Notes under the pieces: model-generated
Database searches by the model: none
Seen by the model: only the letters and a program-made list of their open reading frames with translations
What the model was told of the DNA's origin: nothing
DNA from: Halomonas sp.
GTDB lineage: Bacteria > Pseudomonadota > Gammaproteobacteria > Pseudomonadales > Halomonadaceae
Assembly: GCF_017983445.1 (NCBI RefSeq)
Contig: NZ_JAGOBJ010000010.1
Span: forward strand, 62,001 to 126,000
Direction: 5' to 3'
DNA: 64,000 nt
Made by a program: the position numbers and the translations under genes
Shown: positions 1 to 64,000 of the stretch, one piece after another
Layout: each line of letters opens with the position of its first letter
Numbering within the stretch: the first letter of the stretch is position 1

Positions 1-147
1 TCAACATTGCTTTGAAAGAGTTAGCTCTGAGAAAAACTCTGAAACGACAAACGCTGTGTTCGTTTCGGTTATGGCTTATTCTGGATAGCTATCAGAGTTG
101 CTACAATTGGAAAAATCGCAAATCTTTATTGCTTAAGGCGCAACTCA
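1..147 (+). promoter_or_regulatory. Upstream region of the LysR-type regulator
   Basis: No gene is visible in the first 147 bases. A perfect 10-bp palindrome, GATAGCTATC, lies at 84-93, about 55 bases before the LysR start, and an AGAG/CTCT dyad lies near 18-29. LysR-type regulators usually bind interrupted dyads in such a region and often control a divergent neighbour. That neighbour would lie left of the window. The operator role is inference. Confidence 0.3.
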
Positions 148-1098
148 ATGGATCTCAATGCATTACGCGTTTTTGAGCGTGTTGCCGCGACCGGCAGTTT
201 TACCGCCACAGCGCGCCATTTCCATCGCGCGGTGTCGTCCGTCTCACGCCAGATTGCGTCTCTGGAGGAGTCATTGGGCCAGCAGTTGCTCTACCGGCAC
301 ACGCGGGCGGTGACCCTGACCGAGGCGGGCCTGCGCTATTATCAGGACGTGCGCGAGATTCTGGAACAGCTCGATCTGGCGACCGAAGCGCTAACGGCGC
401 CTGATGCCGAGCCTTCCGGCGTGCTGCGCTTAAACGCGCCGGTCGCTTTCGGCCAGCGGCAAATCATGCCGATTCTGCACTCATTTCAGCAGCGCTACCC
501 GGCCATCAAGGTCGAGCTGATGTTGACCGATCAATTGACCGACCCGGTACGCGAGGGCATCGATATCACGTTTCGCGTTGGTGAACTGGCCGACACCACG
601 CTGGTAGCACGCCGCCTGGCACCCATGAATTACGTGGTGGCCGCCGCGCCGAGCTATTTAAAGCATGCAGGCACGCCGAATACGCCCGATGACCTGGGCC
701 AGCACAGCTGCTTGCTGTACCAGGGCGAGATGGGCCGCCAGCGCTGGTACTTTCACCACGCCGAGCAGCCACAACCCATTACCTGTAAGGTCGATGGCCC
801 CCTGTATAGCAACGATGCCGAGAGCCTGGTGCAAGCGGCGCTCATGGGTCAGGGCTTCGTCATGTTTCCTACCTGGTTAATCGCCGATGAGTTGGCTGCA
901 AAGAAACTGCTGCCGGTACTTGAGGCATGGCGCTGCGAGGTTGCCCCCGGCAAGCGCGATATTCATGTGCTGTATACCCAGCGGCGCCTGCATACACGCA
1001 AGGTAAGCGCTTTTCTGGATCATCTGTTCGAAATAGTCGGGCCAACCCCCACATGGGATAACTGGCGTGAAAAACGCCTGCCCGGTGACTGTATCTAG
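148..1098 (+). CDS. LysR family transcriptional regulator
   Basis: This 316-residue DNA-binding regulator has the LysR layout: a winged helix-turn-helix over about residues 1-60, then a linker helix and a periplasmic-binding-protein-like effector domain over about residues 90-295. The length is typical. The N-terminus (MDLNALRVFERVAATGSFTA) is the usual LysR opening and fixes the ATG start. The effector-domain pattern resembles the CrgA/AaeR subgroup. Its target and effector cannot be read from the sequence; the usual divergent target would be off the left edge. The gene ends inside a 13-bp tandem repeat. Confidence 0.9.
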   Translation: MDLNALRVFERVAATGSFTATARHFHRAVSSVSRQIASLEESLGQQLLYRHTRAVTLTEAGLRYYQDVREILEQLDLATEALTAPDAEPSGVLRLNAPVAFGQRQIMPILHSFQQRYPAIKVELMLTDQLTDPVREGIDITFRVGELADTTLVARRLAPMNYVVAAAPSYLKHAGTPNTPDDLGQHSCLLYQGEMGRQRWYFHHAEQPQPITCKVDGPLYSNDAESLVQAALMGQGFVMFPTWLIADELAAKKLLPVLEAWRCEVAPGKRDIHVLYTQRRLHTRKVSAFLDHLFEIVGPTPTWDNWREKRLPGDCI

Positions 1099-1189
1099 AG
1101 ACCGTACCTAGAGGGCCGCGCTTAGGAGCAGCACTTAAAAACAGCACTTAGGAACAGCACTTAGAAACGCACTTAAAAACAGCACTGAG
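1089..1189. repeat. 13-bp degenerate tandem repeat beginning at the LysR stop codon
   Basis: About seven and a half units with a 13-base period run from the last codons of the LysR gene into the spacer. The best conserved unit is CAGCACTTAAAAA (1129-1141, 1142-1154, 1155-1167, then a 12-base copy). Older, more diverged units (1089-1101, 1102-1114, 1116-1128) include the TAG stop at 1096-1098. The gradient of divergence fits repeated slippage or duplication outward from the stop codon. Confidence 0.75.
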
Positions 1190-1282
1190 CTTCGAACCAG
1201 GCAATCACTCGCTTTTTTGCCGAATAGCTAATTTAGTTTTTTATCTATATAACTACGCCACCCCTTTACGCGAGCGCCATTG

Positions 1283-2398
1283 ATGTTTCACTTCGTCGTT
1301 GCCATACCCTGCCTGATTGTGATCGCCCGCTACCTTGCGCCGCTACGCTGGCCTCTCTGGATCAAGATTTTACTCAGTGCCTTGCTGCTACTCGTTTCAC
1401 AGCACCACCTGCTGACGTATCTGGCTTTCGGCAGCATGTTTTCTCCCGAGGTGCCAAGGAGTATGGTGCTGGCCATTAATTGGCTGTTCGGCACCTTACT
1501 TTTGCTCGCCGTGCTACAGCTAGTCGTTGATCTGGCGACGGCCCTATTGATGGTGATAAAGAGACGTCGGCTCGCGATTCCTGTCTTTTTACGTTACGCC
1601 ATCGGGGTGGTCGCACTGGGAACTGCGGCCTTTGCGGTCAACCAAGCGGCGCGTGTACCGCCCATGAAAGAAGTCGAGGTGGCCATTAACGGGCTTCCCA
1701 CCCAGTTTGACGGGTATCAAATTATCCACTTAACCGACCTGCATATCAGTCGGTTATTCGAGGCGCCCTGGGTTGAAGCAGTGGTCGCCAAAACCAACGC
1801 CTTGGCACCTGACCTGATCGTGATTACCGGCGACCTGATCGACGGGGACCTTGAAGCCCGGCGCGCCGACGTGGCACCGCTTCAATCGCTTTCAGCGCCT
1901 GACGGCGTTTACGCAAGCCCCGGCAATCACGAGTACTACTTTGGTTACGAGCAGTGGATGGCGCATTACCAATCATTAGGGTTGCAGACGCTTGCCAACC
2001 AGCATGCCGTATTGACGCGAGACGGCGCCGATTTAGTGCTTGCTGGCATCACCGATTTACGGGCGCCCCATACCGGCTGGCCCGCACCGGATGTAGACGA
2101 GGCGATCGCTGGCGCCCCGGATAATGCGCCGATTATCCTGCTTGACCACCAGCCGTTTGATGCCGCCAGGGCAGCAGCGGCCGGTGTTGATCTGCAGCTT
2201 TCCGGCCATACCCACGGCGGCATGATTTGGGGATTTGATCGTATTGTGGCCTTGGCCAATAATGGCTTTGTCTCGGGCTTTTATGATGTTGATGGAATGA
2301 CGCTTTACGTCAATAACGGCACCGGGCTGTGGCCTGGGTTTGCACTACGCCTGGGCAAACCTTCAGAGCTCACCCGCATTACGCTGCGCCAGGGTTAA
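1283..2398 (+). CDS. Membrane-anchored metallophosphoesterase
   Basis: A 371-residue protein with three or four hydrophobic segments in the first 120 residues, followed by a cytoplasmic or periplasmic calcineurin-like phosphoesterase domain. The metal-binding motifs are all present: D152-x-H154, GD at 183-184, GNHE at 214-217, H289, and GHTH at 308-311. The layout matches the YkuE/YaeI-type family, some members of which cleave lipid-linked phosphates. The substrate here is unknown. ATG at 1283 is preferred over the TTG at 1280. The 3' end overlaps the convergent recQ-like gene by 20 bases. Confidence 0.85.
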   Translation: MFHFVVAIPCLIVIARYLAPLRWPLWIKILLSALLLLVSQHHLLTYLAFGSMFSPEVPRSMVLAINWLFGTLLLLAVLQLVVDLATALLMVIKRRRLAIPVFLRYAIGVVALGTAAFAVNQAARVPPMKEVEVAINGLPTQFDGYQIIHLTDLHISRLFEAPWVEAVVAKTNALAPDLIVITGDLIDGDLEARRADVAPLQSLSAPDGVYASPGNHEYYFGYEQWMAHYQSLGLQTLANQHAVLTRDGADLVLAGITDLRAPHTGWPAPDVDEAIAGAPDNAPIILLDHQPFDAARAAAAGVDLQLSGHTHGGMIWGFDRIVALANNGFVSGFYDVDGMTLYVNNGTGLWPGFALRLGKPSELTRITLRQG

Positions 2399-4379
2399 GA
2401 CACCGCTCAGCCCACTGCCGCACCTCGGGGTAGGCGCGCTGTTCAAACACGCCAAAGCCATCAAGGCTGCGCACTTTGAGCGGCGTAAACACCGGCATAC
2501 TCAGGCCGCACAAAAAGTGGGCTAGCCGCTGGCTATTGGGTGGCTTGCCTACTTGTGCTGCATGGCGCTCGATAAAGGGCGTGGCATAACGGGTGAAGTC
2601 GGCGTCTGTCAGTGTTGGCAAAGGCGGTGCGGCGGGCAACTGAACGCCATGCCCATAGCAGACCGAACAGTGCCCGCACCGGCTATCTTCACTGGCGCTT
2701 AGCGTTGCGTCGCCAAAGTGTTCCGCTAAACGCCGGGTTAGGCAGGTGTCCGACTCAAAAAGCGCCAGCATGGCTTGCAGCCGCTCAATCTCGCTTTGCT
2801 CGCGCGTTAAACACTCGTCATAGAGCTGGTTTGCCAGCACCTCAAGGTTGAGTTCCGGTTGACGAACGTCATACACATCGGTCATCCGTTTGCCTTCCAG
2901 CGTCAGCCAGCCTTTATCCTGAAAGTACTCAAGGGCAGTAATCACGCGAGCGCGGGAGGCATCGACCTGTTGCGCCTGCCCTGCCACATGCAGCCGCTCG
3001 AAATCCACGCTTCCCCAGGTTCGGGCGATAGGAATGTTATCGATCAGCAGGCGTACAAAGGTTGCCCGCTCGCCTTGAAAACGTGCGACCAGCACCTCAG
3101 GGTCAGTGTGATAACGCAGCCGGTATTCCGCCAGAAAGGCAAAGCGCGGTGCGATAATGCCGTGCATTTCCAGGCGCACGAGCAGGGTTTTCAGCGGTAG
3201 CAGGCGGATATTGGTATCGCGCGACAGCACATTGAGCAGCACTTCCCATTGGCGCTCGTGCGTGGCACCGGCGGCAGCGATCTCTTCAAGCAAGCGAACG
3301 ATGCCCGCGTACTCCGGTGTATCGCCGTACACAAAGTTTTCCAGCACGCGCAGGCCATCGCGCCCCGCCAAAGTCAGGCAGGTGGAAGGCAGACCATCAC
3401 GACCTGCCCGGCCTATTTCCTGGCTATAGTTCTCAATGGATTTGGGCAGATCAAAGTGCACGACATTGCGTATATTGCCTTTATCGATGCCCATTCCAAA
3501 CGCAATGGTGGCCACGATGCACGATGACTCCCCGCTCATGAACTGACGCTGAATTTCATCCCGGCGCGCTGAATCAAGCCCCGCGTGATACGCCTGTGCG
3601 TTGATGCCCTGGGCAGCCAAGGCATTGGCCACCTGCTCGGCGGTTTGCTGCAACGTGACATAAATGATGCTGGGCGCTTCACTGCCCGGCTGCATGTGAG
3701 GTTTTAGCCAGTCAATCAGATGCTGCTGGCGGTTACCCGTCACCGGGTGCACCAGTAATTCAAGGTTGGGCCGATAGAAGCCCGTGGTAATCACGTTGTT
3801 TGGGTCGATCGCAAACTTCTCGCCCATATCGGCAATCACCGCGGGCGTGGCCGTAGCGGTCAGCAGCAGCACTTGAGGGATCGCAAACTCGCGCTGGTAC
3901 TCGGGCAGCTTAAGATAGTCCGGGCGAAAGTTATGCCCCCATTCAGACAGGCAGTGGGCTTCATCGACCACTAACAGCGAAATATTTACCTGACGCAGAA
4001 AATTCCGGAAACGCTCGTTCTTGAGCCGCTCCACCGAGACCATAAGGATTTTCAGCTCGCCGCGTCTAGCGCGCTCCATTACATCACGCACGGTGTCGCG
4101 GTCTTGCGTTGAATCGATACTTGCCGCCGCCACGCCATGGCGGGTTAAAAAGGCGAGCTGATCCTGCATCAGTGCTAATAGCGGAGATACTACCAGCGTC
4201 AAGTGCGGTAAATGCAGCGCGGGCAATTGATAACACAGCGACTTCCCCGCGCCGGTGGCGAAGATTGCCGCCGTGGAATGGCCCTCCAACACCCGCGAGA
4301 CTACGGCCTGCTGGCCACCGCGAAAGTCGTCAAAACCGAATACTGCTTGCAGCGTCTGTCGCGGAGAAGTTGTAGTCAT
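2379..4379 (-). CDS. RecQ family ATP-dependent DNA helicase
   Basis: A 666-residue superfamily 2 helicase. Walker A is ATGAGKS at 41-47, the DEAH box is at 139-142, and motif VI is QEIGRAGRDG at 320-329. A cysteine set (C546, C568, C571, C574) resembles the RecQ zinc site but lies near the C-terminus, after a long middle region. This is unlike E. coli RecQ, where zinc binding follows the helicase core directly. No HRDC domain is obvious. It therefore fits a RecQ-like branch rather than canonical RecQ. The likely role is DNA unwinding in repair or recombination. Confidence 0.85.
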   Translation of the reverse strand: MTTTSPRQTLQAVFGFDDFRGGQQAVVSRVLEGHSTAAIFATGAGKSLCYQLPALHLPHLTLVVSPLLALMQDQLAFLTRHGVAAASIDSTQDRDTVRDVMERARRGELKILMVSVERLKNERFRNFLRQVNISLLVVDEAHCLSEWGHNFRPDYLKLPEYQREFAIPQVLLLTATATPAVIADMGEKFAIDPNNVITTGFYRPNLELLVHPVTGNRQQHLIDWLKPHMQPGSEAPSIIYVTLQQTAEQVANALAAQGINAQAYHAGLDSARRDEIQRQFMSGESSCIVATIAFGMGIDKGNIRNVVHFDLPKSIENYSQEIGRAGRDGLPSTCLTLAGRDGLRVLENFVYGDTPEYAGIVRLLEEIAAAGATHERQWEVLLNVLSRDTNIRLLPLKTLLVRLEMHGIIAPRFAFLAEYRLRYHTDPEVLVARFQGERATFVRLLIDNIPIARTWGSVDFERLHVAGQAQQVDASRARVITALEYFQDKGWLTLEGKRMTDVYDVRQPELNLEVLANQLYDECLTREQSEIERLQAMLALFESDTCLTRRLAEHFGDATLSASEDSRCGHCSVCYGHGVQLPAAPPLPTLTDADFTRYATPFIERHAAQVGKPPNSQRLAHFLCGLSMPVFTPLKVRSLDGFGVFEQRAYPEVRQWAERCLNPGAA

Positions 4380-4475
4380 GCGCCGTCCTGAAGTGGGGTT
4401 ACGTGCTGGGCTAACACGCTACCGGTTTCAGGACGTTTTCACCAATCAAAGACGTGATATGCCGTAGCGCTAAGG

Positions 4476-5384
4476 CTAGTCCCACTTCACCCCTTTTAAG
4501 GCATCCAAGGGAATTTTTAGATAGCGCTTACCGTTGGCTTCGGGCTCCGGCAGACGCCCACCCTGGGTATTGACCTGAAGCGCGTGAAGCATCAGTTTCG
4601 GCATGGGCAGTTCGCTATCGCGTTTTTGGCGCAGGGCAATGTAATCCGCGGCACTTTTTCCCACCAAGTGCGGATTGTTGTCGCGCTGTTCAGCCACGCT
4701 GCTTTCCCATTTTGGCTCGCGGCCATCCGGCATATAGTCGTGGCCGGTAAACAGTCGAGTGGTGGCTGGCAGTGCGAGGATCGCCTGGATGGAGTTCCAT
4801 AACGCCTGGGCGTCGCCACCGGGGAAATCAGCCCGCGCGGTGCCGAAATCCGGCTGGAACAGGGTGTCATGAACAAACGCCGCGTCGCCTATGACATAGG
4901 TAATTGAGGCTAGCGTATGGCCCGGCGAATGCAGTACCTTGGCGCTTAACTCGCCAATGTTGAAAGTATCGCCTGCCGCAAACAGCCTGTCCCATTGGCG
5001 ACCATCAGCGGGCATGTTCGACCAGTGGTAAATCTCCTTCCACAGCGCCTGTACTTTCGTGACGTGCTCGCCAATCGCGGTGGGTGCGCCGGTTTTGTCT
5101 TTCAGATACTGGGCGGCAGAGAAGTGATCAGCATGCGGGTGGGTGTCCAGAATCCACTCTACCTTCAGGTCGTGCTTCGCCACATAGGCAAGCAGCTCGT
5201 CGGCATGATGGGTGGAGGTGGCGCCAGACTTTTCATCGAAATCCAGCACCGGGTCGATAATCGCGCATGCTCGCGAGGCAGGGTCACTGACGATGTATTG
5301 AACGCTAAACGTACGCGGATCAAAAAAGCCTGCCACCACAGGCATCCCCTCACCCGTACTCGCTGAACGTGCAAACGTCTTCAT
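4476..5384 (-). CDS. MBL-fold metallo-hydrolase, persulfide dioxygenase-like
   Basis: A 302-residue metallo-beta-lactamase-fold protein. The metal-binding motif THPHADH is at 81-87, with further ligands at H156, D173 and H215. The pattern matches the ETHE1/Blh group, which usually oxidises glutathione persulfide using a single iron. A glyoxalase II role is possible but less likely from these motifs. A good ribosome-binding site (AGGAGA) precedes ATG 5384. No sulfurtransferase or ArsR-type regulator is adjacent. A CCATAG/CTATGG inverted repeat lies upstream at 5451-5482. Confidence 0.8.
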   Translation of the reverse strand: MKTFARSASTGEGMPVVAGFFDPRTFSVQYIVSDPASRACAIIDPVLDFDEKSGATSTHHADELLAYVAKHDLKVEWILDTHPHADHFSAAQYLKDKTGAPTAIGEHVTKVQALWKEIYHWSNMPADGRQWDRLFAAGDTFNIGELSAKVLHSPGHTLASITYVIGDAAFVHDTLFQPDFGTARADFPGGDAQALWNSIQAILALPATTRLFTGHDYMPDGREPKWESSVAEQRDNNPHLVGKSAADYIALRQKRDSELPMPKLMLHALQVNTQGGRLPEPEANGKRYLKIPLDALKGVKWD

Positions 5385-5516
5385 GCTGTCTCCTGACGGA
5401 TCAATAAGTGATAGCGCAATAGACTACCACTTGGGTCAGCAGTGTTATAACCATAGCCTTATAAAGAATATGAGGACTATGGATGGCTGCACGAATGTTT
5501 GCAGTAAAACTGCCGA

Positions 5517-5747
5517 TTAAAACAACTTCTCCAGTGCAAAGCGTGGCTGAGTGTGACCCTCTCTGATAACGGTTTCGGTAAACATTTCAAGCGGACGCAC
5601 CCACAGCCCGTACTCCCCATAAAGGGCGCGGTAGACCACTAGCGGCTCTTCAGTCTCGCTGTGCTGGGCGGTGCCGAGCACTTCGTAAAGTGCGCCTTTA
5701 TAGTGGCGGTAAATACCGGGGGCGGGGGCGGGGGCGGGGGCGGTCAT
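5517..5747 (-). CDS. DUF1653 domain protein with Ala-Pro repeat start
   Basis: A 76-residue protein whose body (GIYRHYKGALYEVLGTA and the later WVRPLEMF motif) matches the small DUF1653 family of unknown function. Its ATG overlaps the tcdA stop codon as ATGA, so the two are probably translationally coupled. Residues 3-10 are an Ala-Pro repeat coded by four perfect hexamers. A longer upstream reading of the frame would run inside tcdA and is not needed. The biochemical role is unknown. Confidence 0.8.
   Translation of the reverse strand: MTAPAPAPAPGIYRHYKGALYEVLGTAQHSETEEPLVVYRALYGEYGLWVRPLEMFTETVIREGHTQPRFALEKLF
5718..5741 (+). repeat. (GGGGGC)4 hexanucleotide repeat with G-quadruplex potential
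   Basis: Four perfect GGGGGC units sit six to 30 bases inside the DUF1653 gene. The plus strand, which is the template strand for that gene, carries four runs of five G separated by single C. This satisfies the common G4 rule. Each unit is six bases, so copy changes stay in frame and add or remove Ala-Pro pairs. Confidence 0.9.
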
Positions 5748-6625
5748 TGGCTTTCCTTTTGAGTGGCTGGCTGATTGGCTTTTTTGGCCAGGCGTTCGAG
5801 CACCTTGGAGGCCGCTACAAAGCCGAAGGTGCCGGTGACGAACGTGGCTGCGCCGAAGCCCGAGGCGCAGTCCAGGCGGGTGGCATCGCCGCTGCCGGGC
5901 TTTTGCAGGCACACTTCACCGTCGGCTCCAGGGTATACCAGCTGTTCATCAGAGTAGACGCACTCGACCGAGAAGCGCCGCTTGGGGTTGCGCGAGAAGT
6001 TGTAATCCCGGCGCAGGCGCGAGCGCACTTTGGATAACAGCGGGTCGTGCTCGGTGCGGGTTAAATCGGCCACCTGAATACGCGTAGGGTCGGTTTGACC
6101 ACCAGCGGCGCCAGTCACGGTAATCGGGATCTTGCGCCGCTTGCACCAGGCGATCAGCGCGGCCTTAGCGATGACACTGTCGATGGCATCCACCACATGA
6201 TCGGCGTCTTCGGGAATGCGCTCGGCCAGGTTCGTGGGAGTGACAAACGCCGTGTCGGCGACAATGTCGATTTCCGGCGCGATCAGGCGACAGCGTTCGG
6301 CCAGCACGTCTACCTTGGGTTGGCCGATAGTGCCGTCTAGGGCGTGCAGTTGGCGGTTGACGTTGGACACACACACGTCGTCCAGATCAATCAACGTGAG
6401 CTTGCCGATACCCGAACGCGCCAGCGACTCGACTGTCCAGCTACCTACCCCACCAACACCGACCACCACTACATGAGCATGACGAAACGCAGTGGCCGCG
6501 CGTTGCCCATAAAGACGCCGAATGCCGCCAAAGCGAAATTCATAGTCTGAAGAGGCCTGGTCAGAAAGGGCTGGGGCCGTGTTGTCGGTAGCGACCGTCT
6601 TAATAGAAAGTGTAGAAGAAGGCAT
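5744..6625 (-). CDS. tcdA: tRNA threonylcarbamoyladenosine dehydratase
   Basis: A 293-residue E1-like (ThiF/MoeB-fold) enzyme. The nucleotide-binding glycine motif GVGGVG is at 56-61. The family closes the threonylcarbamoyl side chain of t6A37 in ANN-reading tRNAs to the cyclic ct6A form, using ATP. Length and domain layout match E. coli TcdA (CsdL). A DUF1653 gene follows with ATGA overlap and a pseudouridine synthase gene precedes it 15 bases upstream. All three are on the minus strand, forming a small probable RNA-modification operon. Confidence 0.9.
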   Translation of the reverse strand: MPSSTLSIKTVATDNTAPALSDQASSDYEFRFGGIRRLYGQRAATAFRHAHVVVVGVGGVGSWTVESLARSGIGKLTLIDLDDVCVSNVNRQLHALDGTIGQPKVDVLAERCRLIAPEIDIVADTAFVTPTNLAERIPEDADHVVDAIDSVIAKAALIAWCKRRKIPITVTGAAGGQTDPTRIQVADLTRTEHDPLLSKVRSRLRRDYNFSRNPKRRFSVECVYSDEQLVYPGADGEVCLQKPGSGDATRLDCASGFGAATFVTGTFGFVAASKVLERLAKKANQPATQKESQ

Positions 6626-6640
6626 AACAAACTCTATCTT

Positions 6641-7414
6641 TTAAGGCATTGGAAGGGCAGATGGCGCATGAAGCGGCGGTGTGCGCACGCTATCCAGCGG
6701 CAGATGCCCCGCCCAGCCTAAATGGTGAAACAAGGCCGTCATGGTGTCGTCGAGTGCGCAGCTCACCTGTATCCGGCTAGCCAGCACGGGGTGATCAAAC
6801 GCCAGGTGGGTAGCCGCCAACAACAGCCGTGGCGCGCCGAGCTTTTCAGCAAAAAAGCGGTTGTGAACACTTTTACCATGCTTGGCATCACCAATAATCG
6901 GATAGCCACGCCGTGATAAATGGCGGCGAATTTGGTGCCGCCGCCCGGTCAGCGGCCTTGCTTCTACCAGGGAGTAACGCGCAACCGGATAACGGTCTAC
7001 CTGAACGGGTAGCTCGACGCTATCCAGACGGCGAATATCGGTCATGGCGGGCATCGCAGGCATTTCTGCCTTGGGCCGGGTGCCGTCCTCTTCACGCAGC
7101 GGATAATCCAGCCGATCATGCTCGGGCGCCTTGCCGCGCACGACCGCCAGGTAGCCCTTCTCGACCTGCCGTTCACTAAAGGCTTCGCTTAAAAGACCCG
7201 CGACGCTGGAAGACAGCGCAAACACAATGGCGCCAGAAGTGGGCCTATCCAGCCGGTGTACAGGATAAACCCGCTGCCCTAACTGGTCGCGTAGCAGTTG
7301 CAACAAAAACTGGGTTTCCCCGCGCGCCAGCGCCGAGCGGTGTACCAAAAGCCCAGAGGGCTTGTGCACCACAACAAGATGATCATCCTGGTAGAGGATT
7401 CTGAGGGGCAACAT
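6641..7414 (-). CDS. truC: RluA-family pseudouridine synthase, TruC-like
   Basis: A 257-residue stand-alone RluA-type catalytic domain with the HRLD motif at 53-56; D56 is the expected nucleophile. There is no S4 domain at the N-terminus. Size and opening (ILYQDDHLVVVHKPSGLLVH) fit TruC, which makes pseudouridine 65 in tRNA. Other small RluA members look similar, so the exact target is less certain than the family. It is followed at once by tcdA, another tRNA-modification gene, which supports a tRNA target. Confidence 0.8.
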   Translation of the reverse strand: MLPLRILYQDDHLVVVHKPSGLLVHRSALARGETQFLLQLLRDQLGQRVYPVHRLDRPTSGAIVFALSSSVAGLLSEAFSERQVEKGYLAVVRGKAPEHDRLDYPLREEDGTRPKAEMPAMPAMTDIRRLDSVELPVQVDRYPVARYSLVEARPLTGRRHQIRRHLSRRGYPIIGDAKHGKSVHNRFFAEKLGAPRLLLAATHLAFDHPVLASRIQVSCALDDTMTALFHHLGWAGHLPLDSVRTPPLHAPSALPMP

Positions 7415-7609
7415 AGCGCGTCCTGGGGCAAAAACGAGCCGCTATTGTCGCGGCTTGTCCGGCAGATGTCATCTACTGCCCGCTTATTACCCAGCCAATC
7501 GATAAAGGCAGTGTGTGGAAAGCTGGATTGGCGGAGTCGCTTTGAGACAGCTACCTTGAATAACAGCGCTTACATAGCGTTTCCATGGAACAGGAAAGGA
7601 GAAGTACAC

Positions 7610-8143
7610 ATGCGTCTTGCAACCACACTAACCGGTATCGCGGCTTCATTACTGCTGGCATCGACTGCTCATGCCAATGAAACCTTAGAGGTCGATATGC
7701 ATAAGGTGAGCACCGATGGCGTTGAAGAGTCAATCGGTAGCGTATCGCTGGAAACCACCGACCATGGCTTACTGCTCACGCCTTCGCTAAGTGGCCTGGA
7801 ACCCGGCGTCTATGGCTTCCACGTTCACCAGAATGCCAGCTGTGAACCAGCTGAAGACGATCAAGGTGAAATGACCGCCGCACAAGCAGCCGGTGGCCAC
7901 TATGACCCGGAAGACACCGGTACGCACCAAGGCCCTTATGGCGACGGCCACCTGGGTGATCTACCCGTCCTAACCGTAAATGATGACGGCGAAGCCAACC
8001 TTCCCGTCCTCGCGCCGCGCTTGAGCATGGAAGACATGCCGGGCCGGGCGTTAATGATCCATGAAGGCGGCGACACCTATTCCGATGAGCCCCACTTGGG
8101 CGGCGGCGGCGGTCGTATGGCCTGTGGCGTAGTTGAATCTTAA
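7610..8143 (+). CDS. sodC: Periplasmic Cu/Zn superoxide dismutase
   Basis: A 177-residue secreted enzyme that dismutates superoxide. A Sec signal peptide covers about residues 1-22 (cleavage near AHA-NE). Copper and zinc ligands are visible: H71 and H73 in FHVHQ, H97, H105, H114, D117 and H151. C78 and C172 can form the conserved disulfide. A strong AGGAAAGGAG site just upstream fixes the start; the frame is open further 5' but that extension lacks support. A good terminator follows at 8253-8280. The stop codon lies in a 14-bp tandem repeat. Confidence 0.93.
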   Translation: MRLATTLTGIAASLLLASTAHANETLEVDMHKVSTDGVEESIGSVSLETTDHGLLLTPSLSGLEPGVYGFHVHQNASCEPAEDDQGEMTAAQAAGGHYDPEDTGTHQGPYGDGHLGDLPVLTVNDDGEANLPVLAPRLSMEDMPGRALMIHEGGDTYSDEPHLGGGGGRMACGVVES

Positions 8144-8201
8144 AAGTGGAATCTTAAAAGTTGAATCTTAAGAATTGAGTCTTAAGAGCTGAATCCTGAA
8201 G
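8132..8201. repeat. 14-bp tandem repeat (five units) including the sodC stop codon
   Basis: Five consecutive 14-base units: GTTGAATCTTAAAA at 8132-8145, then 8146-8159, 8160-8173, 8174-8187 and 8188-8201, with increasing differences. The first unit codes the last sodC codons and TAA. Because 14 is not a multiple of three, successive units place their TAA/TGA in shifted frames, so read-through would meet further stops. Confidence 0.85.
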
Positions 8202-8252
8202 GGTTCTGCAATAGCGTTTGATCAATAGTGGCGTCATTACGTGGCGCATCAG

Positions 8253-8280
8253 CGGGCAGCCAATGGCTGCCCGTTTTTTT
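8253..8280 (+). terminator. Rho-independent terminator after sodC
   Basis: Perfect 9-bp stem CGGGCAGCC / GGCTGCCCG with a 3-base loop, followed by seven T. It faces the sodC transcript. Confidence 0.92.
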
Positions 8281-8363
8281 GGATTAACGATTGAGTACTT
8301 ATAGGCCACTAAAGTCTAGCAGCGCATCGGTTTACGACTCTGTACATTCTGCAAGGCTAAATA

Positions 8364-8390
8364 AGGTTCTACCAGCGTATGTTAGAACCT
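8364..8390. promoter_or_regulatory. Inverted repeat upstream of the cstA-like gene
   Basis: Perfect 8-bp arms AGGTTCTA (8364-8371) and TAGAACCT (8383-8390) with an 11-base spacer, about 45 bases before the start codon at 8436. It could be an operator or an RNA hairpin in the leader. No T-run follows, so a terminator is unlikely. The start codon itself has only a weak ribosome-binding site. Confidence 0.4.
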
Positions 8391-8435
8391 GCCTGTCACG
8401 TTAACTCCATCCTTCTGACCACTTTGGTGCCCTAA

Positions 8436-9902
8436 ATGATTACATTTATTGTATCGATCCTGCTGTTGATCGTGGGCTATTTTACGTATGGCAAATTTGT
8501 CGAACGCGTCTTTGTAACCAATCGAAAGCGTCAGACGCCCGCGTTTAGCATGCGGGACGATATCGACTACGTGCCGATGAACACCACACGTAACTCGTTA
8601 ATTCAATTGCTCAATATTGCAGGCGTCGGACCTATTTTCGGGCCAATCCTGGGAGCTCTGTATGGTCCGATAGCGTTTGTCTGGATCGTGGTGGGCTGTA
8701 TTTTTGCAGGCGCCGTACACGACTACCTGACGGGCATGATCTCGATTCGTAACCATGGTGCCCACTTGCCCCAACTGGCCGGTAAGTTCTTGGGTAAAGC
8801 CATGAAGCACGTGGTTAACGGTTTTGCCATCTTGCTGCTGCTGCTGGTGGGCACGGTGTTTGTGACCTCGCCAGCGGCGCTGTTAAGCAATATGATGCCG
8901 ATCTCCCTCACGCTGATTATCCTGGTGATTTTTGCCTACTACTTGATCGCCACGCTGCTGCCTATCGATAAAGTGATTGGCCGCATCTACCCCTACTTTG
9001 GCGCACTATTGCTGTTCAGTGCCGCCGGTATTGGTATTGGCCTGGTGGTGACCGGGGCACCGATTCCTGAGCTTTCGTTCCAGAATATGCACCCGGAAGG
9101 CGCGCCTATCTTCCCGCTGCTGTTCTTGACCATTTCCTGTGGTGCGCTTTCCGGCTTCCATGCAACCCAAACGCCGATTATTTCGCGCACTACTGAGAAC
9201 GAAACCAACGGGCGCAAAATCTTTTACGGCATGATGATCACCGAAGGCGTTATCGCGATGATCTGGGCCGCGGCCGCCATGAGTCTTTTCCACGGTGACC
9301 AAAGCCTTTCTGCGGTGCTGGCAGCCGGCGGCCCTGCTGCCGTTGTCAACGAAGTTGCCACCACCATGCTGGGTGCCGTCGGCGGTACGCTGGCGGTATT
9401 GGGCGTTATCGTTCTACCGATTACTTCGGGCGACACCGCGTTTCGTAGCGCACGCATGATCATCGCCGACTACCTGAAAATTGACCAGCGTCCGATTGTT
9501 AAGCGCCTGTTAATTGCTCTGCCTCTGTTTGCGATTTCCTACATTTTGACCCATATGGACTTCACCCTGCTGTGGCGCTACTTCTCCTGGGCAAACCAGA
9601 CCACGGCCGTGATTGCGCTGTGGGTAGCGACGATGTATCTGGTGCTTTCACGTAAGCCTTACCTGATCACGTCGATTCCCGCAGTGTTTATGACCATGGC
9701 GACCTTTACCTATATCGCCTACGCGCCGATCGGTTTTGGGCTTCCGCTTCAGTGGAGCTACGCAGCCGCCACTCTGGGTACGCTGGTTTGTATTGCGCTG
9801 TTCATGAAGCGCGTGCGCCGCTTGAGCCGTGCGACCTTCAAGGTCGATGAGCCCGCCGCTAACTTTACCGATGACGAAGTGTTAGCTTTCGCCTCTAAAT
9901 AA
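8436..9902 (+). CDS. cstA: CstA family carbon-starvation/peptide transporter
   Basis: A 488-residue inner-membrane protein with many hydrophobic segments and the CstA core (GPIFGPILGALYGPIAFVWI and the GALSGFHATQTP motif). E. coli CstA and BtsT are about 700 residues; this is the shorter CstA branch common in Pseudomonadota. Members import peptides or pyruvate under carbon limitation. Which substrate applies here cannot be read. It stands alone, with an inverted repeat before it and a strong terminator after it. No two-component or LytTR regulator is next to it. Confidence 0.85.
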   Translation: MITFIVSILLLIVGYFTYGKFVERVFVTNRKRQTPAFSMRDDIDYVPMNTTRNSLIQLLNIAGVGPIFGPILGALYGPIAFVWIVVGCIFAGAVHDYLTGMISIRNHGAHLPQLAGKFLGKAMKHVVNGFAILLLLLVGTVFVTSPAALLSNMMPISLTLIILVIFAYYLIATLLPIDKVIGRIYPYFGALLLFSAAGIGIGLVVTGAPIPELSFQNMHPEGAPIFPLLFLTISCGALSGFHATQTPIISRTTENETNGRKIFYGMMITEGVIAMIWAAAAMSLFHGDQSLSAVLAAGGPAAVVNEVATTMLGAVGGTLAVLGVIVLPITSGDTAFRSARMIIADYLKIDQRPIVKRLLIALPLFAISYILTHMDFTLLWRYFSWANQTTAVIALWVATMYLVLSRKPYLITSIPAVFMTMATFTYIAYAPIGFGLPLQWSYAAATLGTLVCIALFMKRVRRLSRATFKVDEPAANFTDDEVLAFASK

Positions 9903-9944
9903 GCCATCCTCCACCCGCTAGCCGACACTGCTCGGAGATTAATT

Positions 9945-9971
9945 AAGCGCTGATCTTTCAGCGCTTTTTTT
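9945..9971 (+). terminator. Rho-independent terminator after the cstA-like gene
   Basis: Perfect 9-bp stem AAGCGCTGA / TCAGCGCTT, 4-base loop, ending in a run of seven T. Confidence 0.9.
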
Positions 9972-10057
9972 ATGCCTGCTGGTTGCTGCACGTTATTACG
10001 TCCCTTTCTGTCTTTATATCCTCCCCTTAAACGCATATTGCCGCCTCACTTAAAAAC

Positions 10058-10070
10058 GTTATATCATAAC
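10058..10070. promoter_or_regulatory. Zur-like palindrome before the Opp/Dpp-type ABC operon
   Basis: GTTATATCATAAC is a palindrome with GTTAT/ATAAC arms and a 3-base centre, 31 bases before the first gene. It differs at one position from the gammaproteobacterial Zur core GTTATA-N-TATAAC as I know it. The flanks do not match the longer consensus. A TATTAT sequence that could be a -10 element abuts it. If real, zinc would repress the operon. Confidence 0.4.
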
Positions 10071-10101
10071 TATTATTACCGATTTAGTGGCGCCGTAAGC
10101 G

Positions 10102-10941
10102 ATGTTATCAATGTGCAGCGATCCAGTTTTATCCGTGCGTGATCTGCACATTCAAATTGACCAGCAGCCGGTCGTCGAGGGGCTCTCCTTTAATGTGACA
10201 GCGGATGAGCGCGTGTGTCTGCTGGGCGCCTCGGGGTCGGGAAAATCGTTTACCGCCAAAGCGGTATTGGGGCTTTTGCCGCCGAATGCCCGCGTTCAGG
10301 GAAGCATCCGCCTGCATGGCCAGGAAGTTATTCATACTCCCGCTGCGCAGCGCCGCCATGAAACCCGCGTCTCCATGGTATTTCAGGATTCGCTTTCAGC
10401 GCTTAACCCACTAGTGACCATCGGTTCTCAGCTGCGTGAACCCTTTACGCGTCACCACGGCTTATCACGCAAGGCGGCCGTACAGGCTACCATCGGGTTA
10501 CTCGAAGCCATGGGCCTTCCTGACCCACAGCGGTTGGTCAAACGCACGCCGGCCGAGCTTTCCGGCGGCCAGCGCCAGCGAGTATGCATTGCGCTTGCCA
10601 TGGCATGTAAAACCTCGCTGCTCGTGGCCGACGAGCCGACCACTGCCTTGGACGTGGTGACGCAGGCGCAGGTGCTGCGCGCGCTGCGCGAACATACCGG
10701 TAAAACGTCAACGTCCGTGCTGTTTATCACTCACGATCTACACGCTGCTGCTCAGCTCTGCCAGCGCGCCATAATTATCGAACGCGGCGTCATGATTGAA
10801 AGCGGTGCACTGGACTCTCTGATTACCGCCCCCCAACACCGCTTTACCCAGGAGCTGGTAGCTGCTGCACACAGCGTACAGCTTACAGAGCTGACGGATG
10901 CCGCCGAACCTATGTCCGTTGATTACTTAAAGAGCGCCTAG
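10102..10941 (+). CDS. ABC transporter ATP-binding protein, OppD/DppD type
   Basis: A 279-residue ATPase. Walker A is GASGSGKS near residue 41, the signature motif is LSGGQRQR, and Walker B is LLVADEP. It is shorter than classical OppD/DppD (about 330) and lacks the cysteine-rich C-terminal oligopeptide-binding extension. It is the first of four tightly packed genes: two ATPases, a lipoprotein binding protein and a fused permease. The substrate class is peptides, opines or nickel/metallophore-like compounds by family. The Zur-like site upstream hints at the last. The start could also be the ATG at 10111. Confidence 0.87.
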   Translation: MLSMCSDPVLSVRDLHIQIDQQPVVEGLSFNVTADERVCLLGASGSGKSFTAKAVLGLLPPNARVQGSIRLHGQEVIHTPAAQRRHETRVSMVFQDSLSALNPLVTIGSQLREPFTRHHGLSRKAAVQATIGLLEAMGLPDPQRLVKRTPAELSGGQRQRVCIALAMACKTSLLVADEPTTALDVVTQAQVLRALREHTGKTSTSVLFITHDLHAAAQLCQRAIIIERGVMIESGALDSLITAPQHRFTQELVAAAHSVQLTELTDAAEPMSVDYLKSA

Positions 10942-11817
10942 ATGCACAGCCCCATATCGTTTAATAGTCACAAGACATTGGTGGGCAGAGAGGCGTTTAT
11001 CTCGGCACGCGGGCTCAATAAAAGCGTCACGCTACCGCGCGAAGTATTCTGGCGGGCGGGTGAGCGCAAACGAATCATGACCAATATCGACCTGGCGCTT
11101 TACCCCGGCGAGCGTGTGGGGCTGGTGGGCTTATCCGGTTCGGGTAAAACCACCCTGCTGCGTTCGCTTCTGGCTATCGAAGCCCCCGATACCGGGTCGA
11201 TTATCTGTCAGCAAAAAGCCGTCCGCCCAGCATCCACGGCAAGGCTTCGATGGTATCGCCAGGCAGTTCAGTATATTCCTCAGGATCCTGCGTCTTCGCT
11301 TGACCCACGCATGAGTGTGCGGGCGCTGGTCGCCGAACCGCTGATTCGGCTTCAAGTGGAGTGCGATCCTGAAGAACGTGCCAGAGAAGCGCTTGAGCAG
11401 GTGGGCCTGAAGGCACCGTTTCTGAACCGCAAGCCCCATGAGCTTTCCGGCGGCCAGGCTCAACGCGTAGCGATTGCCCGGGCCATTGCTATCCGCCCAC
11501 GTTTCTTACTGGCCGATGAGCCGCTCAGCGGGCTTGATCTGCCGGTGCGCGCCCAGGTCATTAATGTGCTCAAAAAGCTTTGTGAGGAGAACGGTACGGG
11601 CCTGCTGATGGTGTCGCACGATCTATCCGTGGTTGCCAACCTTTGCCAGCGCACTCTGGTGATGGACAACGGAAAAATTGTTGAAGACCGCCCCACCGCC
11701 GCGCTATGGCTTACCCCTCGCCACCCTATAACGCATGATCTGATCAAGGCCGTGTCGCAACTGCCCACCTGCGCGTATCCGCACTGTAAAGCGGCTGACG
11801 TGGAGGCGCTTTTATAG
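10942..11817 (+). CDS. ABC transporter ATP-binding protein, OppF/DppF type
   Basis: A 291-residue ATPase that starts on the base after the previous stop codon. Walker A is GLSGSGKTT, the signature motif is LSGGQAQR, and Walker B is FLLADEP. It carries the OppF-type insertion between the N-terminal strands (EVFWRAGERKRIMTNI). It would pair with the preceding ATPase to power the fused permease. About 117 bases separate it from the binding-protein start. Confidence 0.87.
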   Translation: MHSPISFNSHKTLVGREAFISARGLNKSVTLPREVFWRAGERKRIMTNIDLALYPGERVGLVGLSGSGKTTLLRSLLAIEAPDTGSIICQQKAVRPASTARLRWYRQAVQYIPQDPASSLDPRMSVRALVAEPLIRLQVECDPEERAREALEQVGLKAPFLNRKPHELSGGQAQRVAIARAIAIRPRFLLADEPLSGLDLPVRAQVINVLKKLCEENGTGLLMVSHDLSVVANLCQRTLVMDNGKIVEDRPTAALWLTPRHPITHDLIKAVSQLPTCAYPHCKAADVEALL

Positions 11818-11934
11818 CAGGTGCTTGGCCAACCCAGCCATCCGTCATTGATACCCCGTTTCGCCAGCGTCACGCTCGAGCGTTTGCTTTTAGCGTTTTG
11901 CTGTTACCCATATTCATCATTTGGAGACCTTACA

Positions 11935-13455
11935 ATGCCACGTCGTTCTCTTCGCTTATCGCTACCTGCTGCCATTGCCGCGCCGTTTCTTCTCGCCGGC
12001 TGCTTTGATGATCAGCGGGGTGAGGCCTCCGCCTCGCCAGAAGCCGGCGAGCGTATCAGCGTGGCGATGCTTCAGCCGCCGCGTTCGGGATTAAACCCGT
12101 TATCCGACGATGCTTTTAAACTGTCACGCTGGAGCAATGCGGAAACCCTGGTTCGCCTGGATACCAACAGCGACCCGCAACCGTTTCTGGCAACCGAGTG
12201 GGAGCAGTTGGACGATAAAACGTGGCGCTTTGTAATTCGTGACGGCGTGGTTTTCCATGACGGCACCGAACTGACCGCCAATGATGTGGTGAACTCTCTG
12301 ACCGCCGCCACTCAGGCCGCGCCCAAGCCGCGGATTCTGGACGGCGTCAACATGACCATCGAAGCCGATGGCGACAACGCCGTAATTGTGCGGACCGAAA
12401 AAACCGATCCGCTGACACCTAATCGGCTTTCAAGCCCACAGCTTGCGATCCTGTCGGCCAACGCCTACAGCGAAGATGGCCGAGTCAATCCTATCGAAGC
12501 AGGCACCGGCCCCTTTGTTCTCAAAGCAATCAATGGCACCACCAGCGCCACACTTGACCGATTCGCCGATTACTGGGGCGAGCCTGCCACCATTGCGGGC
12601 ATTGATGCCGACTACGTATCCGACGGTACGGCACGCGCCGCCGCCCTACGAACTGGCACGACCGATGTGGTCGAAGCCATTCCGGTCTCTCAAGTAGCGC
12701 TACTTGATCAATCGCTTGTTCACGAAGTGCCGATGCCGCGCACCAATACGCTTTATCTGAATACCCAGTCAGGCCCCATGGCCGACCCCGGCCTGCGCGC
12801 GGCCGCCCGCGAGGCAATTGATCGTGCTGCCATCGTCAATACCGTTTACGAAGGTCGGGCCGATATCGCCGAAGGCCTGCTGGGGCCAGCACTGGCCTGG
12901 GCCAGCGACTACCGGACGCCGATTGACGAACGCACCGCGTCCACCGTGCCTAATGGCGCTGCAATCACCCTGGCAACTTTTACCGACCGCGCCGAGCTGC
13001 CGGAGGTGGCCGTACTGCTTGAACAGCAGTTGACCCAGGCAGGTTTCAAAGTGACTCAGGAAGTACGTGAGTATGCACATATCGAGTCTGACGCGTTGGC
13101 GGGTGAGTTTGACGCTTTTATTCTGTCCCGCGCCACCGTGCTCGACTCTGGCGACCCGGTGGCCTATATGTACAGCGACTTCGCTTGCGAAGGCTCGTTC
13201 AATATCGCCCAGCTTTGCGACCCAGCCGTTAACGAAGCCCTTGCCTACGCGGCAGAGCAGCCCACGGGCGACACAAGGCGTCAGGCGATCATTGACGCCG
13301 AAGCCGCTATCCTGAGCACCGATGCGGCGATTCCCATGCTGCACGAGCGGGTTATTCAAGGTGAATCAGCGCGGGTTGCCAATGCTGAACGCGACCCACG
13401 TGAGCGGATGCTGATCACTGAAAAAACCACTCTCGACACCGATAGCGAGTCCTGA
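11935..13455 (+). CDS. Family 5 substrate-binding lipoprotein of the ABC importer
   Basis: A 506-residue extracytoplasmic solute-binding protein (SBP_bac_5 type). A lipobox, LLAGC, ends at about residue 22 and predicts inner-membrane anchoring after lipid modification. The domain pattern (RFVIRDGVVFHDGTELTAND) is the family hallmark. GGAGA ahead of ATG 11935 decides the start over the upstream frame opening. Family 5 proteins bind peptides, nickel chelates, opines or sugars. The ligand here is not readable, but the Zur-like operator points to a metal-related compound. Confidence 0.87.
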   Translation: MPRRSLRLSLPAAIAAPFLLAGCFDDQRGEASASPEAGERISVAMLQPPRSGLNPLSDDAFKLSRWSNAETLVRLDTNSDPQPFLATEWEQLDDKTWRFVIRDGVVFHDGTELTANDVVNSLTAATQAAPKPRILDGVNMTIEADGDNAVIVRTEKTDPLTPNRLSSPQLAILSANAYSEDGRVNPIEAGTGPFVLKAINGTTSATLDRFADYWGEPATIAGIDADYVSDGTARAAALRTGTTDVVEAIPVSQVALLDQSLVHEVPMPRTNTLYLNTQSGPMADPGLRAAAREAIDRAAIVNTVYEGRADIAEGLLGPALAWASDYRTPIDERTASTVPNGAAITLATFTDRAELPEVAVLLEQQLTQAGFKVTQEVREYAHIESDALAGEFDAFILSRATVLDSGDPVAYMYSDFACEGSFNIAQLCDPAVNEALAYAAEQPTGDTRRQAIIDAEAAILSTDAAIPMLHERVIQGESARVANAERDPRERMLITEKTTLDTDSES

Positions 13456-13468
13456 AGGCGCGCCACGC

Positions 13469-15232
13469 ATGATTAACGCAACATCGCAGACCGTGTGGCG
13501 TCGCCTACGCATTGAGCCGTTTATTCCGCTGTTATCACGTTTGATAACGCTTGGCGGCGTCGTGGTTCTGGTGGGCCTGTTGCCCTGGCTTTCGGGCCGC
13601 GATCCGGCGCTGAGCATACTACGGGCGCGCTCTGCCGAGCAGGAGGCCACGCCTGAAGCCCTGGCGGCGATTCGCACCCAGCTGGGCCTTGAAGCTGGGC
13701 CACTGCAAATGCTGCAGCGCTGGCTGATGGGCCTTGTGCATGGCGATGCAGGCAACTCCTGGATATCAGGCGCGCCGGTGCTGCCGGGCATGCTGAAAAG
13801 CGCTCAGGTATCGTTGACCCTGATGGGCTTTGCCATGCTGGTAGCCGTTGTTATCGCCACACTGATCTGCCTGCCGGTCGTTCGCCGGGGTTTACGCGGC
13901 CAGCTGAGCCGCTCATCGGGAGCGGTGGGCGCTGCATTAACCGCGTTGCCGGAGTTTTTGCTCGCGTCACTGCTGTTGGTTGTTTTCGCCGCCTGGCTTA
14001 ACTGGCTACCACCTTATGGCTGGCGAGGGCCAAGTTATGCGGTGCTTCCGGCGCTGGCGCTAGGGCTTCCCGCAGGCGGCCTTTTGGGACGTCTTTTCAG
14101 CGATGGCCTATCGGCCACCTTTACCGAGCGCTGGGTAGCGACCTGGAGTGTGGCGGGTTTCTCCCACCGGCGTATTACGCTATCGGTTCTGCGCCGCACA
14201 CTGCCAAGCCTTATGCCTCAGGTGGGCATGGTCATGGTGGGTCTGACCGGCGGTGCCATTGCCGTCGAGCAGGTATTTTCGATTCCAGGTTTGGGTCGGG
14301 CCACGCTTGGGGCGGCCTCGGCTCAGGACATGCCTGCACTGCAAACCGGCATTTTGATCCTGCTGGTGATTGCCATTGTGCTGGGTAGCTTTGCCAATAT
14401 CAGCCGCGCACTGCTGCTAGGCCGAGCATTCCGGCTGGGTGCGCTACCCGTCGCCCACAGCGAGCAGAGCGTATCGCGTAGAACGTGGCTCGTTCCGGCC
14501 ATTGCCGTTACGCTACTATGCGTGCTGGTGGCAGCGGGCATTACCCGCGATCCGTTTAGCTCCGCCTTTATGCGCTTGGAAACGCCCAGTTTTGGCCTGC
14601 CTCTGGGAGCAGACGGTACCGGGCGCGATATCCTGGCGAGGGTAGCGCATGGTGCGCTATCAACGATTGGCATGGCGGTTGTCGTTGTGTTTTTCACGCT
14701 GATCATAGGGCTGCTGATGGGTCTGGCGCCAAGGCTTGCCACCGGCCCCATTGAAATCACCAAGGCTACACCACCGACCATTGCGGGCCTTATCGTGGCT
14801 GGTTTGATGGGACCAAGCACCAGCGGGGCCATTATTGCTGTCACCTCGGTAGCCTGGGCCCCGCTTGCGGCGCATACGGCGGCATTGGTTACTGAAGTAA
14901 AAGCCCAGCCTCACGTGCGTATAACGCCCCTTCTTGGCGTGGGACAGCTGCGTCTGATGAGCCGCTATATTCTTCCCGCAGTGATCGGCCCTGTGTTTCG
15001 CCACGCCATGCTGCGCTTGCCAGGGATCGCTCTGGCACTTGCGGCGCTGGGCTTTTTGGGCCTGGGCCCACGGCCCCCATCGCCTGAGTGGGGGTTAGTG
15101 CTGGCAGAAGGCATGCCCTATATTGAGCGTGCGCCCTGGGCGGTGCTAATTCCAGCACTTGCGCTAATGCTGCTCTCGGTACTGGCCGTATCGCTCTCAA
15201 GTTTTGTGGGTTCCAGCAAGCCAACCCATTAA
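13469..15232 (+). CDS. Fused double permease of an Opp/Dpp-type ABC importer
   Basis: A 587-residue membrane protein holding two BPD-type permease halves. Residues about 1-325 are DppB-like, with an EAA-loop region ending in VFSIPGLGRATLGAAS. Residues about 335-587 are DppC-like, with the LGADGTGRDILARVAHGA motif. In most systems these are separate genes of about 310 and 290 residues. The join is continuous with no frameshift, so the fusion looks functional. It is last in the four-gene operon and is followed by a bidirectional terminator. Confidence 0.85.
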   Translation: MINATSQTVWRRLRIEPFIPLLSRLITLGGVVVLVGLLPWLSGRDPALSILRARSAEQEATPEALAAIRTQLGLEAGPLQMLQRWLMGLVHGDAGNSWISGAPVLPGMLKSAQVSLTLMGFAMLVAVVIATLICLPVVRRGLRGQLSRSSGAVGAALTALPEFLLASLLLVVFAAWLNWLPPYGWRGPSYAVLPALALGLPAGGLLGRLFSDGLSATFTERWVATWSVAGFSHRRITLSVLRRTLPSLMPQVGMVMVGLTGGAIAVEQVFSIPGLGRATLGAASAQDMPALQTGILILLVIAIVLGSFANISRALLLGRAFRLGALPVAHSEQSVSRRTWLVPAIAVTLLCVLVAAGITRDPFSSAFMRLETPSFGLPLGADGTGRDILARVAHGALSTIGMAVVVVFFTLIIGLLMGLAPRLATGPIEITKATPPTIAGLIVAGLMGPSTSGAIIAVTSVAWAPLAAHTAALVTEVKAQPHVRITPLLGVGQLRLMSRYILPAVIGPVFRHAMLRLPGIALALAALGFLGLGPRPPSPEWGLVLAEGMPYIERAPWAVLIPALALMLLSVLAVSLSSFVGSSKPTH

Positions 15233-15251
15233 TGAAAGCGTAAAACTCAGG

Positions 15252-15287
15252 TAAAAAAATGCCCCCGAAACCTTCGGGGGCATTTTT
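15252..15287. terminator. Bidirectional terminator between the ABC operon and bfr
   Basis: An 11-bp stem, ATGCCCCCGAA / TTCGGGGGCAT, is flanked by seven A on the left and five T on the right. It can end transcripts of both convergent units. Confidence 0.92.
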
Positions 15288-15325
15288 GCCTAAGCGACGC
15301 TTAAACTCTTCTTTCAACGCTTGGC

Positions 15326-15811
15326 TTATTCGTGGTCGCCCGCCAGCTGCATTTGGCGCAGCATGTAGTTCTGAATACCAACCTGATCAATCAGCTTCAG
15401 CTCGGTTTCGATATGATCAATATGATCTTCTTCATCGGCGAGCAGGTCGCGCAGCAAATCGCGGGAAACGTAGTCTTTTACGCTCTCGCAATAGGTAATC
15501 GCTTCAATGTAATCGTTGCGTCCATCGTGCTCGATGCGCAAATCACTTTCGAGCATCTCTTTGACGTTTTCACCGATATGCAGCTTGCCCAGATCCTGAA
15601 GGTTAGGAATACCTTCCAGGAACAGGATGCGCTCAATCAGCTTGTCAGCATGCTGCATCTCTTCAATGGACTCGTCATATTCCCACTTGGCGAGTGCTTT
15701 AAGCCCCCAATCCTTGTACATTTTGGCATGCAAAAAGTACTGATTGATGGCAATAAGCTCATTGCCCAACGCTTTGTTTAAATGCTGAATTACCTGGGGA
15801 TCACCTTTCAT
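15326..15811 (-). CDS. bfr: Bacterioferritin
   Basis: A 161-residue iron-storage subunit that forms 24-mers with heme at subunit interfaces. Ferroxidase residues E18, E51 and H54 and the heme ligand M52 are in place. The start at 15811 gives the usual MKGDPQVI opening; the 16-residue upstream extension is not typical of the family. The bfd gene lies directly upstream on the same strand, so storage and release functions are paired. Confidence 0.95.
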
Positions 15812-15992
15812 GACGTCACCTTTCTCGCTGCAATGCTGACAGTTAATCCAACCAATCAAGCAGTTACGTTAATGAAGGAGTATAGGCCATGCAAAGGCAT
15901 ACTCCCAGTTTTCTGAGAGTATAGAGAAGGTAATTAAAAATTCAAATAAATCAGTTATTTGCTAACGATAACCCTAACAAGAGTGATTCGCG

Positions 15993-16199
15993 TCACACAG
16001 CGTAAGCGAGACTCATGTCGACTTCCATACGCGCTTCATAAAGCGCTTCTTTGGTAAGCGATTTGGCATAGCAGGCGCACTTGCCGCACTGGGTAGCACA
16101 GCCGGTGGCTTCACGTACTTCTCGCCAGCTGCGCGCTCCATCGCTCACCTGCTGACGAATCTGATGATCGGTTACTCCCTTGCACACACAAACGTACAT
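15993..16199 (-). CDS. bfd: Bacterioferritin-associated ferredoxin
   Basis: A 68-residue [2Fe-2S] protein. The cluster cysteines C4, C6, C38 and C41 match the Bfd pattern; C34 and C43 are extra. Bfd binds bacterioferritin and passes electrons to release stored iron, so it is usually made under iron limitation. A Fur-like site lies upstream at 16231-16250, consistent with that. bfr follows 181 bases downstream. Confidence 0.93.
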   Translation of the reverse strand: MYVCVCKGVTDHQIRQQVSDGARSWREVREATGCATQCGKCACYAKSLTKEALYEARMEVDMSLAYAV

Positions 16200-16230
16200 G
16201 GCGACACCTCATAAATAACATGAGGTGAAT

Positions 16231-16250
16231 GTAAATGATTCGCATACATT
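16231..16250. promoter_or_regulatory. Candidate Fur box upstream of bfd
   Basis: GTAAATGATTCGCATACATT resembles the 19-bp Fur consensus, with ATGAT and an opposing AT-rich half. It lies about 35 bases before the bfd start. Iron repression of bfd by Fur is known in other gammaproteobacteria; the site here is judged by eye only. Confidence 0.5.
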
Positions 16251-16358
16251 TTATCAAGTAAAAATCCATGCCTTTTCGTAGTGATTGTCTTTCACGCAAA
16301 AAATACCAAACTAACTCAACTGCTTATTATATATTTGCATACTTTCTAATACGTACAC

Positions 16359-16826
16359 TTAGCGGCCTGTCACTACGTTAGTGCGCGTATTAGAAGCAAT
16401 ATCTGGCCAGCTGCGTTGCTGGCAATCGAAAAATACCCACCAATAGCCCAAACCGAATAACGCCAAAGAAAGCCAAGCGACCACACAGCGGATCAGACCC
16501 TGTGTAAGGGTAATGGTCGCGCCATCAAGTGTTTGTACACGCAGACGCCACGCCTGCATGCCCAGCGTCATGCCGGCGCGCCGCCAGAAAAAACAGAAGA
16601 AACCGGTGGTGGAGAGAAGCAGTAAACCGCGCAGGCTCCAGACGGCCAAAGCAGAAGTCCCGACGACTTCCGCTGGCTGGCTGAGCACTACGCGGAAAAA
16701 TGCCAGATGAATAATAGTGACAAGGAGCCAGAGTGCCAGCACCAATATGCCATCATACACCATGGCGCCCAGCCGGCGGCCCACACCGGCTGGCACTACG
16801 CAGTCATTAAAACTTACGCTAGTCAT
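16359..16826 (-). CDS. RDD family membrane protein
   Basis: A 155-residue integral membrane protein with three or four hydrophobic segments. Its opening RRLGAMVYDGILVLALW carries the conserved Arg and Asp of RDD proteins. Some family members act in ion or osmolyte transport or in protein localisation; no role is assigned here. It follows lptF-lptG on the same strand. The start codon and first eight codons lie in a 19-bp tandem repeat, so the exact start is hard to fix. No strong ribosome-binding site is visible. Confidence 0.8.
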   Translation of the reverse strand: MTSVSFNDCVVPAGVGRRLGAMVYDGILVLALWLLVTIIHLAFFRVVLSQPAEVVGTSALAVWSLRGLLLLSTTGFFCFFWRRAGMTLGMQAWRLRVQTLDGATITLTQGLIRCVVAWLSLALFGLGYWWVFFDCQQRSWPDIASNTRTNVVTGR

Positions 16827-16881
16827 TGAAACTTACGCTCGCCATTAAGACTTATGCTCGCCCTTAAACTGCGCTAGCCAT
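16805..16881. repeat. 19-bp tandem repeat spanning the lptG stop and RDD start
   Basis: Units are at 16805-16823, 16824-16842, 16843-16861, a 17-base version at 16862-16878, and the start of a fifth. On the minus strand each unit begins ATG(G/A)C then AGCGTAAGTTT, so each carries a potential start codon. The lptG TAG stop (16876-16874) is in the fourth unit and the RDD ATG (16826) opens the last one. One upstream ATG would code an eight-residue peptide almost identical to the RDD N-terminus. Confidence 0.85.
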
Positions 16882-17953
16882 TGCGGCGCAGGAAATAAAT
16901 CCCCACGGCGGCGCAGGCAAGTGTTGGCACCAGTACCGCCCATACCGGTGAAAAGCCGAAAATCGTTGATGCAGGGGCCAACAAATCCTGGATATATTTA
17001 AACGCAAGCCCGGTAACCACGCCATAAAAGACCCGCGTGCCCGCCGCCACGGTACGCAGCGGACCAAACACAAACGAGGCGGCAATCAAGACCAACGAGC
17101 CCATGGTGAGCGGCATAAGCATCTTTTGCCAGAAGTACAGCAGCGGTTGATCCGCGGTTAGCCCCTGTGCCTGCAGGTAACGCGCATAGGCCCACAGCTC
17201 ACTGGGCGCCTGGCTCTCGACATCACGTAGCAGGCGCTCCAGCTGTACTGGGGTAATATGCGTTTCCCAGAAGGCGCTGGCCTGGCTTCCAGATTCGGTA
17301 TGATCATCGTAAATACGTGTGGTGGTGATATTTTCAAGCCGCCAAGCGCCCTCTTCCCAATGCGCCCGGTCAGCATGCGTGGCTTCGACCAGCTGCCGCT
17401 CATCGAAACGGTAGCGGGTTAAATCAAGCACTACATTATCGGCGCGAATCGCTCCGAACCGATAAACGCTATCGCCTTCAAACTGCCAGCCGCTGCGACT
17501 GGCGGGCTGGGCACTTTCGCCCTGGCGCTGCTCAAGCTGCCACGCTTCAGCAAACTGCTCGGTGCGCGGGCTGACGAACTCGGCGATCAGCAGTACCACG
17601 ACCACCACCAGCAGTACCGGCTTCATCACGCCCCAGACAATACGCGCCAGTGAACGCCCGGAGGCGCGCATGACGGTCAGCTCATTGCTGGACGCCATGC
17701 TGCCCAAACCAATCAGCGCGCCGATAAGGACCGCCACCGGGGCATACTGGTAAAAACGCCACGGCGTGCGCATGAGCAGGTAGAAGAACACATCCAGTGC
17801 GGTGTAATTGCCTTGTACATGGCGAAGATCACCAATGTAGGCAAGCGTGATATCCAGCCCCAACAGCACGATCTGGACAACGATGATCGCTCCCAGTACG
17901 TTGCGGGCGATATACCGATCCAAGCGATCTGCGATTATCAGCACATTCAGCAT
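16874..17953 (-). CDS. lptG: LPS export ABC permease LptG
   Basis: A 359-residue inner-membrane permease of the LptB2FG complex, which extracts lipopolysaccharide from the inner membrane and drives it along the Lpt bridge. It has the YjgP/YjgQ layout: three helices at each end around a large periplasmic domain (about residues 130-260). The motif SSNELTVMRASGRSLARIVW is the coupling region. The ATG overlaps the lptF stop by one base (TAATG), so translation is coupled. Confidence 0.93.
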   Translation of the reverse strand: MLNVLIIADRLDRYIARNVLGAIIVVQIVLLGLDITLAYIGDLRHVQGNYTALDVFFYLLMRTPWRFYQYAPVAVLIGALIGLGSMASSNELTVMRASGRSLARIVWGVMKPVLLVVVVVLLIAEFVSPRTEQFAEAWQLEQRQGESAQPASRSGWQFEGDSVYRFGAIRADNVVLDLTRYRFDERQLVEATHADRAHWEEGAWRLENITTTRIYDDHTESGSQASAFWETHITPVQLERLLRDVESQAPSELWAYARYLQAQGLTADQPLLYFWQKMLMPLTMGSLVLIAASFVFGPLRTVAAGTRVFYGVVTGLAFKYIQDLLAPASTIFGFSPVWAVLVPTLACAAVGIYFLRRNG

Positions 17954-19026
17954 TAACGCATCCCCTTACGCTGTGAGCGCCATAAAAGCAGTAATCCCAA
18001 GCTTAAAAACAGCACATGCACCGGCCAAACGCCGATCACTGGCGTTAACGTGCCGCTACCAATGGCATCCACCGCCGCAAGCAGCAAACTTAGATAGCCG
18101 ACATACAAAAACACTGCAGGCAAGAGCTTAGCAAATCGGCCCTGGCGCGGGTTCACCCGGGAAAGCGGCTGCGCAAGGAGAGCCAGCACGAACACCATGA
18201 ACGGCAGCCCCGCACGCCACTGAAACTGCGCCTGGGCGCGTGGGTTAGGGTCTTGCCAAAGCTCTGCGGTGGTTGCGAACTCAAGTGAATCCAGCTCCTG
18301 GCGGCTACGGCTTAATCCAAGGCGCATCGTATAGCGTTCAAAGGTAAGCCGCTGTGCATCCAGCTGGCCGGGGGCCACGCCATAACGCTCGCCATTTTCC
18401 AGCACCAGAAAGCGGCTGCCTGTTTCAACTCGGGTTTCCTGATGGCCCGACCTCGCCCGGGTGACAAAACTATGCGGACTTTCTGGCCCGGGCAGCTCGT
18501 GCACCAGAACTTCCTGCATTTCAGTGCCGTCGCTACTAAAGTCCGTGATGTAAGCCGTGCGCCCGCCGCCAAAATCCTGAAAGCGCCCTGGAGCCAGTAC
18601 CGAGACATCCAGGCGGCTGCTCTGCTCTTCAAGCGTGGCGGCCGTTTGCAGCGCACCTGCCGGGGTTAGCCACAGGCTGCAAAGAGCGACCAATACCGCA
18701 ACGATGGAGGCAGGCAGCAGCGTTACCCGCAAAAGACGCAGCGGGCTCATGCCGCAGGCCACCATAACGGTAATTTCGCTGTTCATATAAAGCTGCCCAT
18801 AGGCCAGCAGAATACCCAGGAAAAACGCCAGCGGAAGTACCAGTTCCATAAAGCCAGGCAGGTGGAACAGCATCAGACTGCCCAGAATGGTGACCGGAAA
18901 GTCACCCTCCGCCGCATCTGAGAAGTAGCGGATAAAACGACTGCCCATAATGACCAGCAATAGAATACCGGCCACCGCAGACATGGTGAGTAACACTTCG
19001 CGAGTTAAGTACCGAAATAAAATCAA
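17953..19026 (-). CDS. lptF: LPS export ABC permease LptF
   Basis: A 357-residue partner of LptG in the LptB2FG exporter, with the same six-helix and periplasmic-domain layout. The coupling motif NSEITVMVACGMSPLRLLRV is near residue 80. The start is TTG at 19026, preceded by GGAGAGG; its first residues (MILFRYLTREVL) align with other LptF proteins. The gene is divergent from pepA, as in many gammaproteobacteria. Confidence 0.93.
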   Translation of the reverse strand: MILFRYLTREVLLTMSAVAGILLLVIMGSRFIRYFSDAAEGDFPVTILGSLMLFHLPGFMELVLPLAFFLGILLAYGQLYMNSEITVMVACGMSPLRLLRVTLLPASIVAVLVALCSLWLTPAGALQTAATLEEQSSRLDVSVLAPGRFQDFGGGRTAYITDFSSDGTEMQEVLVHELPGPESPHSFVTRARSGHQETRVETGSRFLVLENGERYGVAPGQLDAQRLTFERYTMRLGLSRSRQELDSLEFATTAELWQDPNPRAQAQFQWRAGLPFMVFVLALLAQPLSRVNPRQGRFAKLLPAVFLYVGYLSLLLAAVDAIGSGTLTPVIGVWPVHVLFLSLGLLLLWRSQRKGMR

Positions 19027-19148
19027 CGCCCTCTCCGGCTAATCGTGCAGGATGCCATGCAATGCGCCCATGGCTTGGGTACACTAAACGAACACTCAGT
19101 ACGGGGTATTATCCCGAATCCCTCGATGCTTGTCTTGTTGGAGACGTC

Positions 19149-20669
19149 ATGGAATTTTCCGTTCAGACCGCCAATCCGGCTAAAGCCGAAACGGCTTGTC
19201 TCGTCATCCCCGTTTTTAAAGGTAGCGACTTACTGCCCACGGCCGCCAGATTAGACGACGCCAGCGAGCGTTTAATCGGCCAGTTGCTTGAGCGCGGTGA
19301 TTTTGATCCGACGCTTGGCAACGTGCAGATGATTCCATTTGCACCGGGTCTTGGCGCAGAGCGGCTATTGTTAGTAGGCCTCGGCGAGCGCGAAAAGTGC
19401 CAGGAAGCCGCGTTTTTAAAAGCGCTGGATGCCGCCATGGCAGCACTTACCAAACTGCCGGTGGATGAAGCCAGCATTGCCTTTGACGATGTGCCGCTTG
19501 AAACCCGTGACAGCAACTGGAAAGCCCGTAAAGTACTGGAAGCCGCTGAGCGCGCCATTTACCGCTTCGACCAGTTTAAGTCGCAGCCCGCGCCTTTAGC
19601 GAGCCTTAACGCATTAGCGCTGATAGTAAGTGAATCGGGTAACGCTGAGCTTGCAAGCCAAGGGGCTCGCATTGGTACAGCTATCGGTCAGGGCATCAAC
19701 TACACACGTACGCTGGGCAACTTGCCGGGCAATGTGTGCACGCCGCGCTATCTTGCGGAGCAGGCCGAGGAGCTGGGCCGAACATCCAACGGCGCGCTGG
19801 ACGTCGAGATTCTCGATGAAGACGCACTGGAAGCGCTGGGCGCAGGCTCGCTGCTTTCAGTAGGCCGGGGCAGCAACGAGCCCACCCGCCTGATTGTCAT
19901 GAAGTACAACGGCGCGGCTGAGCGTGAAGAAGCCCCCCACGTTCTGGTAGGCAAAGGAATCACCTTTGATACCGGCGGTATTTCGCTGAAGCCCGGCGAA
20001 GGCATGGACGAAATGAAATTCGACATGTGCGGTGCCGCCAGCGTATTTGGTACCGTTAAGGCGATGCTCTCCATCAAGCCCAAACTTAATCTGGTGTTTA
20101 TCGTTGCCGCGGCCGAGAACATGCCGGACGGTCTGGCCACCAAGCCTGGCGATATCATCAAAACGCTGAAAGGCTTGACGGTTGAAGTGCTCAACACCGA
20201 CGCCGAAGGCCGCCTGGTACTATGCGACGCGCTGACCTATGCCGAGCGCTTCAAACCGGCGAGCGTTGTGGATATTGCCACGCTCACCGGCGCGGTGATT
20301 GTTGGCCTGGGCCATCACGCCACCGGCCTGCTTTCCAATGATGATGACTTGGCACTTGATTTGCTGGAAGCGGGTGAAGCTGCCTGGGATCGCGCCTGGC
20401 ATTTACCCTTGTGGGACGAGTACCAGGAGCAGTTGGAATCCAACTTTGCGGATCTGGCCAACATCGGCGGCCGCCCGGCGGGCACGATTACCGCAGCGTG
20501 TTTCCTGTCGCGCTTTGCCGATCACTTCCCCTGGGCGCATCTGGATATCGCTGGTACCGCCTGGCACTCAGGCAAACAGAAAGGCGCGACAGGCCGCCCG
20601 GTGGGTCTGCTCTCTCAATACCTGCTGGACCGTGAAGCCGAGGCCCAGGTAGAAACCAACGCCAACTAA
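19149..20669 (+). CDS. pepA: Leucyl aminopeptidase PepA
   Basis: A 506-residue M17 metallopeptidase that removes N-terminal residues; in E. coli it also binds DNA at xer sites and the carAB promoter. The signature NTDAEGRLVL and metal ligands in GKGITFDTGGISLKP are intact. ATG 19149 with GGAGA upstream is chosen over the 29-residue longer reading. It is divergent from lptF. A 23-codon ORF with a strong hairpin follows before ilvE. Confidence 0.94.
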   Translation: MEFSVQTANPAKAETACLVIPVFKGSDLLPTAARLDDASERLIGQLLERGDFDPTLGNVQMIPFAPGLGAERLLLVGLGEREKCQEAAFLKALDAAMAALTKLPVDEASIAFDDVPLETRDSNWKARKVLEAAERAIYRFDQFKSQPAPLASLNALALIVSESGNAELASQGARIGTAIGQGINYTRTLGNLPGNVCTPRYLAEQAEELGRTSNGALDVEILDEDALEALGAGSLLSVGRGSNEPTRLIVMKYNGAAEREEAPHVLVGKGITFDTGGISLKPGEGMDEMKFDMCGAASVFGTVKAMLSIKPKLNLVFIVAAAENMPDGLATKPGDIIKTLKGLTVEVLNTDAEGRLVLCDALTYAERFKPASVVDIATLTGAVIVGLGHHATGLLSNDDDLALDLLEAGEAAWDRAWHLPLWDEYQEQLESNFADLANIGGRPAGTITAACFLSRFADHFPWAHLDIAGTAWHSGKQKGATGRPVGLLSQYLLDREAEAQVETNAN

Positions 20670-20722
20670 TCGCACGATTGCGCGCTCAATGGTTGCCTTT
20701 GAGCGCCACAACCGTTAAATCT

Positions 20723-20767
20723 GGAGGTATAGCGTATGCCCTACCGTTCACGGCATGCGCTACCTCT
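20723..20767 (+). promoter_or_regulatory. Hairpin that masks the ribosome-binding site of the small ORF before ilvE
   Basis: The arms 20723-20740 and 20752-20767 form 16 base pairs (two of them G-U) with one 2-base bulge and an 11-base loop. The GGAGGT site and the ATG at 20736 are both within the 5' arm. There is no T-run after it, so it is not a standard terminator. Confidence 0.65.
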
Positions 20768-20807
20768 AACGACACGCTTATATTTGCCCTTCGGGGCCTG
20801 GCTCTAG
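20736..20807 (+). CDS. Putative 23-residue leader peptide before ilvE
   Basis: ATG is preceded at 7 bases by a consensus GGAGGT (20723-20728), the best ribosome-binding site in the vicinity. The 23-residue product has five leucines and four prolines, and ends with TAG 15 bases before the GTG of ilvE. Leucine content could let it sense a branched-chain amino acid, but the codons are scattered rather than clustered. Its start region is buried in a stem. Translation is not proven. Confidence 0.45.
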   Translation: MPYRSRHALPLTTRLYLPFGAWL

Positions 20808-20822
20808 CGGAGAAAACACGCC

Positions 20823-21932
20823 GTGCCCACTAGCTCTACGACTCGTTTTGAAATTCTGCCGTCCAATCAGCCGACGGCCGACAGCATTCGTGACAATATC
20901 CTGACCAACCCAGGGTTTGGCAAGTACTTCACCGACCATATGGTCAATGTCCGCTGGACGGTCGATGCCGACTGGCACGGTCATCAGGTGCGCCCTTACG
21001 GCCCGCTGACCCTCGACCCGGCCGCCTCCGTACTGCATTACGGTCAGGAAATTTTTGAAGGCATCAAAGCCTATCGTCATGCTGACGGTTCGGTCTGGAC
21101 CTTCCGCCCTGAGAAAAACGCCGAGCGTTTCCGTCGCAGCGCCCGCCGTTTGGCCTTGCCGGAGCTAGCGGATGAGGATTTCATCGGCTCCATCAAGGCG
21201 CTGCTGGCCCAGGACCATACTTGGGTGCCCACGCCACAAAGCGATGCCGACGAGTGCAGCCTGTACCTTCGCCCGTTCATGATCGCAACAGAGGCCTTCC
21301 TAGGCGTACGCCCGGCTCACGAAGTGGATTACTACGTGATCGCCTCCCCGGCGGCGTCCTACTTCAAGGGCGGTATCAGCCCGGTGTCCATCTGGCTCTC
21401 CTCGCATTACAAGCGGGCTGCCGCGGGCGGCACCGGCTTTGCCAAGTGTGGTGGCAACTACGCAGCATCACTGGCCGCCCAGAAGGAAGCCGAATCTCAC
21501 GGCTGTGGTCAGGTAGTGTTTCTGGACGCTGCGGAAAGCAAGTGGATCGAAGAGCTGGGCGGTATGAACCTGTTCTTCGTGTTCAAGGATGGCCGCCTGG
21601 TCACCCCTCGCCTGACGGACACCATTTTAGAAGGCGTGACCCGCAACTCGGTGCTCACCCTTGCCAAGGATATGGGCCTGACCCCGGAAGAACGCCCGAT
21701 CAGCATCGACGAATGGCGTGACGGCGCGGCTTCCGGCGAGATTACCGAAGTGTTTGCCTGCGGTACTGCGGCGGTCATCACACCGGTAGGCGAGCTGGTC
21801 ACGGAAAACGAGCGTATTCGCCTGAACGGCGACGGTGGTAACGACGTCGCCATGCGTATTCGCAAGACGCTTCTGGATATCCAGTATGGCCGTAGCGAAG
21901 ACAAACACGGCTGGCTGACCCAGCTGGTGTAA
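20823..21932 (+). CDS. ilvE: Branched-chain amino-acid aminotransferase
   Basis: A 369-residue PLP enzyme of fold type IV that makes valine, leucine and isoleucine from their keto acids with glutamate. The motif FAKCGGNYAAS holds the PLP lysine, as in the longer BCAT group rather than the 309-residue E. coli IlvE. The start is GTG with GGAG ten bases before it. A candidate leader ORF and hairpin precede it. A GC-rich hairpin (21941-21965) follows. Its position between pepA and holC is unusual. Confidence 0.9.
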   Translation: MPTSSTTRFEILPSNQPTADSIRDNILTNPGFGKYFTDHMVNVRWTVDADWHGHQVRPYGPLTLDPAASVLHYGQEIFEGIKAYRHADGSVWTFRPEKNAERFRRSARRLALPELADEDFIGSIKALLAQDHTWVPTPQSDADECSLYLRPFMIATEAFLGVRPAHEVDYYVIASPAASYFKGGISPVSIWLSSHYKRAAAGGTGFAKCGGNYAASLAAQKEAESHGCGQVVFLDAAESKWIEELGGMNLFFVFKDGRLVTPRLTDTILEGVTRNSVLTLAKDMGLTPEERPISIDEWRDGAASGEITEVFACGTAAVITPVGELVTENERIRLNGDGGNDVAMRIRKTLLDIQYGRSEDKHGWLTQLV

Positions 21933-22041
21933 TGTCTTTCCCGCCGCCGCTCGTAATGGCGGCGGTGATGACATTTATTTGGAATGGCTTTGAAGCGCTT
22001 TCAGAGCCTTTTCAGAGAGCTTGGCAAACGCTGGAGCCGCT

Positions 22042-22473
22042 ATGGCGCGCATCGATTTTTATATTCTCCCTGATACCACTCTGGACGCGCGTTTGGCCTT
22101 CGCCTGCAAGCTGGCTGAAACCATTTGGCGCAAAGGCTATCGCCTGCATCTTCACTGCGAAGATAAGGCTCTTGCCGAACAGGCAGACGCCGCCCTGTGG
22201 AATTTTCGTGACGACGCTTACTTGCCCCACGCGCTTGAAGACAGTGAGATGGCTGCCAGCGTGCCGATAACGCTGGGTTGGCAGACACTGCCCACGCCCA
22301 AAGAAGAAACCGCGCTATTAAATCTGCACCCCGATATTCCTGACGGCATTGAGCGCTATACGCGCATCGCCGAAATTATCAATCAGCATCAACACGTCTT
22401 AATAGCCAAGCGCGCCTGCTGGCAGCGCTATAAAGAGCTTGGGCATGAAGTGGTGCCGCATAAGCTCGGCTAA
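22042..22473 (+). CDS. holC: DNA polymerase III subunit chi
   Basis: A 143-residue protein that links the clamp loader (through psi) to SSB on the lagging strand. The opening MARIDFYILPDTTLDARLAF and the FRDDAYLPHAL region match HolC. ATG 22042 has GGAG seven bases upstream. holC lies between pepA and valS in many gammaproteobacteria. Here three other genes have entered that block: ilvE before it, and a YhcG nuclease and an MFS gene after it. Confidence 0.9.
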   Translation: MARIDFYILPDTTLDARLAFACKLAETIWRKGYRLHLHCEDKALAEQADAALWNFRDDAYLPHALEDSEMAASVPITLGWQTLPTPKEETALLNLHPDIPDGIERYTRIAEIINQHQHVLIAKRACWQRYKELGHEVVPHKLG

Positions 22474-22488
22474 CTGGAATCAGCTGTC

Positions 22489-23529
22489 ATGAATGATAAA
22501 CCTACCTCACTGACAACACCGCCAGAGGGTTACACCGACTGGCTGACTGAGCTTAAGGGCCGCATCCATAGCGCCCAGCAGCGGGCGACACAGGCGGTCA
22601 ATCGCGAGCTGGTGTTGCTCTATTGGCAGATTGGACAGGATATTCTTCAGCGCCAGGCCGAACAGGGCTGGGGCGCTAAGGTAATAGACCGACTGGCGCA
22701 TGATTTGCGCACGGCTTTCCCTGACATGAAGGGCTTCTCCGCTCGTAATCTCAAGTACATGCGCTCTTTTGCAAAGGTATGGCCGGACGAAGAGTTTGTG
22801 CAAGAGGTGCTTGCACAATTGCCTTGGTATCACCAGTTAGCATTGTTAGACAAACTGGCCGATACAGAAAGTCGGCGCTGGTACGCAAACCAAGCCATTG
22901 AAAATAGCTGGTCGCGCAATGTGCTGGTGATGCAGATTGAGACCCGTTTGTTGGAACGCCAAGGAGCTGCGGTTACCAACTTTGAGGCCCGTTTACCCAA
23001 ACCACAATCCGATTTAGCGCGAGAATCGTTGAAAGACCCCTACCGTTTTGATTTTCTTGGCCTGTCTGCAGAATCGCAGGAGCGTGAAGTGGAAAAAGCT
23101 TTAGTGCGCCATGTCACAGAGTTCTTGCTGGAACTGAGCGCGGGCTTTGCCTTTGTCGGACGGCAGGTCGTATTGGATGTGGGCGACGAGGAGTTCTTTA
23201 TTGATCTGCTCTTTTACCATCTCAAGCTGCGTTGCTATGTGGTTATTGAACTGAAGACCGGCAAGTTCAAACCCGAACACCTGGGGCAACTGGGCTTTTA
23301 CCTCACGGCGGTTGATCGCAAGCTTAAAGGTGAGCACGATAATCCTAGCATTGGCCTACTGCTGTGCAAAAGCAAGAACAAGGTAGTGGCCGAGTATGCG
23401 TTAAGCGACAAATCCCAGCCAATGGGCATTGCCGAATACAAGCTGCTGGAATCACTGCCTGGCGAACTGCAAACGGGTCTGCCTAGCATCGAGCAGTTAG
23501 AGCATGAGCTGGGCGAGATAAAAGATTAA
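22489..23529 (+). CDS. YhcG-type PDDEXK nuclease domain protein (DUF1016)
   Basis: A 346-residue protein with an N-terminal DUF1016 helical domain (about 15-160) and a C-terminal PD-(D/E)XK nuclease domain. Candidate catalytic residues are D in FIDLLFYH and E, K in VVIELKTGKF (about residues 240-265). YhcG proteins often travel with mobile or restriction-related genes, and their substrate is not settled. It begins 15 bases after holC, so it is probably co-transcribed. Its placement between holC and valS suggests acquisition. Confidence 0.85.
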   Translation: MNDKPTSLTTPPEGYTDWLTELKGRIHSAQQRATQAVNRELVLLYWQIGQDILQRQAEQGWGAKVIDRLAHDLRTAFPDMKGFSARNLKYMRSFAKVWPDEEFVQEVLAQLPWYHQLALLDKLADTESRRWYANQAIENSWSRNVLVMQIETRLLERQGAAVTNFEARLPKPQSDLARESLKDPYRFDFLGLSAESQEREVEKALVRHVTEFLLELSAGFAFVGRQVVLDVGDEEFFIDLLFYHLKLRCYVVIELKTGKFKPEHLGQLGFYLTAVDRKLKGEHDNPSIGLLLCKSKNKVVAEYALSDKSQPMGIAEYKLLESLPGELQTGLPSIEQLEHELGEIKD

Positions 23530-23605
23530 GCGAAGTAGACGAAGCGGTTCGAAACACCTACCTAGCCGTTCAAGACGTTAATAACAACTACTAGCAGAAG
23601 AATTC

Positions 23606-24796
23606 ATGATGCATGCCTCCGTGCTAACCCGCTACCCCCTGGCCGTCATCGTGATCGCCCAGCTGTTTGGTACCTCGTTGTGGTTCAGCGTCAACGGCGT
23701 AGGCCCGGCACTGCAAGCCGCCGTTGGGCTTAGCGAAAGTGATCTGGGGTTGCTAACCATCGCGGTTCAGGGCGGGTTTATCACCGGTACGTTATTAATC
23801 GCCACTACCGGCTTGGCCGATCGCATGCGGGCAAGCCATCTGTTTGCCCTCTCGGCGGTGCTGGGTGCGCTGGTAAATGCGGCGTTTATCGGTGTTGCCG
23901 AAAGCATCACTCTGGCAACAGTGGCGCGCTTTCTTACCGGGCTTTGCCTGGCGGGCATTTACCCACTGGGCATGAAACTGGTGGTGAGCTGGACGCCGGA
24001 TCACGCCGGTGCCGCGCTGGGCTGGCTGGTGGGAATGCTGACATTGGGCATCGCGTCACCTCATTTACTGCGCGGTTTAACGCTGCATCTTCCCTGGCAG
24101 TGGCCGCTGCTGTTGGCATCTTTGCTGGCGTTAGCAGCTGCTTACATGATTTTTCGCCTGGGTGTTGGCCCTCATCTGCCTGCCAAGGTCAGTAACGGCC
24201 GCCCGTGGGCCGGGCTGAACGCCTTCAAGCAGCGCCAGTTTCGTAAAGCTGCCATGGGTTATTTTGGCCATTGCTGGGAGCTTTACGCGTTCTGGGCCTT
24301 GGTGCCCTTTCTGGTAAGCCGCGAGCTTGAACGGCTAAACGCTGCTACAAACCTTCAGCCGTGGCTAAGCTTTGCAGTCATCGCCCTGGGCCTGCCAGGC
24401 TGTGTGTGGGCAGGAAGGTGGAGCCGCAAAGTGGGCAGCGCCCATGTCGCGTTTGTAGCACTGCTTACCTCCGGCATGCTTTGCCTGATTTATCCGCTGG
24501 TAGGCAGTTTTTCGCCCTGGCTATTACTTTCCCTTCTGGGGTTATGGGGGGTTAGCGTGATTGCCGATTCAGCACAGTTTTCGGCTTTAGCATCTGCTCA
24601 CGCACCGCCCGAACGTCTAGGTGCTGCCCTGGCGCTGATGAATGCGGTGGGCTTTGGGTTGACCATCCCCTCGATTGCGTTGGTAACGGCGCTCTGGTCA
24701 AGCCAGGGAGTTGCCGTTATCTGGTGGCTGCTACCGGGGCCGATGCTTGGGCTAATCGCCATGCACGGACTAAATCGTCACACGCCAAGGGCCTGA
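23606..24796 (+). CDS. MFS transporter
   Basis: A 396-residue major facilitator with about twelve hydrophobic segments. The inter-helix motif LADRMRASHLFALSA near residue 70 is the MFS loop 2-3 signature. No substrate can be read; the closest visual fit is small drug/metabolite efflux MFS proteins. ATG at 23606 or 23609 both fit a weak AGAAG site. It lies between the YhcG gene and valS, outside the usual holC-valS order. Confidence 0.85.
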   Translation: MMHASVLTRYPLAVIVIAQLFGTSLWFSVNGVGPALQAAVGLSESDLGLLTIAVQGGFITGTLLIATTGLADRMRASHLFALSAVLGALVNAAFIGVAESITLATVARFLTGLCLAGIYPLGMKLVVSWTPDHAGAALGWLVGMLTLGIASPHLLRGLTLHLPWQWPLLLASLLALAAAYMIFRLGVGPHLPAKVSNGRPWAGLNAFKQRQFRKAAMGYFGHCWELYAFWALVPFLVSRELERLNAATNLQPWLSFAVIALGLPGCVWAGRWSRKVGSAHVAFVALLTSGMLCLIYPLVGSFSPWLLLSLLGLWGVSVIADSAQFSALASAHAPPERLGAALALMNAVGFGLTIPSIALVTALWSSQGVAVIWWLLPGPMLGLIAMHGLNRHTPRA

Positions 24797-24859
24797 CGCC
24801 CTAGCGCTTATCGCGCTATACTTATCGCCATTTTTTTGCAAGCTGTGAGCCGACTCCCC

Positions 24860-27706
24860 ATGGAAAAGACCTACCAACCCGAACAGATTGAAACCCGCTG
24901 GTACGAACGCTGGGAAGCCGACAACCGCTTCGCCCCGACGGGCCACGGTAAGCCGTTTTCGATCATGATTCCGCCGCCCAACGTGACCGGCAGCCTGCAC
25001 ATGGGCCACGCGTTCCAGGACACCATCATGGATACCCTGACGCGCTGGAAGCGTATGCAGGGCAATAACACGCTGTGGCAGGTAGGCACCGACCATGCGG
25101 GTATCGCAACCCAAATGCTGGTTGAGCGAAAAATTGCTGCCGAAGAAGGCAAAACCCGCCACGATCTTGGCCGCGACGCATTTATCGACAAAGTTTGGGA
25201 ATGGAAGGAAGAGTCTGGCGGCCATATTACTCGCCAGCTGCGCCGCATGGGCGCCAGTGTCGACTGGAGCCGTGAGCGCTTCACCATGGATGATGGCTTC
25301 TACAAAGCCGTGCAGGAAGTCTTTGTGCGTCTGCACGAAGAAAAGCTGATTTACCGCGGCAAGCGGCTAGTCAACTGGGACCCGACGCTACACACGGCCA
25401 TTTCCGACTTGGAAGTGGAAAACAAGGATCAGCAGGGCAGCTTCTGGCACTTCCGCTACCCGCTGGCCGACGGTGTCAAAACCGATGATGGCAAAAACTA
25501 CCTGGTTGTAGCCACCACTCGCCCGGAGACCCTGCTGGGTGATACCGGCGTGGCGGTCAACCCGGAAGATGCACGTTACGCTTCGCTGGTCGGCAAATTT
25601 ATTGAACTGCCGCTGGTGGGTCGGCGTATTCCTATCGTGGCCGACGAACACGCGGTAATGGAAAAAGGCTCGGGCTGTGTGAAAATCACCCCGGCCCACG
25701 ACTTCAACGACTATGAGGTCGGCAAACGTCAAAACCATCTGCTGATTAGCGTCTTCTCCAAAGACGCCACCATTCTTGAGCAGGCGGAAATCTTCAATCT
25801 CAAAGGCCAACCGCAGCCTGAAGAGGACGCCAGCCTGCCCGCCAAGTATGCAGGCCTTGACCGCTTTGAAGCGCGTAAGCAGATCGTGGCCGACATGGAT
25901 GCGCTCGGCTTGCTGGAGCAGGTGGAAGCCGTTAATAACACCCTGCCATATGGTGACCGCTCGGGTGATGTGATCGAACCGCTATTGACTGACCAGTGGT
26001 TTGTTGCGGTTGAAAGCCTTGCCAAGCCTGCGATACAAGCAGTAGAAAAAGGCGATATCCAGTTCGTGCCCAAGAACTACGAGAACATGTATTTTGCCTG
26101 GATGCGCGATCTGCAGGACTGGTGTATTTCTCGCCAGCTGTGGTGGGGCCACCGTATTCCCGCCTGGTACGATGCTGAAGGTAATGTGTACGTTGCCCGT
26201 AGTGAAGCCGAGGCGCGTGAAAAGCACGGTCTGGGCGACAAGGTGACGCTGACTCAGGACGAAGACGTTCTGGATACCTGGTTCAGTTCAGGTTTATGGA
26301 CCTTTGGTACGCTTGGCTGGCCGGAAAAAACTCCCGAGCTTGAAACCTTCCACCCCACCAGCGTGTTGGTAACTGGTTTTGACATCATCTTCTTCTGGGT
26401 AGCCCGGATGATCATGATGACCCTGAAGTTCACCGGCGAAGTACCCTTTAAAACCGTGTATGTCCACGGCCTGGTACGCGATGGCCAGGGCCAGAAGATG
26501 TCCAAATCCAAAGGCAATGTACTCGACCCCATTGATCTGATCGACGGCATCACGCTGGATGCACTGCTTGAAAAGCGTACCGGCAATATGATGCAACCGA
26601 AACAGGCCAAGGCAATTGCCAAAGCGACAAAGGACGAATTTAAAGACGGTATTGAAGCCCATGGCACCGATGCGCTGCGCTTTACCTTCCTTTCCCAAGC
26701 CACCACCGGGCGCGATATCAAGTTTGATATGAATCGCCTGGATGGCTATCGCAACTTCTGCAATAAGCTTTGGAACGCCTCGCGCTACGTGCTGATGAAT
26801 GCCGAAGGCGAGGACTGTGGTACCGATGGCAGCGAAGTGGAGCTGTCATTGGCAGACCGCTGGATTATCTCGCAGCTACAGAAAACCGAAGCCCAGGTTA
26901 CCAAGGCGATGGACGAGTACCGCTTTGACCATGCCTCACAAGCGCTTTACGAATTCGTGTGGAACGAGTACTGCGACTGGTACCTGGAGCTTTCCAAGCC
27001 TGTGCTTTGGGACGAAAATGCATCCGCTGAGGCCAAGCGCGGCACCCGCCGCACGCTGGTGCGCGTATTGGAAGTCATCCTGCGCCTGGCTCATCCGATG
27101 ATGCCTTATATTACTGAAGAGATCTGGCAGCGCGTGTCGCCCTTGGCCGGTATCTTTATGGGTGAAGGTGCCTCGCTGATGCTTCAGGCTTGGCCGGAAG
27201 CTGACGAAAGCAAAATCGATGAACAGGCTACCCGCGATATTGAATGGCTAAAAGGCGTGATCATCGCCGTGCGTAATATTCGCGCTGAGATGAACATTGC
27301 CCCTGGCAAGCCGTTGGATGTGCTGCTGACCAAAGGCAAACCTGAAGACGCCGAGCGCCTGGAAAGTAACCGCCACTTCCTGGCCAAGCTTGCCAAACTT
27401 GAAAGCGCCACCTGGCTTGAAAACCCGAGTGAAGCGCCCCTCTCCGCCACGCAGCTGGTAGGCGATATGGAAGTGCTGGTGCCGATGGCCGACCTGATCG
27501 ACAAAGACACCGAGCTTGCCCGCTTGAATAAAGAGATTGAAAAGCAGGATAAGCTAATCGGGGGCATCGAGAAAAAACTCGGCAACGATGGTTTTATCGC
27601 CAAGGCGCCGGAAGCCGTGGTTGAAAAAGAGCGTGGCAAACTGGCCGAGTTCCAGGCGGCTAAAAAGCTGCTTCAAGAACAGAAAGCCAAGATTGAAGCG
27701 TTGTAA
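24860..27706 (+). CDS. valS: Valyl-tRNA synthetase
   Basis: A 948-residue class I synthetase that charges tRNA-Val and edits mischarged threonine. The HIGH-type motif is HMGH at 47-50, KMSKS is near 545-549, and the C-terminal 65 residues form the family's coiled coil. Length is near that of E. coli ValS (951). ATG 24860 is preferred over an in-frame TTG at 24836. It ends with a strong terminator. Confidence 0.96.
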
Positions 27707-27733
27707 ACGATAAGCCTAGCCACATGGCCTTAA

Positions 27734-27767
27734 GCGCCCGGCTCCTGACGGAGGTCGGGCGTTTTTT
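27734..27767 (+). terminator. Rho-independent terminator after valS
   Basis: Stem CGCCCG with CTCC and matching GGAG, CGGGCG around a TGAC loop, followed by six T. Confidence 0.9.
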
Positions 27768-27834
27768 ATCGTCGTGATGTCGTTACATGATCTGAGTAGC
27801 GGTGTGGTTCAAACCATAGCCTAGTTATGAAACA

Positions 27835-27848
27835 CTGTTAATTAACAG
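27835..27848. promoter_or_regulatory. 14-bp perfect palindrome upstream of the PAP2 gene
   Basis: CTGTTAATTAACAG is a perfect palindrome 58 bases before the PAP2 start, with an outer TAGCC/GGCTA pair around it. It could be an operator. No dedicated regulator is adjacent. Confidence 0.4.
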
Positions 27849-27905
27849 GCTAATTATTTAAACTGGCACACATCCATGTGAACATCGTCCAGTGAGTGTC
27901 GTGCT

Positions 27906-28616
27906 ATGCAAATCCGCCAAATTCTGTTTTATAACCTGTTAGGGCTCGCTCTGATTCTGAGCTGGTGGTTACCCTCGGTTCTGTTATGGACCAAGCTTGA
28001 TGACGATGTGTTCTTCTTTTTCAATCAGTTTATCAGCCCTGTATACCCGCGCTGGACCGAAGTACTGGCGCTGTTTAATACCCGCGCCTTTGACAAGATC
28101 ATGTTTGGGGTGCTGCTGGTAATGCTGTTTCTAGCCATGCTGCGAGACCGCAACGGCAGCTGGCCTAAGTGGCTGGCAATTGGTCTGGTCATGTCAGCAG
28201 TAGGCGCATTACTTGGCGAACTTTTGCATGTGCACCTGCTGATGGCGCGCCCAAGTCCGACCATCGTGTACGATGGGGCCAACCTGCTCACCGACTATAC
28301 TTATCTGAATGCCAAAGCTACAGCATCCAACAGCTTCCCAAGCGACCACGGCCTACTGGCCATGGTGTTCGCAAGCTTCATGCTGCGCTTCGCCGATCGC
28401 TTAATTGCCTCAGTCGCAGTGGCAATTACCATCTTTGTTACCCTGCCAAGGATTATGGTGGGCGGTCATTGGGTGAGCGACGTCTATTTTGGGGCGCTGG
28501 CTATCGCGCTGGTCGTACTGCCGTGGATTTTATGTAACGCCTATATTGCTCGCTTGATCGAGCGCATGGCTGTCTTCTTTGATAACGCTCTGCATAAGCT
28601 ACAGCGTAGTCTTTAA
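27906..28616 (+). CDS. PAP2-family membrane phosphatase
   Basis: A 236-residue membrane protein with about six hydrophobic segments. The acid-phosphatase motifs are visible as MARPSP, SFPSDHG and GGHWVSDVYFG, matching the KX6RP-PSGH-SRX5HX3D signatures in relaxed form. Family members remove phosphate from lipid phosphates such as undecaprenyl pyrophosphate or phosphatidylglycerophosphate. Which lipid is used here is not clear. It stands alone between the valS terminator and an AT-richer region. Confidence 0.85.
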   Translation: MQIRQILFYNLLGLALILSWWLPSVLLWTKLDDDVFFFFNQFISPVYPRWTEVLALFNTRAFDKIMFGVLLVMLFLAMLRDRNGSWPKWLAIGLVMSAVGALLGELLHVHLLMARPSPTIVYDGANLLTDYTYLNAKATASNSFPSDHGLLAMVFASFMLRFADRLIASVAVAITIFVTLPRIMVGGHWVSDVYFGALAIALVVLPWILCNAYIARLIERMAVFFDNALHKLQRSL

Positions 28617-28735
28617 CAACCAAGGCCTAATAAGCATTAGGCTTACCCATGCAATGTAGGCGTACATCGCTACTGAAATAGGGTTTGCTGGCTGACAGTT
28701 TATTTACAGAGGCATAATCGGCATCAAGCGGTTTT

Positions 28736-29146
28736 TTATTCTTTTCCGCCCATATCAGTTGAACAAGCTTTTACAAATGTCTCAAGCACGTCACGCACTA
28801 TCTTACGCTGAGCAGTAGGTAAACTACGATACAGTGATAGTACGTGACGCTCCTCGTTATTAAATGATATTTCCCAGGCGGCATGCGGTTCACCGACACT
28901 ATTGGCACTTCCTTCCCCATAGCGCAGATAATGCGGATCAATACGCAGCCACTTCGCTAGAAGTTGCAGCTTATCCTGATTTGGAATCGAGTCACCACGT
29001 AACCAGCGCCTAACCGCCTGGAAAGTGATGGGTTTTCCCCAATAGCGTAAATTGAACTCTCGTTCTAGTGTCGACGGCCGAACATCATAGCCTGCCGACA
29101 CCATCGCTATTTTTAAGCGCTCCGAAAACATCAGCTTTTCATTCAT
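28736..29146 (-). CDS. CI-like helix-turn-helix regulator
   Basis: A 136-residue protein with an N-terminal lambda-type helix-turn-helix (about 8-65; ITFQAVRRWLRGDSIPNQDK is the recognition region) and a short C-terminal helical part. It lacks a peptidase domain, so it is not LexA/CI self-cleaving. ATG 29146 is preferred over GTG 29152; neither has a strong ribosome-binding site. It is divergent from the GAF-PHY-like gene and probably binds the dyad between them. The base composition is AT-richer than that of neighbouring genes. Confidence 0.75.
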   Translation of the reverse strand: MNEKLMFSERLKIAMVSAGYDVRPSTLEREFNLRYWGKPITFQAVRRWLRGDSIPNQDKLQLLAKWLRIDPHYLRYGEGSANSVGEPHAAWEISFNNEERHVLSLYRSLPTAQRKIVRDVLETFVKACSTDMGGKE

Positions 29147-29155
29147 GCCCACAAT

Positions 29156-29194
29156 GTGAATTGATTATTCAACAATAGTTGAATAGCAGTTCAC
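29156..29194. promoter_or_regulatory. Dyad operator between the HTH and GAF-PHY-like genes
   Basis: Perfect 8-bp arms TATTCAAC (29166-29173) and GTTGAATA (29178-29185) around AATA. They are nested in outer arms GTGAA (29156-29160) and TTCAC (29190-29194), almost on the same centre. The site starts ten bases from the HTH ATG, a good place for autoregulation and for control of the divergent gene. Confidence 0.6.
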
Positions 29195-29293
29195 CTTTTG
29201 ATTAAATCATTAATTCAATTTCAGGTTTTGTATTATTCCCGCTGTTTCGCGGAGCCGTAAGTGACAAGGCTTGGCACTACAGGAGGCTTCAAG

Positions 29294-30283
29294 ATGGGTG
29301 AAATAATTTATCTGCGGGATCAGCATTTTGAAGATTTTCATGACAAATGCCTTTTAATCTTATCTGCATCTAGTCACATCGAACTTTTTAGGCAATTAAC
29401 GAAAGCGCTTCACCATATGCTGGTGGTCAAGAACACTCCCGTCGTTTTGTATCAGTATCTCAATACAGGGAAACTGCGTTTGGTCTACTATTTCCCGTTG
29501 GGCGCCAGCATTGAGCATGAAGGTGAAATAACCTCCATCAGCTCCCTTCAAGAATTGTCCAATTCGAAACTGACTTACTATGAATTAAACGGAGAGCATG
29601 AAATATGGGGCTATGTTGCTCATGCACCGTCTTCGTACGTTGGCGCTACATGCTGGGTGAGCTCGATAATCAATACAGCGGCTCATCAACTGCATTTAAT
29701 AAGCACTAAATGTATCGGCAGGCAGCATGCGAAGTTAAAAACCTTTCGAAGATTACTCACCAGGGATATTCATCACTTCACAAGCATTGAGCAAATTCTC
29801 GAACGCCATCACCAAGGATGGTGCGATATTTTTCATGCGCGCGGTATTTGTCTAGCCTATCAGGACACTCTCCATTGTTTTGGTCATTGTCCCTCGCATC
29901 ATCAGTTGTTTAAGCAGCTATCATTGTTAGCCAATAACACTGAAGCGGATGTCATCGAGCTCGGGGGCAACCATCAGGGGAGTCTCGCAATTAAACTCGG
30001 CGTCGCTAGCACACACCATGGATGGTTGTTTTTATTTAGGGCGCAACCGTTTATCGATAAGAACATTGATAGCGCCACCCATCGATCATTGAGCTGCTGG
30101 CTTGCCTACGAGGCCTGTATAGCCCTAATACTGGCAGACGACTTAGCAATCACTATTGCTGCATTAGAAATATCTCATGCTAACAGGCAGTTTATCACAA
30201 CAGCTCAACAATTGGCGTCATTGCCACCCGTTAGCCATTCAGCGCCTCGCTTAGCTGCGTCAGGTTGGCACGATAAAAAATAA
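29294..30283 (+). CDS. Phytochrome-like GAF-PHY protein, probably without chromophore
   Basis: A 329-residue orphan protein; no kinase, HTH or GGDEF output is visible. Residues about 25-140 resemble a GAF domain (ending IWGYVAHAPSS, cf. the WGLIACHH strand of phytochromes). Residues about 150-290 resemble a PHY domain: the LLTRDIHHF opening, RGICLAYQDTLHCFG, LFLFRAQPF, and THRSLSCW where phytochromes have PRxSF in the tongue. The stretch that would hold the DIP motif and bilin pocket is missing, and the tongue is short. AGGAGG seven bases before ATG 29294 fixes the start. The family call is by eye; another GAF-like sensor is possible. Confidence 0.5.
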   Translation: MGEIIYLRDQHFEDFHDKCLLILSASSHIELFRQLTKALHHMLVVKNTPVVLYQYLNTGKLRLVYYFPLGASIEHEGEITSISSLQELSNSKLTYYELNGEHEIWGYVAHAPSSYVGATCWVSSIINTAAHQLHLISTKCIGRQHAKLKTFRRLLTRDIHHFTSIEQILERHHQGWCDIFHARGICLAYQDTLHCFGHCPSHHQLFKQLSLLANNTEADVIELGGNHQGSLAIKLGVASTHHGWLFLFRAQPFIDKNIDSATHRSLSCWLAYEACIALILADDLAITIAALEISHANRQFITTAQQLASLPPVSHSAPRLAASGWHDKK

Positions 30284-30298
30284 GAAGCAGGACACATT

Positions 30299-30319
30299 AC
30301 CTAAAACCATTTTTTAGGT
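30299..30319. terminator. Weak hairpin after the GAF-PHY-like gene
   Basis: ACCTAAAA / TTTTAGGT, an 8-bp stem with a 5-base loop, 16 bases after the stop codon. A T-run inside the 3' arm could help termination on the plus strand. Confidence 0.4.
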
Positions 30320-30379
30320 GAGCGTTCAAAATGCACGTTGTGATCAATTGAATCAGCCCCGTTGACAGTTAAAAGTGGG

Positions 30380-30424
30380 CTGTTGATATTCCATTCGCAT
30401 GCGTCATGAAATATCAACAGACCC
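30380..30424 (-). terminator. Long inverted repeat after the META lipoprotein gene
   Basis: Perfect 11-bp arms CTGTTGATATT and AATATCAACAG, extended by GGG/CCC with a one-base bulge, around a 19-base spacer. Read on the minus strand it is followed by CCCACTTTT, so it may end the gloA-META transcript. The long loop is unusual for a terminator. Confidence 0.45.
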
Positions 30425-30440
30425 TACCTTCGAGAGACGC

Positions 30441-30911
30441 TTATTTACCTTCGCGCCAGCCACCCAGTACGCGACTGTCCGGCCCGAAAAAGACCAGGCG
30501 GTCATGATCGATCAGGTAGCGGTAAGCGGTATCCAGCATGTCCGTTACCCGCTTGGCATCCGCCATATTTGGGCAGGCCATGCGTGTAGTGGCAAGTCCT
30601 TCAAAGTCGATGCGGTGACTCTCGCCAAGGCTTACGTTGCCGGTAAAGCGGTTGCAGCCGTCAGAGCCTGCCACTTTCCCATCCTTCGAGATCGTAAAAA
30701 AAGGCGTTTCCGCAAACGATAGCCGCTCATCAGTACCTACCAGCAGCAGGTTCCAGCGCTGGTCCACTATCGGGCCTGACAAACCTGTGTGGCGAGGCGT
30801 ATCGTTGAGCTGTGGTTCGTCCGGCGTGCTGCTGCATGCGCTGAGCAATACAGCGGTCAGGGCTAGAAACGGTAGCAGACAGGCTCGGGCGCGGTGTTTT
30901 TTCATGAGCAT
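30441..30911 (-). CDS. META-domain lipoprotein (HslJ-like)
   Basis: A 156-residue lipoprotein: charged start, hydrophobic stretch and lipobox LSAC with the cysteine at residue 26. The rest is one META domain (DQRWNLLLVG, then GCNRFTG and TRMACPN with two cysteines). HslJ-type proteins are linked to heat and novobiocin resistance in E. coli, but the mechanism is not known. It starts 11 bases after gloA with AAGGAA upstream, so the two form an operon. Confidence 0.83.
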   Translation of the reverse strand: MLMKKHRARACLLPFLALTAVLLSACSSTPDEPQLNDTPRHTGLSGPIVDQRWNLLLVGTDERLSFAETPFFTISKDGKVAGSDGCNRFTGNVSLGESHRIDFEGLATTRMACPNMADAKRVTDMLDTAYRYLIDHDRLVFFGPDSRVLGGWREGK

Positions 30912-30922
30912 GTTGTATTTCC

Positions 30923-31363
30923 TTACCAGCTACCGCTGTTTTCCATGGAGGCCCAGGGCTCTTGAGGTGCCAAGGCATCGCCTTTTTGCAGAAGCTCGAT
31001 GGAGATACCGTCAGGTGATTTTACAAACGCCATATGCCCGTCGCGCGGCGGACGGTTTACGGTAACGCCATTGTCCTGAAATTTCTGGCAGAGTGCATAA
31101 ATGTCATCCACGCGGTAAGCCAGGTGACCAAAGTTACGTCCGCCCGTATATTCTTCCGGGTCCCAGTTATAGGTCAGCTCGAGCTCGGGAGCGGTTAACT
31201 GGGCTGAACGCTCTTCGTCTTCCGGGGCGGCAAGAAATACCAGCGTGAAGCGACCTTTTTCATTCTCTTTACGGCGTACTTCTTTAAGGCCCAGCAGATC
31301 ACAGTAAAACCGAAGTGAGGCGTCTAGATCTTTAACACGCACCATGGTGTGTAAATATTGCAT
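30923..31363 (-). CDS. gloA: Lactoylglutathione lyase (glyoxalase I)
   Basis: A 146-residue VOC-fold metalloenzyme that converts the methylglyoxal-glutathione adduct to lactoylglutathione. The opening [17 protein letters not shown], the [20 protein letters not shown] segment and the final glutamate region (GISIELLQ) match GloA, with H5 and E124-type metal ligands. AAAGGAG precedes the ATG. A META lipoprotein gene follows in the same operon. Confidence 0.92.
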
Positions 31364-31588
31364 GCTTTAACTCCTTTCGTGATAACGATTCAGTGTACAC
31401 ATTGCCGCTGATACAACGCAGAGGTGATGATTGCGCAACCGGCTTATTAACGCCACAAGCAGCGCCTTCTTAAACGGCATGAACGTCGAATTTTTGACAA
31501 AAATGTGACATCCAGCAATCAATCCAATAACTCTGTACAATAAATAATCGCAAACCATATTAACGGGTATCGTTAAAAGGAGAAACCA

Positions 31589-32659
31589 GTGGATTCAATC
31601 ACACAGGCTGCGCTGGGCGCCGCGGTAGGTGGAGCGGTACTTGGCCGCCGCCTGGGGCGTAAGGCTGTGCTGGTTGGAGCGCTGCTGGGCACGCTACCCG
31701 ACCTGGATGTCGCGCTGGATTATGGCGATGCAATTGCCAATGTCACCGAGCACCGCGGCTTTTCTCATTCGCTACTGGTGCTGACCGGCCTTGCCACGCT
31801 GCTGGCCCTGCTGTGTACGCGCTTTGCACCTGCCCGGGATATTTCTCTACCCCGCTGGTGGTGCTTTTTTACGCTATGTTTGGTCACCCACCCGCTGCTG
31901 GATGCGCTGACAACCTACGGTACGCAGCTTTTCTGGCCACTGGATACGCCACCGGTGGCATGGCCGATCATCTTTATTATTGACCCGATTTATACCTTGA
32001 CCCTTTTGATAGGCTTGGGAACAGCGCTGGTATCCCAGCAGGTGCGCAAATACTGTGGTCTGGGTCTTGCCGTATCGTGTGTGTATTTAGCTCTGGCAGC
32101 AGGCGCCAAGTGGAGTGTGGAGCAGCGTCTGGCACCGGCGCTTGCTGAACAGGGATTAACGCAGGCCCCTGTATTGGTTCAGCCAACGCCGTTTAACATC
32201 GTGCTATGGCGGGCCACGGTGATTGATGAAGACCGCTATTATGAGAGTCTCATCAGTATTTTCGATGCGCCTCGCCTCCCTCAGTTAGAACCCTTATGGC
32301 GCAATGCAGCGCTTGAGGATTCAGCGCTTTCAGGCCCGCTAGGCCAACGGTTAACGTGGTTTACCGGTCCTTTTTTACGCTACGAAGCTCGCTGGATCGA
32401 TGGTCAGGAAACGCTAGTCGCCACCGATATCCGGTTAGGCTTTCCAGGATTTCACCCGTTTAGCTTTACGCTTGCCACTTTTGAGGACAATCGCTGGGTA
32501 CCGGTGGCAGCCAGCCAGCAGGTAAGTGCGGTACGCGGTCTGAGCCTTGCTACGCTATCACGGCTTGCTTCCCGGGCCTCGGGCAATACGTCAGCGCTAT
32601 GCGCCAGTGATTTTATTGCCTCACACTGGCGCGCCGAGCGCTTTCTCTACCGCTGTTAA
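31589..32659 (+). CDS. Membrane-bound metal-dependent hydrolase (YdjM/YbcI-like)
   Basis: A 356-residue membrane protein. The N-terminus has MDSITQAALGAAVGGAVLG and later PDLD and HRGFSHSLL, the His/Asp motif of the YdjM/LexA-regulated hydrolase family. About four hydrophobic segments occupy residues 80-180, and a soluble C-terminal domain follows. The start is GTG with AAAAGGAG upstream. The substrate is unknown. In E. coli ydjM is SOS-regulated; no clear LexA box was seen here. Confidence 0.82.
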   Translation: MDSITQAALGAAVGGAVLGRRLGRKAVLVGALLGTLPDLDVALDYGDAIANVTEHRGFSHSLLVLTGLATLLALLCTRFAPARDISLPRWWCFFTLCLVTHPLLDALTTYGTQLFWPLDTPPVAWPIIFIIDPIYTLTLLIGLGTALVSQQVRKYCGLGLAVSCVYLALAAGAKWSVEQRLAPALAEQGLTQAPVLVQPTPFNIVLWRATVIDEDRYYESLISIFDAPRLPQLEPLWRNAALEDSALSGPLGQRLTWFTGPFLRYEARWIDGQETLVATDIRLGFPGFHPFSFTLATFEDNRWVPVAASQQVSAVRGLSLATLSRLASRASGNTSALCASDFIASHWRAERFLYRC

Positions 32660-32678
32660 CCGCTAATTAACAGCGCTG

Positions 32679-33407
32679 TTAAGGAGCGATACCTTGGCCA
32701 CAGCCGCTATATTGCTCACCGGCATAGGTAAGCGTTACGCGGGCGGGAAAAGGCTTGCCGCTCATGTCATCGAAACAGGCGGCGGCTTCGATACGCAGGC
32801 GAAAGAACGGTTCAACGCGAGCATTTTCAAGCACTACCCGGCCTGCCTCGTTATCCATTACGCTCACCATATACGGAAGCTCAATACGCTCTTCCCCATA
32901 GTTGAGCTGCATGGTTAGGGTGGGCGCGTCGTGCGCTAATGCCACTGTCCAGCCCGGCTCATTGCCCTGCCCCCAGAACATAACGCCTGGTTTTTCCACC
33001 CTAGTAATGGCCGCTCGCTCTTCACTCAGCGTGCACTGCAGCTGACCACGCGGCGTTTCCACCATGGCCTTATCGCCACGGTTCCAAAAACTGATACTGC
33101 CGTCTTGATAGCGCGCTCCGCTAGCTACCACGGCTTGGGGTAAACGCCAGGCACCATGCAACGACCAAAGTCGTAAATCACTGGTATTCGTCGCGGTAAC
33201 CAAGTGCTGATTAGCCGGCTGGCAATGCCAGCCCTGAAAGCGCTCGGCCGTCCCGGAAAAAAGTACTGACGGCAGTAGCGGCGCACTGCTGTTCACCGTC
33301 ATCTTGCCTGGCTCACTGACCGGGGCGGCCGTTGAGGCACAGCCCCCCAACGCGACCAACAGTGCGCTCGCAACGATTAACGGAAGTGGATTGGACACCA
33401 GTGTCAT
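32679..33407 (-). CDS. Two-domain lipoprotein with MliC-like lysozyme-inhibitor domain
   Basis: A 242-residue lipoprotein with lipobox LGGC (C23). Residues about 55-140 match MliC: WHCQ, ASGARYQDGSISFWNRGDKA and a paired cysteine, the pattern that binds C-type lysozyme. Residues about 145-240 resemble the COG3650-type domain (GNEPGWTVAL, then YMVSV and GKPFPARV). MliC proteins protect the envelope against lysozyme. The second domain has no known role. It is a single gene convergent with the membrane hydrolase. Confidence 0.75.
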   Translation of the reverse strand: MTLVSNPLPLIVASALLVALGGCASTAAPVSEPGKMTVNSSAPLLPSVLFSGTAERFQGWHCQPANQHLVTATNTSDLRLWSLHGAWRLPQAVVASGARYQDGSISFWNRGDKAMVETPRGQLQCTLSEERAAITRVEKPGVMFWGQGNEPGWTVALAHDAPTLTMQLNYGEERIELPYMVSVMDNEAGRVVLENARVEPFFRLRIEAAACFDDMSGKPFPARVTLTYAGEQYSGCGQGIAP

Positions 33408-33448
33408 TAATAAATGCTCCCTGAACGCGTGATTTATTGTGTAGTGGA

Positions 33449-33961
33449 TCAGCTTCGCTTGAAAGCGTGTAAATCCTGCGAGTCGAAGGTATCAACCCCG
33501 GGTGATAGACCGAGCTCTTCCCGCTTGGCTTTTATGTGACTGGCTTCTGCAAGCCAAGCAGTATCGTGCGAAGGCGACCGTCCATTTAATTCGGCCATCT
33601 GCGTAACACCCTGATGATAAAAGGTTAAAATATTCAGTGCCGCTTTATTGTCATCATTGACCGCGCGCCGGAGCGTAGGTAAATAACCCTTGATTTGCGA
33701 TAGGTGCTGCTTTAATTGCCAGACGTAACGCATCTCGGCCATCCAGGGCCGCTCGCGTAATACCGCAAATAGCGCACTGGTCGCCAGAAGCCCCAAAAAA
33801 ACACCCAGCGCGTATAGCCAGAGGCTGTTGCCGAAGGTGGATGTCAGCAGCATTGAGAACAGCATTCCAAAAATAAGTAGCTGGCCCGCCATTGCAAAAC
33901 TGATCATGCGTGCCTTACGGCGATAGCTGTTTGAATCATGCGGCTCAAGGGTAAAAACCAT
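33449..33961 (-). CDS. DUF3087-like two-helix membrane protein
   Basis: A 170-residue protein with two hydrophobic segments at about residues 22-65 and a helical cytoplasmic tail (YVWQLKQHLSQIKGYLPTLR; then LNILTFYHQG). The pattern resembles DUF3087 proteins of marine gammaproteobacteria; no function is known. ATG 33961 has GAGG seven bases upstream, better than the ATG at 33976. Confidence 0.65.
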   Translation of the reverse strand: MVFTLEPHDSNSYRRKARMISFAMAGQLLIFGMLFSMLLTSTFGNSLWLYALGVFLGLLATSALFAVLRERPWMAEMRYVWQLKQHLSQIKGYLPTLRRAVNDDNKAALNILTFYHQGVTQMAELNGRSPSHDTAWLAEASHIKAKREELGLSPGVDTFDSQDLHAFKRS

Positions 33962-34032
33962 GGCCAACCTCGTCATCTAATGGAACGCTCTATGATACGG
34001 GGCTGACCAAAGCAAACAAGCCTGGGTTACTA

Positions 34033-34190
34033 AGGTTCGTCTGAAAAGTGCCTGCGCTCGGCAATACGGCGTTAAAAATCAACTCGTGCGCGAGTCCGAT
34101 CAAAATACTCATTTACTCTTTGTAAACTCCGTTTCTTCGCTGATTTTTGCCTTGTCTTGCCTTCGCTCGCCAACTTTTCAGACAGAACCT
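34033..34190. mobile_element. MITE-like element with 17/18-bp terminal inverted repeats
   Basis: The left end AGGTTCGTCTGAAAAGT (34033-34049) and the right end (34173-34190, reverse complement AGGTTCTGTCTGAAAAGT) are inverted repeats with one indel. Weaker inverted similarity continues inward (GCGCTCGGCAA against GCGAAGGCAA; AAAAATCA in both). An ACTCG/CGAGT hairpin lies near 34082-34095. No ORF of any length is inside. No clear target-site duplication is seen. It is probably a dispersed non-autonomous repeat. Confidence 0.6.
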
Positions 34191-34211
34191 AAAAACCTGA
34201 GCGGTCAAACG

Positions 34212-35291
34212 TTAGCTTAACCGTTCTGCGGCCGTTTTTAATAACCGCTCGGTTGCCTCCCAACTGACGCAGGCATCAGTCACCGAAACGCCGTAGCGCA
34301 AGGCGTTCGGCTGCAGGGGCTGCTTGCCTTCAAACAGGTGACTTTCCAGCATGAGGGCGACCAGGTTGGCGTTACCTGCCTGCCGTTGAGCAAGCACATC
34401 CAGCATCACCTCACTTTGGCGGCGGTGGTCTTTACGCGCATTGGCGTGGCTGCAATCGACCATTAACCGCGGATTCTGGCCGGCCTCATGCAGCGTCTTG
34501 ATAGCCGCCTGAACATGCGATGCCTGGTAGTTAGGCTCGCCATGCCCACCGCGAAGCACTACGTGCGTATGCGGGTTACCCGCCGTTTGCTGCATGATGG
34601 GGCGCCCATTGTTGTCTTGAGCAAAGCGCTGGTGGCCGTGGGCCGCTGCCTGCATGGCGTCGATCGCGACCTGTACATCACCGCTGGTCGCGTTTTTAAA
34701 GCCGACCGCCGCGGCTAAGTCGCTGGCAAGCTCACGGTGCAGCTGTGATTCTGTGGTTCGCGCCCCAATCGCCACCCAGCTTAAAAGATCGTCCAGGTAA
34801 GGGGCGAGCATGGGCTGAAGCAGCTCGGTTGCCACCGGCAAACCGCGGGCGGCAACGGCATGCATAAGCTCCCGGGAGAGCATAATGCCCTTGGCCATAT
34901 CACCACTGCCGTCTAAATCCGGATCGTAAGCGAGCCCCTTCCAGCCTACGGTGGTGCGGGGTTTTTCAACGTAGACCCGCATCACGGGTAAAAGCCGTTC
35001 GCTTACCTGTTCGCTGAGCGCGGCGAGACGGTCGGCATACTCAAGGGCTGCGTCAGGATCATGGATGGAACACGGCCCCACTACGACAAGAAGCCGATCA
35101 TCCTGGCCGCTCAAGATGTTTTGAACCGCTTGGCGCTGCTGGGATATCTGCTGGTTTAACCGGGCATCCACCGCCACGCTTTGGCGCAGCTCGGCCGATG
35201 TGGGAAGCAGCTTTTCCGTACTGGGCGTGCTGACAGCCACGGGAGTGATATTACGTTTCGAGCTAAGGGCTGGGCTTGCTGGGGCATTCAT
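34212..35291 (-). CDS. aroF: 3-deoxy-7-phosphoheptulonate synthase, class I
   Basis: A 359-residue DAHP synthase, the first step of the shikimate pathway (PEP + erythrose 4-phosphate). The motif LLVVVGPCSIHDP and the late HANARKDHRRQ region are class I hallmarks. The isozyme type (Tyr-, Phe- or Trp-sensitive) cannot be fixed by eye, and the symbol is provisional. Its ATG overlaps the stop of a tyrosine-rich leader ORF as ATGA, which suggests tyrosine as the regulating amino acid. GGAGAG precedes the ATG. Confidence 0.9.
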   Translation of the reverse strand: MNAPASPALSSKRNITPVAVSTPSTEKLLPTSAELRQSVAVDARLNQQISQQRQAVQNILSGQDDRLLVVVGPCSIHDPDAALEYADRLAALSEQVSERLLPVMRVYVEKPRTTVGWKGLAYDPDLDGSGDMAKGIMLSRELMHAVAARGLPVATELLQPMLAPYLDDLLSWVAIGARTTESQLHRELASDLAAAVGFKNATSGDVQVAIDAMQAAAHGHQRFAQDNNGRPIMQQTAGNPHTHVVLRGGHGEPNYQASHVQAAIKTLHEAGQNPRLMVDCSHANARKDHRRQSEVMLDVLAQRQAGNANLVALMLESHLFEGKQPLQPNALRYGVSVTDACVSWEATERLLKTAAERLS

Positions 35292-35452
35292 AAAGGTCTC
35301 TCCGGGAGCGCATGACATCGATTGACGTTACCACCCAGGCAAGCACGGTCGGAGGTGGCAGCTTGCACCGACCGCGCGTCGCTAAATCGCCAGCCATAGC
35401 CATAGCCCACATAGCCGGTAGCAATAGTGACGTTATATGCGCGATACATCAT
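35288..35452 (-). CDS. Tyrosine-rich leader ORF coupled to the DAHP synthase gene
   Basis: A 54-codon ORF with AAGGAG seven bases before its ATG. Five of the first 19 residues are Tyr (3, 6, 14, 17, 19), followed by Trp 21 and Phe 23. Its TGA overlaps the aroF ATG. Between the Tyr region and aroF the RNA can form competing stems: GGTCGG/CCGACC, GCAAGC/GCTTGC and CCACC/GGTGG. No T-run follows, so control would act by translational coupling or Rho rather than classic attenuation. A role in sensing tyrosyl-tRNA is inference. Confidence 0.6.
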   Translation of the reverse strand: MMYRAYNVTIATGYVGYGYGWRFSDARSVQAATSDRACLGGNVNRCHALPERPL

Positions 35453-35510
35453 GGTGCAGCTCCTTAATGACATTGCTCTATGGCACTTCTATGGTGAAAG
35501 CCTTAAACGC

Positions 35511-35539
35511 AAAAACCCCGGTTGGGTTACCAACCGGGG
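35511..35539 (-). terminator. Terminator between the 41-residue ORF and the aroF leader
   Basis: Perfect 10-bp stem CCCCGGTTGG / CCAACCGGGG with a 4-base loop. Five T follow on the minus strand only. It lies 49 bases after the stop of the 41-codon ORF and 59 bases before the leader start, so it either ends that small transcript or attenuates read-through into aroF. Confidence 0.85.
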
Positions 35540-35587
35540 CTTAAATATTCGGCAGGCAACCTAGTTGGTGTGCCTGGTAGCGCGACG

Positions 35588-35713
35588 TTAACCGTCGGCC
35601 GCGGGCACACCGTGGCTAAACCAATATCCAAAATAGGCAACAACGCTCATGCACACACCAGCCGCCACAAGGGGCAAGCTACTAGCAGTGTGAGAAGGCG
35701 CGTATGTGTGCAT
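35588..35713 (-). CDS. Small 41-residue membrane-type ORF before the aroF leader
   Basis: AGGA lies five to six bases before the ATG. The product has one hydrophobic segment (about 13-32) ending in a cluster of aromatic residues, Tyr 27, Phe 28, Tyr 30, Trp 31 and Phe 32. It is followed by a strong terminator and then the aroF leader ORF. It could be a small inner-membrane protein, or a leader peptide for terminator-based attenuation. I do not recognise the sequence. Confidence 0.4.
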   Translation of the reverse strand: MHTYAPSHTASSLPLVAAGVCMSVVAYFGYWFSHGVPAADG

Positions 35714-35901
35714 ATTTATCCTGATCATTGGCAAACCCGTAGGCTCTGCGAAAGGTAATTCTGTAAACCGCTGGCGTTTCTGAAAAGCTAGGCTTTTGAA
35801 AGTCTGTGGCTTTATCCTGCCCTTACATTTGGCAAATGGCAACTGTTCTTCACAAAACAATGCTGTTGGCTAACGCGGGCAGGCTTTTAACCTTGTATCA
35901 A

Positions 35902-36639
35902 TCAAGGGCGCGGGGCGTAAGCAAACACATCTGAAAAAACACGCTCGCGGATCACACCCTTGGCTTCCAGAATGTCCAGACAGGCGTACACCATGCCGGG
36001 CGAGCCCGAGAGATAAATATCATAATCGCTAAACGTGAGCGCCGCTTTTTCCAGGACCAGATCTATTCGGCCCTGGTGATGATGAATTCGCTCGCTGCTT
36101 GCCAGAGGCTCGGTTAGCGGGAATTCAGTCACTGCCTGAAAGGTGACCTGGGGGTAACGCTGTGCCCAAGCAGACGCCAGGCTTTCCGCATAAAGATCGC
36201 GGTGTTCGCGGGCAGCCCACCAAAGGGAAATCGGCCGCTCGGGCTGATCACGCAGCGTGGCTTCAACAATAGCTTTCATCTGCGCAAACCCAGTGCCTGC
36301 AGCAATCAGCATCAGCGGGCGCTGGCTTTGCGGGTCAACCACACATTCACCGCCCGGCAAGCGTAGGGTCAGTTGGTTGGCCACTTGCAGAAGATTGCGC
36401 AACCGCACCGAGTTATCGCGCTCGGGCCAGTGCTGAATATGCAGCTCAATGACGCCATCACCCTGCTCGGCACTGGCAATCGAAAACGGCACCCATGTTG
36501 TATCATCCAGCTGTAGCTCTAAATACTGGCCGGGAGCATGCTGCATTGCTTCTGCTCGGCCTTCCAGCGTTACGCCAAATACGTCAGGATTTAAATCCTC
36601 AACGGCCGTTACCTGGCAGGTTAACGTCCTTGCGCTCAT
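35902..36639 (-). CDS. fre: NAD(P)H-flavin reductase
   Basis: A 245-residue ferredoxin-reductase-fold protein without an iron-sulfur domain. The flavin-binding PFSIAS motif is near residue 51 and the nucleotide-binding GTGFAQMKAIVEA motif follows near 114. Fre reduces free flavins with NAD(P)H. It lies directly downstream of ubiD; UbiD decarboxylases need prenylated FMN made from reduced FMN, so the pairing makes sense and is common in gammaproteobacteria. AGAGG precedes the ATG. Confidence 0.88.
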   Translation of the reverse strand: MSARTLTCQVTAVEDLNPDVFGVTLEGRAEAMQHAPGQYLELQLDDTTWVPFSIASAEQGDGVIELHIQHWPERDNSVRLRNLLQVANQLTLRLPGGECVVDPQSQRPLMLIAAGTGFAQMKAIVEATLRDQPERPISLWWAAREHRDLYAESLASAWAQRYPQVTFQAVTEFPLTEPLASSERIHHHQGRIDLVLEKAALTFSDYDIYLSGSPGMVYACLDILEAKGVIRERVFSDVFAYAPRP

Positions 36640-36694
36640 GAAAACCTCTTTGTAAAAAATCGATCAGTGTGCGCCGTTAAACTTCACCGCCGTA

Positions 36695-38191
36695 TTAACC
36701 GCCATGGCGTGGAGCAGGTAGAGGGATACCGATCCCCAACTCTTCCCACCGCTCGTCAACGCGGTTTTTGACCGTTTCGTCCATCACGATGGGCGTACCC
36801 CACTCGCGGTCCGTTTCGCCCGGCCATTTATTGGTCGCGTCCAGGCCCATCTTGGAACCCAGGCCTGACACAGGCGAGGCGAAATCCAGATAATCGATGG
36901 GCGTGTTTTCCACCATCACAGTATCGCGTGCCGGGTCCATGCGTGTCGTGATCGCCCAAATCACGTCTTCCCAGTTGCGCGCATCGACATCGTCATCCAG
37001 CACGATCACGAACTTGGTATACATGAATTGACGCAAGAAGCTCCAGACGCCCATCATCACGCGCTTGGCGTGGCCGGGGTACTGCTTTTTCATGGTGACG
37101 ACCGCCATCCGGTACGAGCACCCTTCCGGCGGCAGATAGAAGTCGACGATTTCAGGAAACTGCTTGCAGAGTATCGGCACAAACACTTCGTTGAGCGCTA
37201 ACCCTAGAACGGCGGGCTCATCCGGCGGCCGCCCGGTATAGGTCGAGTGATAGATGGCATCGCGACGCATGGTCATGCGCGTGACGGTAAAGACCGGGAA
37301 GTGATCCACCTCGTTGTAATAACCGGTGTGATCACCGTATGGGCCTTCCGGCGCCATATCATCGGGGTAGATAACCCCTTCCAGAATGATTTCGCTTGAG
37401 GCGGGCACCTCAAGGTCTGAATGACCACATTTAACCAGTTCAGTACGTGAGCCACGCAGAAGCCCGGCAAACGCATATTCGGAGAGTGAGTCAGGGACGG
37501 GGGTAACGGCCGCCAGGATCGTGGCCGGGTCGGCCCCCAGCGCCACGGCAACCGGGAAAGGCTCGCCAGGATGCGTTTGCTGAAACTCCTGAAAATCCAG
37601 CGCCCCACCACGGTGTGAGAGCCAGCGCATGATCAGGCGGTTCTTGCCGATCTTTTGCTGCCGATAAATCCCCAAATTCTGACGCTTTTTATGCGGGCCT
37701 CGGGTAATGACCAGTGGCCATGTCACCAAAGGCGCCGCATCGCCCGGCCAGCAGTGCTGGATAGGGAGGCGATCCAGATCAACCTCGTCACCTTCAAAAA
37801 CGACTTCCTGCACCGGAGCCCGCTTAACGGTTTTAGGCCCCATGCTGAGCACCTGCTTGAAAATGGGCAGCTTGTCCCAGGCGTCTTTCAACCCTTTGGG
37901 CGGATCCGGCTCTTTCAGAAAGGCCAGCAGCTTGCCCACTTCGCGCAGCGCTTCGACCGACTCCTGTCCCATCCCCAGCGCCACACGTTTTGGCGTACCG
38001 AAAAGATTGCCCAAAAGCGGCATCTCGTGACCCTTCACGTTCTCGAACAGAAGTGCCGGGCCACCGGCACGCAGGGTGCGGTCGCAAATTTCGGTGATTT
38101 CCAGGTAAGGATCGACCTCGGCTTGGATACGCTTGAGTTCACCGCGCGCTTCCAGCGCCGCGATGAAGTCGCGCAAGTCGTTATACTTCAA
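36695..38191 (-). CDS. ubiD: 4-hydroxy-3-polyprenylbenzoate decarboxylase
   Basis: A 498-residue UbiD that decarboxylates the ring precursor in ubiquinone synthesis using prenylated FMN. Family motifs are seen: [12 protein letters not shown] near 43-54, the [13 protein letters not shown] stretch with catalytic glutamate near 280-295, and [15 protein letters not shown]. Length matches E. coli UbiD (497). rho lies upstream and fre downstream on the same strand. ubiX is not in the window. Confidence 0.94.
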
Positions 38192-38239
38192 GACACACTC
38201 CCCGATAGGCTTGCGCCGCTATAGTGATTCTAATCAATC

Positions 38240-39499
38240 CTAGCGGCGTTTCATCGCTTCAAAGAACTCAAGATTCGTCTTGGTATCCTTCAGACGGTCA
38301 ATCAGGAATTCCGTGGCAGCCGTATCTTCCATCGGGTTGAGCAGCTTGCGCAAAATCCACATGCGCTGCATCTCTTCCTCGGAGGCCAGCAGATCTTCAC
38401 GACGAGTGCCGCTGCGACGGATGTTGATCGCTGGGAAGACGCGCCTTTCTGCCAGTTTGCGGTCAAGGTGCGCTTCCATATTACCGGTACCCTTGAACTC
38501 TTCGAAGATGACTTCATCCATCTTCGACCCGGTATCCACCAGGGCCGTGGCAATAATGGTCAAGCTGCCGCCTTCTTCGATATTACGCGCTGCACCGAAG
38601 AAGCGCTTGGGCTTCTCGAGGGCATGAGCGTCGACACCACCGGTGAGTACCTTGCCGGAGCTGGGTACGACGGTGTTGTAGGCACGCGCCAAGCGGGTAA
38701 TCGAGTCAAGCAGGATGACCACGTCTTTTTTATGCTCAACCAGACGCTTGGCTTTTTCGATGACCATTTCAGCGACCTGAACGTGGCGCGCCGGCGGCTC
38801 ATCAAACGTGGAAGCCACGACTTCACCGCGCACGGTACGCGACATTTCGGTGACTTCCTCTGGGCGCTCGTCGATCAACAGTACGATCAGGTGGCACTCA
38901 GGGTTGTTACGCGTGATTGAGGTCGCGATGTTCTGCAACATCAATGTCTTACCCGCTTTCGGCGGAGACACCAGCAGGCCACGCTGACCTTTACCAATCG
39001 GTGCGGTCAGGTCGATGATACGCGCGGTAAGATCTTCGGTAGAACCGTTACCGATTTCCATACGCATACGTTCGTCTGGAAACAGCGGCGTTAAGTTCTC
39101 AAAGAGAATCTTATGCTTGGCGTTTTCAGGACGGTCAAGGTTGATCTGGCTAACCTTGAGCAGGGCAAAGTAGCGCTCGCCTTCTTTAGGCGGGCGAATT
39201 TTGCCGGAAATTGAGTCGCCTTTGCGCAGATTGAAACGGCGGATCTGTGAGGGCGATACGTAGATATCGTCCGGTCCGGCGAGATACGAGCTGTCGGCGC
39301 TGCGCAGGAAGCCAAAGCCATCCTGAAGAATTTCCAGCACACCGTCGCCATAGATATCCTCACCACTTTTAGCGTGTCGTTTGAGGATGGCGAAAATGAT
39401 GTCCTGCTTGCGCGAACGGGCCAGGTTATCGATACCCATTTCGCGGGCGATATCGAGCAACTCGGGAACGGTTTTTTGCTTGAGTTCAGTGAGATTCAT
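38240..39499 (-). CDS. rho: Transcription termination factor Rho
   Basis: A 419-residue hexameric RNA helicase. The N-terminal Rho domain and RNA-binding cold-shock-like domain (GFGFLRS) lead into the ATPase core with Walker A PPKAGKT and Walker [11 protein letters not shown]. Length equals that of E. coli Rho. The ATG at 39499 has no clear ribosome-binding site; an eight-codon ORF overlaps it as ATGA. trxA, which often precedes rho, is absent here. Confidence 0.96.
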
Positions 39500-40220
39500 C
39501 GGTGTGTTAGAAAATTGCTCATGGAAGCTAGGCGCAAGCGCCGAATAAGACAGGAGGCGTAGCACGTGATGATATGGCTAGACACCGTGTGATGCGTTCA
39601 GACCCCAATAGAGCACATACTCGAAAATACGTCGTTGGGCGTTTATAACTCATGGATAGCGCAATGAATTATCGCTCAATTCGAGAGTGCCAGCAGTTGT
39701 TTGCTGTGATTAGCATAAGGAAAGAACCAATCAACGGGTTGTCTGACGACTTGGAAATCTGGCTGATGCTATCTGGATAAATACTATTCTGGATAAGCAC
39801 TATTTAGTCAACACTAATAGTTTAATCAACCTCTGCACCAGAAGTACTACAAGTACGAATACTGCAGGCAGCAGCGTTGGGTAAGTACAGCATTAAGTAA
39901 ATACGACTTGCATTAATACGGGTAAACGCCGATGGCAGCTAAGGCGACACTGCCTTAAATACCGTTTTCATGTAAACGTCGACGCTCAGAAAACAGCGTT
40001 GTTTTGGATAGCAGGATTAATTTTAACCTCTGCCAGCTTTAGCCGCTACTTTCATCAGCTAATTCCAACCATTAATACTGCCAAAACGCTGTAATCTGCC
40101 AGGTCGAATCAGGCCAGTTGTTCGATGGTAGTCAAGCCCTGCGATAAACGCAAGTCTTTGCCAATTGACAATAGCTGGAGGGCACCGCAACCTTGGCATA
40201 GCCAATACCAAGGATAGCTC
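39500..40220. other. 720-base gene-free region between rho and ppx
   Basis: No ORF of note occurs on either strand of this AT-rich stretch. It must hold the divergent promoters of rho and ppx and probably a long rho leader. A GGCGC/GCGCC hairpin (39531-39542) lies just upstream of an eight-codon ORF (39522-39496, minus). A 16-base tandem pair is at 39773-39804. TTGACA near 40165 could be a ppx -35 element, without a good -10. No thioredoxin active-site coding was found. Confidence 0.6.
39773..39804. repeat. 16-bp tandem duplication in the rho-ppx spacer
   Basis: CTGGATAAATACTATT (39773-39788) is followed directly by CTGGATAAGCACTATT (39789-39804), two mismatches in 16 bases. Confidence 0.8.
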
Positions 40221-41765
40221 ATGCCCAAGGACATTTCACCCTCAGTTACTGCTTCGTCTAGCGAATTGGAAAGCGCGGCTCCTCAGCGCTTAGCCGCGAT
40301 AGACCTCGGCTCTAACAGCTTTCACTTGCTGGTGGCCAACTATCAAAATGAGCGGCTTCAGGTTGTTGCCCGCCTGGGCGAAAAAGTCCAGCTAGCTGCT
40401 GGTTTGGATGAAGACGGCAAGCTTAACGAAGCTGCCATGCAGCGCGCGTTGGATTGCCTGGGTCGTTTTGCCCCCTTTTTAAGTGATATCGAGAGCGCCA
40501 ATCTGCGTATCGTAGGTACCAACGCACTGCGCGATGCGCATAATAGCCAGGCCTTTATTGAGCGCGCCGAAGCGCAGCTGGGTCACTCCATTGAGGTTAT
40601 CGCAGGCCGTGAAGAAGCCCGGCTTATCTATCTGGGAGCGGCCCATGCGCTGGCAGAAAATGGGCGCCGACTGATTGTCGATATTGGCGGTGGCTCGACA
40701 GAATTTATTATTGGCGAAAAATTTGAGCCCAAGGCCCTTGAAAGCCTGCGCATGGGCTGCATCACGTTTACCAGCCGCTTCTTTCCTGACGGTGAACTCA
40801 GCGAGAAACGCATGCGCCGCGCCGAGCTTGCTGCACTGTCTGAGCTTGCTCATATTCAGCGCCCGTATCAACGCCTTGGCTGGGAAGATCCGGTTGGCTC
40901 CAGCGGCACCATCAAGGCAGCGGCAAGCGTTCTTATCGCCTACGGCGATACACCTAACGAGGGCGTGATTACCTGCAGTGGGCTCAAGAAGCTACGTGAG
41001 CGCCTCATCAAGTGCAAACACCTGGACAAGGTTGAGCTGGACGGGCTCAAACCTGACCGTGCCCGCGTTTTCCCGGCGGGGATTGCCATTTTGAGCGCCA
41101 TCTTCGAGGCCTTTGACCTGTCCCAAATGCGCTTTGCCGATGGCGCCCTGCGTGAAGGCGTGCTTTACGATATGGCCGGGCGTAATAGCGCCGAGGATAC
41201 CCGTTCAAGAACCCTGGAAGCCCTCCAGCGTATTTATGACGTGGATTCCCGCCAGGCCGATAACGTGGCTGATACCGCGCTGCGCCTGTTTGAACAGGTA
41301 CAAGGCGCCTGGTCACTGACGCAAGAGCACCGCCATTACCTTCAATGGGCAAGCTACGTGCACGAAATAGGCCTGGCGATTTCCCATAGCCAGTTTCATC
41401 GCCACGGCGCCTACCTGCTGGAACATTCCGATCTGGCGGGCTTCTCGCGCCCTGAGCAGCATCAGTTGGCGTTTCTGGTGCGCGCTCACCGGCGCAAGTT
41501 CCCACTTAAAGAGTGGCAAGCGCTTCCCAAAGCGCAACAGGCACATAGCGCAAAACTCGCTCAGCTGTTGCGCCTGGCAGTGTTACTCAATCATTCTCGC
41601 CCGGAAAGCGCTCCACCCCTGCCGTCGATCAGCGCTGACGAGCAAGGCCTGACGCTGACCTTACCCGCGAGCGAAGAACCCACCCTGTTCAGCACCGATA
41701 TTGAGCAGGAGCAGACCAACCTGCAGACTGCAGGACTTACCTTGAACGTGATTCAGGAGAGCTAA
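40221..41765 (+). CDS. ppx: Exopolyphosphatase (Ppx/GppA family)
   Basis: A 514-residue enzyme that removes terminal phosphate from polyphosphate. The actin-like ATPase-fold motifs AAIDLGSNSFHLLVANY near residues 25-41 and IVDIGGGSTEFIIGE near 155 are present, and a C-terminal HD-like helical domain follows. The length fits Ppx (E. coli 513). ppk is not adjacent. AAGGA precedes the ATG. It is divergent from rho and convergent with tilS. Confidence 0.92.
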   Translation: MPKDISPSVTASSSELESAAPQRLAAIDLGSNSFHLLVANYQNERLQVVARLGEKVQLAAGLDEDGKLNEAAMQRALDCLGRFAPFLSDIESANLRIVGTNALRDAHNSQAFIERAEAQLGHSIEVIAGREEARLIYLGAAHALAENGRRLIVDIGGGSTEFIIGEKFEPKALESLRMGCITFTSRFFPDGELSEKRMRRAELAALSELAHIQRPYQRLGWEDPVGSSGTIKAAASVLIAYGDTPNEGVITCSGLKKLRERLIKCKHLDKVELDGLKPDRARVFPAGIAILSAIFEAFDLSQMRFADGALREGVLYDMAGRNSAEDTRSRTLEALQRIYDVDSRQADNVADTALRLFEQVQGAWSLTQEHRHYLQWASYVHEIGLAISHSQFHRHGAYLLEHSDLAGFSRPEQHQLAFLVRAHRRKFPLKEWQALPKAQQAHSAKLAQLLRLAVLLNHSRPESAPPLPSISADEQGLTLTLPASEEPTLFSTDIEQEQTNLQTAGLTLNVIQES

Positions 41766-41784
41766 GCGCGAGGCCTGGTTACGC

Positions 41785-43080
41785 TTACTGACTCACTGCA
41801 CCTTTAAAAGCGACCCCAGCCGCCTGCCAGAGCACGACGGCTGGCGGCCTGATGACGCCTAGGCAGGCGTCATCTGCCATCACCATCACCAGCCGCTCGC
41901 GCTCCCAAGGCGGTATCTGCGCCTCCTGAAGTAGCCGTTTGACATCGCGTCGGCCCCGCCCGGCAAGCGCAATCACCTCCCCGCCCTGGCGCCAGCGCAG
42001 CGTTAATGGCTTAACTGGCTGGGTTAATATCTGCAAAGAGAGCTCTAGCCTGCCCAAGGGCGTATCAAGCCCTGGCTTGCCTGCCCACGTGCTTTGCCAG
42101 GCGGGTAGCGGCTCAAGCGGCGCCGTGAGGTAAAGCCGTTTTTTCCACACCCTTGCCTCAGCCCCCGGCCACGCAACATGCACGCTGGCATCCATGGCCG
42201 CGGTTAACTGGTCAAGCAAGCTATCCAGGCGGCGCTGAGGCGGGGTCGGCAATAACTGATGCTGACACCAGCGACGCACGAGTAGCCGCTGGCGAGGCCG
42301 CGAGCGCGAGGCCAACGCAGCAGCATCGATACATTGCGCACCTGCGCGCAATGCATCAAGCTCCGCCAGGGCATATTCACTGAGTAGCGCATCGGCTTCA
42401 CCCGCATGCGCAGCGCTACTGGAAAGCGCGCCAGCAGCCTCGGGCCAGCGCGCCTTGAGGGCAGGCATAACCTCATGGCGTAACCGGTTACGGTCAAACG
42501 CAACATCACTATTGGTGGGGTCTTCACACCACGCAAGGTTGAGCTTACCGGCGCGGTTTTCCAAGCAGCGCCTGGCAACCGTTAGCCAGGGCCGGACAAA
42601 GGTAAGATCGTGTACCTGACGGCGATAAGGCATCCCCGCCAGCCCGCGTATGCCGCTGCCCCGCAGAGCGGCAAGCAGCAGCGTCTCCGCCTGATCGTCC
42701 TGATGCTGGGCCAGCCAAACAGTGTCCCCGGCAGGAACGTGCGTTTGAAAGGCACTGTAGCGGGCGTCACGCGCAGCGGATTCAATGCCATCGGCTCTTG
42801 GGTCCACCGTGACAGATACCACCGTCAGGGGCACGTTCAAGCGCTGACATAGCCTAAGGCAATACTGCTCAAAGTCGGCAGCGCCAGCCTGCAGGCCATG
42901 ATTGATATGAATAGCGTTGAGCGACCGGTTGGCTAAACGGCAAACCGGAGCGGCCAGCGTCAGTAATAACGCCGAATCCAACCCGCCGGAGAGTGCCACC
43001 CAAATAGAGCGCCCCGGTGGGGTTTCCACCAGGGCGTCATCTAGCAGCCGTTCAAGCCGTTCAGGCGGCTGGGGCGCCAT
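41785..43080 (-). CDS. tilS: tRNA(Ile)-lysidine synthetase
   Basis: A 431-residue N-type ATP pyrophosphatase that converts C34 of tRNA-Ile(CAU) to lysidine so that it reads AUA. The PP-loop SGGLDS is at 31-36. The C-terminal TilS domains follow ([20 protein letters not shown]). Its start overlaps the end of accA by 20 bases, so translation is probably coupled. The accA-tilS order is common in gammaproteobacteria. Confidence 0.93.
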
Positions 43081-44014
43081 AGCTCATCAGCCGCTGATAG
43101 CGACGCTCAAGCAAAGCGTCGGTATCAAGCGCCTGCAGGCGTTCAAGGCTTGCGGTAACGGTTTCTTTAACGCACTCAGCGGTCGTGACCGGATGACGAT
43201 GCGCGCCGCCCAGCGGCTCCTTGATCAACCCATCCACAAAGCCAAGCTCTTTGAGGCGCTCTGCGGTGATGCCCATGGCCTGGGCCGCATCAGAGGCTTT
43301 TTCAGCGCTTTTCCATAAAATGGATGCACAGCCTTCCGGTGAAATAACCGAGTAAGTGGAGTACTGCAGCATGTTCAGCTCATCACATACCCCGATTGCC
43401 AGCGCCCCACCCGAGCCGCCTTCACCGACGACGGTTGAGATAATCGGCGTCTTTAAACGCGACATGACCGCCAGGTTGTAGGCAATCGCTTCACTCTGAC
43501 CACGCTCTTCCGCATCAATCCCCGGATAAGCACCGGGGGTATCGATAAAGGTTAAAATCGGCATCTTGAAGCGCTCGGCCATTTCCATCAGGCGGCACGC
43601 TTTGCGGTAACCTTCGGGGCGCGGCATACCAAAGTTACGGCGCACCTTCTCTTTTACATCGCGTCCTTTCTGATGACCGATTACCATCACCGGCTTATCG
43701 TTCAAGCGCGCAACGCCCCCGACCAGCGCGGCGTCATCAGCGAAGTTACGGTCGCCGTGCAGCTCGTCAAAGTCGCTGAACATGTGTTCAAGATAATCCA
43801 GCGTATAAGGGCGCTGAGGGTGGCGCGATAGCTGAGAGACCTGCCAGGGAGTCAAATCCTTGAAGATCGATTCTGTCAGCTTACGACTTTTCTCCTCCAG
43901 CCGAGATATCTCATCGGAGAGATTAACGCTATCGGAGCTGACCAAACGCAGCTCCTCAATTTTTGCCTGAAGTTCAGCAATGGGCTGTTCAAAATCGAGA
44001 TAATTAGGATTCAT
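43061..44014 (-). CDS. accA: Acetyl-CoA carboxylase carboxyltransferase subunit alpha
   Basis: A 317-residue crotonase-fold subunit that works with AccD to make malonyl-CoA. The opening [19 protein letters not shown] is the standard start; the longer frame upstream is rejected. The [13 protein letters not shown] oxyanion-hole motif is intact. Upstream lies dnaE, downstream tilS. Confidence 0.95.
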
Positions 44015-44047
44015 CGGCTCTGCCTGTAAACTGCCTAAAAAAATAAG

Positions 44048-44082
44048 CCTTGTCGAAACGAGCATCTCTTGTCGAAACGAGC
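44048..44082. repeat. Tandem duplication upstream of accA
   Basis: CTTGTCGAAACGAGCA occurs at 44048-44063 and again at 44067-44082, a 19-base period, 34 bases before the accA start. Each copy contains a TCG/CGA dyad. Confidence 0.8.
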
Positions 44083-44170
44083 AAATAATTAGGAGCATTA
44101 TCGCATCCTGGCCCTGCCACGCAAGGTAATGCCCGTTCAATTAAATTACCCAACCGTTTAACGATCAGGT

Positions 44171-47100
44171 TTAGCGATAGCGTAACTGGACGCCCGCCTG
44201 CCCTTCTACCTCGCGAAGTGCAAGCAGCAGATCATCGCTGGGAGCAACCTTCCACTCCTCTGCAAGCTCTAACCAGCCAACCGCCTCTTCATGACGATAC
44301 TGCACACGTACCGGCAAACCTTCATTGTTGCGGTAAGGTGTCAGACCATCGCGCAGGGTTTCAACCAAACGACCGTTGATACGCCCGGCGTCCAGCGCAA
44401 GCTCGACCGCCTGGCCATAGCGGATGCGCGCCGTGACCATGGGAGTTACGTCTTTACCGCGCAGGCGTAAACCGCCTGAAAAGTCGTCGCTTGAAACTTC
44501 ACCTTCAACGATCAATACCTGATCAGCCTCTATCTGACCCCGCAACTGATCGAAAAGCTCACCAAACAGCGAGGCCTCGATACGCCCGGTGCGGTCATCC
44601 AGAGTGATAAACGCCATGGTATCGCCACGCTTGGACTTCATGGTACGCATGGCGACCACCAGCCCGGCCACCCGTTGGGGCTCGCGGGAGGGTTTTAAAT
44701 CGCTGATCCGAGTCGATACGAAGCGCTTTAATTCACGCTCGTACTCATCAATGGGGTGCCCGGTAAGATAAAGCCCCAGAGTATCTTTTTCACCTGAAAG
44801 ACGCTCGCGGTCGGTCCATTCCCGCACACCGAGATATTCAGCGTAGACGTTGACCTCTTCATCCTCGTCTTCGGCGAAGGCCTCGCCGAACATGTCCAGC
44901 ATCCCTAAGCTCTGGTTGGCATGGTTTTGGGCGGCCGCTTTCAGGGCGTCTTCCATTGAGGCTGCCAACACAGCGCGGTTAGGACCGAGGCTGTCGAGCG
45001 CGCCTGAGCGAATCAGCGCCTCAAGCGTGCGCTTGTTCATCCGCTTGGGGTCAAGCCGACGGCAGAAATCGAACAGGTCGGTGAACGGCCCGCCGGTTTC
45101 CCGCGCCTCGACAATCGCGCCAATTGGCCCCTCGCCCACCCCGCGAATCGCCCCCAGGCCGTAAACCACGCGCCCTTCGGTATCCACGGTAAATTTGTAG
45201 CCGCCTACATTAACGTCTGGCGGCGTCACGGTCAGCTTGAGGTTGCGGCACTCCTCGATTAACAGCACCACTTTATCCAGGTTGTCCATCTCGGTAGACA
45301 TAACCGCGGCCATAAACGGCCCTGGATAGTGAGCTTTCAGCCACGCGGTCTGGTAAGACACCAGCGCGTAGGCGGCAGAGTGCGATTTGTTGAAGCCGTA
45401 GCCGGCGAATTTCTCTACCAGATCGAAGATGTTACCGGCCAGATTCTTGTCGATACCGTTGGCCGCACAACCTTCCATGAAGCCGTCGCGCTGCTTGGCC
45501 ATCTCCTCGGGCTTTTTCTTACCCATCGCCCGGCGCAGCATATCTGCCTGGCCCAGCGAGTAGCCCGCCATTACCTGGGCGATCTGCATGACCTGTTCTT
45601 GGTAAAGAATAATACCGTAGGTAGGCGACAGCACCGGTTTTAACAGGTCGTGCTGATAATCCGGGTGTGGATAAGATACTTCGGCACGGCCATGCTTACG
45701 GTTGATGAAGTCATCAACCATGCCTGACTGTAGCGGGCCGGGGCGAAACAGGGCCACCAGGGCGATCATGTCATCCAGCGAGTCTGGCAGAAGGCGCTTG
45801 ATCAGCTCCTTCATGCCACGGGATTCCAGCTGGAAAACGGCCGTGGTTTCAGCACGCTTGAGCATCTCAAACGTTTTGCCATCATCCAGCGGAATCGCAT
45901 CGATGTTCAGCGGTTCCTGGCCATTCACGCCGCGAACCTTATCGACCATTTCAAGCGCCCAGTCGATAATGGTCAGCGTACGCAGGCCCAGGAAGTCGAA
46001 CTTGACCAGACCCGCGTCTTCGATATCGTTTTTATCGAACTGAACCACCAGCCCGTTGCCGTTTTCATCGCACAATAACGGCGAGAAATCGGTCAGCTTG
46101 GTAGGCGCGATAACCACGCCGCCCGCGTGCTTGCCGGTGCCGCGCGTCGTGCCCTCAAGCTTGAGGGCCATTTCCCAGATCTCTTCGGCTTCTTCGTCGT
46201 TGGCAATGAACTCTTTAAGCGCAGGTTCCTGCTCGATCGCCTTGCCAAGCGTCATGCCCACTTCAAACGGGATCAGTTTGGAGAGTTTGTCACCCAATGA
46301 ATAGGGGCGCCCCTGGGCCCGCGCCACGTCGCGCACCACGGCTTTTGCCGCCATGGTGCCAAAAGTAACGATCTGCGATACCGCGTCACGTCCGTAGCGC
46401 TCGGCCACGTACTCGATCACCTTGTCGCGTTTTTCCATGCAGAAATCGACGTCAAAGTCGGGCATGGAGACACGCTCAGGGTTCAAAAAGCGCTCAAACA
46501 GCAGGTCGTAGCCGATCGGATCAAGGTCAGTGATCTTTTGCGCGTAGGCGACCAGAGAGCCCGCACCGGAACCCCGCCCTGGCCCTACCGGCACGCTGTT
46601 ATCCTTGGCCCACTGGATGAAGTCCATTACGATCAGGAAGTAACCTGGAAAGCCCATCTGGATGATGACGTTAAGCTCAAACTCAAGCCGATCGCGGTAA
46701 CGCTGATCAATTTCCTTGTATTCGTCGCTATCGCGCGGGTAGCGCTCGGCAGGAAACAGGAAGTCCAGACGATCCGTCAGGCCGTCGTGGGAGACCTTAC
46801 GAAAAAACTCATCCTGGGTCATGCCTTCGGGGATTTCGAACTCGGGCAAAAATATCTCGCCCAGGCGCACATCCACACTGCAGCGCTCGGCAATCATAAC
46901 GCTGTTTTCAAGCGCCTCGGGAATATCCGAGAACAGCGCCGCCATCTCGTCCGGGCTTTTCAGATACTGCTCTTCGGTGTAGCGGCGCTCGCGACGCGGG
47001 TCATCCAACGCTTTACCTTCACCAATCGCCACCCGCGTTTCATGCGCCCAGAAGTCATCCCTTTCCAGAAAGCGTACATCGTTGGTGGCTACCACTGGCG

Positions 47101-47677
47101 TGCCGGTCTCGATGGCAAGCTTGACGCTGGCATGTACACACGCCTCTTCAAGCGGGCGCCCGGTACGAATCAGCTCCAGATAGAAACGATCCGGAAAGGC
47201 AGCCTGCCACTCTTCAAGCAGCTGACGCGCTTCACGTTCATGATCAGAAAGCAGGTGGCGACCAATCTCGCCCTCCCGCGCACCGGAAAGCGCGATCAGG
47301 CCTTCACTTTGTTCAAGCACCCAGCACTTGTCCAAAATGGCTTTCCCTTGGCGCTGACCGTGGGTCCAGCCCTTGGAGATCAGCTCGGTCAGGTTACGGT
47401 AGCCGACGTCATTCATCGCCAGCAGCGTTATACGGTAAGGGTGAGACTCATCGTGAGGGTTACACAGCCACAAGTCGCTGCCGATGATCGGTTTGAGCCC
47501 CGCGCCCTGTGCGGCTTTGTAAAATTTGACCAGGCCAAATAAATTGGTTTCGTCAGTGAGCGCAAGCGCAGGCATGGCGCGATCAAAGGTGGTACTGACC
47601 AATGACTTAAGTTTTACCAAGCCGTCGACCAGGGAGTATTCACTGTGCAAACGTAGATGAACAAACGGTACCGTCAT
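44171..47677 (-). CDS. dnaE: DNA polymerase III subunit alpha
   Basis: An 1168-residue replicative polymerase. An N-terminal PHP domain ([16 protein letters not shown]) is followed by the C-family palm with catalytic aspartates in [13 protein letters not shown] near residue 405. The fingers, the clamp-binding region (about 915, [11 protein letters not shown]) and an OB fold (about 1000) follow. Length is near that of E. coli DnaE (1160). Its ribosome-binding region is inside an 11-base tandem duplication. Confidence 0.96.
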
Positions 47678-47682
47678 GACAC

Positions 47683-47704
47683 TCTCGGTAAAATCTCGGT
47701 AAAA
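47683..47704. repeat. 11-bp perfect tandem pair at the dnaE ribosome-binding site
   Basis: TCTCGGTAAAA is repeated twice without mismatch. On the minus strand each copy supplies a CCGAGA element; the nearer one lies a few bases before the dnaE ATG (47677). Confidence 0.85.
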
Positions 47705-47747
47705 AGAAATGAACGCAAATTAACGTAATCTAGCCTGACGCCAGTGC

Positions 47748-48365
47748 TTACATTAGCGCCAGCTGACGCTGAACGGGAGCAAAGCTTCGGCGATGCTCCT
47801 CAAGCGGCCCGTGAGCCATTAGCGCCTCAAGGTGCTGTTTGGTTGGGTAGCCTTTATGACGCGCAAAACCATACTCAGGATAGCGCATATCCAACGCGAC
47901 CATCTGGGCATCGCGTGCGACCTTGGCAAGAATCGACGCCGCGGCAATGGCGGGATGGCGCGCATCGCCTTTGACCACCGCTTGCCCCGGCAAAATATGT
48001 CCCGGCAATCGGTTACCGTCTACCAGCAAATATTCGGCAGCAGGGGCTAAACCATCGATCGCGCGGCGCATTGCCAAGTGCGTGGCGTGGTAGATATTAA
48101 GCTGATCGACTTCGGCTGCACTTGCCTCAGCGACGACAAACGCCAACGCCTGCTCACGAATCAGCAGGTCTAGCGCTTCACGCTTACGGGCCGTAAGCTT
48201 TTTGGAGTCGGTCAGACCGTCAATCGGGCGCATAGGGTCAAGAATCACCGCCGCAGCCACGACACTTCCGATTAATGGCCCACGTCCAACCTCATCGACT
48301 CCGGCTAAGCGCTCGCCTACATAGGTAATTTCAAGCGGCGGAAAGTCGTCTGGCTTAGCTGGCAT
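47748..48365 (-). CDS. rnhB: Ribonuclease HII
   Basis: A 205-residue enzyme that cuts RNA in RNA/DNA hybrids, including single ribonucleotides in DNA. The [12 protein letters not shown] motif supplies two acidic residues. ATG 48365 is preferred because GGAGA lies six bases before it; the ATG at 48371 is too close to that site. It overlaps the end of lpxB by 11 bases. Confidence 0.94.
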
Positions 48366-49527
48366 GGTCATTCTCCAGTAACTGACCTAACGCGATAGCG
48401 GTTACCGCCTCAGCGGCGCGGCGGCTGGCATCGCGCTGCAGGTTGGCATGCATCGTGGCAAAGCGGGCCTCTAACGCCAGGCGTGCTTCATCATTGCTAA
48501 GCAGCTCATGAAGCTGGTCCGCAATGGCCAGAGGCGTCGCCGACTCCTGGATAAGTTCGGGCACGACACTCTGCTGGGCGATCAGATTGGGCAGTGATAC
48601 CCACTGGGTTTTCACCATACGCTTGGCAAGCCAATGCGTGGCGGGTGCCATCTTGTACGCAACCAGCATCGCCCGGTGACACAACATGGCTTCAAGCGCG
48701 GCGGTGCCGGACGCCAACAGTACGGCATCACTGGCAACCATCGCCTCTCGCGCCTGGCCATTCAAAAGCTCAACACGCTCGGCAAGGGTTGGGTAGTGAG
48801 ACAAAAGTACTTTAATTTCATCATGGCGCAGCGCCGAGGCGGCCGGAATCACAACCTTTAGCGTGGCATGGCGCTCGCACAGCAGCTCAGCGGCGGCTAA
48901 AAACGTATGGCCCAAAAAGCGTATTTCGTTGCCCCGCGAGCCAGGCAATAATGCGAGCACCGGCGCGTTTTGATCAAGGCCGAGCGCCTGACGCGTTGCA
49001 ACGCGATCGTTTTCAAGCGGTAGCTCATCAGCAAGCGGATGTCCCACAAAAACAACGGGAACGTTGTGGTGACGGTAAAAGTCCGCCTCAAAGGGTAGCA
49101 GAGTGAGCATACCATCAACAGATTTGGCGATGCCTTTCACCCGCCCCTGGCGCCACGCCCAAACAGAGGGGCTGACATAGTGGGCCGTTTTGATGCCTGC
49201 GTTACGCAGCTGTTTTTCCAGGCCGAGCGTAAAGTCCGGCGCATCGATACCCACCATGATATCCGGCTGCCAGTCGAGCGCTTCGCGACGTAGCGTGCGG
49301 CGCACGCTCATCAGCTCAGGCAGGTGCTTGATGACTTCGACAATCCCCATGACCGAAAGCGTTTCCAGGGGAAAGCGGCTTTGCATGCCTTCGGCGATCA
49401 TGCGTGGGCCACCGATGCCTCGAAACTCAACCCCGGGATGGCGCGCCTTTAGCGCACGCATCAGGCCGGCGCCGAGGATATCTCCCGACAGCTCCCCCGC
49501 CACCAGATAAACGCGCTGCAACGTCAT
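48355..49527 (-). CDS. lpxB: Lipid-A-disaccharide synthase
   Basis: A 390-residue GT19 glycosyltransferase that joins UDP-diacylglucosamine and lipid X. The opening [18 protein letters not shown] and the [10 protein letters not shown] motif are typical. ATG 49527 gives the normal N-terminus; the frame is open further upstream through a repeat coding Asn-Tyr-Val-His-Ala units, but it has no good start there. No strong ribosome-binding site precedes the ATG, so translation may depend on coupling with lpxA. Confidence 0.94.
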
Positions 49528-49586
49528 GACCGAATGAACATAGTTAGCATGAACATAGTTAGCATGAACATAGTTAGCATGGACAT
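49524..49586 (-). other. Repeat-coded 20-codon mini-ORF linking lpxA to lpxB
   Basis: An ATG two bases after the lpxA TAA opens a frame of 20 codons built from the 15-base repeat (Met-Phe-Met-Leu-Thr units). Its TGA overlaps the lpxB ATG as ATGA. Every unit offers two more in-frame ATG codons. It could let ribosomes ending at lpxA restart and pass on to lpxB. Translation is not shown. Confidence 0.45.
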
Positions 49587-49593
49587 AGTTAGC
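49534..49593. repeat. 15-bp tandem repeat (four units) between lpxA and lpxB
   Basis: ATGAACATAGTTAGC occurs at 49534-49548, 49549-49563 and 49564-49578 without change, then at 49579-49593 with one mismatch. The last unit contains the lpxA TAA. The period is a multiple of three, so copy-number changes keep all frames. Confidence 0.95.
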
Positions 49594-50356
49594 GGGTAAT
49601 ACCGCGAGTTGAACGCTCGATAGAAGCGGCAAAATGAGCCACTTCCTCGATATCAAACCGCGTGCGCATCTCGTCAAGCGCCTGCTCAACGGTCAGTCCC
49701 TGGCGATATACCATTTTATAGGCAGTGCTCAGGGCATTAACCGCCTCACGACTGAACCCGCGCCGCTTCAAGCCCACCAGGTTAAGGCCACGGGCTTCCG
49801 CTGGGTTACCGTTGATCATTATGTAGGCAGGAGTATCTTTGGTGATGATTGACCCGCCGCCAGCCATGGCATGATCGCCAAAATGGCAGAATTGGTGTAC
49901 GGCAGAAAGACCGCCCAAAATAGCGAAATCACCCAGCGTTACGTGGCCCGCCAAGGTTACCTGGTTGGCAAGAATACAGTCATTGCCGATCACACAGTCG
50001 TGGCCTACGTGGACATACGCCATAAACAGATTACGCGAGCCGATCGTGGTTTCACTACGATCCTGTACCGTACCGCGATGCAGCGTGACACCCTCACGCA
50101 CCACGTTATCGTCGCCCATTACCAGGCGGGTGGGTTCGCCAGCATACTTTTTATCCTGGCAATCCTCGCCTACCGAGGCGAACTGAAAAATGCGCGTGCG
50201 CTTACCTAGTACTGTGGGGCCTTTAACCACCACGTGTGGGCCAATTACGGAGCCTTCGCCGATGGTGACGTCAGGCCCAATAACACTAAAAGGACCAACC
50301 TCGACGTCATCAGCAAGCTGCGCCGTCGGGTCGACCAAAGCAGTAGGATGTATCAA
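49589..50356 (-). CDS. lpxA: UDP-N-acetylglucosamine acyltransferase
   Basis: A 255-residue left-handed beta-helix enzyme that starts lipid A synthesis. Hexapeptide repeats fill residues about 1-190 and the AYVHVGHD motif carries the catalytic histidine. The start is TTG at 50356 ([12 protein letters not shown] follows), with AGGAAGG four bases upstream. It overlaps the fabZ stop as TTGA. The longer upstream frame would lie inside fabZ and is rejected. Confidence 0.93.
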
Positions 50357-50796
50357 GCAACCTTCCTCTCGGCACAAATGATTTCTGCCTCGCAAGCAAG
50401 CTCCCCACCTACCGTTGCCCGGCAGGCAAACTTCCAAATCCCACGCTTTCCGCGGATAACGTTCGCTTGCAGAACCAGCTGGTCACCGGGCATGACGGGC
50501 CGCTTGAAACGCACATTATCGCTTCCTACAAGATAGTAAACATAACCATCGGCAGGAAGTTTGTTGACCGTTTTAAAACCTAGAATACCGCACACCTGAG
50601 CCAGTGCCTCAACGACAAGCACGCCGGGCATGATAGGGTGATGGGGGAAATGGCCGTTAAAAAAAGGCTCATTGATGCTAACATTTTTATACGCAACGAT
50701 GGATTCGCCCACGGTCAATTCCGTTACTCGATCCACCAGCAAAAACGGGTAGCGGTGGGGCAAGTACTCGCGAATTTCATTAATATCCATAACCAT
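50353..50796 (-). CDS. fabZ: 3-hydroxyacyl-ACP dehydratase FabZ
   Basis: A 147-residue hot-dog-fold dehydratase of fatty acid elongation. The catalytic histidine and glutamate are in [23 protein letters not shown] seven bases upstream selects ATG 50796; ATG 50790 is an alternative. It sits in the conserved lpxD-fabZ-lpxA-lpxB order, which links the 3-hydroxyacyl pool to lipid A. Confidence 0.95.
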
Positions 50797-50945
50797 CGAA
50801 ACGACCTCTAAAAAGACAAAAGGCCTGAGTAGCATCAGGCACGCACCAGCACACGGCTGGTCAAAAGGCAGTGAATTATAACCTGTGGCTTTGAAGCCTC
50901 AAATTACTTGCCCAGTAATTAGCAGGACCTTGATTAATAGGACCT

Positions 50946-51983
50946 TTACGTATCACGTGTATTTTTTTCCATGCGCAACAAACGCTTGGCAATATCATCT
51001 AGCTGCTTAAAGCGCACTGCATTTTTACGCCATTGCGAGTTAGCCATGGCCCCAGTGCCTGAAGAGTACACGCCCGGCTTATGGATCGAATTGGTGACCA
51101 GGCTCATTCCGGTTACCTGCACGCCGTCACAAATCGTCAGGTGCCCAGACAAGCCAACGCCGCCACCCAGCATACAGTGCTTGCCTACCTGGGTGGACCC
51201 GGCAATGCCCACACAACCAGCAAGTGCGCTATGGGCGCCGATAATCACGTTATGGGCAATCTGCACCTGGCTATCGATCTTGACGTCATTGCCAATCAGG
51301 GTATTGCCCAGCGCGCCACGATCAATACTTGAACAACTGCCGACCTCGACATCATCACCCAGCACGACGCCGCCGAGCTGAGCAATCTTGTGCCAGCCTC
51401 CACCGTCGTGGGCAAACCCAAAGCCATCCCCGCCAATCACACAGCCGCTTTGCAAAATCACCCGTTTGCCGATAACAACACCATGGCACACGGTGACATT
51501 GGCATGCAGACGGGTTTTTTCACCTACAATGCTATCCGCCCCTATCACGCTACCTGCTCCAACGACCACATGATCGCCAAGCGTAACGCCCTCTTCCACT
51601 ACGGCATGGGCTTGAATCGAGACGCCCTTGCCCATTGTCACATTTTCGGCAACAACGGCAGTCGGATGCACACCGGGTTTATCACGCGCGGGTAAAGGAT
51701 CAAATAGCTGGGAAAGTTTGGCATAGCCCAGATAGGGGTTTTCCATCTCAAGCTTTGGCACCGGGCAGTTCTTGCCGTGCTCGGGGTGGAGCAGAACAGC
51801 AGCCGCCTGGGTGGTAGCCAAATCCTTGAGATAAGCCCGATTCGCTAAAAAAGCTACCTGATCAGGCTGGGCCTCTTTTAGCGTTGCCAACCCACGAATA
51901 GGCTTATCGGCGTCTCCGACAAAGGCGACTCCTAAGTGGCGAGCGATATCCGCAAGAGTGTGGTGGTGCAGTGCGTGCGTCAT
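50946..51983 (-). CDS. lpxD: UDP-3-O-acylglucosamine N-acyltransferase
   Basis: A 345-residue trimeric acyltransferase, third step of lipid A synthesis. An N-terminal uridine-binding domain (about 1-100) precedes hexapeptide repeats (about 105-310) and a C-terminal helix. The catalytic histidine is in the FGFAHDGGGWHKIAQLG segment. skp lies 57 bases upstream and fabZ downstream. Confidence 0.94.
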   Translation of the reverse strand: MTHALHHHTLADIARHLGVAFVGDADKPIRGLATLKEAQPDQVAFLANRAYLKDLATTQAAAVLLHPEHGKNCPVPKLEMENPYLGYAKLSQLFDPLPARDKPGVHPTAVVAENVTMGKGVSIQAHAVVEEGVTLGDHVVVGAGSVIGADSIVGEKTRLHANVTVCHGVVIGKRVILQSGCVIGGDGFGFAHDGGGWHKIAQLGGVVLGDDVEVGSCSSIDRGALGNTLIGNDVKIDSQVQIAHNVIIGAHSALAGCVGIAGSTQVGKHCMLGGGVGLSGHLTICDGVQVTGMSLVTNSIHKPGVYSSGTGAMANSQWRKNAVRFKQLDDIAKRLLRMEKNTRDT

Positions 51984-52040
51984 GGGAGCCCAACAAAACA
52001 GTGGTGCAGCATGGCCACACCGGCAGTCATTAAAAATTAA

Positions 52041-52547
52041 TTATAGCGAATCAAATATCTGGGTAACTTCGTTCGTCACATTGGGCAGATCCACAGACGA
52101 ATGCAGAACACCCTGAGGCTCAACCAGTACATCGATATTATGACGGCTCAACACTTGCTCAACCGCCTGCTCGAGCTTGGACTCAGCGCCTTCCAGGAAC
52201 TGCTGCTCGGAGTTCTGCTGCGCTTGCATCACTTCACGGCGCAGCTGCTCAAAGCGGGCACCCTTTTGCTGAAGCTCGGCAATCAGTGAGTCGCGCTGCG
52301 ACTGCGCCATGGTTTCGCCTTCACGCTGCAAACGTTCCTGCAACTGCTGAAGCTCATTGCCCAAGCCCTGCGCTTCACTCTGCTGGCTGCCAATCCGACC
52401 TTCCAACTGGCTCAACGAGGCTTGCGCAGACTGGGTATTCATTAACGCGGCCCGCCAATCCAGCACAGCTACTTCTGCAGCTACAGCATGGGCGGCCGGT
52501 AAAGCTATCGCACCGAACAGACACACAGCCGCTGTCAGTTTACGCAT
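52041..52547 (-). CDS. skp: OmpH/Skp family periplasmic chaperone
   Basis: A 168-residue protein with a signal peptide (about 1-23, AVAAE junction) and a long helical region rich in Gln and Glu, about 45-130, that forms the tentacle-like coiled coil of Skp trimers. It holds unfolded outer-membrane proteins for BamA, whose gene is directly upstream on the same strand. Length fits Skp (161 in E. coli). Confidence 0.9.
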   Translation of the reverse strand: MRKLTAAVCLFGAIALPAAHAVAAEVAVLDWRAALMNTQSAQASLSQLEGRIGSQQSEAQGLGNELQQLQERLQREGETMAQSQRDSLIAELQQKGARFEQLRREVMQAQQNSEQQFLEGAESKLEQAVEQVLSRHNIDVLVEPQGVLHSSVDLPNVTNEVTQIFDSL

Positions 52548-52606
52548 CGTGTTAACTCCTTGTCATCAAGCAGGGGCGCACCCGTCAGGTGCGCTCTATA
52601 GCAAAG

Positions 52607-54958
52607 TTAGAACGTCTGTCCCAGTGAGAACTGGAAGAACTGCTTGTCGTCACCGCTTTCATCATTAAGCGGCTCAGCGATGCTAAAGGTCAGCGGGCCA
52701 ACAGGCGTTAGCCAGGCAAGGCCGACCCCCACACTATAGCGTAAGTCGCCCAGATCAACGCCAGAACTACATTGCTGGCGCCCTTGGTCGGCTTCCAGCA
52801 CATCGTAGCAGGAGCTCAAGAACGTGTTACCGGCATCAAAGAATATAGACGGCTGAACGGAGCGCTGGTTCTCGACAAACGGCATGGGGAAGATAACTTC
52901 AGCACTACCTTCCACCAGCACGTTACCGCCCATGGTACGGTCGCGACCACCCTCAACGGCGGGCGTCGTGCGCTGCCCCAAGGTGTTGGACGTGAAACCA
53001 CGCACCGAGCCTAAACCGCCCGAATAGAAGTTTTCATAGAAGGGGTAAGGATCGTTGGAGCCCAGAGTATCGGCGTAGCCCAGGTTACCGCTGAATTTAA
53101 ACGCCCAGGTTTCGTCGTCATTAATCGGGAACAACTGCTGGGCACGGGCACGAAGCTTGTAGTATTCGGCATCGCTTCCCGGCGCGCTGGTCTCAAGAGA
53201 CAGACGCTGATAGTTACCAGCCGTCGGCATGACGCCGCGGTTAAGGTTGTTACGCGTCCAGCTCGCCGTAAGCTTCAAGCTCTGAGCATTTTCGCCTTCC
53301 TCATCAACGTAGCGGCGAATTTCTGATGCCGTATCGTTGTAAGTCTTGACCGAAATATCTTCAAGGCTCGCACCGAAGTTCAACCGGGAAAGTTCGCTTA
53401 TCGGATAACCAAAGTTGATACCCGCGCCATATGCATCGGTTGAATACGTAGAAATATCCGAGTCGGCGTAATCTGTTTCGCGGTAGAACACGTTATAACC
53501 ACGCGAAATACCGTCAAGCGTCCAATAAGGGTCGGTAAAGGCGAAGTTAACGCTGGTAAACGTATCGCTGCGCTGTGCACCGACGTTGACGCGGTTACCC
53601 GTACCCAGGAAGTTATTCTGGGCAAGCCCTACACCATAAATGACACCGGCGCTCTGTGAGAAACCGACGCTTGCCGAGACCGAACCCGAGGGCTGCTCTT
53701 CAACGTTATAGGTTACATCCAGCTTATCGGGCTCACCCGGTACAGGCTGGGTGTTAACTTCTACCTGACTGAAGAAGCCAAGCCGTTCAAGACGCTGACG
53801 TGACTGGGTGATTGAGTCAGTCGATGCCGGGGCCCCTTCCATCTGAATCATTTCACGGCGCAGAACTTCATCTTGCGTCGTGGTATTACCATAAAACTCA
53901 ATGCGTCGAACGTAGGTGCGCTGGCCGGGGTCAACCGCGATCACTAGATCAACCGTCTCGCCGTCATCCGCCATTTCAGGAATCCCCTGAATATCGGCAA
54001 AGGCGAAGCCCTCGGCTCCTAGACGCAAGCGCAGTGCTTCGGTTGAAGCATTCACCTGACCGCGAGAGAAAATATCGCCGCTTTGGATTTCCAGAAGATT
54101 TCGCGCTTCGCTTTCGCTAATCTGCAAATCACCCGCAAAACGAACGTTGCCTACCCGGTACTGGTTGCCCTCATCAATATTGAGGGTCACGAATATTTCG
54201 GATTTCTCGGGCCCGATGGACACCTGCGTGGAGGTAACGTCAAAGTTCACGTAGCCACGGTCGAGATAGAACGAACGCAGGCGCTCGATATCCCCGGATA
54301 AGGCCTCACGCGAGTATTCATCGCTTGAAAACCAGCCGAAGAAGCGCCCAGGCTTGTCGTTTAGCTCAAAGACATTGCGCAGCGTTTCATCGTCAAAATC
54401 CTGATTACCAACAATATTTATCTGACGAATTTTAGCCACTTCGCCTTCATTGATATTGATATTGACCTGGACGCGACCTTCATCGATCTGCTCGACTTCA
54501 GTCGTAATGCGCGCGCTATAACGCCCTTGCGACTGATAAACGCCTTCCAGCTCGCGCTGAATCTCTTCAAGAGTAGAAAGCTGCAGCACCTGGCCTTCGG
54601 CTAGACCCGACTCGCGCAAACCGTTACGCAGATCATCTTCGGAAAGCTTCTGGTTGCCGGTGAGGTTCAGGCGCGCAATCGTCGGTCGCTCGATGACCTG
54701 AATGATCAGCACGTCGCCTTCACGGGCCAACGAAACGTCTTCAAACAGACCGGTGGCAAATAAATCACGTGCGGCAGACGCTAGCTGCTGTTCGCTAACC
54801 CGATCGTTAGCACTGACAGGAAACGCATTGAAGACCGAGGCGGCGGATACCCGCTGTAGTCCTTCCACACGAATGTCCGAAACATCAAAGGATTGTGCCT
54901 GGGCGCCGCTGGCGCCTACCAGCAAGAGTGCCGCCATTCCAAGGGTCTTGATTTTCAT
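52607..54958 (-). CDS. bamA: Outer membrane protein assembly factor BamA
   Basis: A 783-residue outer-membrane protein. After a signal peptide (about 1-21) come five POTRA domains to about residue 420 and a 16-strand Omp85 barrel. The lid-loop motif VRGF (in GSVRGFTSN) and the C-terminal aromatic residue (FSLGQTF) are present. It catalyses folding of barrel proteins. It lies between rseP and skp, the usual order. Confidence 0.96.
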   Translation of the reverse strand: MKIKTLGMAALLLVGASGAQAQSFDVSDIRVEGLQRVSAASVFNAFPVSANDRVSEQQLASAARDLFATGLFEDVSLAREGDVLIIQVIERPTIARLNLTGNQKLSEDDLRNGLRESGLAEGQVLQLSTLEEIQRELEGVYQSQGRYSARITTEVEQIDEGRVQVNININEGEVAKIRQINIVGNQDFDDETLRNVFELNDKPGRFFGWFSSDEYSREALSGDIERLRSFYLDRGYVNFDVTSTQVSIGPEKSEIFVTLNIDEGNQYRVGNVRFAGDLQISESEARNLLEIQSGDIFSRGQVNASTEALRLRLGAEGFAFADIQGIPEMADDGETVDLVIAVDPGQRTYVRRIEFYGNTTTQDEVLRREMIQMEGAPASTDSITQSRQRLERLGFFSQVEVNTQPVPGEPDKLDVTYNVEEQPSGSVSASVGFSQSAGVIYGVGLAQNNFLGTGNRVNVGAQRSDTFTSVNFAFTDPYWTLDGISRGYNVFYRETDYADSDISTYSTDAYGAGINFGYPISELSRLNFGASLEDISVKTYNDTASEIRRYVDEEGENAQSLKLTASWTRNNLNRGVMPTAGNYQRLSLETSAPGSDAEYYKLRARAQQLFPINDDETWAFKFSGNLGYADTLGSNDPYPFYENFYSGGLGSVRGFTSNTLGQRTTPAVEGGRDRTMGGNVLVEGSAEVIFPMPFVENQRSVQPSIFFDAGNTFLSSCYDVLEADQGRQQCSSGVDLGDLRYSVGVGLAWLTPVGPLTFSIAEPLNDESGDDKQFFQFSLGQTF

Positions 54959-55058
54959 GCAGTCAGTTCGCTCGCGTTGGTCTGCCTGTCATTCCAGACA
55001 GGCACCATATACATTTGTGCAGGCAGATGACAAGGCATCCTGCGCGCTACACGCGTCA

Positions 55059-56417
55059 TTACCAAAGGCGCATCAGATCGAAATACAAGGCCATCGCCAT
55101 CAAGCCGCCAACCATGGCAAGCCCAATGCGTAACCCCATTGCCTGGGTTTGCTCAGAGACCGGCCGCCCACGCACGATTTCCACAAAATAATAAAACAAG
55201 TGTCCACCATCGAGTACCGGAATAGGTAGTAAATTTAGCACGCCGAGGCTGATGGAAAGATAGGCGAGAAAGCCTACAAATGCTTCCATTCCTGCACGCG
55301 CTGAATCACCCGAAATTTGCGCAATCGTGATGGGACCTGAAAGGTTGGAGGGTGAAATCAACCCTACCAACATCTTACGAATCGAATCAACGGTTAGTAC
55401 TACCATATTACCAGTGCGCGCTAATGCCTGACCAACCGCCTCAATCGGCCCATAGCGGATTTCACGCTGCAGGGATTCAGGCCAGGAGACAGGTTCAACG
55501 CCTGCACCAATGTACCCAACCTCGCCGCCACTCTCCAGTACGTTACTTTTGGGAGTAAGCGAAAGTGTCCCCTGCTCGCCTCCACGGTCATAAGTTACGC
55601 TAAGCGTTTCCCCGGCACTGCGACGAATCAGGGTGACGAACTGCATCCAGTCCTCCACCGGCGTTTGATCAATCGCCACAATACGATCGCCCGCTTTCAA
55701 ACCGGCACTTGCCGCGGCTTCGCCGTCAACCACCTGCCCCAGCACTGCTGGAAATTCCGGCTGCCAGGGCGCCATTCCCAATGTCTGCAGAGGTTGTGGC
55801 GGGTCTTGCCGGGTCATGTAATTGTCAATTGAGAGCGCATACTGACGCTCACGGCTACTGCCTTCTGGCAAGGCATCAATCGTCAGCGTACCGCTAAAAC
55901 CAATCATGGAGATAAGCTTTAAATTTATTTCTTCCCAGGAACGCACGGCGTCACCCTGGATAGCGGTAATTTCACTACCGTGGGCCAGGCCCGCTTCGGC
56001 GGCCGGTGAGTCGGGGGTAATATCACCGACCATGGGGGCAACCGTTGTGATACCCGCTACAAACAAGGCCCAATAGGCGACGATGGCTAACAGGAAGTTC
56101 GCAAGAGGCCCCGCGGCAACGATGGCGATACGCTGCCACACACTTTTACGGTTAAACGCTTGGTCCAGCTGATCTTCAGGAACTGGCGCTTCGCGTTCAT
56201 CAAGCATCTTGACGTAGCCGCCCAGCGGAATAGCGGCTACTGCATATTCTGTCCCATGGCGATCTACCGTCGACCAGAGCGGCTTACCAAAGCCCACCGA
56301 AAAACGCAGTACCTTCACACCGCAGCGGCGCGCTACCCAGAAGTGGCCAAATTCGTGAAAGGTGACCAGCAAACCCAGCACGACAAGTACCGCTAAAATA
56401 TTTTGTAACAGGCCCAC
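55059..56417 (-). CDS. rseP: RIP metalloprotease RseP
   Basis: A 452-residue inner-membrane site-2 protease. The zinc motif HEFGH is at 21-25, two PDZ domains lie in the middle, and the LLPIPVLDGGHL motif is near the C-terminus. It cleaves anti-sigma factor RseA and remnant signal peptides. GTG 56417 with AAGGAG six bases before it is favoured over the ATG at 56441; it gives a length near that of E. coli RseP (450). Confidence 0.94.
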   Translation of the reverse strand: MGLLQNILAVLVVLGLLVTFHEFGHFWVARRCGVKVLRFSVGFGKPLWSTVDRHGTEYAVAAIPLGGYVKMLDEREAPVPEDQLDQAFNRKSVWQRIAIVAAGPLANFLLAIVAYWALFVAGITTVAPMVGDITPDSPAAEAGLAHGSEITAIQGDAVRSWEEINLKLISMIGFSGTLTIDALPEGSSRERQYALSIDNYMTRQDPPQPLQTLGMAPWQPEFPAVLGQVVDGEAAASAGLKAGDRIVAIDQTPVEDWMQFVTLIRRSAGETLSVTYDRGGEQGTLSLTPKSNVLESGGEVGYIGAGVEPVSWPESLQREIRYGPIEAVGQALARTGNMVVLTVDSIRKMLVGLISPSNLSGPITIAQISGDSARAGMEAFVGFLAYLSISLGVLNLLPIPVLDGGHLFYYFVEIVRGRPVSEQTQAMGLRIGLAMVGGLMAMALYFDLMRLW

Positions 56418-56492
56418 AATGAACTCCTTAGCACCATGCATACCAGCCGCTGATGCTTAAGCGACCTACTCGTTTTCTGTTATCCAGTACGA

Positions 56493-57701
56493 TCATTGCC
56501 TAATCTCAGCGCCTTTTTGCTCAATGAGCTGGGCTGCCTGTTCACGCGCCCACTGATCAGCCGCCAGAACGCTCTCAATACTGTCGGCATCACCGTCGTA
56601 GGGAAGTGACAAGACGTGGGCGACTATGTCGGCAATGGCATTGAAAGCAATTCTCTCTTCCAGAAAAGCCGCTACTGCAATCTCGTTGGCCGCATTGAGA
56701 ACGGCGGGCGCAGTGCCGCCCTTCTGTATTGACTCACGGGCCAGACGCAGACACGGAAAGCGAACCTCGTCCGCCGTTTCAAAATCCAGCCGGGCAATCT
56801 GAAACAGATCCAACGTCTCCACGCCCGCCTCGATACGTTCAGGCCAAGCCAGTCCATAGGCGATCGGTGTGCGCATGTCGGGATTACCCAGCTGCGCAAT
56901 TACCGAACCATCGACATAGGCTGCCATGGAGTGAATCACACTCTGAGGATGGACCACCACCTGAATTTGCTCCGGCGCGGCATCAAATAGCCAACATGCC
57001 TCAATCAGCTCCAGACCTTTATTCATCAAGGTGGCGCTATCGACGGATATTTTACGCCCCATCGACCAGTTAGGGTGAGCACAGGCCTGCTCGGGCGTGG
57101 CGCTGGCGATATCCGCAGCGCTCCAGGTACGAAAAGGGCCCCCAGATGCCGTCAACAGTAGCTGACTGACGCCATAGCGCCCTAGCCCGCCTCGGTGCTG
57201 CTTGGGTAGACACTGATAGATAGCATTATGTTCAGAATCGATAGGCAGCAACGTTGCCCCGGAGCGCTCCACAGCCTGCATAAACAGCGCACCGCTCATG
57301 ATCAACGCTTCTTTATTGGCTAACAGCACCCGCTTGCCCGCTTCTACCGCCGCGAGCGAAGGCAGCAAACCTGCCGCGCCTACGATGGCGGCCATCACCA
57401 CATTCACACGTGGCTCACGGGCAACCTGACATAGAGCCTCACGCCCCGCTAATACCTCGGTCGGCTGCCCTGCATCAATGAGCGCCTGATGCAGCCAGTC
57501 TGCATCGCTCTGATGATCAAGCACTGCAACCTGGGGGTGATGAACCAAGCACTGATCAAGCAGTGCTTCTTTTGAGGTATGTGCCGTTAGCGCATAAACA
57601 CGGTAGCGGTCGGGGTGACGTGCAATAACATCCAGCGTGCTAACCCCGATTGAGCCCGTAGAGCCAAGCACGGTAACCTGCTGACAAGAGACCTGACTCA
57701 T
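56493..57701 (-). CDS. dxr: 1-deoxy-D-xylulose-5-phosphate reductoisomerase
   Basis: A 402-residue NADPH enzyme of the MEP isoprenoid pathway. The NADPH-binding GSTGSIG motif is at 12-18. Metal and substrate residues are in LPIDSEHNA and the [19 protein letters not shown] region. Its ATG overlaps the cdsA stop (ATGA). It supplies precursors for the undecaprenyl synthase coded two genes upstream. Confidence 0.95.
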
Positions 57702-58519
57702 AGCGCAAGCACCTGGGCCTGAAGCACTTGCAAATACAGCAGTGCAAATATCGGAATTGCGGCGGTCAGGCTATCGATACGATCCAATACGCCGCCATGA
57801 CCAGGTAATAGCTGGCTTGAGTCTTTAATATCCCGATAGCGCTTGAGCATGCTTTCCAGAAGATCGCCCAGTACCGAGGTAAGCGTGACTACCGCCGTGA
57901 CAAGTACCAGAGCAATGCCGCCTGAAAACCCAAGCGGCTGCCACAGCGCAAAACCAATGGACAGCAACGTGGTGGCGACCATTCCGCCTATCACGCCTTC
58001 CCATGACTTTCCGGGGCTAACACGCGGGGCAAGCTTGCGCTTCCCCCAGCGACGTCCAGCGAAGTAGGCGCCAATATCGGCAGCCCAGACCAAAAGCAGA
58101 ACAAACAGCAGCCACACGGCACCGCTTTCGCGCAGAATATTGAACCCGACCCAGCAGGGGATCAGCACCCATAGGCCCATGACCAGGCGCCTGGCCGTTG
58201 CCTGCCACTGGTGTCCTTTATCCGGGTAATGCGTGACCCAGTAAAGATTGAGCAGCCAACCCAGCGCGGCACACCATAGTGGCCAGACAGCCAGGGCGGC
58301 ACCCGCAAACCACATGATCAGCATTAACACCGCAGCGCCAGCAACTAACTGAATGCGTTGGCTTTGCTGGCTGATGCCGGCGAGATTCGTCCACTCCCAG
58401 GCACCCAGCAGCACCATAAAAGCAGTAAAAAGCGCAAATGCGCTTCCTTGCAAGCCAAACAGGCCGATCAGCACCACGGGTGCCAACCAGGCTGCGGTTA
58501 TAATCCGCTGTCTAAGCAC
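57698..58519 (-). CDS. cdsA: Phosphatidate cytidylyltransferase
   Basis: A 273-residue polytopic enzyme that makes CDP-diacylglycerol. The C-terminal signature ([20 protein letters not shown]) holds the conserved Asp and Arg. About eight hydrophobic segments are seen. It overlaps uppS by 8 bases upstream and dxr by 4 bases downstream, in the standard uppS-cdsA-dxr-rseP order. Confidence 0.95.
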
Positions 58520-59300
58520 CTTGCGCCTCTATTTGTTCGTCGGTCATACCAAAGCGTCGACGCCGCTGACAAAACTCATCTAACGCGACATCCAGCGCCT
58601 CAGCACCGAAATCTGGCCATAGTAAGGGGGAGAAGTACAGCTCAGCATACGCTAGCTGCCACAGCATGAAATTAGATAGGCGCTGCTCGCCACTCGTTCG
58701 AATACACAGATCGATGGGCGTTACGTGACGACACTCCATTGCCGCATCAAATCGGGCTTCATCGATATCCTCAGGCTGTAAATCACCTGCCGACACTTGC
58801 TCGGCAAGTTCGCGCGCCGCCCGAGCAATATCCCACTGCCCACCATAGTTGGCTGCAATGACCAGATGCATGCCGGTGTTATCCGCCGTCAATGCTTCGG
58901 CGCGATGAATATATTTTTGAATGGCATGAGAAAAGCCGCGCTGCTCGCCAATAATTGTCAGCCGAATATTACGCTCGTTAAGCTTTTTGACTTCGCGCTT
59001 AAGCGCCATCAAAAAAAGCTCCATCAGCGCATTGACCTCTGCAGCGGGTCGCTTCCAGTTTTCACTTGAAAAGGCAAACAGGCTCAGCGTTTTTACCTGC
59101 CGTTCGGCAGCACGCTGAATCACCGCCCTGACGGCTTCTACACCTGCGCGATGACCGCGTACACCGGACATTCCGCGGGCCTTTGCCCAGCGGTTATTGC
59201 CGTCCATTATGATAGCAACGTGCGACGGCATTGCTGTATCCCAGGTCAGAGATGGCGTACTGGCATCGCCCGGCTGTTCTTCAGGAAGCTGCGACGTCAT
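58512..59300 (-). CDS. uppS: Undecaprenyl diphosphate synthase
   Basis: A 262-residue cis-prenyltransferase that makes the C55 carrier for peptidoglycan and LPS. The motif HVAIIMDGNNRWAKARG contains the catalytic aspartate; the later RTSGEQRLSNF motif binds diphosphate. ATG 59300 is taken as start. GTG 59312 is possible; neither has a clear ribosome-binding site. Confidence 0.94.
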   Translation of the reverse strand: MTSQLPEEQPGDASTPSLTWDTAMPSHVAIIMDGNNRWAKARGMSGVRGHRAGVEAVRAVIQRAAERQVKTLSLFAFSSENWKRPAAEVNALMELFLMALKREVKKLNERNIRLTIIGEQRGFSHAIQKYIHRAEALTADNTGMHLVIAANYGGQWDIARAARELAEQVSAGDLQPEDIDEARFDAAMECRHVTPIDLCIRTSGEQRLSNFMLWQLAYAELYFSPLLWPDFGAEALDVALDEFCQRRRRFGMTDEQIEAQGA

Positions 59301-59385
59301 GAGATCTCGCACAAAAGCTCAGTCATAATAAAGCCATAGGCCTAGCGGGCAGCCAGGCTGCCCGCAACTAAAGAAAAACAGGCAT

Positions 59386-59943
59386 TTATACCTGCATCAG
59401 GTCCTGTTCCTTGGCAGCCAGCGCCTTGTCGATCTCGGCGATATACTTATCGGTCAGCTTCTGGATTTCATCTTCACCCTGGCGCTGATCATCTTCGGTA
59501 ATCTCTTTATCCTTCAGCAGGGACTTGAAATCACCGTTGGCATCACGACGTACGTTGCGTACGGCAACACGAGCGTTTTCTGCTTCGCTACGCGCCTGCT
59601 TGATATAGCCCTTGCGGGTTTCTTCAGTCAGCATCGGCATCGGCACACGGATAACGTTGCCTGCGCTTGACGGGTTCAGGCCTAGATCAGAAGTCATGAT
59701 GGCCTTTTCAACCTTAGGCACCATGCCCTGCTCCCACGGAGCTACTGCAAGCGTACGCGCATCTTCAACGTTCACCGAGGCCACTTGGCTAAGCGGCACC
59801 TGACTACCGTAATAGTCAACGGTTACGGCATCCAGGATACTCGGATGCGCACGCCCGGTACGGATCTTGTTGAAGTTGCCATGCAGCGCTTCAACGCTTT
59901 TTTTCATGCGAGATTCTGCGTCTTTCTTAATATCGTTGATCAC
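59386..59943 (-). CDS. frr: Ribosome recycling factor
   Basis: A 185-residue L-shaped protein that splits post-termination ribosomes with EF-G. The helical N-terminus ([19 protein letters not shown]) and the [11 protein letters not shown] motif are typical, and the length equals that of E. coli Frr. It begins 4 bases after pyrH. Confidence 0.96.
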
Positions 59944-59947
59944 GTTA

Positions 59948-60721
59948 TTACCCTCTATCTATCAGCGTGCCTTCCTTGCCCCCTACTACCAGATTCAGCA
60001 GGGCGCCAGGCTTATTCATATCAAATACCCGCACCGGCATATCATGGTCACGTACCAGGCAGATGGCGGTCAAATCCATAACGCCCAGTTTTTGATCCAG
60101 TGCGTCATCATAGGAGAGTTGGTCATACTTTACGGCATCAGAGTGTTTCATGGGGTCCTTGTTATAAACCCCATCCACTTTGGTAGCCTTGATGACCACG
60201 TCCACATCGACTTCGATACCGCGTAAACAGGCAGCCGAGTCGGTTGTGAAGAAGGGGTTGCCCGTTCCTGCCGAGAACAGCACCACGTCTCCTGACGTTA
60301 AATAGCGGATGGCGGTGCGGCGGTCATAATGCTCTACCACACCACTCATGGGAATCGCCGACATGACCCGCGAACGAATATTCGAACGCTCCAATGCATC
60401 ACGCATGGCCAGCGCGTTCATTACCGTTGCCAGCATTCCCATGTGGTCGCCTGTGACCCGATCCATACCGGCTTCGCTTAGCGCGGCCCCTCGAAACAGG
60501 TTGCCACCGCCAATTACGATACCAACCTGCACACCGATACCGACCAACTGGCCGATTTCCAGTGCCATACGATCCAACACTTTAGGATCAATACCAAAAT
60601 CGTGCTCTCCCATCAGCGCTTCGCCGGAAAGCTTCAGCAAAATACGCTTGTATTTTGATTTCGATTTCTCAAGTTTGTTGGGGACAACAAGCGCAGCAGG
60701 CTCTTGAACATCGCGTGACAT
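59948..60721 (-). CDS. pyrH: UMP kinase
   Basis: A 257-residue hexameric kinase that makes UDP. The [14 protein letters not shown] motif near residue 25 starts the amino-acid kinase fold; GGGNLFRG binds ATP/UMP. The N-terminus is about 15 residues longer than in E. coli and rich in Lys/Ser. It is 120 bases after tsf, with a stable GAAA-loop hairpin between them. Confidence 0.95.
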
Positions 60722-60795
60722 GGCATCTCTCCTGAAGCAGACCTAGACACAGGTGGGCGAAGCAACCCCTATTTAGCAGGGGCCGGATACACGAA

Positions 60796-60817
60796 GGCGT
60801 GCGCTTTCGCGCACGCC
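60796..60817 (-). promoter_or_regulatory. GNRA-capped hairpin between tsf and pyrH
   Basis: On the minus strand GGCGTGCGC-GAAA-GCGCACGCC makes a perfect 9-bp stem with a GAAA tetraloop. No T-run follows, so it is more likely an RNA processing or stability element than a terminator. Confidence 0.6.
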
Positions 60818-60841
60818 ATCTTTTGACTGAAACATCTGACC

Positions 60842-61711
60842 TTAACGACGGCCAGCCTGTTCCATAACTTCTTTAGCAAAGTCGACTTCTTCTTTCTCGA
60901 TGCCTTCACCCACTTCAAAGCGCGTGAAGCTAACCACTTCGCCACCGGCTGCCTTAACAAACTCAGCAACGGTCTGGTTCGGGTCTTTAACGAACGGCTG
61001 CTCGGTCAGGCTGTTTTCCGCCAGATACTTCTTCAGACGACCTTGAACCATTTTCTCAGCAATCTGCTCGGGCTTGCCTGCCATGTCTGGCTGACCCAGG
61101 ATGATGGCTTTCTCTTGATCCAGTTGCTCTTGCGGCATATCGGCCGGGTGAGCAACGGCGGGGTTAATGGCTGCTACGTGCATAGCAACGTCTTTCGCCG
61201 CTTCTGCAGTACCGCCATTGAGCACGGTCAGAACGCCAATGCGGCCACCGTGAACGTATTCGCCCACCAGGCCACCGTCAACGGCATTAACAACTACCGC
61301 GCGACGCACACCAATGTTCTCACCGATTTTCTGAACCAGCTGCTCGCGGGCAGCTTCAAGGTCGCCAGCCATAACGGCAGCAACATCTTCGCTTTTCGCG
61401 GCAAAGAAAGCAGCGGCGATTTTGTCAGCGAACGCGATGAAGTTGTCATCACGTGCAACAAAGTCAGTCTCGGAGTTGATTTCAACCATTACGCCGTAGC
61501 TACCGTCTTCTGCTACACGGGTAACAACAACACCCTCTGCAGCAATACGATCGGCTTTCTTCGCGGCCTTTAAGCCTGAATTTTTACGCAGGTTTTCGAT
61601 CGCGACTTCAATATCACCGTCGGTTTCGGTGAGTGCTTTTTTACACTCCATCATGCCGAGACCAGTACGTTCGCGCAGTTCCTTGACCTGAGAGGCGCTG
61701 ATAGCTGCCAT
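60842..61711 (-). CDS. tsf: Translation elongation factor Ts
   Basis: A 289-residue nucleotide exchange factor for EF-Tu. The N-terminal [15 protein letters not shown] motif (UBA-like) and the [17 protein letters not shown] motif of the core are clear. It follows rpsB with a terminator-like hairpin between them, which probably sets the S2:Ts ratio. Confidence 0.96.
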
Positions 61712-61863
61712 GAGAATTCACCTCGGAAATGGTTCTAGCTGAGAGTTAAACGCCCTACAGAGTATAAACACGATAGATGACCATCATGTATCACTTTGAA
61801 GGTCGCTTGCCGGCGCCTGGTGCCCGGCATAATCGGCCCACCTGGATGTTCATCCAAAGCGGG

Positions 61864-61884
61864 AAAAAGGGGGCATAGGCCCCC
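61864..61884 (-). terminator. Intrinsic terminator/attenuator between rpsB and tsf
   Basis: On the minus strand GGGGGC-CTAT-GCCCCC is followed by five T. It lies 48 bases after the rpsB stop and 153 bases before tsf, so it would partly stop rpsB transcripts. Confidence 0.8.
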
Positions 61885-61931
61885 TCTTCAACACGATGCG
61901 GCTCAACTGCCCGCCGCATCTACTGCAACCT

Positions 61932-62681
61932 TTACTCGGCAGCAGCGTCAGTGTCGGCAGAAGCAGCCTCTTCGGTCGCTTCAACGAACTCGTCCGGACG
62001 ACCTTCTTTCGAACGACCACACGCGTCAGCAATGGCTTTAACGTAGATCTGGATAGCACGAATGGAGTCATCGTTACCCGGGATAACGTAATCAACGCCA
62101 TCAGGGTTAGAGTTGGTATCAACCACACCAATAACCGGGATACCCAGTTTGTTGGCTTCGTTGATCGCGATGCGCTCGTGGTCAACGTCGATCACGAACA
62201 GTGCGTCCGGCAGGCCGCCCATGTTCTTGATACCACCGATAGAACGCTCGAGCTTCTCTTGCTCGCGAGTTGCCATCAGGACTTCTTTCTTGGTCAGCTT
62301 GTCGAACGTGCCGTCTTCGCGCATGGTTTCAAGTTCGCGCAGACGCTTGATGGACTGACGAATGGTCTTGAAGTTAGTCAGCATGCCGCCCAACCAGCGA
62401 TGGTTGACGAACGGCTGATTAACGCGATTCGCTTCTTCTTTGATGATCTTGCTAGCGCTGCGCTTGGTGCCAACAAACAAAATTTTGTTGTTGGATGCCG
62501 ACATCTTCTCGACCACATCGACGGCTTCGTTCAGTGCCGGCAGAGTGTGCTCAAGGTTGATGATGTGAATCTTGTTGCGCGCGCCGAAGATGAATTTGCC
62601 CATCTTCGGATTCCAGTATTTGGTCTGGTGACCGAAGTGAGCGCCTGCTTTCAGCAGGTCACGCATATTAACGTGAGACAT
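61932..62681 (-). CDS. rpsB: 30S ribosomal protein S2
   Basis: A 249-residue small-subunit protein. The opening [18 protein letters not shown] and the [20 protein letters not shown] segment are highly conserved. The C-terminus is Ala/Glu/Asp rich, as often in halotolerant bacteria. It heads the rpsB-tsf-pyrH-frr block and is divergent from map. Confidence 0.97.
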
Positions 62682-63091
62682 GGTAAAACTCCTGAAACTC
62701 GGGTTAGGCCTCCACGCACCCCATGGATCCGACCATTGACCACGTTAAAACGTTGCCAGCGGCACCCGGGACCATGTGTCGGTGCATGTGTGTTTTCAAG
62801 GCTTGCTATATTAGTCGCGCATCCAAAATGAACGCGCAACGGGTCGTTCGACTGACCATGATCGCCTACCAGCGGAAAAGAAGCCAGGAATGACGATTGC
62901 AGGAAAGCGCGCGGCTTTATACCATAGATCATTGCCAAGATGAAGTCGCAGCTCGTGTTACGATCTTTATTTATTGCTCAATACGGTTACTTAGTACGCT
63001 TAATTAATATGGTCTCTCAACACTGTTCCCCAACCACTGTTTCTTAATACTGTATTCTTAATACCACCGCCTGAACCCATATCGAGAATTC
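62682..63091. promoter_or_regulatory. 410-base divergent spacer between rpsB and map
   Basis: No gene is visible. The left half probably holds the rpsB leader; S2 represses its own mRNA in E. coli through such a leader. AT-rich sequence around 62806-62815 on the minus strand may contain the rpsB -10. The right half contains a 14-base degenerate repeat before map. No promoter could be placed with confidence. Confidence 0.4.
63018..63068. repeat. About 14-bp degenerate tandem repeat upstream of map
   Basis: ACTGTT at 63022, ACTGTT at 63036, ACTGTA at 63049 and a diverged unit at 63063 mark three and a half units with 13-14 base spacing. TTCTTAATAC appears twice in register. The array ends about 24 bases before the map ATG. 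Confidence 0.6.
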
Positions 63092-63883
63092 ATGAACGTT
63101 CCCATCAAGACACCTTCAGAAATCGAGAAAATGCGCGAAGCCGGGCGCCAAGCCGTCAGCGTGTTTGAAATGATCACGCCTCATATACAGGCAGGCGTCA
63201 GCACCGGCGAGATTGACCGACTGTGTCATGAATATATTGTCAATGAACTGGGCTCCACCCCTGCCCCGCTCAACTATCACGGCTATACCCATGCCACCTG
63301 TATCTCCCTGAACCACGTGGTTTGTCACGGCTTCCCAGATTTCAATAAAAAGCTCAAGAACGGCGACATCATGAACCTGGATGTCACGGTCAAGACGCCG
63401 GATGGTTATCACGGCGACTCCAGCATGATGTTTATCATCGGCGAAACCATTCAGGGTGAGCGTCTATGTCGGATCACCCAGGAGTGCCTGTATAAAAGCA
63501 TTGCGCTGGTCAAACCTGGCGTGCGTCTTTCAGAGCTTGCTCAAGCGATTCAAAAGCACGCCGAAGGGCACGGCTACTCCGTGGTTCGCGACTTCTGTGG
63601 GCACGGCATTGGCGCAGGTTTCCATGAGGACCCTCAGATTCTTCACTATGATGGCTACGCGCCTGAAGCTGACATCACCTTGGAAGCCGGCATGTGCTTT
63701 ACCATCGAACCCATGATTAACGTTGGCGGCTACAAAACCAAAGTGCTGCGCGATGGTTGGACAGCCGTCACTAAAGACAAGAGCCTATCGGCTCAATGGG
63801 AACACACCTTACTGGTTACCGAGACAGGGGTTGAAGTTCTGACCGCGCGTAGCGACGAAGACTTTAGCTTTTTAGATCGCTAA
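63092..63883 (+). CDS. map: Methionine aminopeptidase, type I
   Basis: A 263-residue enzyme that removes the initiator methionine. Metal ligands D97, D109, H171, E206 and E237 and the substrate-contacting H79 are in place. Length matches E. coli Map (264). It is divergent from rpsB and overlaps glnD by one base. Confidence 0.96.
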   Translation: MNVPIKTPSEIEKMREAGRQAVSVFEMITPHIQAGVSTGEIDRLCHEYIVNELGSTPAPLNYHGYTHATCISLNHVVCHGFPDFNKKLKNGDIMNLDVTVKTPDGYHGDSSMMFIIGETIQGERLCRITQECLYKSIALVKPGVRLSELAQAIQKHAEGHGYSVVRDFCGHGIGAGFHEDPQILHYDGYAPEADITLEAGMCFTIEPMINVGGYKTKVLRDGWTAVTKDKSLSAQWEHTLLVTETGVEVLTARSDEDFSFLDR

Positions 63884-64000
63884 TGCTCCTTCACCACTAC
63901 CGGTTCGAACCGGACACGTCGCTTTATGACCTTGAGGCTTTTCGTACGGAGCTTTCCGGCTCACGCTCGCCCATTGCGCCGTTTAAAACGGCGCTCCGCG
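63883..64000 (+). CDS. glnD: GlnD uridylyltransferase, N-terminal fragment cut by the window edge
   Basis: The frame opens with ATG inside TAATG at the map stop and stays open for 39 codons to the window end. The visible residues end in FKTALR, which fits the N-terminal helix of GlnD. The map-glnD order is standard in gammaproteobacteria. GlnD modifies PII proteins in response to glutamine. The catalytic GSxxRxE motif lies beyond the window. Confidence 0.7.
   Translation, partial: MLLHHYRFEPDTSLYDLEAFRTELSGSRSPIAPFKTALR

Follow-up and report, generated by a model that had tools for sequence, protein, structure and literature searches.

How aroF, which is controlled through TyrR in E. coli, is regulated in Halomonas is the question raised by a Tyr-rich reading frame that lies directly upstream of the gene in the window analyzed (a 64,000-nt stretch of a Halomonas sp. 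genome). A preliminary description had read the frame as a leader of the gene. It is indeed a Tyr leader, but the second of two (hereafter LP2): a first one, LP1, with a classical terminator, lies further upstream. We think it rather probable that aroF has a two-stage, ribosome-mediated leader for aromatic amino acids, in which LP1 would act on transcription, and LP2, sensing Tyr, Trp and Phe, on translation. Such a two-stage RNA sensor, suggested here for the entry of the shikimate pathway in relatives of Pseudomonas and Halomonas, differs from the TyrR control of E. coli aroF, a point made in the preliminary description that holds.

The features of the locus are collected in Table 1. aroF, with its ATG at 35291, is 96% identical to the gene of Halomonas colorata, and the genome of the window is near that species. 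Downstream of aroF a gene for a DUF3087 protein is found (33449..33976, minus strand; PF11286, E 8.2e-29), and a match to the Rfam t44 RNA, above gathering score with 70.1 bits, at 62703..62810 (minus strand).

A DAHP synthase match was found in all the 151 genomes of a family sample. The regions upstream of aroF were examined in 110 of these genomes (30 loci and 80 regions), in 25 named halomonad loci, some of which belong to the same strains as sampled genomes, and in 55 Pseudomonas-type loci, including Stutzerimonas, Halopseudomonas and two gammaproteobacterial MAGs. A paralogue (L002), a spurious LP2 (L187) and a spurious LP1 (L182) were left out of the counts. LP2 was searched by a regular expression demanding Trp, then a codon of fixed form for Arg or Ser, then Phe, so that forms with other cores would escape; LP1 was also located by a regular expression, and the start codons of LP2 and aroF were picked by a simple Shine-Dalgarno (SD) score. 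Upon merging of identical LP2 sequences, 163 loci gave 153 distinct LP2s (98 halomonad, 55 Pseudomonas type).

Table 1. Features of the aroF leader region (window coordinates)
Feature	Position	Strand	Remarks
LP1, first leader peptide, MHTYAPSHTASSLPLVAAGVCMSVVAYFGYWFSHGVPAADG and stop	35588..35713	-	control codons Y F G Y W F; SD AGGA just upstream
Rfam RF00627 (P15) match	35515..35642	-	35.1 bits, E 2.1e-5; below gathering score 70
Attenuator segment 1, GGTGTGCC	35604..35611	-	within last LP1 codons; pairs with segment 2, covariation
Attenuator segment 2, GGCACACC	35567..35574	-	pairs with segment 1 or segment 3
Attenuator segment 3, GGTTGCCTG	35553..35561	-	pairs with segment 2 or segment 4
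Attenuator segment 4, GGTAACC	35525..35531	-	terminator hairpin top; pairs with segment 3, covariation
Intrinsic terminator with U-run	35513..35542	-	terminator scan and covariation
LP2, Tyr-rich second leader peptide	35288..35452	-	stop overlaps aroF start (ATGA)
LP2 near-invariant motif TGG CGA TTT AGC (Trp-Arg-Phe-Ser)	35381..35392	-	TGGCGATTT in 152/153 distinct LP2s
Pseudoknot S1, 5' strand CGGTCGG	35368..35374	-	pairs with 35352..35346
Pseudoknot S2, 5' strand GCCACC	35354..35359	-	pairs with 35335..35330
Pseudoknot S1, 3' strand CCGACCG	35346..35352	-	covariation, 78-sequence alignment
Pseudoknot S2, 3' strand GGTGGT	35330..35335	-	covariation, 78-sequence alignment
Second conserved in-frame CGA codon of LP2	35318..35320	-	153/153 distinct LP2s, after Trp-Arg-Phe
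aroF Shine-Dalgarno CGGAGAG	35298..35304	-	within 3' end of LP2
aroF, type I DAHP synthase	34212..35291	-	NF009395, E 2.4e-149; PF00793, E 6.7e-80

The Tyr-rich frame LP2 and its distribution

LP2 starts at the ATG at 35452 (a second ATG is at 35449), behind the SD sequence AAGGAG (35465..35460), and ends at the TGA at 35290..35288. The peptide, MMYRAYNVTIATGYVGYGYGWRFSDARSVQAATSDRACLGGNVNRCHALPERPL, is of 54 residues, with Tyr at 3, 6, 14, 17 and 19, Trp at 21 and Phe at 23. The good SD, the order of the aromatic codons, the length and the ATGA overlap had all been described correctly for the window; the strand is the minus one.

The preliminary description had proposed conservation of the frame across Halomonadaceae as a check, and this is borne out. 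LP2 is present in 87/110 Halomonadaceae genomes, in 21 of the 25 named halomonad loci and in all the 55 Pseudomonas-type loci. It is missing from 12/12 g4, 4/14 g19 and 2/2 g8 genomes, from single genomes of g3, g13, g15, g17 and g20, and from four named Salinicola loci. All the 12 g4 genomes retain LP1, and LP2 is therefore dispensable.

The region of LP2 before Trp varies in length and residues, and Tyr is retained. In the 12-codon stretch ahead of Trp, 271 of 1176 in-frame codons are Tyr in halomonads (23%; 12 and 29 in the other frames), and 211 of 660 in the Pseudomonas type (32%; 0 and 10 in the other frames). The off-frame share in this stretch, 0–2.5%, argues for selection on the Tyr codons, as had been proposed. 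At least one Tyr occurs between start and Trp in 153/153 distinct LP2s, at least two in 149. An SD with at least four matching bases precedes the chosen start in 153/153, the SD having partly guided the choice.

That the frame may encode a small protein had also been considered. An ordinary small protein is unlikely, because LP2 has no NCBIfam match at E 0.001 and no Pfam match at E 1, its ends are variable, and its conserved core coincides with RNA helices. In one g20 genome (L030, G139) the LP2 core has Gly in place of Trp before Arg-Phe and the end of LP1 is altered, as if both leaders were degenerating.

The LP1 attenuator and the Rfam P15 family

LP1 is found in 106/110 halomonad genomes, and in all the 25 named halomonad and 55 Pseudomonas-type loci. 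LP1 of the window ends with YFGYWFSHGVPAADG, and its relatives in a Tyr-Trp-Phe core. The last control codon is TTT in 185/186 loci, followed by A in 184/186; in 184/186 loci a terminator-like hairpin with a T-rich tail follows LP1. The preliminary description had the leader act without a U-run terminator. This is right for the sequence after LP2, as both minus-strand sites detected by a terminator scan of 34500..37000 fall in 35542..35513, before LP2; the strong terminator at this place, 60 nt upstream of LP2, had been overlooked.

Covariation in LP1 was measured in 64 halomonad sequences thinned at 80% identity, against 500 shuffles. Helix 1:2 is paired in 96.8% of cells (both-side changes 55 vs. 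15.7 in shuffles), helix 2:3 in 91.2% (21 vs. 8.3), helix 3:4 in 93.5% (22 vs. 5.9), and the terminator in 89.5% (39 vs. 8.9). For all four, the cells paired or changed on both sides and the covariation score were matched by 0/500 shuffles; counted by pairs with both-side change, helices 1:2 (12/500) and 2:3 (142/500) do not stand out clearly from shuffles. An earlier hand-picked set of 42 of the 64 sequences (22 dropped, mostly g20 with longer spacers) gave the same picture.

LP1 accordingly has what is found in attenuators: a short reading frame whose codons specify the end products, and mutually exclusive helices, one of which is an intrinsic terminator. That LP1 is a classical transcription attenuator is well supported; from the structure, obtained by comparison, we infer that it would act by termination. 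In the window, segment 1 starts 12 nt after the first base of TGG, so that a ribosome stalled at Trp or at an earlier Tyr would leave it free, and a ribosome at the LP1 stop would cover it. Upon stalling at the Tyr or Trp codons, the free segment 1 would form helix 1:2, and segment 3 would pair with segment 4 in the terminator top, allowing RNA polymerase to read through. With charged tRNAs, the ribosome at the LP1 stop would cover segment 1, helix 2:3 would form, and the terminator fold.

Classical ribosome-mediated transcription attenuators are the trp, his and phe leaders. LP1 resembles these in the short ORF of control codons, the alternative helices and the intrinsic terminator before a biosynthetic gene. 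LP1 differs from them in the mixed Tyr, Trp and Phe codons, and in that the antiterminator 3:4 pairs with the terminator top, so that segment 1 has to stay free upon stalling for 1:2 and then 3:4 to form. LP2 differs from all of them in having no terminator. A comparative study of attenuators in proteobacteria, reportedly made by Vitreschak and colleagues in 2004, may bear on LP1.

The end of LP1 and its terminator correspond to a known Rfam family, RF00627 (Pseudomonas sRNA P15). All three Pseudomonas-type loci scored exceed the cut-off of 70 bits (L054, 135.7 bits, 1627..1744; L070, 98.5 bits, 1558..1679; L095, 112.3 bits, 1660..1779), the matches spanning the LP1 core to the terminator, upstream of aroF. 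None of the three halomonad loci scored (L007, L042 and L167) reaches it, and the window match is also below it. P15 is thus the LP1 attenuator upstream of aroF in Pseudomonas-type loci. Rfam treats RF00627 as an sRNA gene. In the present loci the element shares sequence with a leader ORF, and all 55 Pseudomonas-type loci have LP1 ahead of aroF (RF00627 being scored in three). In the accessible text of PMC2375449, P15 is named only as found in an sRNA screen, and no paper calling it an attenuator was found in the open-access literature. An Rfam sRNA is re-explained in this way as a terminated mRNA leader.

Codon motifs and a pseudoknot within LP2

The LP2 core TGG CGA TTT (UGG-CGA-UUU) is found in 152/153 distinct LP2s, the exception, L109, having CGC; the base after TTT is A in 153/153. 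UUU followed by A is the last control codon of both leaders in all the clades examined. In Pseudomonas-type loci aroF prefers TTC over TTT, 249 to 11, despite the UUU in the leaders.

Among window ORFs of at least 200 codons, CGA has a frequency of 3.0 per 1000 codons. The last in-frame CGA of LP2 is followed by TGT, AGT or CGT in 79/98 halomonad LP2s, and by ACA in 42/55 of the Pseudomonas type. As a control, CGA out of frame after Trp-Arg-Phe was counted: it occurs in 71/98 halomonad and 40/55 Pseudomonas-type LP2s in one frame, in 46/98 and 7/55 in the third. Off-frame CGA is common partly because the pseudoknot described below contains CGA, and codon rarity therefore overstates the surprise of the second CGA. 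The conserved CGAs may act as slow codons, as an RNA motif, or as both. Programmed frameshifting at CGA-UUU-A was considered, since the pseudoknot lies 6–9 nt downstream, and set aside, because there is no slippery heptamer, and the base after UUUA varies, so that a stop in the -1 frame is not kept. Pairing with a tRNA and RNase E sites were considered as ideas.

The preliminary description had noted competing stems downstream of the Tyr codons. Two of these, S1 and S2, covary and are interleaved, forming an H-type pseudoknot that begins 12 nt past the first base of UUU; a third stem, GCAAGC:GCTTGC, is not kept even in a near relative (L005). The pseudoknot consensus is CGGUCGG, 8 nt, GCCACC, U, CCGACCG, 10 nt, GGUGGC, a spacing shared by 123/153 LP2s (87 halomonad, 36 Pseudomonas type). 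For the alignment analyzed, 101 distinct sequences with this standard spacing were thinned to 78, and S1 was extended to 10 pairs. Outside it are 19 short Pseudomonas-type forms, from which the pseudoknot is missing, 10 halomonad LP2s spaced differently, another that carries an insertion, and L052, L184, L185, L188 and L190.

In the alignment 91.9% of 1248 cells are paired. Changes on both sides occur in 63 cells vs. 30.7 in shuffles, and the covariation score is 0.186 vs. 0.126, both values being reached by 0/500 shuffles; overall the structure exceeds 500/500 shuffles on four of five measures, and 498 on the fifth, a result to be read with the caveat that kinship among sequences can beat shuffles even without structure. 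Slid registers (cells paired) and replaced helices provide the better argument. Slid registers pair 26–47% of cells, a slide of +3 giving 8 pairs with both-side change vs. 7 for the pseudoknot. In L184, L185 and L188 (g15, outside the alignment and of different sequence), S1 forms 7/7 pairs, and S2 forms 6/6 in a shifted register. Covariation is carried by S1 (6/10 pairs), the two outermost added pairs of which are unpaired in 48/78 and 26/78 sequences; S2 shows both-side change in one pair, and otherwise G-U exchanges. Part of the conservation of the helices may be due to the peptide, because they overlap conserved codons. When consensus structures were folded separately for g1, g20 and the Pseudomonas long form, no element beyond S1 was common to all three.

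The near-invariant UGGCGAUUUA and the second CGA flank the pseudoknot, an arrangement compatible with a folded RNA to which a protein or small molecule binds directly, the CGA motifs and the pseudoknot being the site and the ORF merely passing through. We regard this as very improbable, as the reading frame and the Tyr codons are conserved, and the short Pseudomonas-type LP2s retain the motifs without the pseudoknot.

Spacing to aroF, putative output of LP2 and related systems

The ATGA overlap, whose retention among relatives had been proposed as a check, is not a general feature: it is found in 13/98 halomonad and 0/55 Pseudomonas-type LP2s. The distance from the LP2 stop to the aroF start ranges from -17 to +8 nt in 72/98 halomonad LP2s and from 11 to 45 nt in the remaining 26; in the Pseudomonas type it is 37 to 50 nt in 55/55. 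Within clades, the stop lies consistently close to the aroF start. A hairpin is predicted between the LP2 stop and the aroF SD, with a mean z of -2.4 in the Pseudomonas type (28 thinned sequences), and -1.3 in long-gap halomonads (16).

The distances bear on the possibility that LP1 alone senses amino acids, and that LP2 is a translated spacer, in which ribosomes keep the LP2-aroF RNA open, with stop-start coupling and Tyr codons inherited from a duplicated leader. The overlap or gap of at most 8 nt in 72/98 halomonad LP2s is what coupling predicts, the core W-(CGA)-UUU-A is common to LP1 and LP2, and g4 genomes manage without LP2. Yet 23–32% in-frame Tyr, present in 153/153 LP2s, is unexpected for a spacer, gaps of 37–50 nt and the predicted stable hairpin in Pseudomonas-type LP2s speak against simple coupling, and the pseudoknot is left without a role; we consider this account unlikely.

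More doubtful still is that LP2 controls transcription, with Rho terminating between LP2 and aroF if the ribosome on LP2 is so placed that Rho can load. The terminator scan detected no U-run terminator downstream of LP2, Pseudomonas-type LP2s seem by eye C-rich and G-poor in their 5' half, and orf34-speF, in the part of PMC6386406 consulted, is a precedent for Rho control via a leader ORF; however, the pseudoknot and the stop held by the aroF start have no evident role in such a scheme.

We favor translational control of aroF, because the layout of LP2 resembles the plan of orf34-speF: LP2 probably acts on aroF translation by ribosome position. In this second stage, LP2 on read-through RNA would gauge chiefly Tyr-tRNA, then Trp and Phe. 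If the ribosome stalls at a Tyr or Trp codon, or its A site contains UUU, the downstream pseudoknot would stay folded; an unstalled ribosome would unfold it and halt at or before the aroF ribosome-binding site. A stall may thus keep the aroF initiation region ready, and full translation of LP2 occupy or remodel it, a direction that we infer from pathway logic. Only tentatively do we put forward the fuller version: a tandem aromatic sensor of Halomonadaceae and Pseudomonas relatives, with LP1 as transcription attenuator, followed by a terminator-less LP2 that would gate the pseudoknot in its own ORF and aroF translation, the CGA codons flanking the knot serving as pauses.

A consistent switch of the aroF site was not shown by folding models, the effects being weak or contrary, and clade-specific. 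In 43 short-gap halomonads, formation of the pseudoknot raises the predicted accessibility of the aroF SD only from 0.32 to 0.38 (26 up, 11 down), and elsewhere there is no rise. Stall vs. stop-codon occupancy gives 0.45 vs. 0.42 in the Pseudomonas type, and 0.43 vs. 0.56 in long-gap halomonads, contrary to the model. Long-range pairing of the LP2 control codons with the aroF start was tried as well, and rejected, aroF starts without LP2 pairing equally well (background of 21 window genes). Pairing of the Trp-Arg-Phe codons with the cognate start beats non-cognate combinations in the whole Pseudomonas type (5/2000 permutations, relatedness not removed), fades in its short (92/2000) and long forms (385/2000), and fails in halomonads (1575/2000).

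Among known systems, the nearest to LP2 in design is the LEU element of actinobacterial leuA, in which, according to the sections of PMC1262725 seen, a biosynthetic gene is likewise preceded by a leader peptide of cognate codons together with a conserved pseudoknot. The likeness is of plan only, as phylum, gene and sequence are different; the run of Leu codons in the LEU element pairs with the leuA SD (PMC1262725, same sections), whereas in LP2 control codon:aroF start pairing is not general, being unsupported in halomonads and weak in the Pseudomonas type. In Salmonella orf34-speF, ribosome stalling permits a hairpin beyond the stop codon to fold, and expression follows; the proposed likeness to LP2 is that ribosome position in a leader ORF would decide on a post-stop hairpin and on expression (PMC6386406, in part). 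orf34-speF differs in sensing arginine and in the demonstrated roles of Rho and RNase G, and the portion of PMC6386406 consulted does not use the word pseudoknot. uORFC-13-1 of Acholeplasma, according to the passages of PMC8632094 consulted, is a predicted aromatic leader ORF before aroF by an apparent terminator, like the LP leaders, and differs from them in that it concerns phenylalanine and unrelated organisms. Attenuation of aroF by Tyr-tRNA had been proposed earlier in E. coli (Camakaris 1980, as cited in the parts of PMC2659441 and PMC8632094 consulted).

Nothing describing the LP1/LP2 leader was found in open-access papers, and within this literature it seems new that two such leaders stand in tandem, that a Tyr leader encloses a pseudoknot, and that P15 is the LP1 attenuator. 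If LP2 works as proposed, it would be a rare case of translational attenuation for amino-acid biosynthesis via a pseudoknot within the leader ORF, and a possible handle for the production of aromatic compounds in Pseudomonas and Halomonas hosts.

The range of the leaders was monitored beyond the two groups. The LP2 core model, with strict filters, matches at E 0.01 in 9/244 genomes of the order, all of family f1 or f21; a pattern search across the order matched 206/244 genomes and was uninformative. In the genome of the window, the model search for further LP2 copies gave only weak matches (E 0.117 and 0.686), in which in-frame Tyr is absent. P15 was detected at E 0.001 in 5/274 genomes of the class, one over cut-off, two of the five outside the order. 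In one of the matches outside the order the end resembles that of LP1 (MYFYGYWFSRYGV), and the 3.1 kb retrieved contain no LP2 motif; LP1-type leaders therefore seem wider-ranging than LP2. A survey of 20 upstream regions, most of them from other families of the order, showed aromatic-rich ORFs but no LP2 motif TGGCGNTT[T/C]A. ORFs with a single aromatic run (e.g. ..WWFGYGFYFSQ..), without the LP2 motif, precede DAHP synthase genes at L209 and L210 (f20), L213 (f38), and L224 and L227 (f7).
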